The position numbers and the translations under genes were made by a program. Positions 1 to 64,000 of a stretch of 64,000 nucleotides of DNA are shown here, piece after piece. Each line of letters begins with the position of its first letter. Positions within the stretch are counted from its first letter, which is position 1. The notes under the pieces are model-generated. The model was not told the DNA's origin and did no database searches. It saw nothing but the letters and a program-made list of their open reading frames with translations. Origin of the DNA: Heliocidaris tuberculata (taxonomy: Eukaryota; Echinodermata; Echinoidea; Camarodonta; Echinometridae); NCBI GenBank assembly GCA_025618425.1, contig CM046832.1:70849707-70913706 (forward strand), in the 5' to 3' direction.

Positions 1-46
1 GATCTTATTACTGAGAGTTTTATCTGCATTATTATCACATATCAAG
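1..46 (+). CDS. LEMD3: Possible LEMD3 exon cut by the window edge
   Basis: The first 46 bases are open in the frame required by the next exon and end in AAG|GTGAGT, a strong donor. The phase (one base left over) fits the exon at 289, which begins with two bases of a codon. The encoded stretch is hydrophobic ([10 protein letters not shown]) and could be the end of the first membrane segment or the adjoining lumenal part. No acceptor is visible because the window starts here, so this could also be chance. Confidence 0.45.
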
Positions 47-3000
47 GTGAGTTTCTCTTGATTGGACTTTGGTCATTCAGCATGTGTATACATGTACTGA
101 GTTATATTGATCCTTGACATGAATACATGTGTGCAAATTCTGCAGTATAATCAGTTTAAGAATTTGAATATTTTTTTTGTATCCAGGGGAAGTATGGTAC
201 TAGACACTATAGCATAGAGTATCAAATTAATCCATGTACATGTAGGTAAAGGTTAAAATATTTCCTCTTTTTTTTCTCTCACATGCAGTTGCTGATATCA
301 CAGGTGAAGATGATGTGGTAAGTTTTGACCTGCATGAAGGTTTCTTATTCTTATAATAAATTGATGTTTGTATTGCATTGGCATGATACTATTTTATGAT
401 TATTTGAAGAAAAAAAAAATACTACCCCAAAAATGAGAGAAGTCAATTATATTATTTATGTGACTAAAGCCTGTTTAAAAAATATAATGACAAAAAAAAA
501 ATAATTGGTGATAACAGTCAAAAATGACTGATTGCCAATTTGCTATGTAACACTAATCAACAAAATTGAAAATTGGTGGTTACTGAATATGTTTCAGGGT
601 AATTTAGGGAATGTTGAGTTTTGGTTGTGTCTCAGGAGTCATTATTAATTTTTTTTTCTTTCTTTTTTTTTCTTCCAATTTTGATACATGCATGAAAGTA
701 GAAAATATGCTGTGATAAGGCTTTCTTCAGTATTTGAATTTCACTTTAGACATAAACTGTTAGTTGTTACAGTCCTGATGGCAGATTCACTTGCATTCTT
801 CATGAATTCTTCTTTGACATTTTTTATATGATTAAAAAAATTATGCAATGAAGCCCTCTGTCTGCCCCAGTATTCCCGTCTTTTATTTATTATCAAGAGT
901 ATGTAACTTTAAATTTTGGAATTGATAGTCTAACATTTGATAGTCTTTGAAAATGGGCCAGAATTCAACCTTCCCACCTTTTGTTCTGTAATACTATATT
1001 TATCTCTTTCACTGTCTTCTTTCTGAATGTAACTGAATTATTCATAATTCTGCTATCAGGATTTCTCTGGCGATGAGCTGCCATTGTTGATGGGACAAGC
1101 TTTACACGATAGACTGAGTGAAATGACCGGTAAGATTCGTAAACTTTGTCTGTACCATTTACATTGTAGTACTATTCTAGACTGGGCAATATTCTATGTT
1201 TCTCATTACATGCATTTCTCTCGGCTAAACATGTCATAAATACTAACAAAACTCGTCTACTCTTTTGGAAAGCTAGGAAGAGTAGTTTGGGAATTTCATA
1301 CAGCACAACATGTAAGAAAAATTACTAATGCATGTATTTGGTTTCTTGTTTATTTATGCTGAACATTGATTCAGACATTGTTTATGCAGATGTGTCGTTT
1401 CAGAATCACTTTGTTTACTATGAAGCCTACTGAGATTTAGGATTAAGTTCTGGTGGCAAAAAGGAAATTTGAAAGAAACTTGCTGAATATAATATCATTC
1501 CTTGAGTATCTAAGAATCAATGTGCCAATTAAGAAAGTGTTGTTGTTTTTTCAGTGTCCTTTCTTTTCTTTTCTTTTTTATTCTCCTTTCATTTCTTGTA
1601 GCGTTTTATAGAAAACGTGCAAGCATTAAAGGGAAATCCAACCTTAATAGCAAGTTGCTTTGAAAGAAAGAGGAAAAATCAGAGAAGCAGATTGGTGAAA
1701 GTTTGAACGAAATCGGACAAGCAATAAAAAAGTTATGAATTTTTGAAAGTTGTAATCACTATGCTTTTGGGAATTTCAAATTGGCTGAATAGGTAATGTC
1801 ACTGTGATGTAGCTGTGGACCACTCCCCCATTCGCTCTAACCCACAAAATGACTAAAATGTCACTTTTTTTCAAAATGCATTACTCAGTAGGATCTTTTT
1901 GTTCATGAAGACCTATAACAATATGCTATCTCCAATATATTTTGAGTACAGCCCCGAGGGTAAAAGCGCCTGGAAGAAAACCGCAAATTAATGATATTTT
2001 TGTGCACGACAAATGGGAGAGTTGTCCACAAAAATGTCACAATTGACTCCCCAAATTGCCAATTTGAGATTCGCATAGATGTAGTGATCTCATTTTTCAA
2101 ACATCCATAACTTTCTTAGTCCTAGTCCGATTTCTTTCAAACTTTCACCATCCTGTTTTTCTTATTTTTCTGCTTTCACACAAATCATCTTATTACCAAG
2201 GTTGGATTGCCCTTTAAATATGGACACTTTTACACATGTCTTAAGGTGTCGTCTTTTGATAGCCCAGCAAAACCAATTTGTCAAATTTGTATTGTCATTT
2301 CCAAATGAAATACATGTAGAATATTAATTATAGATATAATTCAATTCAATGCAATTCAATTCAATTTATTTTCCATCTTTAAAATCACACAATATAATAC
2401 TCAAACATTATAATGATAAAATAATATATGAGTAACAATATACAATATAAAAATGGAGGGATACCCTGTGAAGCAAAGTGCTTGTAAGTAGGGTCCCAAA
2501 ATAGAATATACTTTTTAAAAAAACAAGATATACATTGACAATATATTACTAAAATTAAAGAGATAAAAGTATATGAATGTATACACATAAAAACACTCGC
2601 ACTCACCCATACAAACTCAAACGCACGCACCAAGATACACCCTAACACACACACACACACACACATACATACGCACACATGGCCCTAGCAGTAGACAAGA
2701 AGGAGAAAGAAAATAGATAAGTTATGAAAGGAATATCACAGGAAAAGAAGAGAGAAAGAAAGAAAGAAGAGAGAGAGAAGGGGAGAGGTAGCATGATAAA
2801 GAAATAAAGATAATGACTGAGAGAGAGAGAAAAAAAAAAAAAAAAAGACTTTAGATGATGAAAAAAACTGAGAAAAAGAATTGTAGTAGAGATAGAGAGG
2901 ATGTAGAGAATAGGGGAAAGAAAATTGAAACATCATATATCTACTTACATGCATTAATTTGGGTTAAGTACAATCTTTTTATAGAGCATTTGAATTTTGA

Positions 3001-6000
3001 CAGAGTTGAGCTTTGCTGAATATTTTGATCAAGGCTATTCCACAATTTGATATACTGTACACGGAATGAATTTAAAGCTAAGGAAGAAGAAACCTTGGGT
3101 TGATGAAATAACCCACACTGACGAGTGTTGTAATCATGTAAAGACGAATTAAGGGTGAACATATTTTCAAATATTTTTGGTAAAATTCTAGAGTTGTATT
3201 TGTACATGAATATAAGAGAATTCATAGAATTCAGTTCAGGTAATGGTAAAATCTTCATGTTTTGGAATAATGGCATACTCGGACAGTTGTATGGGGATGA
3301 TGAGATGAGTCTAATTGCTTTTTTCTGCATAACTAATAATTTAGAAAGATGGCTTTTAAAGGTATGCCCCCACACTGAGTTGCAGTATGTAAGGTGAGGC
3401 AAGATCAGGCTATAATACAACGTAGTGAGTATGTTTGGGGGTAATGTGAATTTGAGCCTAGATATGATTCCAATACATCTTGACACTTTTGTACAGATAC
3501 TAGAGATATGTGGTTTCCAAGAAAGAAATTCATTGACTGTTATACCTAAAAATTGAATATTATTCACACGTGATATATCATGACCACCAATAGTAAGATT
3601 ATTTAGGTCATTTGGGACCCTCCTGTTCCTTGTTCTGAAAATAATAAATTTTGTTTTGTCAAAATTTAATGAAAGCTTGTTGCAGCAGAACCAGTCATAT
3701 AATTTATTGACTTCTTTATTGGTAATGGACATTAGATTATAGATATTCTTATGGGAGGTTATGATGCATAATACAAGGGGTTTTACCATGTAACAGCAAC
3801 AGGTTAAAATTTCATTAAAAAGAATTTTCAACCGACATTAATCATGAAATATTAGTCATAAAACGTGTTTGAAAATGCTTCAAAATATGGCTTAGATTGC
3901 ACCTAAGGGCCTCGGAGAACCACAGAGCTATCACTCTCAAGCGGGCACTGGACCCTGGTTGCAAAGGACTTTGTGCTTTGTACACGTCAGTTTACACTCC
4001 TTCCCATTTGCATTTCACATGTTTCAGTTATTGTTTATGGACCATCCTATAATGAATATTATTGTTTATTAATGTTATATTAGATTTCATTTCACCATTA
4101 AATTTTTTATAGAAGAGTGAAAGTGATAGCCAAAATCAGAATTGGACTTTGTACAGACAGTCTGCATCATATAAATGTCTTTCTATTGTAGAAAGAAAGT
4201 ATATCATGTATAGGCCTATGTATGTACTATTTATGAATGTTTTTGTGGTATGAATGATGGATATTTCTCTATTTTACTTTCTGTAGGTGAATTTCTCTGT
4301 GGTAAATCCCCTGTGAAGAATATGACCATGGAGGAAGCCAAGATATTCTTGCAGGAAAATAATAAAATCGTGAGTGTTATGGAATACAGTGTATCACATA
4401 TGCCGATCATATCTGTCGTTCTTGTATCATATGCAGTTATTGATAGGCCAGCTAAATTCTATTCCAGTGAACAAATAAAGGCCACTGACTTGATTTATCT
4501 TTCCAAATACACATAGCCTTGTCAGTATTGTACCACCATGAAATGAATGTATTACTTGTCATCATTATGGATATTTAAACCTGAACGATAGCCACGTACC
4601 ACATGAGTCCAGCCATAGTAAGAAGGCGATCAAAAGAAATATGATTATGATATGATTATAGTTACATGTTTTCATCGATGTCATCAGTGCTTTATTCTTT
4701 ATGTTAAAACCCTTTTATATTTCTTTTACTTGTCTGTAGCAGAAACAGAAGCGAGGACTCAAACCGTTTTGGGTTTCAGAGTACATGCCTAGAACACTTC
4801 AGCTTATTACCACTAATCCACAGTGGGGAATAAGGTATGTAGGTGATGTCTAATATTACTGCACAGAAGAATAATGATAGTTTAGAAATACATGCAACTG
4901 TGATTAATTGCATCTTCAAGTTCATTGAAATGTTCTTGATTTGAAATAGCAGTTTAGATTTGTTAATATCTTACATGCCTAGTAACTCCTGGATTACCCC
5001 CTCCACATAGAAAACTAATCCACAAGGACAATCTGGGACAGGTATCTCCACCCCCCTCCCACACACCACTATCCCTCATATAATTACCTCCCAAAACAAT
5101 AACTGCCTCTACAATCAATAACCCTCTATGTCTTTTGCTACAGAGTAAACAAATTGTCGAAGGGGAGGAGTAATTGTCAGGAAACTAGAATGGATTTATT
5201 TTATGCAATTCATTGATGATTGTTGATATATCTTTGCAACTATATCTTTGAATGAAAGTGGCAATAAGGGAGCTTAAGTATTATCTTACAGTTTTCTAAT
5301 ACTCTATATCTACAATAGAGGCACTTTTTATTCAGTTGACATACATGTATATTTATGATTGACTTTGACATGGACATATATTTATTACCCTGTAAGACAG
5401 TTCATTGAGTTAGTGCATATACACCAATAATAATCCCATTTCATAATAATGCTTTGTGTACTTGCAGGCTGTTCACCTCAAACGAAGAACATCTGACCGA
5501 GTACAAGTATAATCATGATATAAAGTGGCTGGATTCTTCTCATGTCTACATGACGATGTTCTGTCAGGTCAAGACCACAGCAATGAGACTTCTCTTCTGG
5601 GCTACTATCCTTGTTATCTGTAAGTAAAGTCCAATTCGCATAGGGATACTACCATATTTTAAGGAGACAGAATGGTGAATAGTTCGTGAAAGAGTTTTAA
5701 AGACATGCAAACTATTTTTAAGATCATTGATTGATACATGTAGGAAGGTACATCCTGCTTTCTTAGACTCTCACTTCATTTTTTAAAGATGTTGGCAATC
5801 ATCTTTGCCTTTAAAGAAGGAAATGTAGTGTTTTTGTGTTTCTGTTGTTACACCTGTCTGGCACATTGAATAAAGTGAGTTTGGAGAACACCAGGGAGGA
5901 TAGTAAGGAAGGAAGAAAGTACTTATGCAGGTTGGAATTGAGCATTGACATAGTTATGGTACATGTCTGGAGAACTTACCCTTGGTATTTTGCAATCTGA

Positions 6001-9000
6001 AGTTCATCCATACATGTTATGAACACCATTTGTATAATAAAGAAAATTTAAAAAATATGAAATAAAATAGGCAGCAAGAAGCATATGATTATGGTTGCAT
6101 ATCTTACTTATTCCATGTATTTGTCTTGATAATTGATATCACTAATTGGCTGGTAAGGGGGGGGGGGGGGTTGACTCTGGGTCTTAAAAGTAGAAGAGTG
6201 ATAAGGGTTTGCTTTGAAAGAAAAAAAAATGCTTGGTATACAATCACATGATTATTCAGTCAACACATATTGGTGTGCTTTGGAAATTCTGTGGTGGTAG
6301 ATTGAAGTCTCATTGAAAATTGACATATGTTTTTATGAGATAAATTTATTATTCTTTGTCACAGCTCTCTTGGTTCTGTGGCCCGGTGTGTACCTTGTCA
6401 GATATCAGATGCACAGGAAAGAACAAGAGCGACAAGAAGTCACACAGCTTGTAGACAAGATTATTGGTAAATTTTCCTATTCATTTACTTCACCAAAATT
6501 TTTTTTTGATATTTTAATTTTTTTGTTTTTTGTTTTTTGTTTTTTTGTTGATAGGTTGGTCATGAAATTGAATATGAGAAATTAGGAAGAAATACTACAG
6601 TAACAGAATGAATTATGTTATATCCATGTTCATATAATACCTAGACTGTATTTACAGCATAAGATATTCAGTAATATTGATATTTATGTTAACCAAAGTT
6701 CTGTTTTAAAACACTCCCATTCTAGTTTGCGGATACTTGTCAGTATCGTGTCATGGTTACAATGTTTGTATTGTCATTGCACTTATATTTCAATAATGTT
6801 TTGCACATTACAGAGGTCCTTGCTAACCATCAACAAGCCTGTTATCAAGACAAGAGTTTGACACCTTATCTGGCTATTCCTCATGTCAGAGATACACTTA
6901 TACCCCCAGCAGAAAGGTATGCCACTCTCACATTTCTCTTAGAGAGACATGCTGTGAAAATCATGTGATTATCTTTGTTAGTTTGTATGTTTTGGTTTTT
7001 TGTTCATATTTGAAGATTATTGTAATGCCATTTATTAGACACAGAAAGTGTTGTTAAATGCCAATTTTTTATTTTTTATTTTACTGCATAATTAATAAAT
7101 TTTTAATTTGAATATGAGAGCAGTATGAAAAACATTTCAGAACTACATCAGAAATATTTCCCCTTAAATGATCATCAAGGAGGGTAGGTTTTAGGGTTGC
7201 CTAAAAGTCTCATGAAAACCCAGAGAGGTATTCTCAAATTTGGAATCTGCAATTTTTGCTCTGAATTTTGTCAGTATTCCAAGATATCTGATCCTAATGA
7301 GATATTGTTAATTTTTGAAAATTAGGGTAGGTTTTAGGGTTGCCTAAAAGTCTCATGAAAAGCCAGAGAGAAATTCTCAATTTTAGAATCTGCAATTTTT
7401 GCTCTGAATTTTGTCAGTATTCCAAGATATCTGATCCTAATGAGATATTGTTAATTTTTGAAAATATGAAGTCGTTTTATTGATAAGAAGTATTTATGTG
7501 AAAAAGGCTTGCCCCAAATGCTTAATTTCTGAAGCTGCAATTGTTGAAAGTTAAATTTCAAGCCACTCACTGCCTATTTGCACAATAACATTTCCTTTGT
7601 GTACCTGTCATGTTTGTAGACATAAGAAGCAGCACTTGTGGCAGAAGGCAGTGCAGTTCTTGAATGTCAATGAATCACGTGTCAGAGTAGAGACACAGCA
7701 GGTTGCAGGTGAAGAGTTTGCCGTTTGGAGATGGGTTCAGCCTTCCCCTGCTGTGGCTGTGACATCTTTTTTACCCATTACTGACAGAGTAAGTAGGCCT
7801 GGGATTCTCGATGCTATGTGTTCATTTGTCATGAGATTGTTGCCAATGATCGGGGCACTGAGGAAAAGAGGTTTGTATACTTCACTTTCAGTTTTGGGTT
7901 TAGGATTTGAATCATCATATCTGCCAATTGTCTCTCTTGACCTGTAAGTAGTAGATTTGTATATTATAGGAAGAATTCCTTGAACAATGAGAGTACTATA
8001 TATTGATTACCCTAATGCCCCCATTCCCCCCCCCCCCCCCACCAAAATTTAAATCCTAGGTTATAGTTTTGACAGTGAATTTTATTATTAGTCTTGATAC
8101 CTTCTACGCCAAGTGTTTATTATGATATCTAAAGACTTATTTTATTTTTGCAATTCAGTTGTATTTTGGAACCATTTGTTCAAACTTAGAGACATCACCT
8201 CTGTCAGTCGACAGAAAGTCATTGACATATCATGACATTTCTTTGATATAATTCTGCCTATATCTCATTCTCTTTCAGGATTTGAATCCCAAGAGAGCAA
8301 AGGTGTGGCAAGGAACAGGTAATTATGAGAATTGTTGATAATTATGATGTTGATGAAGGTAATTGCAATGGTGATGATGACCCTATTTTTGAGAATGATC
8401 ATGATGGCATTGCTTGTGGTGATGTTGAAGATGGTAGTGACAAGCTGTACCTGTCATACAATATTAAGACAACATGATGTGGAAAGTCTTTGTAGTAAAT
8501 CCTTCAGAAGAAGTGTAACTTCTAACTAGGCTTGGGGTGTTCTGCTATATTGAGGGAACCGATTCTGATTCCGGCACAAGGTCTTGGGGCCCTTGGTTCC
8601 GAAGGGAGTCGGCTCTGAGGCCGCATCGCACGCAAGACCATACGTTGCCTATAGTAGTGCATGCTAGATGCTCGATTTTGATTCCATGCGGAGTCGACTC
8701 TGGCAGGCCTGGCCTGGTAGCATGCACTGGTATGCGTACGTAGCTTCAGTATGTCACTGCACTGTATTGTGTATGATACATGTATTGGGTTAGTGTGCAG
8801 CTATCACAATTGTCTGATTTTCATGTGAATACTCCACTTTATAAACTAACTATCAAAATTCTACATACATGGCCAGGATAATCCTAGTCCAAGCTTCAAT
8901 CTCATAACTGTAATGACGAAAACCATATTGAATTTGAGCTATAATGATGGAAATGGTTCGTCTTTTTCAAGTTTTCACGAGCTGGCTGCTAGTAGTGCTA

Positions 9001-12000
9001 GATGACTGTACATGGTATAACCAGGAGATGGCGTTATACGGCATGTTTCCTTTTTTGTATTTTTCACATGGCCTGTAGGTGCCATGTTTTTTCTGTGGGT
9101 AGCTTAGTTCAAATTATTATTTTGTGGCGTCACTGGCGTGGATAATATTTGTTTCCTTAAATTTTGGAGGGGGTCTTTCTTCAGTTTCTTCCATTTTGTA
9201 ATTTTTTTAGTGAGAGGATTGTTGACCATTGCTTTTGATATTTGACCTACATTTCAACTCTGTACATCATAGAGTCGACTCGGTTCTCGTAACAGGAGTC
9301 GAGTAGAATCCATTACTTGACTCTCGCTCCCAAGCCTACTTCTAAGCCAGTAGTGACTATTGTCAAATATACCATAGATACAGAAATGATATTATGGGTT
9401 TGTAGTAACACAAATGATGAATGACACTCCAGGGGCCTGTAACATAAAGAGATACTATCAATCTTACGATTGATATCAATCGTAAGTCTATGGCAAACCA
9501 TGTACTGAAGAGTTAAAATTGATTGTAAGATTGATGTATCTCTTTGTGTTACAGGCCCCTTGATGACAAATGAAATGTGTGGTCTAACAAATAGGTTCAG
9601 CTCATATCCTTTGACCATGTTAGACTGGTAGACTGGTTTAATCATTCACTGTGCTGTGCTGTGACATTTGATATCTGTTTTATCACTTTCAGCTTTTGCA
9701 AACCTGGATAGTGCAGTGAAAGCTAGTGCCTATAGCTACACCCCGTGCCTCAAAGTCAGGAACATGTTTGATCCCACATTGTAAGTAGCAATCATCATTA
9801 AACTTGTATGGAAATAGAAACTAGTGCTAGATCTTCATGGTTCTATCCCTATAGAATGATAAGATATTGCTACTAATATTACCATTATGATACAATTGTG
9901 TAAGTCTTTTGTGTCTTCCCATTGTATGTGTCAAAATTAAATAGAATTCATCACAGGATTCTGTTGAACAAGGCCTATCAGGCTATCTCATTAAAGCTTA
10001 CATAACTAGAGAAATGAATACTGCATCGGTCAATTAACATATTATTGTAGGCTTTTTATTCTGGTTATCACAATATTTCAAGAACAGTTTGAGCCATCAA
10101 CTAAATATAGGCAGAGGCATATAGGAGATGCAGTTGCATTCATCTTGTTTTTACTTTCCAATAGATTTACTCTGTAATATATTTCTCATCATAATATTTT
10201 AACCTCTCATTAGTGTTTTTAAAATTCATTGTTCAGTGTACTTTCATGTTCATTTTAAATGTATGTTTTTGAGCTTCTAGCAACAATATATTAAATCACT
10301 ATTTGTCCCAATCCAATTGATCCTTTGTGACAGGGAGTCTGGAAGCAATTGGCATGTAACCATACAAGATGCTATCTTAGAGAGATGTGGAGAAGACAGT
10401 GGTATAATGCACATTACTGTAGACAAGAACTCTAGAGAGGTAATTATGTCCCATCCATTGTGGTGTTTACCAATTCTTTATATCAGTTCAGGAAGATTAC
10501 GTTGATACACAATCATTTCTGCAACCATAATTGTTAGAGGACAAAGATGGGTAGGTTCAAATCTTCAGCTTTCACAATCAAATTGACATAGATGGCTTTG
10601 TAAGCAAATTTATAATTATCACAAATTTTATTTCAAGATACTTATCATAAATTTGTATTACTTTGTTTTATTGTATTATTGGGCATAGACTATATTCCAT
10701 ATCTTCAAATTTAACCGGCATGTTGAAGCTTTGTTTCAGGAAGAAGAAAACAATTTACTAGATTTTGAAATCAAATAGTAAAAAAAGAAATCATACAGCT
10801 GCAATTTCTGCTTAGATTACATGTAGTAGTTTTTAGTGGTGCAATTACCAGTTGCTTATTGTTTGTATCTTCTTGTATTTTACAGGGTTGTGTCTATGTA
10901 AAGTGTGTATCCACAGAGAAGGCAGGTATGGCGTTCCGATGTCTTCAAGGAAGCTGGTTTGATGGTAAGAACATGTAATAAACCTATCAGTAAAAAAGTG
11001 AAAAGTCTGCTGAGAATTATTGATCATTATTATTTGTATGAAGGGTTTTCAGCCAACCAGAAAATCAGTGTATCTCATGGTTTGCGCGTAAGTACCCGAT
11101 GACCGTGCAATTTTAAAACAATATCTCATGGTTTGTGTAAAAGTACCCGGATGACCGTGCAATAAATCTTCATATCTCATGGTTTGGTGTGTGCGCGATG
11201 CGTAAAAAAGTGAATACGCGTCTAAATGCGCAAAAGCTAAGACAATGGATGTATGCGCGCAGCCCTTGCAAGATGCTTGAGTAAGGACAAAATAATGTTT
11301 CTCCACCTCTGTTTTATGTTGAAGTCAATACAAAAACATAAAGGACATGTATTGGTGAAAATTAAGGAACTAGGATTCATACAATTGATAATAATAATAT
11401 TGAATGACTTCTTTCGTGGGACACAAGGGTATATCGCACTCACTTTGAAAATATTTCACTCGTCGTGCCGACTTGTGAAATATGCTCATAGCTTGTCTGA
11501 TATAACCTTGTATCCCACTCAAGGCCATTCAATATTATATAAATATTTTATGCAGAAAAATATGAGAGAATAGATCTCTCCCTCTCTCTCTCTATCTCTC
11601 TCTCTCATGTGAAATGAATATTGAAATTAAAATAAATGTTCGAATGATATATTTGGTATTTGTTGTCATTAAAAAAAAAAAAATGTATAATGAATTTGGT
11701 TTGCTTCATGTCCAAACAAGGATATCCTAGAGTTCAGGAAATAAATGAAGTATATATACCCTTTTGAAATGTTAATAACTGATAAATGACACCAACTGTG
11801 AAATTGAAGAGAATTGTTCTTCGTATAGACCACAACTCATTACACTTAAGTATCTAGTTTATTTGTGTTAATGTTAGCGTTAATATTAAAAAGAAAAACT
11901 TTTAAAACTTTTTCCAAGGGGATATGTATAAAAGAATGAGTTGGTAAAATCTAAACATATTCACCGAGTGATTTTTGTTATCGTTTCTCATGCTAGGCAA

Positions 12001-12136
12001 GCTTGTGACAGTCAAATACATTCGACTTGATCGATACCATCAGAGGTTCCCATCGGCTCTCAACGTCACATCACTGCTTCAACCCTCTAACAACCTACGT
12101 ATGTCACTTCAGTCACCTCCTAGCACGTCTACCTGA
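1..12136 (+). CDS. LEMD3: LEMD3/MAN1-like inner nuclear membrane protein, 3' part (5' end outside window)
   Basis: Exons read: 1-46 (less sure), 289-317, 1060-1129, 4287-4369, 4740-4834, 5468-5619, 6365-6466, 6814-6916, 7620-7788, 8279-8318, 9693-9780, 10334-10439, 10886-10964 and 11997-12136, stop TGA at 12134. All junctions are GT-AG and phases add up to one 433-residue frame. Residues 17-150 resemble the lumenal part. Residues about 147-171 form a membrane segment ([20 protein letters not shown]). Residues about 180-283 match the Man1-Src1 C-terminal winged-helix domain ([24 protein letters not shown]). Residues about 315-410 match the C-terminal RRM/UHM fold ([46 protein letters not shown]). 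Family knowledge: MAN1 sits in the inner nuclear membrane and its RRM part binds receptor SMADs, damping TGF-beta/BMP signals. LEMD2 lacks this RRM, which favours LEMD3. The LEM domain and first membrane segment would lie upstream of the window. Confidence 0.93.
1626..2217. mobile_element. TTAA-bounded palindromic transposon, copy 1
   Basis: A roughly 590-bp element with inverted ends: AAGGGAAATCCAACCTT at the left and its near reverse complement (AAGGTTGGATTGCCCTTT) at the right, each bounded by TTAA. The subterminal 130 bases are also inverted copies of each other. A second copy lies at 55120-55693 and a decayed piece at 62990-63090. TTAA borders recall piggyBac-type insertion, but no transposase is present. 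It lies in a LEMD3 intron. Confidence 0.8.
2340..3835 (-). mobile_element. 5'-truncated non-LTR retrotransposon (LINE) with reverse transcriptase C-terminus
   Basis: The minus strand holds a 296-residue frame (2941-3831). It carries the end of a Jockey/CR1-like reverse transcriptase: [30 protein letters not shown], then a thumb-like region ([15 protein letters not shown]). The catalytic palm is missing, so the copy was truncated at its 5' end on insertion, as is usual for LINEs. Downstream on the same strand is an A-rich 3' UTR with simple repeats. It finishes in a short ATTGA/AATTC-type tail near 2340, which fits the 3' end of CR1/L2-like elements. It lies antisense in the LEMD3 intron between the exons at 1060 and 4287. 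Confidence 0.85.
2640..2850. repeat. CA and GA/A-rich microsatellites
   Basis: A (CA)n run near 2643-2668 is followed by GA-rich sequence and a long A run (about 2830-2846). The small frames across it are low-complexity artefacts. It falls within the 3' part of the LINE. Confidence 0.85.
7178..7466. repeat. Two-copy tandem duplication, 143-bp unit
   Basis: Two adjacent, nearly identical units begin with GGGTAGGTTTTAGGGTTGCC at 7182 and 7325. They lie in the LEMD3 intron between the exons at 6814 and 7620 and carry no frame. Confidence 0.9.
8527..9338. mobile_element. hAT-like nonautonomous element
   Basis: Inverted ends TAGGCTTGGG (8527) and CCCAAGCCTA (ending 9338). They are flanked by 8-bp direct repeats CTTCTAAC (8519-8526) and CTTCTAAG (9339-9346), 7 of 8 matching. 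An 8-bp target duplication and short ends fit the hAT superfamily. No transposase frame is visible. It lies in a LEMD3 intron. Confidence 0.75.
9431..9560. mobile_element. 130-bp palindromic MITE
   Basis: Inverted ends AGGGGCCTGTAACATAAAGA and TCTTTGTGTTACAGGCCCCT, with inner arms built on ATCAATCTTAC/GATTGTAAGAT. It can fold into a long hairpin. It lies 132 bases upstream of the LEMD3 exon at 9693. Confidence 0.75.
11071..11205. repeat. Three-copy tandem repeat, 51-bp unit
   Basis: TATCTCATGGTTTG recurs at 11071, 11122 and 11173, each copy followed by a variable GTAAGTACCCGATGACCGTGC-like part that degrades in the third. It lies in the last LEMD3 intron. Confidence 0.85.
11396..11538. mobile_element. 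Small palindromic MITE
   Basis: Imperfect inverted arms of about 40 bases: AATATTGAATGAC...GGGACACAAGGGTATAT and its mirrored form ending in ...GGCCATTCAATATT. No coding content. Confidence 0.65.
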
Positions 12137-15100
12137 TCTGCTCCTTTAAATACATCCAATGTCGTGAGCTATGATGTACTTCTTATAAGCAGTCAATATG
12201 GTCTGTTTGGTTGATATCCTGGTTAATGGAAGGAGTCACTTTTAATCTCAGTAGCTGCTTGCTCTGAGCACTCTAGTGTGATCTCAACCACCTTGCCTAC
12301 TCAGTTGAGGCCCTACACTGCAATTAGCCGCCCGAAAGCTTTCACTCTGTCCTGCCTAATTTACATAAAATAAACAATTTGTTTTATGTAAAAACGCTAC
12401 AGGAGACTCTCAGCTAAATTGTAAAATCTCGCCTTAAAAACCACTAAATGAAATGATTCAAACTTTAAATTCATGAATCATTCTGAATGAGAGTTGTTCT
12501 AACACTTAATTATTATCATTTGTGTAAAATTATGTTTTAATATGTGGAAACTTAGGGAAATGAGATGCCCTTTTCTTCTTTTTTTTTAGTCTAAAAATGT
12601 TATAGTATTTTTCATATCTTCCGTCGTAGCGCAAGATTGAGACTTTCACATATGAAAATTCAAAGTATATTGAAGGTCTCCTCCAAATATCTTTTCATAA
12701 CTTTATGTTGAACGGTTATGTCGGGAAAAAATTGAAGGCAATGTCATTCAGGAACCCTTGATTGTTCATCGCAGAAGTTAGAATGTAGTCCCATGTACAG
12801 CGGTACGTGCAAGATTATTTCCACTTGATTCCGTGTGTCGAGTAAAACATGCTAAGTTACTATGGCCGAAATTGGGCCCCAAAATGACAAAGACCCATGA
12901 TACGATTAATTGTAGAGAAATCAGTTAGGTGACTGTTAAAATATGGTGGTTTGCTGCCATTATAACTCCACAGTCCACTGCATTTTTAAAAAAATTTTGT
13001 TTCGGTTTTGAAAAGGGAAACAGCTGATCAGTGATGTATTCGCTCAGGAAAGAAGTCGGGAGAGCGCATGCGCATAGAGGCTATCTCCGCCGCCTATAGT
13101 TGCAGCTTCCAGTCTTTTCATGGAAGTTCTCTATTTTTGAAGGCAGATTTACAGAAAAGTACTCATTGCGCAAACCCGAAAATGGGCAGGGAGTGAGACT
13201 GGACTCATTACTCTAGTAACATTGAAATTGTTTGCATATTCATGTTGCCCCAGACTTATGTTGGGGAAAAAAACCAAACCCCATTTCACCGTACTCTGAA
13301 ACAGAAAAATACTCATATCCTTAAAAAAAAACCCAACCATATAGAATGAAAATTAATATAAAGCATAATATCATTTTTCATGTAAACTGGAATTTTTATG
13401 GTTTTTGGTGCCCAAAGGGAGATACAAGAAGGTGAATTTTCGAGGATTTCTGCTCCTCACTCAACGCAGGGCTTCGGTTCCCGTTACAAATTCAAACGCT
13501 TTTGTGACTTTATTAGGATTTAATTGCAGTGTAGGGCTGCGACTGTACTTCCCCCAGGGCAATAAAACTATGTATGCAGGTGATCAGAATACATCATACT
13601 TGCTCCATTGGGCAAGTGAACATTTGGTAAAGGCTCAGTTGCCCAGCCACAATTTTCCAAACCCACTGGCCCTCTTGCCACTGGGCGACTAGTGTGCTAC
13701 AACAGATCATCCAATTAGAATTGTAAATATGCCCAATTTGGCAAGTGAAAAGGGTGTTACATCAGGTGCTGTACTGAAAAGGCTTAGTTGACCTGCAAGC
13801 CATTTTTGAAAATTAATTTTTTTGGAGCACCCTGTAGTCATAGCCGTAAAATGTGGGTAAACTTTGGTTGCCTGATAATTATTTTGTTTCTTTTAATGCA
13901 TTCACTCTATTTGAGTACCAAGTGGAAAGCTCCTGGTCTTTGAAGAAATAGATTGAATAGTTTGTATTGTATGACAGTAGGTGTTTCAAATGAAATGTAA
14001 TTTAAGAACAGCCAATAAATTTATCCCACCTCTGTTGTAAAATCTTTACTCTCACTTTTGGAAGACATTCCACCAAATAATCAAGAAAAATGTTTCTTTG
14101 GAATACCAACATGTTCTTGGGGAAATGATTATCTTAAATCTTGCTTATTAAATACTATAAAATGCTTGAAATTTATAACTTACGAAAGATTTTTGTACTT
14201 AAAAGGATATTCTATATTGAGTGTTAATGGAGGTGAACTTACAAATTGAAGGGTTTCGAAGTTAAATATTTGTTTCATAAATATCAGATAAGAAAATTAA
14301 TTCCACACTAATTTGAGACTATAGCTTAGAAGTTGTTTGATTATCTACCTCTTTGAGATCATTTGGCATATGAAAGCTAAACTACAGATTGTACATTGTT
14401 GGTTTACTCTAAATGAATGGTTATGGAGAAGTCTTTGAAGTAAATATCACACAGAATTCATAATCATGCTGATGGCTTGGTGCCCTGCACAAACAAAAAT
14501 TTTAATAATTGATCATTGAAAAAAGTGTCAGAAACACATCTTTTAAAAAATCCTGTAAAGCTATTGTTGCATAAATAATGAATGAATATTTGAATGGTAA
14601 CTTTGGGAAGATGGATGTTTGTAGAAATGGTTGTTATTTCCAATTGCTTAATTTTCTTTGTTTTCTCTCCTTTTATGTAAACCTAGCTATTAGTGATTAT
14701 GTAATTCTGTGTGATTAATGTTGATGGTTCTGTACGGTGATTTTATATTGTGTCTTGAATTTGAAAAGAGTTAGAGTAGCATTGTAATCATTTGATTGTT
14801 TAGTACAGTTTTCTAATGGAAGATCAAAGGTTGTATATTTTATCCAATACATCAGTTTAGAGGTTTGTTCATACCTTTGTGTTTATTGCAGATTTTCAAT
14901 GATTTGAAAATAGATTTATTTGTCTGGAGGCTGAAGAGGGTCTGCTAATTCCTATCATTTCATGTAAGTCTGAAAATCAGATATTAAATTTCATGTAATC
15001 TGAATGAATGAAGACGAACAAACTTAAGTGATATCAGAACATGAAACAGGTCAAAGTTTATTTATATTGAGTAAGGTAATAATCCTGTTCCTGCATGTCA

Positions 15101-16825
15101 TCAAGTTTCAACAAGTTTTCATTTAACAGGTGAATTAAATATTCTGTCACCAGTTGAAAGTTCTTGTCCAAAACATCCATAAATTTGAATACAGCAGTGA
15201 ACTGGTTTATTGAAATGGTACATGTAGTTCATTATATTTTCATATATTCAATGTATATTCAAAATGCTTTTAAGCTCAGATAGCATGTTACACAAAATAT
15301 TACGACATGGAAAAGATAATATTGAATTTTCTCATTTTGTTGATAACAGAACAAATTCCCAATAAATCTTAATGCGCTCTGGTTGTGAACTGTAGAGGTT
15401 CTGTGTATTTATCAGTATTATTCATTGTCATATTTACTTGTTGATTGTTTATGTAGTGTACATTTGATATTTCCTCTTTTTAACTGTGCTACGTAGATTT
15501 CTTGTTAATCTTGATTTTGATGATATATTCATTATTATACATTGTATCATGTCATGATCACTTCATAGCACATGTATTTCATTGATTGATGCTAAGGAGC
15601 AAGGATATTTATTCCTAACAGTTTTACAAGTTCATTCTTGTCTTGGCAAATGGCCCGTTTTTAAAGCTTATTGTATTATGAAGAATGCCATTGGTAGTTA
15701 TTTTATTCTTTACATTTTTCCAAACTAGTATGTTTTGTTTATTTGCTATGTGAGATGATAACCACACATTTTTCATATTTCAATGTAAAGTCATCCAAAT
15801 TGATCCCCAACAATTTTTTTGGGGGTGATATATTTATGTTGCTATTTATAAGCCAAGCCCAAGCATATTAATCCCAAACCACAAGACATTGATACTTCAT
15901 AATAGAGTGGTACATGAATGAGTTAATAATCCTGTTAGTATGGATGCCCTTCTATGACTAGTGAATGGGCAGTCAAAATATCTAAACCATTGAACATTTC
16001 ATAGATCAAATTCGGGATGCAATGATTTGGTGCTATTTTTATTTAATTCTGATATGATATGATAATGTTATAATTATTGTTTATGCTGTTCTGCTATTTA
16101 GCTAATACTCTTTAAGAGTCAGTATGCATTGGAAAGGTAAAAATAAATAACAAACAATTTATTCAATAAGTGTTCCTTTTTCTTACTGATATGTTCAAAT
16201 GCCTTTTGTTAATAGCACCATGCAAAATTTGTTAACAAATTTGTAAATTTATGGATATTGCCTGTACTCTAATTAATGTACTCAAAAGTGTATCCAAGAA
16301 TTATGACAATATTTATCCATGCTTTGAAGCAGTAAAAACACTTGTAATTATCCTCTCATTTTATTATAAAGTAGAAATTTGTAATCATTAGGGAAGTATT
16401 GCCTTTGTAATTTCAAGTATATTCAGTTACATCACATCTAATGGCCAGGCAAGATATGGAAAGTGTACACTGTGTATGTTGCAAGCATGAGTGTTCTGTA
16501 TGAAAAAGATTGTGAAATAAAATGTAAATATTACTAGTCTGTATTTGTCTTTGTCTTCACTCTTTAGTGGATTGTGCATGTGTGAAAGAACAAGTCAAAA
16601 ACTTGTGTCCTGTGTTTAGAAAAATAGAATTCAAAACTAAACAACCAATGAATAGGATTTGATTTTGGTAAACTAGCACATTGAGTAGACCCACCAGCTT
16701 GAGTAATCTCAGGCCTAGTAAAAATGGAAAATAATGGTTGAAAATACATGTACATGTAGTTGGTTTCTTTCATAATGCATGTATGTCAAACAAGAAACTG
16801 CACTGTACTGCAGCAGTAAAGAAAA
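12137..16825 (+). other. No gene recognised; possible very long LEMD3 3' UTR
   Basis: About 4.7 kb of AT-rich sequence after the LEMD3 stop. I see no frame with family resemblance and few transposon ends, unlike the rest of the window. AATAAA occurs near 12366, near 14014 and near 16516. The last is followed by a change into transposon-rich sequence. A single long 3' UTR ending near 16530 is possible, as is plain intergenic DNA. A short hairpin (TTTACATAAAATAAAC / GTTTTATGTAAA) lies near 12359-12392. Confidence 0.4.
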
Positions 16826-16827
16826 TA

Positions 16828-16989
16828 CAGAGGAAACTCGGTATAAAGAGGTCTGATATAACAAGGAAATATTTTGGTCCCAGCTCTTTATATTCTATTG
16901 TTTTTTTTTAAACCTGATATAACAAGATTCCTGCTATAACAAGGTAATTTTGATGGTCCCAAGGACCTCGTTGTACTGAGTTTCCACTG
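16828..16989. mobile_element. Mariner-like MITE, copy 1, with TA borders
   Basis: Inverted ends CAGAGGAAACTC and GAGTTTCCACTG, flanked by TA on both sides (16826-16827 and 16990-16991), with palindromic interior (GATATAACAAG / CTTGTTATAT types). The same family occurs at about 19622-19793. Confidence 0.75.
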
Positions 16990-17324
16990 TATAAACCTAG
17001 ACAGGAGTACTGAAATAATAGAATGATTCTGTCTTTCTGTTTCGGTCATACGAGCTCCATAATGAAGCTGTTATATGCCAAATGAGCTGTAAGGAGAAAG
17101 TTTTGCTAAATCCAATCATATTCACGAGCATAGCTTTATTGGTGAATAATCTCATTGAAAGCATTTTTTTTTTCCCACTGCAATCCCCTGTGAGGTGATT
17201 GTATTTTCAGTAGATTCAGTAATATAATAAATGTTATGATCTTCATTAAAGTTCTGAATAAAAAAGCACCAAAGACCTACATGATTGTCGGCAGTGTATT
17301 AAAAATGCTGCTTCGGGAAGCCCA

Positions 17325-17551
17325 GGGGTGGTATTCTGAGATTTATTTTATCATGATTTTAGTGAAAAGATTTTAATTATAACAAATTTTAAATTGCAAC
17401 ATTTCATTGGTGTTTGCGCAGATGAATTCCGCGTACGTAGCCACTTTTGCACAGTCATTAACCAATGATGCGCCATAAGCGTACATTTTGTTATGACAAT
17501 TACAATTATTTCACTAAAATCAAGATAACATAAATCTCAGAATACCACCCC
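17325..17551. mobile_element. Palindromic MITE upstream of UQCC5
   Basis: A 227-bp element with arms of roughly 45 bases: GGGGTGGTATTCTGAGATTT at the left, its reverse complement at the right, and TGATTTTAGTGAAA inverted further in. It ends about 96 bases before the UQCC5 start codon, so it sits in or next to the promoter/5' UTR. Confidence 0.8.
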
Positions 17552-17647
17552 AGAGCGATTGAATATTTCTGTGTTCAAGAACAGCCGGCCTTGATCGGAG
17601 ACTAATTCAAAGATTGCGTAATCATCGCAAAGCAGCAGTAAGGAAGG

Positions 17648-18709
17648 ATGTTTTACAGCAAAACTCTAACAAGAATCCTGAATAAGTGGCCGGGAAAGAA
17701 AACATTTGGTGTATATAGGTTCTTACCAGTATTTTTCATCACAGGGGCTGGTTTGGAATGGATCATGATCAATGCTAGAATAGCACCAGGACGAGAAACG
17801 TTTTGTAAGTTAGCATCAGTCACTCTATCAGTATCACTATATCAGTCCCATCCGTGTTACTTCGTGCGTGCTACGTGTTTAGATTTGCTGACAAATGCTG
17901 GAGTGAAGTGTCATAGGCAGCATAGCCCGGTGTCATAGCTGAGGCTTAGCTGTCCACGAGCCACATCCCTCTTTATATTCATTCATGATCATGATGATAG
18001 TTACTTAATTATAACTTATGAAGATTTGTATTAGGAATAGATATTCCTAGCTATTTCTGAAATTTTATCTTCTCCACAAAAACGGAATTCGATTTCGAGG
18101 CCATCTCGTTAAACGAAGCCATGACTGAGTTGACCATGAATGGCATGATGACTCATGATCAGTGTGTTCTGCCTCACTGTGCATTAAGTCTATTAAGATG
18201 AAAAGACGTCTTCATAAGTTGCATTCAATGAAGCTCTGCTGAGAAAAATTAAAAGAACAACTATAGCTTCTGATTTATCTAACCTCAGGTCCATACTCCT
18301 CCCTGTTCAATTCAAGTAAAAGATCCCTACCCCCCCCCCCCCAAAAAAAAAAGATGAAAAAAACAAAACAAACTAAACAAGAACAAAACAAAACAGACGA
18401 TATTTAATGAATATTTATTAAAACAGTCATGATAGTAAGTGTTCGCAATAACATGCCATGTCACTGCAGTAGCATTGTTTGATTTAGTTTCAAGAAAAAT
18501 ACCAAGTAAATTTCAATATCCATTGAGCATGTTGAGTCTTGTCTATCTTATGTAAAGTTGTAGTCACTATATTAATACTGGTATTGATTTGATAACTTAA
18601 ATTTTTATCTTTCACTTTGCTTTTCTTCTTAATTTCAGATGATGTGTACAGGAGAAAAGAATCGGAACGTCGCTATGCAAAACAACTTGAGGAAGAATAT
18701 AAAGAGTAA
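17648..18709 (+). CDS. UQCC5: UQCC5 (SMIM4), mitochondrial complex III assembly microprotein
   Basis: Exons 17648-17804 and 18639-18709 join in phase 1 (TTT T|AT) to give 75 residues. Donor GTAAGT and acceptor TTTCAG are strong. Start ATG has A at -3. The protein begins MFYSKTLTRILNKWPGKK, has a single membrane segment (FGVYRFLPVFFITGAGLEWI, about residues 20-39) and then the family motif ETFY-D-DVYRRKESERRY and an acidic/basic tail. This matches human SMIM4/UQCC5 (about 70 residues) along its whole length. One extra Asp sits before VYRRK. Family knowledge: UQCC5 is an inner-membrane protein required for early cytochrome b maturation and complex III assembly, acting with UQCC6. UQCC6 follows 193 bases later on the same strand with no polyadenylation signal or convincing acceptor between, so both are probably read from one mRNA. 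Confidence 0.95.
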
Positions 18710-18902
18710 AAATACAATCTTGATTCATTGTGCATGAATGTTCATTGAATGAAAACAAACCTTGTTCAAGAAGAATACAACTTAAGCCTCATATAGGAGA
18801 GTGGAAAGAAACTTTTGGAAGAAAACTGAATTAGTAAGGAGTTTAGAACCTACAGCAAGAAGCTTTTGTCATCACTGAACTGTTTTGAAGGAGTCTTCCA
18901 AT
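18710..18902 (+). promoter_or_regulatory. UQCC5-UQCC6 intercistronic region
   Basis: 193 bases between the UQCC5 stop and the UQCC6 start. It contains three close ATGs (18743, 18747 and 18757) that open only tiny frames, all stopping before the UQCC6 start. I see no AATAAA and no acceptor with a pyrimidine tract. How ribosomes reach the second frame (reinitiation, leaky scanning or internal entry) cannot be read from the sequence. Confidence 0.6.
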
Positions 18903-20054
18903 ATGCCGGCTGGTGTAGACTGGTACCCATATATCAAGTTCATGACTGCCAGTATGTTGTCCATGTTTCTTGGGGCACAGATTGTACACTCATACTATAA
19001 GCCAGAGCTAGTAAGTCATGTTTTTATATGTGTTTGATTTCGTTTGTTTGATTTTGCTACAGATCACCTTATCCATTTAAAGTGTTTAGCTGAAATTTTA
19101 CTCTGAACAAAACTACATGGCCCACAATCAGCGAAGATAGCGGGGAGGGGGAAATGGGGGATGCATCCCCCCTACAACGTTAAAGGGAATCCTTTTATCT
19201 CAGCCTATTGTTCAAATTCGCCGTAACACACGTTCGATTCACTTTAATGTTGAATTTCTGTTGTGACAGAATATATATATATATATATATATAGTTGGGA
19301 GAATCATCCCCCCCAGTAATGAGGACCCGACTACACCAATGCCCACAATGTACACATTCTTATATTTTTTCCACACCTATGTGGACTATCATAAACACAC
19401 TGATCTCTACAATGAAAATTTGACTTTGAGATGTCACAGATATATTCCTACTTTTTATGATATTTATTTATATGTACAAATTTATTTCAGTCATTTTGTT
19501 TTTATTACATGAATTCAAATTCCCTTAACAAACCCTTATGTAGGGAAATGCAAACCATTGATCTGATAATTATTGTCATATTCAATGTAACAATTTTTAT
19601 ATGACATTTGTTATGACTTTGCAATGGAAGCTCAGTATAAAGTCCTTGGGACCATAAAAATTACCTTGTTATAGCAGGAATCTCGTTATATCGGGTTAAA
19701 AAACAACAGGATATAAAGAACCCAGACCAGAATATTACCTTGTTATATCAGGAATATTGTTATATCAGACCTCTTTATACTGAGTTTCCACTGTATTTCT
19801 GAAGTTAAAACCTTTTTCGTTTTACTATTTTTGAACACCATTGAAAATCATTAGTACCGGTACATGAATGTTGTGTTGTAAGGTGATAGTGAATAAAGTT
19901 AACTGTTTTTTTCTTTCTGTCTTTCAATCTATTTAAATAAACGCAGGAGATACCCGAGATCCCTCCAGCCTTAGGTGAGCTTGGAAGGATGAGGGATGAA
20001 GCCAAGAGAAGACGAGAAGAAGAAAGGAAGAAGAATTCAGAAAATGCTTCATGA
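18903..20054 (+). CDS. UQCC6: UQCC6 (brawnin, C12orf73), mitochondrial complex III assembly microprotein
   Basis: Exons 18903-19010 and 19947-20054 join in phase 0 to give 71 residues, the length of the human protein. Start context has A at -3. It begins MPAGVDWYPYIKFM, has one membrane segment (MTASMLSMFLGAQIVHSYY, about residues 14-32), then the family signature KPEL-E-IPEIPP-xxGEL and a charged tail rich in Arg, Lys and Glu. Family knowledge: brawnin is an inner mitochondrial membrane microprotein needed for complex III assembly, working with UQCC5. The first coding exon appears to be the 3' continuation of UQCC5 exon 2. In Drosophila the orthologues (sloth1/sloth2) are also on one transcript, while the human genes lie on different chromosomes. 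Confidence 0.95.
19622..19793. mobile_element. Mariner-like MITE, copy 2
   Basis: Same family as 16828-16989: right end GAGTTTCCACTG followed by TA, left end decayed (CAATGGAAGCTC). It lies in the UQCC6 intron, about 150 bases before its second exon. Confidence 0.7.
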
Positions 20055-20454
20055 CACCAAGAAATGTTTATAGCATAATATGAACACTTCATAGAAAGTA
20101 TATTGTATTATGAAGAGATGATTAACTACAGACTGTCACTTAATAATCTGTTGTGAAGATTAATAATAATAGGCCTATACTGGTAATATTGGGTGCTTGT
20201 TTAGCACTTGTGTCTGTCATACATGATGCTGGAGGCTATCCATATTATTACCCTTTCTTTAGCCTGGCTGCTATTACTTCTTGAAATCTGCCCCTTTTCA
20301 TAATTGACAGTACTGTATAAAGTTCATGTCAAAAAGGCATTGTATTATTTTGGGAAGCACTCCAAAATATACATGTACAGTCCCTAAATCTCATTTTGCA
20401 GTGATTATGCTTACTCATGAATATACATGTATTGGCCAATAATTTATGTTGGTC

Positions 20455-21808
20455 TACGCCCGATAGTCCGCGGGGCCGATAGACCGCGGGGCCGATAGAC
20501 CGCGGGGCCGAAAGACCGCGGGGCCGATGGACCGCGGTGTCTGAAATGCAACGCATTTTCACATCATGTCTTAAATGCATAATGACTCAAATAATTCATG
20601 TATCTTAATCCCGGGGGGGGGGGGATCTTCCATTGAAATCCGTACAGCATCCGCGAACCTGAAAACGAGGAAAAGGGGTAGTTTTTCAGGGTCGGGCCTA
20701 TTTAATTTGTCTATGGGTCGGGTGCGAATCCGCGCGGATCCGCGTTTAGGGTGTCAAAAACGACAAATATATAATAATAATAATAAATAATAATACTACT
20801 TGGTTCTTTTATAGCGCATTACACATAACAACACTGCATGTCCCTATGCGCTTTATAAAGTAAGAACGAAATAACTTAGAAATAAGAAGGTGCATACAAT
20901 GTAATGTTGGACACTGAGTTCATACTCTAAGTATTAAACAGATATCTTTTAAGGGATATTTTGAACTTATCTAAGTTGCTTTCATATCTCATGATACCCT
21001 TTTCATATAAATGGGTATCAAAATCACACTTCGGACCAAATGCAGGGAAAAGGGTATGAAATTTAACACGTTTCGTTTCGTTGTTTTTTTAATCAAGAAA
21101 AACGAAAGCATAACGCAATCCCTTATCTTTTCTTTTCAATAATTTTCAAAACAAAATGAGCTGTGTCCAAAGCAAATCAATATTTGGAACTTATTCAATT
21201 CATAATATTAATCAGTCTTCAAAATCAATCGTCAGTTATGCCATTTCCTCGTTTCTCTTCTGATTATCATTCAGTTTAACGCTGCTTAGTTTGAATTCTT
21301 TATATGAATTAGTGATAGTTGTGTATTTGTTATGAGATGGGTTTGATGAAGGCAATAAGTACTGTTTATATGAAAAAGTTGATTTTCAAAGATGTTATTT
21401 GATAAAACTTTGAGTTTCAATGAAAAGTTTCAAATTGCACGTCCTGTTAATTAGCGTTAGTTTCTTTTATTTCAAATAAAAACACAGACTTGAAGTCACT
21501 TATTGCATAATCCATTGAACATCAAAAAGTTTGAGCACATCCAGGAGGGGGTGACGATCCACCTCCCATTTCTCTTTAAATTTTTTTTTTTTTGGAAGTT
21601 TTGCTGTTAGTGCTTTCGATTGCAAGAGGTAAATAGTGATTTGAGCGAATGTGCGGAATTACTGGTGACTGGCGTGTACACTGAGACGCCGCGGTCTATC
21701 GGCCCGCGGTCTATCGGCCCGCGGTCTATAGGCCCCGCGGTATATATCGGTCCCGCGGTCTATAGGCCCCGCGGTCTATCGGCCCCGCGGACTATTGGGA
21801 TTCCCCCT
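20455..21808. mobile_element. Foldback-like element with terminal arrays of a 16-bp CCGCGG unit
   Basis: Left end (20460-20540): five tandem units of GGGCCGATAGACCGCG type. Right end (21688-21800): about seven units of the inverted form, CCGCGGTCTATCGGCC. The 1.1-kb interior is AT-rich and holds no recognisable gene. It does contain an ATAATAATA run and a short segment (TTTTATAGCGCATTACA...ATGCGCTTTATAAAG, about 20810-20860). Tandem short repeats making up long inverted ends is the design of foldback elements such as sea-urchin TU and Drosophila FB. Confidence 0.7.
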
Positions 21809-22499
21809 TTATGTTCATAGGATTATGTGCTGGATACCTGTATTTGGGAATGCAATATGCCCCAAACACATTTTGCAGTTATCATATGTGCCTGTAGTAA
21901 TTTTGAACTGATCTTTACAGTCTCAACTGAATAAATAGCATGATAGCCTTGCATTCAAATTTTTCTTTGGGGCAAGCAAGATTGCATTATGTTTTCATGG
22001 AGAAGGCAATAAAGTATGAGAGAAATATAACTAGGAGCACTGAAGTGATGGGGAACACTATCCCCCCAAATTGAAAATGTTTTGTTTGGAGGTGGTGTTC
22101 TCTGGCTTTCCTGGAGCTCTGATGAATTATTCATGTATTTGATTTATATCTGGGCCCCATCTTATAAAGACTAGTGATTGATTTCAATCGATCTACTTAA
22201 AATTTATTGCAAAGAGGGGAGGATGTCAATTTGCGATTGATAAGACAGGGCCAAAGAAATTGTCTTATAAAACAGTTCTGATTGCTTCTGATTAGTAGTT
22301 CACTCTGTACACATGTAAGACATGGCCTTGATTTGTATTTCTGCATGGGATTGCCCAATTTGTCATTGATACACTGCACATGGAGAATAATAAATTTGGA
22401 TGATTTAGAGTGAAATGTTTATAGTTAGAAAGTGTACATGTATTAGATGTTTTCATGTTGTGGTCAAATGATAGATCAGAGTGATGAGGAAGAGAGTAT

Positions 22500-22690
22500 A
22501 TGCTGTATAAAGGTAGGGAAGTGGAAAGGAGAAAGAGAGAGAGAGCAGTAGTAAAGACAGATGAGAGAGAAAATGAAAGGAGAGAGGAAGAGAAGAATTA
22601 GAGATGAGAGAGAAAAGGAAGAAGAGAACAGAATTAAAGAGGAGAGAGAGAAAGAAAGGGAGAAGAGAGAGAGGGGGGGGGGGGGTAAGG
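22500..22690. repeat. GA-rich low-complexity tract ending in a G run
   Basis: Purine-only GAGAGA/GAAAGA sequence with a poly-G tract at about 22671-22684. Frames on either strand here are low-complexity artefacts. Confidence 0.9.
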
Positions 22691-22902
22691 GAGATATAGA
22701 GTCAGGAAAAGAAGAAAATAATACATGTAAGATGAAATTGCTAAGAGTGGCACAAAGATCTGTTTGAAGGCTGGCAGACAGGAAGGTTGATGAACAGCTA
22801 AGGAAATATGACAATTAAATTCATAGTACATGACTGAAGTCTGTGGATAGTGTAGACAATACACAGCTTTAATTATAAGTAATAATATACAGGCAATTAC
22901 AA

Positions 22903-23033
22903 TGCAGAATCATACATGTATATATATAAGCATTTCATTTACACAGATGCATTCTTATCTTAAAAATGTAGAATCATACATGTATATATAAGCATTTTAT
23001 TTACACAGATGCATTCTTATCTTAAAAACGTAC
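22903..23033. repeat. Two-copy tandem repeat, about 65-bp unit
   Basis: AGAATCATACATGTATATAT...ACACAGATGCATTCTTATCTT occurs twice in a row with few differences. Confidence 0.9.
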
Positions 23034-23173
23034 AAAATGTGTTCTATACATATACAGTGAACTACAATATCCATATTGCTCTAGGAGACTTGTTACAGAT
23101 TCCTATAAATTCTGATTATGAAATTTAATTTACAAGGTGGGTTCTAGTACAAAGTCTTCTCAAGTATAGTCAT

Positions 23174-23631
23174 GGATTGTATTACCAAACAGCATTGTAT
23201 TAGTGAACGTGTACAGTTAAGCGCTTAAAATGGCTTTCATACGTGTGGGACTACGCTTATGTTCTCCACACTATTTGACACAGAGCACAGGGCAGAAGAT
23301 CATAAAATGAGGCAAAAAATAAAAGTAATATCTTATAACCTGCTCTCTTGTCACCCCCAGTCGTCACCCCGTTGGCCCCAAATCAGGGTAGGTTGTGTGT
23401 CTTTCTCCCATAGGGGGCACACGTTTGGTAATACAATACCCTTGTCAAGGGACCAAAACGCTATGTTGTTAGGAAGGGAATATCGTATTAAATCTATTTT
23501 GTATTTTTCAAATTCCACCAATTTCTTTTTCTGTAGGACTTTAAGCATTCATTATGTAAGTTTGACAGATATCCATTTGATATTTGATATGCTATGGTTG
23601 ATTTTCTGAAAAGTGTTCGGTAATAGGATCC
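23174..23631. mobile_element. TIR element family A, copy 1
   Basis: Inverted ends GGATTGTATTACCAAAC and GTTCGGTAATAGGATCC. A second copy at 45610-45973 shares most of the interior (for example AAGGGACCAAAACGC and TTCTTTTTCTGTAGGACTTT). No coding capacity seen. Confidence 0.75.
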
Positions 23632-24508
23632 ACTTCCATACTACCCTCCTCCCCCACCCCCCCCCCCCCCACCCACACACACACACTCGTATTTCAAAAA
23701 TACATGTACAATGTAAAAACAAAAAACATCATGGAATTTCAGTCACAGGAAACATAAAAAACTTAAATGTCATAAACAGCATACAACAGGGGCATCCACA
23801 ATGTCAGTATAATGCAGCCTCTAAAAAGTTGCCATAAGGTTCACATGACTGACAATGTACAATGTCTGTGACGTGGACTGTCAGTCATCTACAACTATTT
23901 AATAATTATTCAAAATCTATCCAAACATCAACAATTTCTGCACAGGTTACGCAAAAGCAGCATACAGAGTACGATAAACTTACAAAATATTTTTGTAATC
24001 GTCCTTGATCATGAATAAGTATTAAAAAGAGATATTTTGAATGATATTACTAAAATCCTGATGGTAACTTGGCTCTGGACACAAGTAAATTATGGTTAAG
24101 AAATCAGATGTATCAACTTCTTTTTTACCATTCAAAATTTGACCAATAGCTTCATTTATAAGCTTATCCTCGTGAATCCATCCCCTCGTTCCTAAACTAA
24201 TTGTATTACATGAACATGTTATCTGCTTTGATAATGAAGTAATGCAAATCATTCTTCCAGTTCGTACTAAGTATACCATCAAGATGAATTAGTAATGGAT
24301 AACAATCTGAAGAAAAAGGTCAACTGGAATATACATTTACATGTACTACATAATTTAAATCACAGGTGAATTTTGCAACTGAAAGTGTACTGTAAGCGAA
24401 AATGTAAATTGATTTGGGATACATGCTTATTTTCTGCTTTCAAAACTTAGATACTAGTATCTAGCAAACACAAAAAAATCCCACAAAAAAAAAACAAAAA
24501 AGAAACTA

Positions 24509-24545
<37 letters not shown>

Positions 24546-24752
24546 TTAAGTATATATGTATATATGTATATATACATATGTATATATATATGTATATATG
24601 TATATATATATGTATATATGTATATATATATGTATATATGTATATATATATGTATATATGTATATATATATATGTATATATGTATATATATATATATGTA
24701 TATATATGTATATATATATATGTATATATATGTATATATATGTATATATATA
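24509..24752. repeat. TA/TATG microsatellite
   Basis: About 240 bases of (TA)n with interspersed TATG units. All apparent Tyr-Ile frames here are artefacts. The mariner-like element that follows appears to have inserted at a TA of this tract, which resumes after it at 25813. Confidence 0.95.
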
Positions 24753-25812
24753 CAGTGCGTCCCAGAAAAAACGAAACCCTAAAACAAAGGGTTATTGTGA
24801 CCAAACTATGTGCTCTATGACAATAATTATCTATTTTCCAAAAACTAGAAGTATTATGCTTTTAAACGATACCTTGATGGCATCCATCTGTACATGCTTT
24901 ACCGAGCAGCAGCATTTTGAAAATGACATGTAAAAACTCAGTTGTGCCAGATTTGGGTAAAACCGTGAAAACGTTGTAATCACATGCAAACATGACACAA
25001 GGGAAATACCAGCTTTAAGAGATACGATACGTGAAATTCCTTCGTGTGATGGCATGCATTCAATAAAAAAATCATGAAACACGGGTCGATACCAATTTCC
25101 AGTGGTGGCAGGGGTGTACGCCCCCCAAATTTCTTAAATCAGTAAATATCCTTCAAAAGATGAAAAAGTGTCCCTCCTGTGATAGAAAAGGTGCCCCTCC
25201 TGAGGTGGGAAATTGCCATAATCTTGATATTTTTTTCTGCCTTATGTGCCCTTTCAACCTTGTATTTCCTTTTGATGACAATGAAAAGTGCCACTAACTC
25301 TACTTTTCTGAAAAATATCACCTTTCTGTCCGCTTTGTTCTTAAAAGAAATTGCAGTTCTTCAAAATTCAAAAAATTACTTTTCATTTCGATTGCAGGTA
25401 CCATTTCAATACAAAACATGCCCTTTCTTTACCCCCAACATCAACAAAACATTGACCATCCTTTATTTCATGATGAGGGCATTATCCTTACCATCGTTAT
25501 TGAAAGAAACATATGAAAACAGTCTTCTCGCAGGGTTTTAAAAGTCATGTTACATTTGGGTTATGTTCGCATGTGATCCTAACGTTTTCACCATGTTCAC
25601 GGTTTTACCCAAATCTGGCACAACTGAGTTTTTACAAGTCATTTTCAAAATGCCGCTGCTCGGTAAAGAATGTACGGATGGATGCCATCAAGGTATCATT
25701 TAAAAGCATAATACTTTTAGTTTATGGAAAATGAATAATCATTGTCATACAGCACATAGTGTGGTCACAATAACCCTTTGTTTTAGGGTTTCGTTTTTTC
25801 TGGGACGCACTG
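24753..25812. mobile_element. Tc1/mariner-like nonautonomous element with about 240-bp inverted ends
   Basis: Ends CAGTGCGTCCCAGAAAAAAC and its reverse complement, flanked by TA at both sides. The inverted arms extend about 240 bases (to about 24990 and from about 25560) and are highly similar. The 0.55-kb middle is unique and has only short broken frames. CAGTGCGTCCCA ends and TA duplication are typical of mariner-type elements. Confidence 0.85.
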
Positions 25813-25814
25813 TA

Positions 25815-27198
25815 TATATATATATATATAAGCACAAAACTGCCACATGCATGAATGAATGAAAACTATGAACAACAATGCCATTTCAGCTTTAAAGGTA
25901 ATGTTTAGTTTTGGTAAGCCCTCAAAAACTTTTCATCAGATTTACTGGATTTTTGTTGATAAATAGCAAGATACTAGTAATACAATGATGTTGTGAAGAT
26001 TTCACATCCTAAACCGGCACATTAAACAAATGAGAGGGAAAAAATATTTAGGTGCCAGGTCAGGGATATAGACTTCAGCGTGCACTGTACATCATACATG
26101 CGTTCAAACCCTACACACAGTGACACACATGCTATCTCTGTGCGAAGCCTCGAGATTGTTGTGCGGGGAGCAGTCAGGGTGGAAAGGTCCTAGCGTAGCA
26201 GTATATTGTTGTGATCTAGCGTTCCTTACATATATTTACGGTAAAATTCAACGCAAATCATTGATGGAATACTAAATTATCTCGTACAAACATCTTTTTA
26301 TACAAGAACAACATGAGACTAAGTTTCTTTCCAATTTCTTTTTTGCTACCAATACTGTACATGAGCTTTAATTTCCAACTCTGTCATCTGTAGACCAGCA
26401 GAATTAGATATGAGCAGGAACCAATTTGGTCCATTCAGTCCATGTTTAGTAACAGTAGTTAACACACCAGCTCTAATATCCGGACCAACAGATTTAGAAA
26501 TGAAGAGGAACCAGTCTGATCAATTCATTCTACATTCAGTTGTTGCTGTTGGTTGGTTTTAGTGGCCAGTCAATTTCTGACTATCATTGCCAATTCTCCG
26601 TATCGCATATAGCTCTCCGAATCCGAACGCATGCGGCGCTCTAATTTTTGGGCATGTGATTGCTGGCAACTGAGCTTCCGGGTCCGGCCGGAGCGTCATT
26701 GACAATGTGTTAGAAGACGTGGTCAGCCTAGCAAAAACTCCCTTTTGTTCCTAATCTAGCAAATAATCGTTTTTTTATACAGTTGATATTTAAATGGGAT
26801 TCTTCTGTGAAGCCACCCCATGTGGGATGTTGAGCCAAAAATGCAAAACGTGTTTTCAGCAGAACAATCACGCATGCAAAAAGCAAGGAAATATCAGTGT
26901 ATGCTCACTATAGCTATAGACTGGAACCGGAAATATATGTGCCAACATCGTTGTCCCCGATATCGGCATCGGGAGCTGATATCGGCTGATATCGGCTATA
27001 TGCGATAGGGAGAATTACTGTTACAATTCATTTTTAATATATAATTTCTTCTTTTTTTTTTTCTTTACTCAGAGTGTGAGAGTACTACTCCAGCAGCTTT
27101 TTACAGTTGAAGAACTTAGGAATGAAGAGGAAGCATTTTGGTCCAGTCAGTCCACGTGTAGTAAAATTCAGCTCTTTAGAGTCTATAAACCAACATAT
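25815..27198. other. Region downstream of CENPK; repeats, no gene seen
   Basis: On the CENPK strand this is the 3' flank and possible 3' UTR. It holds repeated copies of a GAAGAGGAACCAGTCTGAT-type word (see the repeat entry at 26396). There is also a short GATATCGGC-type repeat at about 26955-27000. Minus-strand ATTAAA lies near 27033. No further frame with family resemblance is visible. Confidence 0.5.
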
Positions 27199-27222
27199 TT
27201 AGAGATGAAGAGGAACCAGTCT
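26396..27222. repeat. Duplicated CENPK terminal-codon / 3' flank segment
   Basis: The words GAGGAACCA(A/G)TTTGGTCCA-like and GAAGAGGAACCAGTCTGAT occur as a pair at about 26413 and 26500, and again as a pair at about 27124 and 27207. The last copy is the end of the CENPK coding exon, including its stop codon. The other three lie downstream in its 3' flank. Confidence 0.7.
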
Positions 27223-30200
27223 GATACGGCTGGCATCTTGCGGATGTCGAGATGCTATGTCACAGCGAAGTAATAGTTCAATGTACGGAGGCCAAAATGC
27301 TTCATGTATGGAGATGTATGGGTCTGTATCTCCATCCATTCCTTTGTTCATCAAGAGCTTGATAGAGAGAAAAATAACAAATATGTGAATTGTGAGTTTT
27401 AACCACTTAAAATACACAAAAAGGGCTCAGTATTCACGTCACATAACTATCCCTTATCTCAGCATTAAGAACCATTATTTAAAGAAAATACATTAGAATG
27501 ACCTTAAAAACCCAAAGCTTTCATTTGTGTCCTGTCTGTTGGAAAATGTAAAACTCACTACTGGAAGACATTTTCTAATGCAGGCTGCTAACACCATGCC
27601 CAAACTTTGAGCACTATTTGAGTATGTGGGAGTGAGTAAAAGAGTGAAATGTTGAGCACTATGTACAGAATTAAAAGACTAAATGATATGGATAACCAGT
27701 TGCAGACTGGGTCCAATAATACAATGGACCATATCCACTGGGAATTATACAAACTAAATGAAAATGAAGTCTCATGCCACAGGTCAGTGCAATATTTTTT
27801 ATCACAAAAATACTCATGATGCAGGAGGGAAATATACCTACCTCAATTATTTCTAGGAGTGATATGTACTTGATTTGTGCTTCCTACAAATTGAGAGAGC
27901 AGACACACAAGAGAGTATTGATAATATTAAAATAACTTGTGAATCACAAGATCAAGATCACCAAATACAATCACTTGAACAGTATGATTTGTATGACTAC
28001 TACCACAAACATTTCTATTCTTTTTGGACATTTCTATCTCCATTATAGGCCTCAAGTTGTCCTGGAATCCTAAATTAGTGATTATATAGGATTGTATTAT
28101 CCAGAGCTTTTATTTGATTGTTTTGTAGGCTGGCCTACTACTCTAGTATATACTACTGTACCTACAAGAAAAAGAGCACACAAAGCAAACAAACAAACAA
28201 ATAAACAAACTTTGTTCCCCTGCCCAAGACAAAAAAATTTGGAACAAGAATTTAATTTGATATTGTAAAAAAGAAGATGTTGGCAAATTTGAGAAGCAGT
28301 CATTTTCAAAAATTTGAAGATGGTTTTAAAGTTTACATACATTTCTTGGAATTCATAATCAGACAAGCACAAAGAATTACCCGTTTGTTTTTAGATGCAT
28401 CAGGCAAGGGAAAATGGTTCCCAACGAAGTCTCCAATTTGCTTCAAGAGAATGTTCTGGATTTCACCAGCCTTCTTTTGCTTCCTCTTCAATATCTTAAT
28501 TTGGCTGAAAGAAGAAATATAGAAACTGTTATAAACAATGCCAAAAGAGATAAAAGAAAGAGACCTGTGCATGGCATGATAATGATTGTACTGGGCTATT
28601 TCAAGCTCCTCTCTGACCAGGGGAGGGGGGTCCGAGCGCTCGTGACTTGACTGATCACCGCAAAATTTTGCACGGACTTCAAAACTCGTGTAAGGAACAC
28701 AAATCCATTTTTATGTAATTTTTTTTTATTTAATATTATAATTTATGCAAATTATATGCATAAATATACATTTCTATTGATAATCAAGTACTAAAAAGGC
28801 ATTGAAGATAAAATTTTAATGCAACAAGTTCTTTCTAAACCTTCACAACATTATTACAAAAGAATAAAATTCTGAAAGTGATTTCAATTTGTATGTATTC
28901 TATTGTTTTATGAATTTTTTATGTATTTCTCTGTTTTTCAACTTTAACTTTTTCACTGTTTTTTAAAATCTGCTGTCTCAGAGTGTTATATGAACATATA
29001 TTCAGTCAGAATTGATGATAATTACAGCTTAAAGAAGAAATTAGAGGTGATAATGGAGGAACATGAGGAAATGCAGTTTCCCCATTCGTTTTGTACACAA
29101 AACTCAGAAATCCTCTGTTTTCGGGCTGACATGAGGTCATAAATAGTCACGTGACTCGGTAATGGTATGACCAATTTTTGTAAACTTGGTGTCAAAAGAT
29201 GCGCAAGACCTGAAAGAAAAATGTCAAAAAGTTGCATGCTGTGAAACGCAGCGGTTTGAAGTGTGCGGCGAAATTTGTCTAGGGGGGCCTCCCAGGCCCC
29301 CGCCCCTCAGTACAGTAAGGGTTAAAGCCCTTCCAGACACAAGGTGGTTAAACCACTTTTTAAAAATTGAAGCAGCAAAATTATAAAAGATAAGTGAAGA
29401 GCCCTTCACATTTCTGTAACTTTGAGAAGGCATAAAATCTATTGCTGCATGCAGCTGTCTTTTCACTATCCAAAACACTACCTCAAACCCTTCATGTCAT
29501 AACTGAACATGGTCTAGACGGATTCACCAAGGGGGTTGGTGAAAAGCAGAGGCTTAATGTGGAGGTTCCCAAGAAAGTGAAATAGTATTTTAACTAAACT
29601 GCTGATATTTTGTGCTCTCAGCATTTATAAAATGCTTTTAAAGAGGGAGAATTCTGATTTCAATGGAGACATAACTTGGATAGGTATCCATTCAAATGCT
29701 GCATCCTCTACAGTATAACTATCAAAATAATTTATCTTGAGGGGGGGGGGGGCATACCCATCTTCAGTTGGCCTAGATTTGTTTCCTCCTTCCTCAGCTT
29801 CCCTCAGTCTAGTTTCTAGAGCTCTGTTCATATCTTGATGCTGTGACAATAACTCCTTCTGCCTGCAGGGAAAAGACCATTTACAGCAGTATAAAAATAC
29901 TTCTCTGTTCACAGGAGCTCATTTTGTATTTGGCATTTTAAAATGGGATTTTTTTCCTCACAGTGATATTTTATGTATTTTAGTGGGGTTTTTTTTTACC
30001 AGAATTCTTTTACAGTTTACCAGAGCTATTTTGGAGCTGCCCAGAGCTAAATTGCTTATCGCTCCTGTGTATGTTTTTGCTGATTTACGGCCATCACTAC
30101 CACAGAATATTACCACAGAGAAATAGGTAATACTAAACCTTTCATATACATCATCTAATACATAGTGGTAATAAATATATGTATTATTCATTTATTCACA

Positions 30201-33200
30201 TACCGGCCACATCCAAAGTATGTCCCATACATTACTATGGAATTGCATGGAATTGTGCTACCGATTCGTGAACATTAATGGACATAAAAATATAATTTTA
30301 CTTGAAATTCCATCTGATTCAAGCACTTGTAGGGCCATTACCTCGATACAGTATTCATCATCAGGATATACTAAAATCTTTGATATGTACGGGACAAAAT
30401 AGTTTGAACTTGCCCAACTTTCCTTAAAAATACATGGTTCAATTTTGGAAATGCCAATGCCACTTACTCCTGGAGCAGAACCAGGGTTTCCCCCTTCCAT
30501 GGACCTTTCAGATGAAATCTGGGTGTCACACTATGAACAAGCCTGTCCAGCTAAACAAGATATTAGCCTCCTCAGTTACTAATGTTCTTACCTTTCCAGA
30601 TCATCCTCCAGCTCTCTCCGTCTCCCTTCCACCACTGACAGACATTCCTCCAGCTGAGATACATTCCTCTCAAGGTCTTCCTTCAACAATGCCTCTAAAA
30701 TGACTGGATCATTGGGAAGCACTAGAAATATGAAAGATAAATTTCTACAGTGCATATCGAAAAAAAGAATACCCAAATTCGGTAGCTTCCTATAAAAAGT
30801 TCCCATCCTGTGTGACCTTGAAATTCATTTCATGGTAAAGAGTAACTAATATTCTGTCCAATGATACCTTATTTATAACTTTGCTGTCATGGATGACAGA
30901 GTACCGGGGTTTTCAAAAGAGCCGTCAAAATCCCCTTGTTCCAATTTTTGGTTGATGCAACAAAATGGGGATCAAAACCACATGTTTGTGTTACTAATAG
31001 TCTTCGGTCTTTTTAAACATTAATTCTGGTTTGTGCCTTCACGGTTTGTGTTTAAAAGTTATTCATTATGTTCAAGCTTTCATAGGGCCGTAATTCAGCT
31101 CATGTAAAGCTAATCTTAATTCTGTTTGCCCATCTTGCAAATTTCATGTCTATGATATCATCTTGACACAAAATATTCTCTGGATTTGTCAGTAGGACCA
31201 TCTCACTGCATAACTACGGTATTGACTCGGATCGTACATGAAATCAATGTTTAACTAACATCAAGGAATATTGTAAGGTAAGAAAGGATGCACAATTGTT
31301 GATAAATACTTAAGTAATCGACAGTGGACTTTCATGATAATGATGGCATCCCGAATAGATTTTGTTCACTGTGAATGACTTGCGTATAAATGGCTTATCT
31401 TAAAGAGGGGTATGGAGAAAGTCAATTTTGTGTCATTAAAACAATGAGAGTATCATAAAATTTGCTTTAAAAAGTATTTTGGGGAATTTTTGTTGATGTT
31501 TTCTTCTAAAATGCAAAAAATCAATGAAAAAAAACTTCACAATCGTTAACAGACTGAAACAAATAGTACATAATTTCATGAATGGCTTTTGACATGCACG
31601 CTTTGCTTCAGCACAAACTTGGTACAAACGGATTTTTGCACGATCTTTTAAAAACCCTGATGCTCACTCATCTGTGGCAGTAAAGTTATGAATAAGGTAT
31701 CAATGGACAGAATATTAGTTACTCTTTACCATAAAATAAATCTGAAGGTCACAGAATATGTAAATTTCATGTATGAAGCTACCAAATTTGGGCACACTTT
31801 TTTTTGATATGCACTTTATAAGAAAGGATTAACTGCATTCACACTAAAAAGCCAGTTCGCAATTAGTAGATGATACAAACGACCCCAATCTTGTCGTGCA
31901 CGTGCATCTGTTCTGGTAGATACGCTACTTTTTTAACAACTGAAATCACATTGGTGTGCACACTCTTTGACATCATATAAAGGTCATTTATACTCGGTAC
32001 AAATGACCTTTATCTGCGCATGCTATTATAACACCATATTATATTCTTATAGAAGACCAGTTAGAGAGCTTGATTGAACTTATAAGATGGCATAGCTTTA
32101 TTAAGGTACTGTCAGGCAGACATCTTTGTAGTCAAGTATCCATGTACATGTATCATACAAGTACTCATTGTTTCATAACTGACCTGTCATGAGTCATGGG
32201 TTACAGGTCATTCTATATCTAGTTATACATGCTAGTCTGTATTTGCAGACTCTGTTAACTAGCTATCACTACACCTCCCTTTCTTTAAAAGAGGTTTACA
32301 TATACATATATATAAAACTTCTTAAACTCTACAGAGTGACAATACATACAAGTACTCATTGTTTCATAACTGACCTGTCATGAGTCATGGGTTACAGGTC
32401 ATTCTATATCTAGTTATACATGCTAGTCTGTATTTGCAGACTCTGTTAACTAGCTATCACTACACCTCCCTTTCTTTAAAAGAGGTTTACATATACATAT
32501 ATATAAAACTTCTTAAACTCTACAGAGTGACAGGGTTGACTACCTGTACACTCGCGACTGTACTAGGGGATTATTCTGCCCCTTAAAACTGGAGTACTGT
32601 TGCTTTCAAATATATACTTATGGGTAATTCCATGAAAATGTCCACTTTTGGTGAAAAAACAAATTTTATTTTGAACATTTTCCTTCTATGTCACTTGAAT
32701 ATGCATGATTTGAACTTTATGGAACAATATTCAGTTTTTTAATATTTTGAATATTTTGACCCAAAATGGCCATTTTTTAACCCAAAAATGAAATCACACA
32801 TTTTTATGGTAAAATATGGTTAATTACATATTGAGTCATTTTTAGAAATTTCATCTGTTATAATAATAAAGACAACCAAATCTAGTTAGGACTAAGGGGA
32901 ATTTTATGTTTATATATAAAAAATTTAAAAATATTAATATTCTTCTGATTTAATGGAGGTCAAAGGTCAAATGGATTTTTGTCCCGTCTGTCACGTTTTT
33001 TAAGGTACTTTTTGCATTTACAATAAATTAGACCATTGTCTTTGAATAAAATTTTGCAGTCTTGCTCTTTGGTAGGGGGGAAATTCATTTCTACTGCTAA
33101 CTTGGCAGAATTTTAATTTTATGAAGATAATTATGATTCATAAAGTAATGTCCCGTCTGTCACGTTTGGCATCTACAGCAAAAATATGTATGGATGGGAC

Positions 33201-36200
33201 TACATGAAAATTTTCCGATGGATGAAAATTAAAATCCTTTTGCTATTATGTTTCATGATATTACAGATGACCCTTTAACCCCTTTAGAACGTGAGAATAA
33301 GGTATTTAATGCTGGAAATTTGATTGTCTTTAAAAATTCTATTTTGTGTACAATCTCAATGTGTCCCGTCTGTCACGTTTTTATTGTCCCGTCTGTCACG
33401 CTCACTATTTGGCATTTTCCTCCAAAAGTAAGATGAAATTTCAAATGTATACTAGCAGGTTTCAAAAAGGTACCAACAACTGATAACATGAATACACATA
33501 TTTTGTTTCAAGATTTTCCAGTGAGGAGAGCTTAGTCGAAAAGTATCGAAGCAGAAATGGCTTGGTAAATTCATGTCCCGTCTGTCACGCTGAACTTGAA
33601 GCCCCACCCACAATTTGTGGGCGGGGCTTGAAAAAAAAATTTCCCCCCATTTTGTTGACCAAACCCTATAGATCACATCTCTGCATCAAATTAAGCATCA
33701 CTTTTAAATGAAATATGAAATATCAAGTAAAAACATAAAAATGTGAGGGTTGGATGTCCCGTCTGTCACGCTGGAATTACCCTTATTACACGCGACAGTC
33801 CATATGTTTCAGGTTGCAATTCGCGATACTGGAATTCTGCGTTGAGGTTGAGTGATATCTGTTGATTCTTGAAATCAAAGTGATTGATTAAATCCGGTTA
33901 TACTGATAAATTATAACATGCAAATATATATCATGCACATGCAATCCTGCAGTTATGTTTTAGAGTCCAAGTTTAACTCTATAAACTATTAACTATTTAC
34001 AAAATGCGAAAGTCTTTCTCTGTTGTTCGCTTTCAGTTATTTACAAATTCAAGCGATCTGGCGGTTTAACAACTCGTCCGCTTCTTGTTGTTCTGGTTGA
34101 TGACGTAGTTGCGCTTTCATCTGATGCTGGTTGCTTTGTAGCTTCTGCGCTGTCATCTAGCTCGAAGTCATCCTGCGTTGGTAGTGGAATAGACTCGGCT
34201 TGTTGTTGACGTGGGACTGGCCTGAGGTGACGTCTGTTTCTGCGACGTATCTCGCCTGTTTCTGTCTCGACCTGGTATGATCTGTTTCGATTTTGGACAG
34301 ACTTGATGATACCACGTTTCGACCAGGTGTTGGTTTTCATGTCTTGGAGTATGACATGATCTCCAGGCTTCAGCTTTGACAAGTCTTGAGCATGTTTGTC
34401 AAATCGCTCTTTTTGCTTCACCTTATGCTCCTCCTTTCTTCCCCTCACTGAGCGAGTATCGATCCGTTGGTTGTCGAGTAAATTGTCAAGCATGGGGAGG
34501 TTCGATCTAAGTCGACGATTGTACAGGAGTTCTGCGGGAGACTTTCCGCATGCTAGTGGTGAACTTCGATAGACTTGTAGAGCCATGTGGATATCTTGTC
34601 CACTGTGCTGTGACTTCTTTATGAGATTTTTGACAATCTTCACAGCATTCTCTGCGAGGCCATTGGATTGTGGATAATGTGGACTCGACGTCGTGTGGTG
34701 AAAATCCCATTCTTTTGCAAAGCTCTGGAACTCTTGGCTTGCAAATTGAGGACCATTATCCGACATCAGTTCACATGGTGTTCCATGACGAGCAAATACT
34801 GCTTTCATGTGGTTGATCACGGCCTTGCTACTAGTTGAAGTCATAGTACATACTTCAATGAACTGGGAATAGTAGTCGACGATGACCATGTACTCTCTAT
34901 TGTTCAGTGTGAACAAATCAACAGCAACTTTCTCCCACGGGCGGTTCGGCACAGCATGAGGATGTAGACTTTCAGCCTGCTGCTTTGGTTTGTACATCAG
35001 GCATGAAGTACAACTTTGGACCATTTCAGCTATGTCTGTGTTAATTCTGGGCCAATAGATGACTTCTCTGGCACGTTTCTTACACTTCTCAATGCCTAAG
35101 TGTCCTTCATGGATTTTGTTTAGCATGAACCGTCTCATAGTAGTGGGAACAACTATTTTGCTGCCTTTGAAGATGATGCCATCTGCTTCAGAGAGTTCAC
35201 CTCTGATGTTCCAGTATTCTCTGACTCTAACTGGACATTGCTGCTTTGTTTCTGGCCACCCATCTCTGATGATGCCTAGCAGCTCTTGCAGTTGATCATC
35301 TTTCTTTGTCTCTTCGACAATCTGATTTCGTTTGTTTGATGTAACTGGCATGCTCTTGACAATAGCATCTACATAGACTCTGATATCTTCCTCTGTTTCA
35401 GCATTCAACTCGGCATTTGGATCTACTGCTCTGGACAATGTATCAGCAGTATACATGTACTTTCCAGGCGTGTACGAGACTTTGAGATCATATCTCTGTA
35501 CCCTGATGAGTAACCTTTGAATGCGTAGGGGACAGTCACCCAGTGACTTGACAAACAGTGGAATAAGTGGCTTGTGATCAGTCTCCACTTCTATTTGTTG
35601 TCCATAGATGTATTGATGGAATCTTTCACATGCATATGTGATTGCCAGTAGTTCCTTTTCGATCTGTGCATATCTAGTCTCTGCATCAGTCATTGATCTA
35701 GATGCATATGCGATCGGAACCCAATTTTGATCATGTTGCTGTAGTAGCACTGCACCAATACCATTCTTTGATGCGTCTGCTGACAGCTTGGTTGGTTTCT
35801 TGCAGTCATAGAAATGTAGGACTGGCTCTTGTATCAGAGCTTGTTTCAACTGATTCCATGCATCTTCTTGTGCATGATCCCATGTCCACACATTCTTTTT
35901 GTCTAGTAGACTTCTCAGAGGTGCTGACTTGTTGGACAGATCTGGGATAAACTTCCCTTGGTAATTGATCATACCCAAGAACCTTTGGACATCTTGCCGA
36001 CATTTCGGTCTTTCCATGTTCAAGATAGCAGACACTTTCTTTGGATCAGGTTGAACTCCTTGATCACTGATCAAGTCACCAATGAATGTGAGTTTCTTGA
36101 CACTGAACTCGCATTTGTCTTTGTTCAACTTGAGATTCATTTTTCTTGCAATGCTGAGAACTTCTCTCAATCTGTCATCATGCTCCTGTTGGGTAGTTCC

Positions 36201-39200
36201 CCATACAATCACATCATCCATCATTGTGTTGACTCCCGGAATGTGTGCAAACATCTGGTGCACTATCTTGTGATAGACTTCCGGAGCACTACAAATACCA
36301 AAAGGTAGTCTCAAGAACTTGTACCTTCCGTATGGAGTGATAAACGTACAAAGTTTGGAGCTTTCATCATCTAGTTGGATCTGCCAAAAACCACTAGATG
36401 CATCTAACTTGCTGAAGTACTTGGCTCCTGCAAAGTGTGCAGTTATTTCAGCTCTAGATGGCAATTGATAGTGTTCTCTTTTGACTGCTCGGTTCAGGTC
36501 TCTTGGATCTAAACAGATTCTGAGCTGACCATTCTTTTTCATCACCACCACGAGAGAAGAAACCCAATCAGTTGGTTCATCTACTGGTGTGATCACGTCC
36601 ATTCGTTCCATCTTATCTAACTCGGCTTTGAGTTTACTTTGAAGTGGAAATGGAACTTTGCGACATGCATGTTGAACAGGTTGTGCATTCTCTTTCAATG
36701 TGATGTGGTGTTTACCTGGAAGACATCCTAGACCTACAAACACATCTTGATAGTCTTGCACTACACTTTTGCCTGTTCCCTGTTCAGTTTGTTTTTCAAC
36801 ATGATACACTCGTTTCACCAGACACAAGTCTTCACTTGTCCGTAATCCTAACAAAGGCTGACGATTTCCAGGAATGACTAGACACGGCACACTGTGTTTG
36901 ATTCCTTTGTACTCAACTTGTACAAAACAACGACCTTTGACTGGGATAGCTGTTTCATAGTAGCCTGTCAACATCACTTTGGCTTTTTGCAGCTTTGGTT
37001 TTGGTTTCAATTTGTGAAAGACTGTCTCAGGAAGAAGATTTGCCTGGGCACCAGTATCAATCTTGAATTCAACTGGTTGGTCATTGACTAGAAGATTGAC
37101 TTTCCATTCTTCCGTGGATTCTTTCGATTCGACAGAGCAAATCATGAAACCTTCTGAATCTACCTCCAAGTGCTGCAGTTCATTGACCTTGGCTACTGGG
37201 GTTCTACAACATTTAGCAAAATGGTTTTGCTTACCGCATTTCTTGCATGTTTTACCTTGTGCGGGACATGTGTCTTTGCTATGTCGATTTCCGCACCTAC
37301 TACATGCTTGACTGTTAGTACGACCTTGAGGTTTCGACTGTTTATACTTTGAACCAGATTTCTTCTTAGTCTTGCTGAAAGAATCTACCGGAATTGAGGC
37401 GTTTTCCCCTGCGGAACTCAACGCTTGTGCCTGCGTTCGAGTTTGTTCAGCCGCACGACATACTTGCAACGTTTTATCCAATGTGAGATCATCTTGCCTC
37501 AACAAACGTTCTCTTAGACCATCGTCTAAAATACCACAGATAATTCTGTCCCGGATAAGACTCTCTTTCAACATGGAAAACTCACACGACTGAGCACGAC
37601 TCCGCAATTCTGTTGCGTACTGATCAACACTCTCATTCACTAACTGAGATCTTGTGAAAAATCTATGTCTCTCATACGTCAAATTACGTTTCGGCATGCA
37701 ATATTCCTCATATTTGTCCAACACTTTCTCAAGCTTCATGCTCTCACCCTCAGCAAATACAAACGTATTATATAATTCCAAGGCAGCATCGCCAATGACG
37801 TGTAGAAGCATTGATGTTTGTGACTTTTCGTCTTTTTCAGACATTCCTGAGGCAACATTGTATAGAGTGAATTTCTGTTTGAACCTTTTCCAGTTCTCGG
37901 AAATATTTCCCTTTAAGTCGAGTGGAGGAGGTTGACTGAGATTTGCCATTTTGTTTCTTTTTGTTTCTTAGCCTAGTGTACTGACTCACATGAACAGAGT
38001 AACAATTAGCTTTTTCTTTTTGTATCTTTACAACAATTACTTTAGCTCAATTATTAAACTTTCACTGAGTTATTTTGTATGTTCATGTCCCATATATGTC
38101 ACGCTTACTGCCCGTTATACTGGAAATGGCCCGGCACAGAAGAGCTATGCACTCCAATCCATACAACGACAGAGCTAACTATTATGGACATAACTACATT
38201 CACTGGATACACACTTAGACTCTAAGCCCTCTCATCATCTCTCACATCACAAAAAAGAATTGGATTGAACTGGCCTGATTTCAATGAATCCTCCATAGAG
38301 CTGGGTTGCTTGCTCAGCAAAACACTTGCTGCTGTATCCTGACACCATATTATAACACCATATTATATTCTTATAGAAGACCAGTTAGAGAGCTTGATTG
38401 AACTTATAAGATGGCATAGCTTTATTAAGGTACTGTCAGGCAGACATCTTTGTAGTCAAGTATCCATGTACATGTATCATACAAGTACTCATTGTTTCAT
38501 AACTGACCTGTCATGAGTCATGGGTTACAGGTCATTCTATATTTAGTTATACATGCTAGTCTGTATTTGCAGACTCTGTTAACTAGCTATCACTACGCAT
38601 GCACATGTAGTAATTACAAACTTGCTTATTCAGAGAGGTACCATATAATAAATGTAAGGGAGGGAAAACATAAAGAGATCTTGTTTCCTCTCACATCATG
38701 TTAATTTTTGTATCAAATATTTTAGATTGCTATACTGACTGGAAATATTTAAATTATTCCTTGACAGTATAATCACTGAGTAATTATGATTAGACCAAGA
38801 ACATTTTTTTTCAAGGGAAAAGGAAAAGGAGGATGAAAAAAAGGGATAAGATAAAAAGACAAAGGAAAGATAGAAGAGCAATACTGTGATAAAATGTAAG
38901 GAGAAAAGAAGTAAAAAACAAATGTACCTCGAACTGGTTTGGATTTAACTGCATCAATTTCTCCTTGGAGACACCTCGCTTTCATCTGTGAAATGGAAGA
39001 CAGCTGTTAAAAGAGATAAGGACAATATGCAATATCATTTAAAGAATATTAATACTTTTGACCACCACCAACATAGACAAATTTGGTTAACTAAAAAGAA
39101 ATTTTGTAAAATGTAAAAATAAAACGGGCATATATCTGTCTAGACTCTATAATTAAAACAGCTAACAATTTAGAGATAAAGTTGAGTTCTGGTCATGAGA

Positions 39201-40379
39201 TTGAATTGTGAAAGAAACTGTCTCAAAGCAATTGGGAAAGGTTGATTATATAGTACATAAGAATTGGTGCGTGCTGTAAGGTTTTGGAATCACCAAAATG
39301 ATAGGAAATTGACTCAATCCTGCTGAGATTTACATGCATTGCACACAAAAATGTGCATATGGGACTACACAAATGTTCGGCCCGAACATTTCAGCTGTTT
39401 CTTGTCATATTTTGAATGTGATGGCATTTGAAGAGCAATACTTTTCAGGGGACATATCTACTATGATAATCTTCAAAACTAACATAAAAAGAATGAGAAA
39501 GCTCACAAATTATTTGTTACCTTTCCCAGAACTCAAGTTTCCCTTTAAATTTCACAAATATGGAGCTCCTGTCTAATAAAGAATACTATTGATTAAAATC
39601 AATCACAAATTCCTCCAATCAACAGCAAATTTACAATTTGAATTGTGATCAATTCGGATCAGTTAATCTCAAATCTCAATAATACACAGCTGTATTATTA
39701 CATAGCTGCAGGTAACAACAAATGAAGCAAACAAGGCTATAATAAATGTTCTTCAAATGTAAATTCCAAAGGACAATCATAAGGCTCTTACTTACAGCAT
39801 TTTGTGCATCTCCAACAGGTCCATGCCTGGGCTGTGATATCAAGACCGCTTGGTTCTAAGATAATCAAGAAAGAAAGAAATCTTTGTAGAATTTTATGTA
39901 AAACTTAATAATGTCCAATAATAAAATAAATAACAACTAATTTAAAGTCTTTTAACATTTCATTCACCGAGACTAAAGACAAAGTCCTTCCTTTCTGTTA
40001 AGTTTGTGTATAAACTAACAAACACTATACATGTATATACTACATGTATATCTCCACAATGGTGACAGCTCATTAGCAATAACACAGAGGACCTACATTA
40101 CTGCTATTCCATGCCTTTAGCCCTTTACTACATCTGCAGACAACGAATTCAAGTATTACTAATAAATGGTAGTCATAGGAAAGATGGAACTTGGTTTTTG
40201 AAAGAAATAGATGCTCAAAGATATTTTTCCTTTTTTTATTTTGCTGCACTTTTCCTGAGATTAGAAATGATGAAGAAGTGTACTTTATCGGACCTTACCT
40301 TATTCACTTTCTTCCACGACTCCTCACAATCTTTTTTCAATATCAATTCAGAATCCTGGATGGGATTTTGAGATGCCAT
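27199..40379 (-). CDS. CENPK: CENP-K, inner kinetochore CCAN subunit
   Basis: Eight minus-strand exons: 40299-40379 (start), 39796-39855, 38928-38985, 30592-30721, 29758-29862, 28381-28504, 27842-27883 and 27199-27357 (stop). All have GT-AG borders and matching phases, giving 252 residues (human 269). The N-terminus has ELILKKDCEESWKK. The middle is coiled coil (LPNDPVILEALLKEDLERN, ELEDDLERQKELLSQHQDMN). Then come IGDFVGNHFPLPD and the strongly conserved C-terminus EAFWPPYIELLLR and ASRHPQDASRIRL. Family knowledge: CENP-K joins CENP-H, -I and -M in the constitutive centromere network and helps connect CENP-A chromatin to the outer kinetochore. The 42-base exon and the 29758-29862 border are the least certain, but both fit frame and family. 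An upstream noncoding exon is possible; an acceptor-like TGATCAG lies about 40 bases before the ATG. Confidence 0.92.
30748..31816. mobile_element. Mariner-like nonautonomous element in a CENPK intron
   Basis: Inverted arms of about 150 bases: left CAGTGCATATCGAAAAAAAG...GGTAGCTTC, right the mirrored form ending TTTTGATATGCACTT, each next to TA. Both arms include ATTCTGTCCA(A/T)TGATACCTTA in opposite sense. The centre is unique and noncoding. It begins 26 bases upstream (in transcription) of the CENPK exon at 30592-30721. Confidence 0.75.
32024..32272 (-). repeat. 3' LTR of the gypsy element
   Basis: 249 bp, matching the 5' LTR at all but one position. The polypurine tract abuts its inner edge at 32273-32286. 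Confidence 0.9.
32155..32532. repeat. 191-bp tandem duplication over LTR edge and polypurine tract
   Basis: The segment 32155-32345 (last 118 bases of the LTR, polypurine tract and 73 internal bases) is repeated at 32346-32532 with constant offset 191 and essentially no differences. The element therefore has a second, partial LTR plus polypurine tract inside it. Confidence 0.93.
32622..33782. mobile_element. Nested TIR element with six GTCCCGTCTGTCACG motifs
   Basis: Ends GGGTAATTCCA and TGGAATTACCC (11-bp perfect inverted ends), flanked by TTAT at 32618-32621 and 33783-33786. The motif GTCCCGTCTGTCACG is present six times without a change, all on the plus strand: 32981, 33150, 33363, 33386, 33575 and 33756. 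The rest is AT-rich without a convincing frame. It sits in the noncoding part of the gypsy element between the gag-pol stop and the 3' LTR. Confidence 0.75.
34041..37949 (-). CDS. Gypsy gag-pol polyprotein, intact single frame
   Basis: 1302 residues without stop or frameshift. The order is gag-like N-terminus (1-200), two zinc knuckles (CSRCGNRHSKDTC about 216-228; CKKCGKQNHFAKC about 235-247) and aspartic protease (DTGA about 298-301). Reverse transcriptase follows (FSKLDASSGFWQI about 512-524; active-site box MMDD about 576-579), then RNase H (LSADASKNGIGAVL about 722-735). Integrase has HHCC residues H947, H950, C980 and C983, and the catalytic triad D1011, D1064 (SDNGPQF) and E1100. Family knowledge: this order (RT-RNaseH-IN) defines Ty3/gypsy. 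A Mag/SURL-type lineage is possible but not shown. The polymerase box has Met where Tyr or Phe is commoner. It encodes the machinery to copy and integrate the element. Confidence 0.95.
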   Translation of the reverse strand: MANLSQPPPLDLKGNISENWKRFKQKFTLYNVASGMSEKDEKSQTSMLLHVIGDAALELYNTFVFAEGESMKLEKVLDKYEEYCMPKRNLTYERHRFFTRSQLVNESVDQYATELRSRAQSCEFSMLKESLIRDRIICGILDDGLRERLLRQDDLTLDKTLQVCRAAEQTRTQAQALSSAGENASIPVDSFSKTKKKSGSKYKQSKPQGRTNSQACSRCGNRHSKDTCPAQGKTCKKCGKQNHFAKCCRTPVAKVNELQHLEVDSEGFMICSVESKESTEEWKVNLLVNDQPVEFKIDTGAQANLLPETVFHKLKPKPKLQKAKVMLTGYYETAIPVKGRCFVQVEYKGIKHSVPCLVIPGNRQPLLGLRTSEDLCLVKRVYHVEKQTEQGTGKSVVQDYQDVFVGLGCLPGKHHITLKENAQPVQHACRKVPFPLQSKLKAELDKMERMDVITPVDEPTDWVSSLVVVMKKNGQLRICLDPRDLNRAVKREHYQLPSRAEITAHFAGAKYFSKLDASSGFWQIQLDDESSKLCTFITPYGRYKFLRLPFGICSAPEVYHKIVHQMFAHIPGVNTMMDDVIVWGTTQQEHDDRLREVLSIARKMNLKLNKDKCEFSVKKLTFIGDLISDQGVQPDPKKVSAILNMERPKCRQDVQRFLGMINYQGKFIPDLSNKSAPLRSLLDKKNVWTWDHAQEDAWNQLKQALIQEPVLHFYDCKKPTKLSADASKNGIGAVLLQQHDQNWVPIAYASRSMTDAETRYAQIEKELLAITYACERFHQYIYGQQIEVETDHKPLIPLFVKSLGDCPLRIQRLLIRVQRYDLKVSYTPGKYMYTADTLSRAVDPNAELNAETEEDIRVYVDAIVKSMPVTSNKRNQIVEETKKDDQLQELLGIIRDGWPETKQQCPVRVREYWNIRGELSEADGIIFKGSKIVVPTTMRRFMLNKIHEGHLGIEKCKKRAREVIYWPRINTDIAEMVQSCTSCLMYKPKQQAESLHPHAVPNRPWEKVAVDLFTLNNREYMVIVDYYSQFIEVCTMTSTSSKAVINHMKAVFARHGTPCELMSDNGPQFASQEFQSFAKEWDFHHTTSSPHYPQSNGLAENAVKIVKNLIKKSQHSGQDIHMALQVYRSSPLACGKSPAELLYNRRLRSNLPMLDNLLDNQRIDTRSVRGRKEEHKVKQKERFDKHAQDLSKLKPGDHVILQDMKTNTWSKRGIIKSVQNRNRSYQVETETGEIRRRNRRHLRPVPRQQQAESIPLPTQDDFELDDSAEATKQPASDESATTSSTRTTRSGRVVKPPDRLNL
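38348..38596 (-). repeat. 5' LTR of the gypsy element
   Basis: 249 bp. As the first LTR on the transcribed (minus) strand it should hold the promoter. It ends next to a TGG-starting primer-binding-site-like sequence at about 38332-38347. Confidence 0.9.
39228..39548. repeat. Dispersed repeat family B, copy 1
   Basis: About 320 bases matching 53296-53638 in the same orientation. Shared words include GGTTGATTA, TAGTACATAAGAATTGGTG, AACATTTCAGCT, CTTTTCAGGGGA and AACATAAAAAGAAT-like. No coding frame. It lies in a CENPK intron. Confidence 0.75.
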
Positions 40380-40419
40380 GATTCCAAGATATTGAGTTGT
40401 CAGACATTTGGGTATTGCT

Positions 40420-41014
40420 GATCACAGATAGTTTAACCTGAAGTGAAAAGATGAGGATGAGACCACATTTATTCCTGTGGTACAACATCAACTTATTCTA
40501 ATTTCTAAGTATCAGAGATTTGCCTTGGAATTAAGTGGGAGAAGGAAAATCAGAGAAACTTTCTCATAGAAGTTTCAGAAGAAAAAAAAAATGATGGAGA
40601 ATAAGATATAGAATTCATAGCCTACCTACTGGGCGATTCTGAGCAGAGTGTCCTGTACATTTGACATTTATCCATACCAGTATATATTTTCAACAGTAAA
40701 TTAAAGATCTCTTCATATGACCATAACTAATGGTAGCTATACCAGAAAGAAATATTATTCATTGGTTATGATATGAACAGATTCTGGATACTTCATATGT
40801 GGATGAAATATATGGATAAAAGACATGTGTCATACAGGATACATTGCACTGAATAGCCCTACTGTAGTTCTTCTCATAAATGATGGAAATAACAGAAAGA
40901 AACATTCAGGGGCAGACTGAGTGGTTAGTAAAAGAGGGGTTCTCAGCTGCTGAGGGGTACAGTATTCCAAAATATTCCCCCCCCCCTTGAAAAAAAATTG
41001 GGGCCGTATCCGCA
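40420..41014. other. CENPK 5' flank, nothing recognised
   Basis: AT-rich sequence directly upstream of the CENPK start codon on the minus strand. I see no TATA-type promoter or coding exon that I can support. A first noncoding exon could lie here or beyond the transposons to the right. Confidence 0.4.
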
Positions 41015-41220
41015 CAACTACCCCCTGGACAATTACCCCCCGGACAACTACCCCCAGGACAATTACCCCCAAGACAACTACCCCCCCCCCCCCCCCCGGA
41101 CAACTACCCCCTGGACAATTACCCCCCGGATTCTAAGGTAATCATCATTTTTTATGAGGGGTAATTTTTCCTGGGGGTAATTGTCCTTTGGGGGTAGTTG
41201 TTCGGGGGGTAGTTGCAGAC
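41015..41220. repeat. C/G-rich minisatellite of alternating GACAACTACCCCC and GACAATTACCCCC units
   Basis: Around seven units on one strand (41015-41130) are followed by inverted units (GGGGGTAATTGTCC, GGGGGTAGTTGT) at 41160-41215. The array is partly palindromic. Gly-rich frames over it are artefacts. Confidence 0.85.
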
Positions 41221-41706
41221 CTGCCAACCCTGAAACCCAAGAAATAGGGACAAATGACAAGCCAGAGGCTGAAAATCAGGACATTTCTGAGTTTCCTATA
41301 CAAACAGATTTCTTCTTTTTTCCGACGGGGGTGTGCCGCAGCCGACTCGGTAGGTGGTTGGGCATGTACACAAGCCACGGGGCCATCGATAGAAGATCAA
41401 TGTGAGTGTCTTGCGTCACAGAAAATCGCGGCCCATTGCATTGTGGGATTGACCAGGCTCGTTCGGGATTATGAACCTCATAATTAAAGAATTGGATAAG
41501 CATTGGATAAATGAACAACCCGTGCTGTTCATCTATCTAATGTAGACGGTGCAAAGTCCATTGATTCACATGCCATGCGTGGACTTCACGATCGCAACAA
41601 CTTGCTCGCACTCCCGCGGAATACAGATGCACTGAACTCTACGTAGAGTTCAGTGGATAGAAGCAGTGATGCACAACGCGAAATAACTAAATACGTCCAC
41701 AGGCTC

Positions 41707-43689
41707 TAAGACCCCGTTCTCACTCACTTTGAAAGTGGACTTTTGGAGCGGTCTATCTAAGACCCGTTCCTCAGGAACGGTTCTTAGGTGAGTGTGAACG
41801 GTCAAAGTGGTCCAGAAAGTGGTCTTCTGGACCGCTCCAGAAGACCACCTCGGGGAGGTGGTCTTGAGGAACGGGTCTTATTAAGAGCGGTATGGACCGC
41901 TCTAAACGTGCAATGTGAACAAAAGCGTACTTTGACCGGAAGTGAGCTTGTGTGTTCCGCGGGAAATCACGTGTGATTTTCCTTTTTATAATACATTGCT
42001 GCATGATAGAATGGCGAAAAAAAGAAACAAAAGAAAAGACAGAAAGAGGAAATGAAAAGATTATAAAAACGAAGGAAATCATGAAAAATGTAAATAAGGG
42101 GAAGAGGATAGAATGATAAAAAAACAAAGAAAAACATAAGAAATGTAAAGAAAGAGAAGAGGATAGAATGATAAAAAACATAGAAAAACATAAAAAATGT
42201 AAAGCAAGAGAAGAGGATAGAATGATAAAAAACAAAGAAAAACATAAGAAATTAAAGAAAGAGAAGAGGATAGAATGATATAAAACAAAGAAAAGGATAA
42301 GAAATGTAAATAAAAAGAAGTGGATAGATTGATAAAAACAAAGAAAAACATAAGAAATGTAAAGAAAGAGAAGAGGATAGAATAAAAAACAAAGAAAACA
42401 TAAGAAATTAAAGAAAGAGAAGAGGGTAGAATGATAAAAAACAAAGAAAAACATAAGAAATGTAAAGAAAGAGAAGAGGATAGAATGATAAAAAACAGAA
42501 AAACATTAAAAATGTAAAGAAAGAGAAGAGGATAGAATAAAAAACAAAGAAAACATAAGAAATTAAAGAAAGAGAAGAGGATAGAATGATAAAAAACAAA
42601 GAAAAACATAAGAAATTAAAAAAAGAGAAGAGGATAGAATGATAAAAAAACAAAGAAAAGGATAAGAAATGTTAAGAAAAAGAAGAGGATAGAATGATAA
42701 AAAACAAAGAAAAACATAAGAAATGTAAAAAAAGAGAAGAGGATAGAATGATAAAAAAACATAAGAAATGTAAAGAAAGAGAAGAGGATAGATTGATAAA
42801 AAAACAAAGAAAAAGCATGAGAAATGTAAAGAAAGAGAAGAGGATAGAATTTAAAAAAAACAAACATAAGAAATGTAAATAAAGAGAAAACGATAGAATG
42901 ATGAAAATAAAAGAAAACAAAGTTCATAGAATGATAAATAAAACAAACAAAATATAACAAATGTTAAGAAAGGAATGACGATAGAATGATGAAAACGAAG
43001 AAATATATTATGAAAGATAGAAAGAGAATATAATAGACAGAATGATTAAAAAACAAAGAAAAACACAAGAAATGTAAAGAAAGAGTAGACGATAGAATGA
43101 TGAAAACAAAAGAAAACAAGGAAAGATAGAAAGAGAAATGAAAGGATGATGAAAGATAAATAAAAGACAGAAAGAAGATAAAATGATGAAAAGAAAGAAA
43201 AGACAAAGAGGAAAATGATAGAAAAACATAAGAAATATAAAGAGAGAAAAAGACGATATAGAATGATGAAAACAAAGAAATACATTATGAAAGACAGAAC
43301 GAGAATATGACAGAATGATTAAAAACAAAGAAAAATATAAGAAATGTAAAGAACGAAAAGACGATAGAGTGATGAAAAGAAAGTAAAACATAATGAAAGA
43401 TGGAATGACAAACAAACATACGAAGAGAAAAACAAAAGTGGAAAAAAGAGGCCTTGGAAAGATGTAAAGATAAATGCATCAGGCAAGCAGTATACGGTTT
43501 TAATTCCGCGCGAAAAATTTGACCCCCTGACCTCAGCTGCCATAGCAACAAGACCACTTTGATTCGTGGAGCGGTTTGAGCCAGAAAAACTGCTCGGAAT
43601 GTGAACGCTAACAAACCGTTCCTCAAGACCCGTTCCTCTGGAGCGGTCTAACTAAGACCACTTTCAAAAGTGAGTGAGAACGGGTCTAA
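41707..43689. mobile_element. Long-TIR transposon enclosing a minisatellite
   Basis: Left arm (about 41707-41960) and right arm (about 43500-43689) are inverted relatives. Shared words are ACCCCGTTCTCACTCACTTT versus its mirrored form, plus GAGCGGTCTA, AAGACCCGTTCCTC and GTGAACG. Between them lies a minisatellite of about 1.4 kb and no transposase. The design fits a nonautonomous DNA transposon that captured or amplified a tandem repeat. Confidence 0.75.
42050..43430. repeat. Minisatellite, units of about 55 bp, purine/A-rich
   Basis: Roughly two dozen units of the type AAAGAAAGAGAAGAGGATAG / AATGATAAAAAACAAAGAAA, regular at the left and increasingly degenerate to the right. The long Phe/Ser/Leu-rich minus-strand frames of up to 227 codons across it arise from the repeat and are not genes. 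Confidence 0.93.
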
Positions 43690-44734
43690 GCTAGACTAGT
43701 GCCGACTTCGGGGCAGCTAAGTCATCATTTCTCATGCAAATAACGATTGACTGACTACATGTAACATGTGCAAGGTAAGAAAAACCTCATCCGTCCAGCC
43801 GAAACCTTGTAGATTTACACTTTTTTGGTATTTCGATTGTCCATTTTTCAGGTCGAATATGTCCAGAACCACCTTAGCAAACACCGAGGATGGTTTGCAA
43901 AGTTCACCATGCGTGGGAATGGGTGATTATGAGGCATAGACAGTATTTCTGTGTTTACCCTCTCCTCCATTAGCATGAATGGCATTGGCTGTACAAGTTA
44001 CAACTCTGTGGCCAGTACCAGACAGATTGATAAGCCACAGAGTTCATACAACCAACTGAATACGGATATTGCTGTTAGTTCTGATTTCTCAATCTCTCAC
44101 TAAGCTAAACATTTCAAATGACATTTTTTTCTCTCATTTCATTTTCTCCACCACTATCATTTCTCTCTCTGACTCTGTTCGACTTTGACTTTGACAGCTT
44201 GCATCAAACTGTAATCGGTATTGTTTGTATGTACTCGCATTGCGTTTAATACTAGTGTAGCAATCCAAATAACTGCTGCTACCAGATGTAGGGTGGCTAC
44301 TAAAAGTATTATGGCGTATACTATAGGGTTCACTACACAGGTGTCAGTAAAATAAAATAGATACAGCACTCTCAAGATCTGGGTTACAACTGGCAAAAAA
44401 GCACATGGAACTTGTTCCACTTTATTCTTTCCTTGTTTCTCCACAAAAATTAATATTCATAATCCCATTAACCAATCATAAAAGTTTCAACTAAATAACT
44501 GACCAATCAGAAATAAAAGTTATGAGAGGGGTGAACAAAGATGAACATCAGAGGTGTGTGTATCTAAGTAAGAAAGTGATAACATTATACATGTATAATG
44601 TGTTTAGCAATGACCATGACACACAGTGTGTCTAGCTTAAATACAATGCACAATGAATATATAAACTGCACATACAACAGTGACTGCACATAGTGTATGC
44701 AGGGAACATGACAATGGATGAAATGTATAGTCAG
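43690..44734. other. No confirmed gene; one hydrophobic small frame
   Basis: Intergenic-like sequence. The minus strand at 44157-44444 has a 95-codon frame with two hydrophobic stretches (PIVYAIILLVATLHLVAAVI and neighbours) and a charged tail. I recognise no family, splice signal or codon pattern that would make it a gene. Confidence 0.3.
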
Positions 44735-45190
44735 GGGTCCTAAGCTACGCAGGTCCTAAAGCTACGCACCCCGCAAATACGCGCAATGCGACGCGTTCAA
44801 TGCGCCAAACTTTTGGTGTGAATGAGCAACGCGATTATCATTTATGTTCGCCAAAAAGAATGAGTACTTTTCCTTTATTTTTGGTGATATTATCACTATT
44901 TGCATATCGGGATGAAATTCACGTCAGTCAGCTTAAAAATCAAGATTTGCATTGATTTATTACGTGTGCGTAGCTTTAGGACCCTTTCATTTTTTCAACC
45001 AAATTCAACATGGGTATCGACATCGACTTGAAAATTAATGTTATTGATATTTGTCCGTCGTAATTTGCTTAGGAATTTAATTTAAGAGTACGGTATGTAG
45101 AACCAAGATATATAGAAGAAATTCGAATAAATCATTGTAAAAGTGACTTTTTAGCCACTGGAAACAAAGTGCGTAGCTTTAGGTCCCCCC
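44735..45190. mobile_element. Inverted-repeat element with CCTAAAGCTACGCA ends
   Basis: GTCCTAAAGCTACGCA (about 44752-44767, with a partial copy just before it) is mirrored by TGCGTAGCTTTAGG at 44968-44981 and 45171-45184. The interior is AT-rich with no frame. Confidence 0.65.
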
Positions 45191-45609
45191 ATCATACAAT
45201 GAACAGGTGGTGTGGATGGAGATGGTAAGGAGGGCGACTGGCAGGTGAAAAATGTAATGGACAAGCACGAGATGAGCTAGACCGAAAATTCTGTCTCTCG
45301 TTCGTTAGCTCTTCACTTAGAGACAGAAATGGTCGTATCACTCTGCTGTGCAAACCGACTACTCGCCGACGGGTAGTTGGAAAACTCGTAATAATTTGAT
45401 TTTTTTCTCATATATCTAGATCTAGATTTTATGATTGAATTTGTTAGGCCTGGGCTCTAATAGTTACGGAATCTGTTCATCTTACCAATTTTACTGAATA
45501 ATCTGTTTAATGCTCCTTTTTCAGGTAATTCAGCGTCCAAGGTATTCCCCATTTGAATTGCAGCCGTATTCAAACTGTTATTAGTGTGTAAGTCAATGTG
45601 TATAGTCAA

Positions 45610-45973
45610 GGATTGTAATTCCGAACAGATTGTATTACCGAACGTGTACAGTTAAGCGCCTAAAATGGGTTTTCATACGCGTGGGATTACGCGTATGAAA
45701 ACCACACTATTGAAACAAAGGTTGTGTCTTTTTCCCATAGGTTTCACACGTTCGGAAATACAGTACCTTTTTCAAGGGACCAAAACGCCGCGTCGTTGGG
45801 AAGGGGTTCACTCGAAAGGGAATATCGTATTAAATCTACGTTGTCTTTTTAAAATTCCATCAACTTCTTTTTCTGTAGGACTTTGAGCATTCATTATGTA
45901 AGTTTGACAGATATTCGTTTGATATTTTATTTGCTATCGATGATTTTCTGAAAAGTATTCGGACACTGGATCC
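45610..45973. mobile_element. TIR element family A, copy 2
   Basis: Shares ends and interior with 23174-23631. Begins GGATTGTAATTCCGAAC and ends GTATTCGGACACTGGATCC. It is nested inside the composite element. Confidence 0.7.
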
Positions 45974-46382
45974 ACTAGTGCACTACCACAGTCAAACCGC
46001 AGGTCCCCAAAAAGTGCTCTATTTTATTTCCAGTTTTGCTTGACTGGGTCAGTCTCTGAATACATAATGAGCAGGAATCCCCGGGAACATCTGATTTCCA
46101 AATGATTGAATGGACTGGTTAACATTTACTGATTCTCATGATTTATACATCAAATAAAAGAGGAGGAATTAGAGATTCATGGCATACTCTATTTGTCTAT
46201 GAAAAATGTGACAAAATTGGTGAAAAATAATGTTATTTTATGAGCAAAAAATGGAAATGAAATGAAAAGTAAACCTGTAAAAAACTCACATAGTTTTATT
46301 ATGAGCCAGGCTGAATTTGACATGAGTGTAAAGGGCAATATCTATACTTTACAAATATTGAAATAATATGTATGTACACTTA

Positions 46383-46698
46383 ATGACAGGGTCAGGATCC
46401 AGCAAAATGTAACCAAAGTACATATTGTATCCTTCAAACAGTTGATTCCAGCTCTCTGATTGGTTACTTCACAAGCCCTTTCCCAAAAATAGATCAACAT
46501 GTTTGTCACAGCCAGGACCATGTTTGCACAAGAGGTCAAAAGTTCACCCAACAGGTGGCATGTGGTTTCAAATATCGCGCCATAATCTTGCAGGGTAGCC
46601 TTGCCAGCCAATCACAGTACTAGGATTCTATGGTCTTGACAATTTCAAGGATAAATTATGTACTTTGGTTGAATATTGCTGGATCCTGACCCTGTCAT
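46383..46698. mobile_element. TIR element with ATGACAGGGTCAGGATCC ends
   Basis: Inverted arms of about 40 bases: ATGACAGGGTCAGGATCCAG at the left and its mirrored form ending CCTGTCAT at 46698, with ACCAAAGTACAT further in. An 89-codon minus-strand frame runs across it and is not considered a gene. Confidence 0.8.
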
Positions 46699-47499
46699 AA
46701 ATGTATGGATGTTTTGAATATGATAATGTAAGAGATGAAACTTCAGCGCTTCCATACATATGCATTTTAATAGTGGCTCATATACTTTTTATATGTCTTT
46801 TATTGACTTGAAATCTTACAAAGAAAAGTATTTTGTGTCACTATTTTATCACTTATTTTCAATTACTTATTTTTTGAATTATAACTGAAACAGGGTATGT
46901 CCGCATTGATAAACTATCCATTAATCTTTCCAGAAAATTTAATGAGCATAGCATTAATATTTCTTGATTTAATTAACTCTGAATATGACCATGCAAAACA
47001 GCCCACTGGCAACAAGGAGAGTGTGCAATTTCAGGCACTGGAAATAAAATCAGCCCTTTTTGCTCATTTGCATACGACCTGCGGTCTGACTGACCATATT
47101 CGGTTTGCACAGCAGAGTGATACGACCGTTTCTGTCTCTAAGTTAAGTGAAGAGCTAACGAACGAGAGACAGAATTTTCGGTCTAGAGATGAGCATGAGC
47201 ATAAATGTAAACATCACAAAGTTCTCTGACTCATACATGTAGTGTTCAAAATAAGGCTCTACACTAGTAAACTACACTAAACTAAACTCGAGTCTGTTTC
47301 ACTGTTCTGAAATGCTGGTGAACTTGGCCTTGGCTTGAGTTAGGCCTTTCTGGTATCAGTTGCTCACCTTGAAATTGAATAAAGTTTATTCTAACGTTAA
47401 AAAAAAAGACCTAGATCTAGACCCTTTATGATGGATTACCTACCTTTTATTTAATTTCAAATAAGAAGATGACAGACCCTCAGACATGTCAGGGTTGAC

Positions 47500-47830
47500 A
47501 CTGCCCAACGTCGATTAACGGGAATAGGAAGTCGCGTCGGGAACTACTACTAGTACTGGACGCGACGTCGACTACTTTGGCCACATTATATTATCGACAC
47601 CGCACAGGCTAGGCGCACACGCACTGCATATAGTATGCACTTGTATGTACTGCTGGCCTGCAGGCCCAGGGCCGGCCCGGCCACTGGCGGCGCGCCGGCG
47701 CGGCTTAGCGCCTGGTCGTCCATAGACCGGCTACCAAAGGAAATCAAAGATCCCGCGGGCGCGCGCCATCCCTGTGACGCGAGCATAGGACGCGGGCCTA
47801 GCCAATTCTGTTTAGGCCCTCTATCGTCCA
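47500..47830. other. GC- and CpG-rich island
   Basis: Strongly GC-rich sequence in an AT-rich setting, with many CpG, for example CAGGGCCGGCCCGGCC near 47667 and GGCGGCGCGCCGGCGCGGC just after. It could be a CpG-rich promoter or the end of a DNA transposon (CAGGGCCGGCCC recalls hAT ends). No exon is recognised on either side. Confidence 0.45.
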
Positions 47831-49134
47831 TGAAGCTGTATTAGAGATCGATGGTATTTATCATCGTCAAATTAGAATGTCCCCATCATCTTATAGTTAA
47901 CTTCCCCTTCCCTGGAGTATGTATACCCAGTGTAATGACCAGCAATTTAAGAAATTTGAAATCCTGAATTTATATTTTTGAATTCATTCATAACTTATGA
48001 ATTTCAATTTTTTTTCTTGAAATAACTGAAATAGTTTTCTACAAGACCTAATATTCTATTAATTTCCCATTTCACTATATTCTAATTTTCAGTCTTGATC
48101 AACTCTGGAGTTCATAAACAGACCTATTATGTTATTTTAGTCCTTGTGTCAAATATTGGAATCAATCACTGTAACAACACAGCACATTTACACAAAAAAC
48201 TAAAACAATGAAAACTCATAATTTGATTTGATTGAAATGAGTTATTCAATATGTCATACAAGTAGAATTTAGATGCATAAATATCAATCTTTGTAGGCTA
48301 TAGGTTATCAAACTGTCTTAACAATTTTGGATTTGGGATTCTTCTATGAGATAAAAACTTAATTGAAACTTAAACTTTTACGTCAAACTGAGATAATAAT
48401 AATTCACAAAGTTGATGCTTATATACATACACTCCTTTAGATCAAGAGAAATCTACCAAGCAAACATACTTACACACCCAGTATTCCATTTCTTTGCTCT
48501 TCCACAAAATATATAGCGAAAAGTAACTTTCACACAATAACGACTCCTTTGGTTACCAAAAGTTAAATGTACACGATCAGAGGGAGATTTATTTAGGATA
48601 TCCCTAATTTCCAATCATAGTTTGATAATGTAAAAAAATACAAGCACAAAACTATTGATAATCTCTGAAATCAATGAAAGATAAATACCACATATAATAA
48701 ACTTTTTATACAAGAAATTAACATCATGAGGATGAAAATGACATTGACAATACATAGAAAGTTAAACAGTAGATTATATTTGTTTTTTACTACTGTGATG
48801 TGCATAATAATTTTTTTACTACTGTGATGTGCTTAATAATTTTTTTTCAAGTGTGTATTGCAATTTTGATTTGTAGTTATGCTAGCTTTTTATACTACTA
48901 ATGTATTAACACAATTCAAGTATGATACATTTACTTCTATCTATTCTGGCAGTAAAAACCGTGCATACTAATGTGTTCCATGTCACATATACAATACATG
49001 TATATACATTTATGAGCACAATATATTGAATCCATGGCTTTGAAGGCTGAGCCCTCTGCATGAGAACAAGATCAAAAACACTTTCAAGAAATCAAGTCTA
49101 GGCAATTCAATACTTTATTGTACTGCCTATAGAC
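47831..49134. other. AT-rich intergenic sequence, no gene seen
   Basis: No frame with family resemblance. A short tandem repeat of two 29-bp units (TTTTTTACTACTGTGATGTG) lies at about 48783-48846. Confidence 0.5.
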
Positions 49135-49867
49135 CCTGGGTTCTTAATTATTTTGTTACGAGGGCCAGAAATATTCTTGAAATTACGTCGTGGGCCACAG
49201 AGTATTATATATACATACAAAGACGCATGGGACTCATGACTCTTGCCCGAATACATTGAGTATTAGCTTTCTTTTTTTTTTTTTTTTTTTTTAATTATTA
49301 TTATTATTATTATCATTCAGCGAGCAAGTGAAGCTTGCGAGCAAAAAAATTGACACTTTAGAATTGTGAAAATGTAATTTCGTCGTCAAAATGTGCTAAT
49401 TTAGATTAGATATAAAAAATTACAAAGAGACCATTTCACTGCCCAAAAATGAAATGGTGGGTGCCCGAATGCAGGAAATTTTTTTGATATTCTCGGGGGA
49501 AAGGGCTCCAGGCCCCATCCCCCGCCACAGACGTTAATGCATACATACCCGAATGGCTCATCTAAGGACGGTTAAACGATTTTAGAATACACCCTCCTTA
49601 TTTTTTTCTTTGTTTGATTAAAAAAAAAACCCAAACTATAATAATATGTGGTAGAGCAGGGAACAGATAAATATGATACGCTATTTGCGAGCGAGCAAAA
49701 AAATTTGATACTTTTATTCTTACCAATAGTTAGGATGATATATTATGTATCAACATAGTTCTTAAAACAAGATTTTTTTTTCTTCTTACTCAGATATTTT
49801 TGGCGGGCCACATGAAATCGTTTCGCAGGCCACAAGTGGCCCGTGGGCCGCACTTTAAGAACAGGGG
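49135..49867. mobile_element. hAT-type nonautonomous element with perfect 8-bp target duplication
   Basis: CTATAGAC flanks both ends (49127-49134 and 49868-49875). Ends are CCTGGGTTCTTAA and TTAAGAACAGGGG, followed inward by GGGCCA / TGGCCCGTGGGCCGC. These are typical of Charlie-like hAT ends. It contains a long T run and ATT microsatellite but no transposase. Confidence 0.88.
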
Positions 49868-50289
49868 CTATAGACATTACGCCGAATTTACAATACAAAA
49901 TGTCATAATAATCAACTGTACAATACAAGAGACAGGGCTGCACACTAACTTTATATTTTTTTCTGGGCTTTTCTGATCTGGAGTGAAATTTTAGAAAAGT
50001 CCTGGGTGTAATTTGGAGGAACTGTGAGTATTAGACCTCTGTTAGTGTAATTGCAATGAGCCCAGTGTTAAATGATGCGCTAGGTATAACAGGATTATGT
50101 TTGTGACTGTATTATCTAATTTTACATTGGGTTCTTCTTCTTTTACAAGGAGGCAAATTTGTTCATGATTTCAAAATGAGCCATAACCTTAGCCTAACAT
50201 GAGCTAGCGACTGATGAGAGTAGCACAACTGTCGAACCGTCATTCACTTTTGTCTACTCTCATTGCTATGACATTTAAATTGTGATATT

Positions 50290-51010
50290 TCACCCAAGCT
50301 TTATTAAAAAGTGTACCAATCACCTGAAAAAAATAATTTGTGTATAGCTATGGAAGGAATAAAATCAACCTTAAAGAACTTTATCTGGCATTCTATAGGT
50401 CAACAGTTAAGGAGTATGATGGAAATAAAGGATGACATGAAGGTGCGCGCGCAGAACCGAACTCGGAGTTTGGTTCCGCGCGAGCCCGTATAGTAGTCTA
50501 CTCACGAGTCACTTTTACACATGTAGAGAGTGTAATTAAACTTGCAATATCTCTTTATGGAAGTAATATTTGAAGCCCAAACTTTGAATATAGTATAACA
50601 ACATGGCCGAAGCTCGCAACAAACAGAGCAAAATATTTCTTGTGATTGGTACTCTTTGAAGTGTACCAATCTGTGTACAGCTAGAAAGTATAAAATTAAT
50701 CTCAAAACACTTTACCTGGGTTTCTATGGGTTAACAGTTAAGGAGTATGAGGAAAATGAAGGATCTCATAAAACCCCCTAGCGTGGAACCCAACTCCCAG
50801 TCTGGTTCCATGCAGGCCCATATTCTATGCAAGCACATATGGGTGCGTCGCCTAGTCTCCTCAAAATTTGCTGAAACGTATATTGAGAGTGTTTCAACTT
50901 GCAATATCTCTTTATAGAATCAACATTTGAAGCTCATATTTTGCATATAATAGTACATCGACATTGAACCTCTAACAGACAGAGCAAAATATTTTTTGGT
51001 GATTGGTACC
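50290..51010. repeat. Two-unit imperfect tandem repeat, about 360-bp unit
   Basis: Each unit has GTGTACCAATC, a TAGGTCAACAGTTAAGGAGTATGA-like stretch, a GC-rich GGTTCC palindrome-like part, and AACTTGCAATATCTCTTTAT. Copies start near 50300 and 50655. Confidence 0.75.
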
Positions 51011-51069
51011 CTTATATTTCATGAATTCATCTCTCAATAGCAACACACACTTTAAGTATATACTACGGG

Positions 51070-51385
51070 GTAACCTCGCTAGTCATAAGGACCGCTATTC
51101 ATAAGGACATCCATTCATAAGGACCACTATTCATAACTACTCATAAGGGTGCTGTTGCATAAAACTTGCTATTATAGTAACTTTGCTATTATAGTAACTT
51201 TTCATGGAATACTGGATTTTGATTGGCTCTTGAGCAACGTTACCATGGTAGTTACCATTGATGGCAAAGTTACTATAATAGTAAGTCTTTATGCAATGGC
51301 ACCAAGGACCGCTATTCATAGCGCGTGTTAAATGAACAGCGGTTTTCTATGAATAGCGGTTCTTATGAATAGCGAGCAGACCCGT
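51070..51385. mobile_element. Nested pair of palindromic elements
   Basis: Outer element: GCTAGTCATAAGGACCGCTA at 51078 mirrored by TAGCGGTTCTTATGAATAGC at about 51354-51373, with extra CATAAGGAC repeats. Inner element (about 51147-51304): GGTGCTGTTGCATAAAACTT and TTACTATAATAGTAA arms mirrored by GTCTTTATGCAATGGCACC. The inner element appears inserted in the outer one. Confidence 0.7.
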
Positions 51386-51639
51386 CTACTACAATTATAA
51401 TTCCTTTGAACAATGAATATACATGTAGAGTAAACCAGACATTCTTGTGTACATAGAATTTCTAGTTACTTTAAAAATGATCCAGATTAGTTAAAGTCAA
51501 GTGCCACTAATCAATAACTGAATAATAACCTTGATATTTAGCAATTTAGAAAAGTTTCTCGCCATGAAAACAGCCATTGTAAAAAATCTACAAAAGTTCA
51601 GTTCCTGAAAGTTTTTTGGTTTGACAGTACCCCCTGGTG

Positions 51640-51782
51640 AACTGGGCCCTGCTTCATAAAACTTGTCATCAATGACAAGTTGCAATAACTGTTATAAGCT
51701 ACTGAAATCCTTGCGTCTGAATGGCTGAGAGCATATATGTGAGTAAAAATCACTGACAAGACACTTGATGAAACACCCCCAG
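51640..51782. mobile_element. Small palindromic MITE
   Basis: GGGCCCTGCTTCATAAAACT at the left and ACTTGATGAAACACCCCC at the right, with CTTGTCA/TGACAAG inside. It resembles the inner element at 51147 in layout. Confidence 0.5.
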
Positions 51783-52490
51783 ATGTATTGTAATCATCAC
51801 ACAATACTTTTCATCAAACTCACATCAACTTAATTTGAAAAATAAAACCTAGTTTATGATTATTTGTATTTTACATATATACAAATAAAGTGACTTGCAC
51901 AGAACACCCACTCTCCCCCCCCCCCCAAAAAAAGGGCATAACAATTTAGATTAAACACTGAATCCTAAACAGATTCTTTTCAGTGCAATATTATATTTAT
52001 CATTTACTTTCTGTATGTAAAGTTATATTAGACCCTAAAATTGTCATTTTAACATTAAATTATCCCTACAGAAAAAAAATTAAAAATGTGCGAATGTGAA
52101 ATTCTACAAGGGTGGTATTTATGTTACATTCTATATTATATACCTCATACACAGATTCTTATTCACTGATTGGTCAAAACTATATCACATGACACGGCGC
52201 ATCTCGATCTATCCTTGCGTCAGAGGGTTTTGGTGTTCTATCAATTGACCTAAGGTCAAATGATAGAAGGCCAAAACCCTGTGATAGAACGCGTAACCCC
52301 TCCGCGACTTTTGCACACATGTGCGTACACAAAATTTGGTTCAGGTTTTAAGAGCGCTTTCGCGAGTTGCTAGGCTACGTGACTGCGTTCAATATACGCG
52401 CAGCGCGTAAGAATTCAACATGGCGAGTGACTTAGCAACTGAATCAATAAAAAAGATGAGGTATATAATACAAATATGGACTGCTCTGTA

Positions 52491-52626
52491 ATCGGATGGT
52501 GATGGAAATTGTCGCTCCCTCGGTGGTGTTCATACCGGCCCTTCTATCACCCCCTCGGCTTCGCCTCGGGGATGATAGAAGGGCCGGTATGAACACCACC
52601 TTGGGAGTGATATTTCCACCATCATC
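52491..52626. repeat. Near-perfect inverted repeat (hairpin), arms about 60 bp
   Basis: GGTGGTGTTCATACCGGCCC and TTCTATCA(C)CCCC on the left are mirrored on the right, separated by a short loop (CTCGGCTTCGCCTC). The outer part (GATGGTGATGGAAAT) pairs with ATTTCCACCATCATC. GC-rich compared with its surroundings. Confidence 0.85.
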
Positions 52627-52639
52627 CTCATGAGCAGTC

Positions 52640-54560
52640 AATATTTGTATACTATTGCAATCTAACAGTCATTCCATTTGAGCTTTTTCATTAAAAACAA
52701 AGCTCAAAATTCTCTTTCTTGGCAACTACATGTAATTGTATGTCACAAAGTCTTTTGCTCTGTAACAAATCAAGTCTGATCGATCAATCAATCTGGTACA
52801 AATATCAATCACTGTAGTGATTTAGAGGACACCATCGATTGATCAAATATATTTTGTTAAAAGATGAATGTTCCACCTTGCAAAAAATAGACCATTCAAT
52901 TGTCAAATAAATTGAACACTCAATATGGTTTCAAGTTTTTATGCATGACTGCATGGCTGATTTTCAGTGTTTGCAGTTTTCACCATATTTCAGAAAAAAT
53001 TTCAGAAAAAAAATACTTTGCTGTCTAAACAACCCTATGATGAGAATTCTTACTTCATGAATGATCCACATTCATATATCAAGTATGTAAATATATACAT
53101 AATGAACTAAAAAAAGCCCAAAAAAGAACACTCTAATACAGGGGAAATCGATATAACGAGGCTGTATATACATATATTTCAGATCAAATAAAAGTGGATT
53201 GTGACAGGTAGCATATCTGGAAAACCTCATCACAGAACATTGAATTGTTTTAGAGAGTACTTGACTGCTTGCATGAATGTTTTCAGGTTCTGCATGGTAA
53301 TTGGAAAAGGTTGATTAGGTAGTACATAAGAATTGGTGTACACTGTGAAGTTTTAGAATCATCAAAATGTTGAGAACTCAACTCAGTTTTGCTCTAAGTC
53401 TAAGTCACATGCACTGCATGCACACAGAAACATGTAAATGGACTACACACACATGTGGCATGAAAGTTTGGTCAAACATTTCAGCTATACCTAGTCACAT
53501 TTAATATAAGGGCAATTGGAGATTAATCCTTTTCAGGGGATATTTCTTATATGATATTCTTACAAACTAATATAAAAAGAATAAGAATGCTAACAAAAAT
53601 ATTTTTCACCTTTATCAGAACTCAATCTCCTCTTTAAACAGAATTAAAATTCAAAAGGAAAACATGGTTCTTATTTTTTAAAAATACTTCTTTCAAAAAT
53701 GAAAGCAAATAAAAAGAATGAAGTTTTTTAATGTAATTAACATTCTATGTATTGCACAGGTTGATAATGGTCACACTCTTCAAAAAAAAGTTTTTTTCTA
53801 TACATAGTAGCCCTACTTAATACATGTAGTTCAAAATAATATTCAGAATTATTTTGACTTGACTTAATCAAGTGAAGTACTAGAATGTACTAGTTTTTTT
53901 AAATGCCTGTTTGGATCCGGTTTTTCAGTCTCATAGACATAATGTTGAAATCTATAATTGAAAGGAAAGGATAATGTAATTTCACTGGAAATTCAACAAA
54001 AGTTTACAGAAAGTCTTGCCATCATATATGAAAATATATAGTGCAGAAGAGTGCAAAATCCCAATACTTCGCCAAAGACTGATAAAGAGTTGTTTTTTGG
54101 AAGATAAAACTTTCATAAAAAGGACACCTCAAAATACCTCACAAGAAACCTTCAGCATATTATACCGTAATTACAAAAGATTGACTATCTCAATGCATAC
54201 CCCTTGCTTTATAGGTATACTGACCATCTCAAACATTGCCTACCAAGGCTTTCCATCTACATAGATATCTTGTGATATGTGCTGGTACTTCTGTTACCAG
54301 TCATCCTTACGAACAGATCCGTGTATATGATACACTGACTATCTCTGCTTCTCAGTATCTTCATTAAACCAGTCAATGACCTATCTACTGTGCCCTATGC
54401 TCTCATTAAGTGACCTACAAATACTATTAAATGAAGTATTAGAAGGTGATGCACATTAAAAAGAGAGCTCCTGACATGTATACCTTTATAGCATTATAAA
54501 ACAAAATTATACCATGATCTGCATTTCAAAAGATTGAAAATTGATTAATAAGAGTTACAA
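52640..54560. other. AT-rich intergenic sequence with one dispersed repeat
   Basis: No gene is recognised. It contains family-B repeat copy 2 at 53296-53638 and is followed by an (AT)n run at about 54566-54615. Confidence 0.5.
53296..53638. repeat. Dispersed repeat family B, copy 2
   Basis: Matches 39228-39548 in the same orientation, diverged by substitutions and small indels. Confidence 0.75.
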
Positions 54561-54562
54561 CT

Positions 54563-54614
<52 letters not shown>

Positions 54615-55119
54615 CCTAGATTCAACTAAAAGGCGAATTTTATTATTTTTTTTATTGTATATACGTATATCAGCGTGAAATGACGTTACAGAGAATTAAT
54701 GGATTCAAAATGTTAGTATACGTTTTGAATTAATTTGATTCAATTTGCATTTATGGCAAAAAGAATCGTATAATAACTATCTTTTGTGTGCGATAAGGTA
54801 TTTTTAGTAAATCCCCAAACTACTGATATAATCAAGAAAAACAGACATTGCCCTAAGTCCAACTTAGGATGTTAGATACCCAAGAGTTATACATATATAG
54901 ATTTTCCACGTTATATCATACGAAAATGAGTTCTCCCTACCCAACAAAACTTTGTAGTAATATAAGTAATTTGGCGCCCTCTATGTTTATATCTATAGAA
55001 TGCCTCCTACCCTTACGGAAATGGGAAAAAACAGTGCCGAAAACGTTAAGGCGAATCAAAAAATTCGACTTAACGTCGGCTTCCCCCTTCCATCGAATAT
55101 TTCGCAAAAAAAAATCGCC

Positions 55120-55693
55120 TTAAAGGGCAATCCAACCTTGGTAATAAGATGATTTGTGTGAAAGCAGAAAAATAAGAAAAACAAGATGGTGAAAGTTTGA
55201 AAGAAATCGGACAAGGATTAAGAAAGTTATGGATGTTTGAAAAATGAGATCACTAATTGGCAATTTGGTGAGTCAATTGTGACATTTTTGTGGACAACTC
55301 TCACATTTGTCGTACACAAATATATCATTAATTTGCAGTTTTCTTCGAGGCGCTTTTACCCCCGGGGCAGTACTCAAAATATATTGGAGATGGCATATTG
55401 TTATAGGTCCTCATGAGTGAAAAGATCCTACTGAATAATGCATTTTGAAAAAAAGTGACATTTTAGTCATTTTGTGTGTTAGAGCGAATGGGGGAGTTGT
55501 CCACAGCTACATCACAGTGACATTACCTATTCAGCCAATTTGAAATTCCCATATGCATAGTGATTACAACTTTCAAAAATTCATAACTTTCTTATTGCTT
55601 GTCCGATTTCGTTCAAACTTTCACCAATCTGCTTCTCTGATTTTTCCTCTTTCTTTCAAAGCAACTTGCTATTAAGGTTGGATTTCCCTTTAA
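55120..55693. mobile_element. TTAA-bounded palindromic transposon, copy 2
   Basis: Same family as 1626-2217 and inverted relative to it: starts TTAAAGGGCAATCCAACCTT, ends AAGGTTGGATTTCCCTTTAA. Shared interior includes AAGAAATCGGACAAG and TTGTGACATTTTTGTGGACA. It ends 91 bases from the stop codon of the CRADD-like gene (minus strand), so it may lie in its 3' UTR. Confidence 0.85.
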
Positions 55694-55701
55694 GTAGGAA
55701 T

Positions 55702-55737
<36 letters not shown>

Positions 55738-55783
55738 GTTAATAATGTCAAAATTAAAAGATGAAGGATGATGCAATACTATA

Positions 55784-58148
55784 CTAAAGGTCATATAAAA
55801 ACTCATAAGCATCTTCACCAAGCAGTTTGATTTTCTTACATGCCTCTAGCATGGCAGATAGTGTGGCCTTTTTCCCTTGACTACATTTCCACTTGTACAA
55901 CATATCAAAGATCTGACTCTGGGTGTTGTATCTGTTGTTTTCTTTACACTGGTAGATGACAGCTTTGCTCATGCCAAGTTTGAGAGCAAGCATTTCCCAG
56001 TGCTCTCCAAGTTCTTGGGCTAGATCCAGAAGGTCTGGATCCTTCAGAACCTTGTTTGGGTTTTTAGGTTGACGACCTCTCTCTGCAGCACCCAAGGGTA
56101 AGAGCCCAACACAACTCTTCACATCAAGATGCTCCGCATCACGCATGTTAACATCATTTGGCATGCTGATAGAGTCAATACTCTCTGCAAAGGAAACATA
56201 TTGGAGGGATCATTTTAGTCATATAATTATGTAACAAGGCAAAGTGTTGTCTCACCTGCATCTCACTACAGCAATGAGAATGTGAACTTTGGTCTAGCAG
56301 CTTTATTATACTAAGCAATAATGATGATGTTACAAACATTTTATCCCTGGAAAATGAGTCAATGCCGTTGGTGCATCTGTCAATACTTTATTTCTTAAAC
56401 TTTACTTTTACTCCAGTGAGAAAAATTGGTGGTACTACATCAAAGAAGCAAAATGCTATTATGTGTTCACTGGCTTTCAATGAAGTTTACTGACCTTTTG
56501 ACCTTTGACCTAGGTCAGATTTGACCTATTTTTCTGAACTTGATCTGTGCCTTCATGGGATGTAACTGTGGTATGAATTTGGTAATTCTACCTCTATTCC
56601 ATAGAAAGTTATTGTGATTACAGTGCTTTTGGTAGAAAGTTCATTGACCTTTTGACCTTTGTCCTTCCTTAGATTCAACTCATTTTTGAACTTGACCTGT
56701 GCCTTTAAGAGATGTACCTGTGGTATGAATTTGTTGATTCCACCTCAAATCCATAGAAAGTTATTGTGATTACAGTGCTTTTTGTAAAAAAAACAAAAAC
56801 CAAGGACCTTTTGACTTTTGACCTGGGTCAGATTGGACTCATTTTTAAAATTGACCAGCACCTTTAAGAGACATACCTGTGGTATGAATTTGGTGATTCT
56901 ACCTAAAATCCATAGAAAGTTATTATAATTACAGTGCTTTTTGTAGAAAGTTCATTGACCTTTCGAGCTTTGACCTTAGTTGGGTTCAACTCATTTTCAA
57001 ACTTGATCTGTGCCTTTAAGGGATGTACCTCTGGTACAGTGCTTTTTGCAGAAAGTTCATAGACCTTCTGACCTTTAACCTTGGTCAGATTCGACTCATT
57101 ATCAAACTTGACCTGCACCTTTAAGAGATGTACATGTACCTGTGTATGAATTTGGTGATTCTACCTTAATTCCATAGAAAGATATTGTGATTACAGTGAT
57201 TTTTTTGTAGAAAGTTCATTGACCTTTCGACCTTGGTCAGGTTCAACTCATTTTCGAACTTGACCTGCACCTTTAAGAGATGTACCGGTGGTACAATTTG
57301 GTGATTCTACCTCCAATATTGTCATTACAGCATGATTGTTGACGACGCCGCCGATGACGCCAATGCCTAAGCTTACGCCGGAAATAGTGACGCATATAGT
57401 CTCACACAAAAAAAAAAAAAAAAATCATGTTTAATGCCACTGCATTAGTCCTGACTTTATAGGCTGTATGTAATTCATGAATGTAAACATTCTGCCAATG
57501 TCCTTTACTTTCCCTGATTTTACCAACTTGCTAATTCAGAGAGAAAGAGAGAGAGAGTAGGCATACAGCAAATCTGCAGTTCTGACAATACACATCCCTA
57601 AGTAATGCAATTCTAATCATTTACTGCTATACTCGATTTATAAAAATACTTTTCTTTTGCTTCTTTTTTTTGTAGATTATGTTAAGTTTATTCATCATAG
57701 AAATACATACAATGCAATTTCTTCTCCAATCTGTTGTGATTGCAAAGTGAAAAGTAATGAAGTTCTGAGAGGCAATTCCAAAGGGCAAAGAATTTTCAAA
57801 AAAATCACCTTGGTTTTCAGGCTTCTCTTCCTCTAATTCCTGTTGAATCTGAAGTGATACCCAATCTTCATGTTTTTTTATTGTGTCATAGAGATGCGTT
57901 GATCCTTCTATTTTTGTAAGGCTACTCTGGAGAGAGATATAAGCGCCATTCCCTCTTCTTGGCAAGATGTCCAAAAGGGCAGACACTTTTTCTCTTCTTG
58001 TCGACTTGCTCTTGATTTTCTCAACATCATTTCTGGAGATGGCTTCATCACCCAACAGATATGGTAAGATATCATCACTATCGAGGTCATTCAAAAGGTC
58101 AGGCGCAACCTTATCCAGAACCCTGCGGTTAAAATCAGTCATAGACAT
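55784..58148 (-). CDS. CRADD/RAIDD-like adaptor: CARD plus death domain
   Basis: Two minus-strand coding exons, 57809-58148 and 55784-56184, join in phase 1 (CAAG|AG) to give 246 residues. Start ATG at 58148 follows two possible acceptors (TTGCAG) 10-20 bases upstream. Residues about 5-95 form a CARD-like helical bundle (VAPDLLNDLDSDDILPYLLG, REKVSALLDILPRRG). Residues about 155-240 form a death domain (LLDLAQELGEHWEMLALKLG, VIYQCKENNRYNTQSQIFDM, LYKWKCSQGKKATLSAMLEA). This order and the LDILP-RG and GxxWExLALxLG motifs match CRADD/RAIDD, which links PIDD1 to caspase-2 in the PIDDosome. The human protein is shorter (199 residues); the linker here is longer. Echinoderms have many death-fold adaptors, so strict orthology is unproven. 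Confidence 0.87.
56480..57320. repeat. Six-unit imperfect tandem repeat in the CRADD-like intron
   Basis: Units of about 105-165 bases each contain AGTTCATTGACCTTTTGACC, a GTCAGATT(T/C)(G/A)ACTCATTTT-like part, CCTTTAAGAGATGTACCTGT, and ATAGAAAGTTATTGTGATTA or close variants. Unit heads lie near 56484, 56638, 56796, 56946, 57052 and 57208. The short minus-strand frames over it are repeat artefacts. Confidence 0.85.
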
Positions 58149-59144
58149 TGTGCCTATTTGTACCTGCAAGAATCTGCAATAAAAAGGGAGAAGTTATTCT
58201 CATTATTTTGGAATGCATCATTTCCACTAAATTTGAATAACAGAGTTCTCAGGTTAATTAAGGTTGAGGGGATAATGTACCAGAAATGATTAAATTGTTC
58301 TCTATAGACAGTCATAACAACTTCTTCCTCATCTGCTATTTTCAGAGCTAGTGCATAGTAAGAGCCAAGTACAACAAAGAATCTTTGATTACTGAAACAA
58401 TTATTAGAATAGAGCTAGGTCCAAGTCAAGGTAACAAGCTACTGCATCATGACAGAGTTTAATTGATTGTCACAATTGTATTCTGCCTTTTTTAGTTTTA
58501 GTATTAGAATTAATCTACGACATTGACATTATTTAAACTAGTGGTAAAATTTTAAAAAATCAGGAGAGTGCAGTAGTCTAGTACATAATGAGTATAACTT
58601 CATCATGTGAGAGCCAAGGCCAGGGAATAGGGATTACACATAGCTTTACTATACTTTGTGTGTACATTCTTGTACGGTCATACACCTCAACACTTTTGAC
58701 TGTGCGTCTTCAGCATGCACGCAGTGCTGAAGAATGCACGCTTGTAGCAGTCTTGTCTAACATATGGTGGATCTGAAAATTGCATGAGTGACTGTAGGTC
58801 GATGACATTACGGGACACTTCCGGGTCTACGAGCACAGCGAAGGCTTATTCGGGGTGTAGTTCGGACAACATTGAACCTACCGGTAACCATTAAAATTAA
58901 TATTTCACATTTTGTTATTTTATATTTTTTAATTCTAGGGTAAAAAATAGGGTATTAATATTCTAAAGCTATGGTGAAGAGGAGAAGAGAGAAACTGGCT
59001 CACAGTAAAGGTGATTTTCAGGAGGTTCTTAAGACTCTAAAATTGCTGCCATATTGCAGAGCGAGATTAAAAAGCAAGGCTCTATGAAGAGTAGCGTCAG
59101 CTCTTTTTTTTTTTTTTTACTCTTCAAAGTGCCTTCCAGGCTAC

Positions 59145-59275
59145 CTATGTGGGACTGTGTCCAACAGTTTTGCAGCAGTCAAAAACGGACAACATTTCTC
59201 CAAGCAAAATTTAATTTTCTTAAATTTGCTAGATTACCTGATTCAGGGACTCTTCAGCTCTGACTGTGCCACAAA
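59145..59275 (+). pseudogene. Fragment related to the THAP/P-type transposase gene
   Basis: Closely resembles 61950-62095: CTATGTGGGACTGTGTCCAA, GCAGCAGTCAAAAAC, AATTTAATTTTCTTAAATTT and GCTAGATTACCTGATTCA occur in the same order. The frame is short and broken. It lies in the presumed first intron of the CRADD-like gene, antisense to it. Confidence 0.75.
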
Positions 59276-59483
59276 TTTGGGGATTCAGAGTTGAAAGTGA
59301 AATTTTAATATTTATTTGAATTATTTTCCTCTCATGTATGAATGATCTAGACTGGAAAAAGGCCTGATGATGCACACAAAAGCTATAGTATTGAAGCCTA
59401 TTCACCCATAAAAGCTAGTCAGGAGTACAAAGTTATCTTCAGATAAGCTTGTACATGTATAAGTGACATAGGCAAGGACTTAT

Positions 59484-59931
59484 CAGTAGAGGCGCATGGC
59501 CGATTTGGGAGACTCTCTCCCACTTGGGAGACAGTCTCTGATAATGGAGACTTTGCTAACAAGAGGACAATACAAACAACACCAACAACAAAGCACTTTT
59601 TCTCGGCCAAATTTTTCCTCTCAAAAATCAGAAGCCCATTTTTGTGTGTGTGTGGATCATAACATAAAATGTTATGAAAACAAAAGTAGACGGTGGATTT
59701 TTTAAAGTAGACGGACAAGAGGGGTACTTTTTCATGAGGAATCTGCTGATCACATTTTCATTTTGAGCCGAGGTAATCCCTTTGCCGCAAATGTAAACAA
59801 AGAAAATTGGTCTCCTAAATGGGAGACTGTCTCGCAAACAGGCCATCAAAAATGTTGACATAAGTCTCTGATAATAGAGATGGTCTCCCACTTAGGAAAC
59901 AGTCTCTAATATCGGCTGTGCGCCTCTACTG
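59484..59931. mobile_element. TIR element with CAGTAGAGGCGCA ends
   Basis: 13-bp perfect inverted ends (59484-59496 and 59919-59931) with related subterminal GGGAGAC / GTCTCCC words in both arms. About 450 bp, no transposase frame, no clear target duplication. Confidence 0.75.
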
Positions 59932-59941
59932 CCTATTGAGT

Positions 59942-60419
59942 GATGACTGCCTAGAGTCTACACATGAAGCACTCACTATGTATGTGGAGCTGTGTCAATT
60001 TCGGTGGTGGTCACGACCTCTAAATTGAAGAGGTAAAAACACCAATATAAATTTTGAAAAAATACTTCCTTCTACATTTTAGGATGATCATAGAATAGAT
60101 CTAGGCTTCCTAGCCTATCTGATTTCATGCCAGATTCTTCAAGACAATAGAAATTTTATCATCTTGAATTGATCAAGTGAAATTTTCAGGCTGTTTTTGG
60201 CCGCCGATCTTGCTCCTTTCCAGCACACATATGTGCTAGAGATCACACACTTGCTATGGGAAGCAATTCCTCATGGTACGAAGGTACAGAGTGCGAGGTT
60301 AACTCCAATAACCTCGCATAAGTCATTAAGTGTGAGTCACTGTGACACTAAAATATATGACGCTATGACCACTCATAGCGACATTACTATACTTCGTGTG
60401 TAGACTCTAGGCAGTCATC
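59942..60419. mobile_element. TIR element with 22-bp near-perfect ends
   Basis: GATGACTGCCTAGAGTCTAC at the left and GTAGACTCTAGGCAGTCATC at the right. A related right-end sequence occurs near 58640-58700. It directly follows the element at 59484-59931. Confidence 0.7.
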
Positions 60420-60537
60420 TACCTCGACACTTTCAAAACACCACTGCACAAAAGTCACCAACATTCACTCATAATCGGCATTTAATTTACAAGAAACGAC
60501 ACCAACATATTCATGAAATACAATAAATTCAACTCAC

Positions 60538-60690
60538 CGATGTTGGAAAAGATAATTCCGAAAATGAAATCTGTAATTTACTGTCACTTCTGGCGAAACG
60601 GGGTATCGCAAGTCATGATGTACATTTCCTGATCGCCACGAGCGCTGACATCTCCCGCTAAAAAATTCGGTCGTTAAAAGTTCGGTTCCT
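60538..60690 (-). promoter_or_regulatory. Probable noncoding first exon and promoter side of the CRADD-like gene
   Basis: On the minus strand AACATCG|GTGAGT makes a strong donor with the exon edge at 60538. The CRADD-like coding exon at 58148 has acceptors just before its ATG, so an upstream 5' UTR exon is expected. The right border is a guess. The surrounding sequence is richer in CpG than average. Confidence 0.4.
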
Positions 60691-61532
60691 ATCGCGCACA
60701 CGTAAGTCCCGATTTTCAGTGTGTGCGATCGTAGAGATCGATGTGCACGCGATACCGAGTTTCGTTGTGGACAAAATTTTATTGGCCGATTTAGTCTAAA
60801 AACATCGGCACCATGAAAACAACATGCGATCGCAAAAAAAATTGGCGGGGATTTCTTAGGTTTTGGACATGATTTTGACTTTGGATTTTGCTGGAAATAT
60901 CAGAAGTTTTTCCTAACGGCCATTTAAGGTAGGAAAGAGATTTTAAAGCGCTGAATTTGAAAGGAAGTATTTTAAATATTTATCTTACTTTTCCTCCCAT
61001 ACCTTAAGTACATGCGAGAGAAAATGACTAGTATTTTTACATTCGTCCCGCGTAGTGGTCAGTATGACCACTATACGTGGTGTGGCTATGACTTATGAGT
61101 GTACCATACCGGTATTTCAATTAGTGGGACCGAAGGCGAATTATCCTTCCTCTGTTGATCTACTTATCTGCTTCAAAGTTCAATAATTTTAATCTCTGCG
61201 AATAATACTAAGGATATTGTGATAATTACTGATATAATCTCTACATATAGACGTAAATTTTCAAAAGAATATCATACAAACCTGTATGAAGACGAGATCC
61301 GGTCTCAGATTCACAGCAATACTAATAGAATAGTATTAGTACTAGTACTAGTAGTAACCACTGACCTCTACCACCTGGACGTTTCATTGGCTCAGAGAAG
61401 TGACGTCGTGGATCCGCCATGTTGCACTTCTGAAAAATCGACGCGCGAGAAAGCTGGAATACAGATTTGTGTACAATTTGACCGTATGTTCTTCTTGCTG
61501 AACTTTGTTTTGATGAATTTCGATTGTTAAAC
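60691..61532. other. Intergenic stretch between divergent CRADD-like and THAP genes
   Basis: About 0.84 kb separating the probable start of the minus-strand CRADD-like gene from the plus-strand THAP exon. Short inverted words occur (GTGTGCGATCG.. near 60719-60760; GTGGTCAGTATGACCAC near 61053). No gene is recognised. It could act as a shared promoter region. Confidence 0.4.
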
Positions 61533-61600
61533 ATGCCTACATGTGCTGCAGTCAACTGTTCTAATAGATACTATAAAGGATGTGGACGGACATTTCATTC
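61533..61600 (+). CDS. THAP zinc-finger N-terminal exon
   Basis: ATG at 61533 opens MPTCAAVNCSNRYYKGCGRTFH, followed by the donor GTAAGT at 61601. This is the diagnostic start of a THAP domain: MP, then a CxxxxC pair and an NR, then the FH that precedes the usual FP. The rest of the domain (second Cys/His pair, AVPTIF) would be in a following exon, which I cannot find in the 190 bases before the transposase frame. THAP domains bind DNA and are shared by P-element transposases and host THAP proteins. Confidence 0.75.
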
Positions 61601-61793
61601 GTAAGTTCAACTATGTTTTCCATGTATTCAAAAATTAAGTTGGAAGTTCACCTGAGTTGGAAGTCGTTAGCGTGTAGCGCTCTGTGTAGTCCCATGTGTT
61701 GTATTTTATGCACGGTTATGTATCGTTTAGTTAATACCATTTTGTAAAATGTTTAACCGTTTTCAGTTGAGCAAAAAAAATACTTCCTAGCGA

Positions 61794-62834
61794 ATGTCCA
61801 AATATTGCCATAAATCTACATCTCACAGTTATGAAATGTTTTTCAAGTTTTCTTATTTCCTTGAAAACTTCTTTCAACATGTTCAAGGAACTCGAATCAG
61901 TATCAAGTTACAATACATGTCAGTCTATGGCCACTCATGGGCCCTTGCCTATGTGGGACTGTGTCCAACATTCACTGTTGCAGCAGTCAAAAACAGACAA
62001 CAAAATTGCTCTAAGCAAGATTTAATTTTCTTAAATTTGCTAGATTACCTGATTCATGGACTTTTCTTTTGTGCAGTCAGAGCTGCTAATGGAAGCAACA
62101 ATAACCCTACTGCACGTCAGTTTGCATCCACGTACAAGAGGCTCCTTGTTCGTCATGAGATACAAGGGCAAAATGGTAACTGCACAGCACAAGGCAAGAC
62201 ACCAATCCTGTTTGTATCCAGTGCCAAGCCATGCATCAAAGCAGGAAACTTGAATGAGTACGATCTCGAAGAACGCCAGCCTTGCAAAGATGAACACGAT
62301 TACTGTGACGCACCTAACATCTCTGAACTGTCATCCGTTAAGCTTGCAGCAGTCGGGTATATCGCAGGATATGTGGTACGAATGGCTAAGCGGAGAACAA
62401 CATGTCCTGAATGCCAAGCTGCTCTGACATCAGACAAGGTTAATGCAGGTGGTGGTCTGCTGACGAGGAAGAATAGAGGGGGACTCATCAAGCCATCAGA
62501 GGATGTTGTTAGAGTATGTAACTCCACAGAACGTTGCTTTCAGAGACTTTTACATACTACTCAAGGTGCCCTACCCCAATCTCATGGCATTTCATTTGCC
62601 CTGGCAACTGCCGTTCTGCATGATGTGGCAGGAAAGCAGATTTTTGTTGAGCTGAGTGACCACATGTTCGATGGTCCGCCTGATTACAATCATGTCTTTG
62701 TTTTGATTAAGTGCATAGCATCATGTTATGTGAAAATTCGCATGCATCATCTTACCAAATGCTGTAATGAAAAACTTGGTGGACCCAAAATAAGGAAGCA
62801 GCTATCAAAGTTGATATTGTTCAAACATCAGTAA
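61794..62834 (+). pseudogene. P-element/THAP9-type transposase, C-terminal part
   Basis: A 346-codon open frame ending TAA at 62834. From about residue 80 it has P-transposase C-terminal features: LLDYLIHGLFFCAVRAANGS-NNNPTARQFASTYKRLL, a GYIAGYVVRMA stretch, a CPEC motif, and GGLIKPSEDVVRVCNSTERC. The first 70 codons look like noncoding sequence read through. Good internal acceptors exist (GTTGCAG near 61984; TTTTGTGCAG at about 62079), so the true exon may start later. Their phase does not fit a direct join to the THAP exon at 61533. The RNase-H-like catalytic core is absent, so this is probably an internally deleted P-like transposon or its remnant. Confidence 0.72.
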
Positions 62835-64000
62835 GGGAACACGATTGTGAATTCAAATGATCAATTCAAATTTTTGTCCTTCCACTCATGTACAATTTCA
62901 AAATGTCTTTCAAGGTAATTCCACATGACAGAAATCTACTTGGGAGGTATTTTTCTCCCTTTCAGTAATTGCTCAAGATTGAGAAGAATTACGGGAAATC
63001 CAATCTTAGTAATAAAATGATTTGGATAACAGAAAAGTTTTTTTTTAAAAGAATGTGAAAAACTTGAAAGAAATCGGACAATGAATAAGAGCTAGCCATC
63101 CTTGGAAGATCTATGTTAAAAAATAAAACTATACCAAGTGTTACGTAGCATTACGTGGTTGACAAATTCCATTACAGTTATTGTTTAATTGTCCTGTTCA
63201 ACTAAACAGGTAAAATGTAAGATTGAGCATTTTTTTCACTACATGTTACTGGCTTTATTCTGATTTATGCAGTTCATTTATTTGCCAGTAATAATTTATT
63301 TTTCGCTACTATGGAGGAGAAAAAAAAAGGGAATGCAGTGATTAGGAATGATACATAGATCATTTAAAACCTTTGCCACATCTCATATCAAGTGCCTTTT
63401 CATCGTAAATTCTATATGTTTTCATGTCAGTGAAGATAATCTTCAAAACATCTTGCAAGAAGGCACATCATCATGTGTTGTTTAGTGATCTATTCATTAA
63501 TCTGTCAAGAAGTTAATTCATTTATTTCAGCATTTTGTTATAAATCATGCATTTATTTAGAGAGTGTAGGTGTAGGCCTACTGTTTATGCCTCAAGTTGG
63601 CATATTCGAATTACAGGGATGATTACGGGAATTTTGAGAAATGCAAATTGTTTTCATCAATTTTTATGGGGTCACGAAAGTGCATGTTCCATCTATTGGA
63701 AAAAATAATTCTTCATTCGGTATTAATAGTACAAGTGTTTCATTTGCCATAAACAATACAAGTGTCTCAAGTTCAATAATGGCAACAAGAGTTTCAACTG
63801 GAGAATTCAGCCTTTAAGTGTAGGCCTACTGTTTATGCCTCATTAACTTGGTGATGGAGGCATCATTACATGTGCCTGTCTTTTTTGATATTTACTAGAG
63901 GAAGATCAAAAGCTAAAAACCAAAGATATAAAACATGATGAAAATTATTGTTTTATGAGTAACAGTGATAATTATTAAAGAAAAAAGATAATTGTCTTTT
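62835..64000. other. 3' flank, no gene recognised
   Basis: AT-rich. It holds a decayed piece of the TTAA-bounded family (about 62990-63090: GGGAAATCCAATCTTAGTAA, GAAAGAAATCGGACAATGAA). A direct repeat of GTGTAGGCCTACTGTTTATG also lies at about 63572 and 63819. Confidence 0.5.

What the first reader, a model, noticed from the sequence alone, without database searches (positions are those of the whole stretch)
17648..20054. UQCC5 and UQCC6 form an apparent bicistronic gene
Seen: a 75-residue UQCC5/SMIM4 and a 71-residue UQCC6/brawnin lie head to tail on the plus strand, 193 bases apart. No poly(A) signal or convincing acceptor separates them, so UQCC5 exon 2 and UQCC6 exon 1 look like one exon. 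Known: both are microproteins of complex III assembly that act together. The Drosophila orthologues sloth1/sloth2 share one transcript, while the human genes are on separate chromosomes. Inference: the paired arrangement is ancient among animals and was split in the vertebrate line, or arose more than once.
Basis: partly seen in the sequence, partly recalled or inferred. Interest (0 to 1): 0.9.

Follow-up and report, generated by a model that had tools for sequence, protein, structure and literature searches.

The report
Paired UQCC5-UQCC6 gene in sea-urchin-like genome
Two tiny mitochondrial helper-protein genes sit head to tail, 193 bases apart, in what looks like a sea urchin chromosome; this repeats a shared-transcript arrangement already published for flies, sea squirts, lampreys and choanoflagellates, and fits the idea that jawed vertebrates later split an old pair.

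Summary
UQCC5/SMIM4 (75 aa, PF15114) and UQCC6/brawnin (71 aa, PF14990) lie head to tail on the plus strand, each with one coding intron, 193 nt from stop to start, in different frames. PF15114 has one match in the 897-Mb genome; the PF14990 search did not complete. Gene order matches Drosophila sloth1-sloth2. No RNA data were available, so one spanning transcript is inferred.
This is one more member, probably an echinoid (inferred).
What I add: (1) the AUG-laden RNA argues against the simple leaky scanning proposed for fly and favours termination-reinitiation; (2) the UQCC5 intron looks conserved; (3) neighbours include DAG1, LEMD3-like and CFA20-domain genes; (4) mammalian SMIM4 and C12orf73 each sit among STAB, NT5DC and GLT8D paralogues, so the split may be loss of one cistron from each copy after genome duplication. 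Giving (4) no support, NT5DC2/3-like and GLT8D-like genes are on other contigs here. An acceptor-like site 12 nt before the UQCC6 start was overlooked.

The parts
17648..17804 (+). UQCC5/SMIM4 coding exon 1 (residues MFYSK...RETF, ends in phase 1)
   Evidence: PF15114 E 2.5e-30 for the spliced protein; the one PF15114 match in the genome
17805..18638 (+). UQCC5 intron (GTAAGT...TTTCAG)
   Evidence: 2 of the 10 homologues aligned, the unnamed P0022 and P0025, run on into non-homologous residues (Cys-Lys) at the same point, as expected if they read into an intron there
18639..18709 (+). UQCC5 coding exon 2 with stop (YDVYRRK...EYKE*)
18710..18902 (+). 193-nt intercistronic spacer: three AUGs at 18734, 18738 and 18749 (ORFs of 4, 4 and 15 codons, all with T at -3), then 151 nt without AUG; no AATAAA/ATTAAA; no CpG; acceptor-like AG before 18891
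   Evidence: RNA fold not more stable than shuffles
18903..19010 (+). UQCC6/brawnin coding exon 1 (MPAGVDW...KPEL, ends in phase 0)
   Evidence: PF14990 E 5.9e-21 for the spliced protein
19011..19946 (+). UQCC6 intron (GTAAGT...ACGCAG); holds AATAAA at 19892 and 19936
19947..20054 (+). UQCC6 coding exon 2 with stop (EIPEIPP...SENAS*)

Best explanation
This is the echinoderm (probably sea urchin) version of the ancestral animal UQCC5-UQCC6 gene, equivalent to Drosophila sloth1-sloth2. One promoter upstream of 17648 most likely drives one mRNA made of UQCC5 exon 1, a shared middle exon (UQCC5 end + spacer + UQCC6 start) and UQCC6 exon 2. Ribosomes translate UQCC5; a fraction of the 40S subunits stay on after its stop, pass the three weak-context AUGs that lie 24-39 nt downstream before they are competent again, and reinitiate at the UQCC6 AUG after 193 nt. 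Both small inner-membrane proteins are then made from one message and act together in early complex III (cytochrome b) assembly. Shown here: both genes, splice signals, order, frame offset, spacer content. Published in other species: co-transcription and a complex III role in fly; mutual dependence and a complex III role in human cells. Inferred: single transcript, promoter place, reinitiation and the phylum.
For: Family assignments; exon structure and no AATAAA/ATTAAA in the spacer; same order and offset frames as fly sloth1-sloth2, where RT-PCR and a cDNA show one transcript (PMC9681215, passages). Four of the nine AUGs between the two starts have a purine at -3 and the one at +110 also has G at +4, so a ribosome that leaked past AUG1 would probably start again before UQCC6; the three spacer AUGs all have T at -3. 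A spacer of this make-up ends in 151 or more AUG-free nt in 2.1% of 2000 shuffles. The spacer has no CpG, while the 200 bp from 17400, just upstream of UQCC5, hold 9. Human SMIM4 and C12ORF73 each fall when the other is depleted, and C12ORF73 forms a complex with UQCC1, UQCC2 and SMIM4 (PMC8719881, passages).
Against: The acceptor-like site at 18891 could give UQCC6 a separate 5' end. The AUG-free tract shuffled by itself is AUG-free in 23% of shuffles, so the spacer signal is weak. The CpG signal is weak too: 8.6% of 200-bp windows have 9 or more, two 200-bp windows just downstream of the pair (from 20400 and 20600) hold 17 and 14, and promoters of the sea squirt Ciona differ much less from background in CpG than those of mammals (PMC3333190, abstract). 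A 75-codon first ORF is long for efficient reinitiation (recalled). The spacer RNA has no unusual fold (z +1.26) and the window no Rfam match at gathering threshold. The fly authors favour leaky scanning over a 5-nt spacer.
Confidence: 0.68

Rival explanations
1. Two adjacent genes with separate mRNAs: UQCC6 has its own promoter in the UQCC5 intron or exon 2, and UQCC5 is polyadenylated at a non-canonical site or at the AATAAA sites in the UQCC6 intron.
For: AATAAA at 19892 and 19936 lie inside the UQCC6 intron; Bosch et al. [quoted passage not shown]
Against: Only 193 nt separate the ORFs, with no AATAAA/ATTAAA and no CpG; the same close order occurs in fly, where a single transcript is shown.
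Confidence: 0.17
2. One primary transcript resolved by alternative splicing into two mRNAs: a leader exon upstream of the UQCC5 start splices to the acceptor-like site at 18891, giving a short monocistronic UQCC6 message.
For: TTTTGAAG|GAG at 18891 lies 12 nt before the UQCC6 ATG and scores above UQCC6's own acceptor in a crude score (6.3 against 5.4).
Against: Its score is far below the UQCC5 acceptor (13.4), and at least eleven other AG sites in 17805-20054 scored 7.8 or more; a donor upstream of 17648 would be needed and was not sought.
Confidence: 0.1
3. Operon resolved by spliced-leader trans-splicing at 18891, as in tunicates.
For: Position of the acceptor-like site just upstream of the second start; 19-27% of genes in two tunicates are in such operons (PMC4122922, passages).
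Against: That 2014 review says such operons were reported, apart from tunicates, only in nematodes and flatworms, with Hydra possible; I know of no echinoderm spliced leader (recalled). The phylum of the window is itself inferred.
Confidence: 0.03
4. Chance or lineage-specific adjacency with no shared expression.
For: None found.
Against: Functional partners, linked in the same way in fly, sea squirt, lamprey and choanoflagellate; 193-nt gap against about 5.5 kb to the gene upstream.
Confidence: 0.02

Closest known systems
Drosophila sloth1-sloth2 (CG32736-CG42308), Bosch et al. 2022, PMC9681215
   Same: UQCC5 orthologue first, UQCC6 orthologue second, same transcript direction, different frames, short spacer, proteins of 60-80 aa with one hydrophobic stretch (here the best 19-residue hydropathy is only 1.48 and 1.28)
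   Different: Spacer 193 nt with three AUGs instead of 5 nt (GCAAA); the leaky scanning proposed for fly does not fit the AUG load here; transcript not shown here
Lamprey, sea squirt and choanoflagellate SMIM4-C12orf73 pairs in the same paper (text passages seen; its supplementary file not seen)
   Same: Linked, described as similar bicistronic architecture
   Different: Spacers and introns of those loci were not available to me; no echinoderm is named in the passages and sections read
Human SMIM4 (chromosome 3) and C12orf73/brawnin (chromosome 12)
   Same: Orthologous proteins; same complex III assembly step and mutual dependence
   Different: Two genes on different chromosomes

Membership tests
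UQCC5/SMIM4 (PF15114) | Profile match above curated cut-off over the full domain | tested here: met
   104.6 bits against 27, profile 2-66 of 67
UQCC6/brawnin (PF14990) | Profile match above curated cut-off over the full domain | tested here: met
   74.3 bits against 27, profile 1-44 of 46
sloth1-sloth2 type bicistronic gene | UQCC5 orthologue upstream of UQCC6 orthologue, same strand, adjacent | tested here: met
sloth1-sloth2 type bicistronic gene | Separate, offset reading frames (not a fusion protein) | tested here: met
   ATG-to-ATG distance 421 nt, 421 mod 3 = 1, stop codon between
sloth1-sloth2 type bicistronic gene | No promoter or transcript end between the ORFs | tested here: inconclusive
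   No AATAAA/ATTAAA and no CpG in the spacer; acceptor-like site at 18891
sloth1-sloth2 type bicistronic gene | One mRNA carries both ORFs | not testable with these tools
   No RNA data held
sloth1-sloth2 type bicistronic gene | Both ORFs translated from that mRNA | not testable with these tools
   No ribosome profiling or proteomics held
UQCC5 and UQCC6 as paralogues (claim of Bosch et al.) | Detectable common ancestry of the two proteins | tested here: inconclusive
   hhalign probability 0.2%, E 0.35, between an 11- and a 9-sequence profile; BLASTP E 0.23 over 5 residues. No support, but the profiles are shallow (Neff about 2)

The most novel reading that the evidence does not exclude
The jawed-vertebrate split is the reciprocal loss of one cistron from each ohnologous copy of a bicistronic gene after early vertebrate genome duplication: the 3p21 copy (STAB1, NT5DC2, GLT8D1) kept SMIM4 and the 12q23 copy (STAB2, NT5DC3, GLT8D2) kept C12orf73, each turning monocistronic, while lamprey still has a linked pair; before that, the pair relied on reinitiation across an AUG-clearing spacer rather than leaky scanning.
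Probability: 0.5. Interest if true: 0.5.

Novelty: new member of a known kind. Interest (0 to 1): 0.33.

Why it matters
An echinoderm-grade pair supports a single old origin of the shared gene rather than repeated pairing. If one message makes both proteins, it is a natural case of co-expression of two mutually dependent assembly factors with no sign of a structured internal entry site, and the different spacers in fly (5 nt) and here (193 nt) allow a test of how one protein pair is co-translated by different routes. The paralogon reading would explain, with named genes, how a bicistronic gene becomes two unlinked genes. Gene callers that pick one ORF per transcript will tend to miss one of the two (inference; Bosch et al. 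note that both sea squirt ORFs are unannotated).

Tried and rejected
Paralogy of UQCC5 and UQCC6: no support from profile or pairwise comparison. Structured spacer: no unusual fold, no Rfam match in the window at gathering threshold. Solved structures: none for UQCC5 at E up to 10; the 8 UQCC6 matches are weak (best E 0.22) and unrelated by name. CpG as promoter evidence: only weak. TATA-like pattern: of 19 matches in L001 (window about 17100-20450), 16 are in a TA repeat inside the UQCC6 intron and 3 are on the minus strand. Paralogon flanks in this genome: NT5DC2/3-like exons on C19, NT5C2-like on C16, two further PF05761 matches on C6; GLT8D-like on C13; 17 fasciclin-domain matches on C1 (29.8 and 54-55 Mb), C3, C8, C9 and C16, not sorted into stabilin or other. 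tblastn of the window and 80 kb on each side with recalled NT5DC, HSP90B1 and TDG pieces: best E 0.97, none for HSP90B1. Literature: I saw no echinoderm pair and no duplication reading in the listings (12 of 6,584 shown; 2 papers); one search found no paper. Those are listings, not full readings; supplementary files could not be read, and subscription journals are mostly missing.

Full report
OBSERVATION. The window lies at 70.85-70.91 Mb of contig C1 in a genome of 897 Mb. The splice sites were read directly. UQCC5 is 17648-17804 joined to 18639-18709, 75 aa; UQCC6 is 18903-19010 joined to 19947-20054, 71 aa; the gap from stop to start is 193 nt. Both pass the curated Pfam cut-offs by a wide margin: PF15114 104.6 bits, PF14990 74.3 bits, against 27 each. 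The UQCC5 protein search gave 25 proteins, all PF15114, led by lamprey, with amphioxus fifth. UQCC6 alone found no candidate; a two-row profile with a recalled human sequence found 290 (120 listed), so that search leans on the recalled row. UQCC6 is 45-52% identical to eight vertebrate homologues that I chose from the 120 listed.

COPY NUMBER AND ORGANISM. A genome-wide search with PF15114 gave one match, this locus. The PF14990 search did not complete in ten tries, so UQCC6 copy number is open. A 351-nt DNA probe over the spacer and its edges matched only here. I saw the lengths of C1, C2, C13 and C18-C21 (31.7-76.0 Mb) and of eleven contigs from C22 to C69 (10.6-14.7 kb). That suggests 21 chromosomes, a usual echinoid number (recalled). 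The phylum is therefore inferred, not proven; I did not test mitochondrial code or markers.

GENE STRUCTURE. UQCC5 has a phase-1 intron after ...RETF. Two of the ten homologues aligned, the unnamed P0022 and P0025, follow the UQCC5 sequence up to that residue and then run into Cys-Lys, as TGTAAG would give on reading into the same intron. This suggests a conserved intron. The UQCC6 intron is phase 0 after ...KPEL. A spanning transcript would have three coding exons, the middle one shared.

TRANSLATION. In the spliced RNA nine AUGs lie between the two starts. Six are within UQCC5: the one at +110 has G at -3 and G at +4, +117 (in frame, an internal Met of UQCC5) and +160 have A at -3, +193 has G at -3, +124 and +157 have T. 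The three spacer AUGs (18734, 18738, 18749) all have T at -3 and open ORFs of 4, 4 and 15 codons; none of the nine overlaps the UQCC6 start. Simple leaky scanning, the model proposed for fly, would need a ribosome to ignore these. Termination-reinitiation fits better: the spacer AUGs come 24-39 nt after the stop, early by the usual distance rule (general knowledge), and the last 151 nt hold none. The statistics are weak: 2.1% of 2000 shuffles of the whole spacer end in so long an AUG-free stretch, but 23% of shuffles of that stretch alone are AUG-free. No special fold was seen (z +1.26; 180 of 200 shuffles fold at least as well).

SEPARATE TRANSCRIPTS? The spacer has no AATAAA or ATTAAA and no CpG. 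Within 17200-19350 the most CpG-dense 200 bp start at 17400, just upstream of UQCC5, but 8.6% of 200-bp windows are as dense, and windows from 20400 and 20600, downstream of the pair, are denser still (17 and 14). One paper's abstract says that CpG contrasts between promoters and background are much smaller in the sea squirt Ciona than in mammals (PMC3333190, abstract), so this is weak evidence. Without RNA these keep the rivals alive.

NEIGHBOURS. Upstream on the same strand are dystroglycan DAG1 (PF05454 E 4.5e-59, L003:1181-3733, about 34 kb before UQCC5) and a LEM-domain gene (PF03020 E 4.3e-14, L002) whose later exons in the window match MSC weakly (E 3.7e-4 and 0.088, below cut-off) and run to a stop at 12134-12136. 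I call it LEMD3-like from recalled features of LEMD3; Pfam found nothing in its two last short exons. Downstream are an unidentified minus-strand gene near 29.6-30.8 kb (only a sub-threshold CENP-K match, E 0.0011; none for its other piece), a CFA20-domain gene (E 2.3e-7, L013, about 83 kb away), which I take as CFAP20DC/C3orf67, and a three-zinc-finger gene (L017, about 115 kb away) that looks like KLF15 (recalled). Human DAG1 (3p21.31), CFAP20DC (3p14.2) and KLF15 (3q21) are on chromosome 3 with SMIM4, and LEMD3 is on 12q like C12orf73 (positions recalled; a paper search for these names together found nothing). The neighbourhood therefore fits SMIM4's human surroundings, but this rests on a few genes and no statistical test.

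THE VERTEBRATE SPLIT. A cattle gene list prints STAB2, NT5DC3, HSP90B1, C5H12orf73, TDG, GLT8D2 in a row (PMC8888742, passage). A list for human chromosome 3, 52.54-52.90 Mb, in alphabetical order, includes STAB1, NT5DC2, SMIM4, PBRM1, GNL3 and GLT8D1 (PMC5545733, passages); another for 3p21.1 has STAB1, NT5DC2, PBRM1, GNL3, GLT8D1 without SMIM4 (PMC4101866, passages). Three paralogous pairs thus surround the two genes, which points to an ohnologous block: the pair was duplicated and each copy lost a different cistron. Bosch et al. report a bicistronic pair in lamprey and unlinked genes in jawed vertebrates, which fits; the passages and sections I read do not mention this mechanism. Test in this genome: NT5DC2/3-like exons lie on C19 and a GLT8D-like gene on C13, not near the pair on C1; fasciclin (stabilin-type) domains occur on five contigs, C1 among them but at least 15 Mb away. 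So the vertebrate flanks are not an ancestral neighbourhood that survives here; they joined later in the chordate line or were scattered here. That does not refute the within-vertebrate reading but gives it no support from this genome.

WHAT IS KNOWN. Bosch et al. 2022 (PMC9681215; passages, Discussion and the bioinformatics section; supplements not seen) describe the fly bicistronic gene, its 5-nt spacer, RT-PCR and cDNA proof, single-gene lethality and stoichiometry, and state a similar bicistronic architecture in choanoflagellate, sea squirt and lamprey. The human-mitoribosome interactome paper (eLife 2021, PMC8719881; passages) shows mutual dependence and a shared early complex III assembly intermediate in human cells. 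The paralogy that Bosch et al. propose was not supported by profile comparison here, though the profiles are shallow.

VERDICT. A real, well-formed pair and a new member of a published kind. The arrangement and its main evolutionary reading are already in print; the reinitiation-type spacer and the reciprocal-loss hypothesis are modest, testable additions.

Noticed in passing
window 18903-20054 (UQCC6 protein residues 17-66): UQCC6 shows a sub-threshold match to the mitochondrial ribosomal protein family MRP-S33 (E 1.2e-4, 22.6 bits against a cut-off of 25). It may be composition of the charged tail; curious because SMIM4 was found with the mitoribosome.
   Followed up: no
window 34041-37967 (-) and L012:3597-9245 (+): Long uninterrupted LTR-retrotransposon polyproteins: a Gypsy-type ORF of 1308 aa and one of 1883 aa that looks Pao/BEL-like by eye.
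   Followed up: no
window 20463-20535 (approximate): Short tandem units of the form GATAGACCGCGGGGCC just downstream of the pair.
   Followed up: no
window 55787-56209 (-) and 57630-58193 (-): Death-domain (E 2.9e-14) and CARD (E 4e-14) exons close together on the minus strand.
   Followed up: no
G000 C19 4.05-4.10 and 4.23-4.26 Mb; C1 29.80 and 29.88 Mb: NT5DC2/3-like exons and fasciclin-domain exons each occur as two near-equal copies about 77-177 kb apart: recent tandem duplicates or unpurged haplotypes.
   Followed up: no
window 19892 and 19936: Two AATAAA inside the UQCC6 intron; use of either would leave a message for UQCC5 and a truncated UQCC6.
   Followed up: partly
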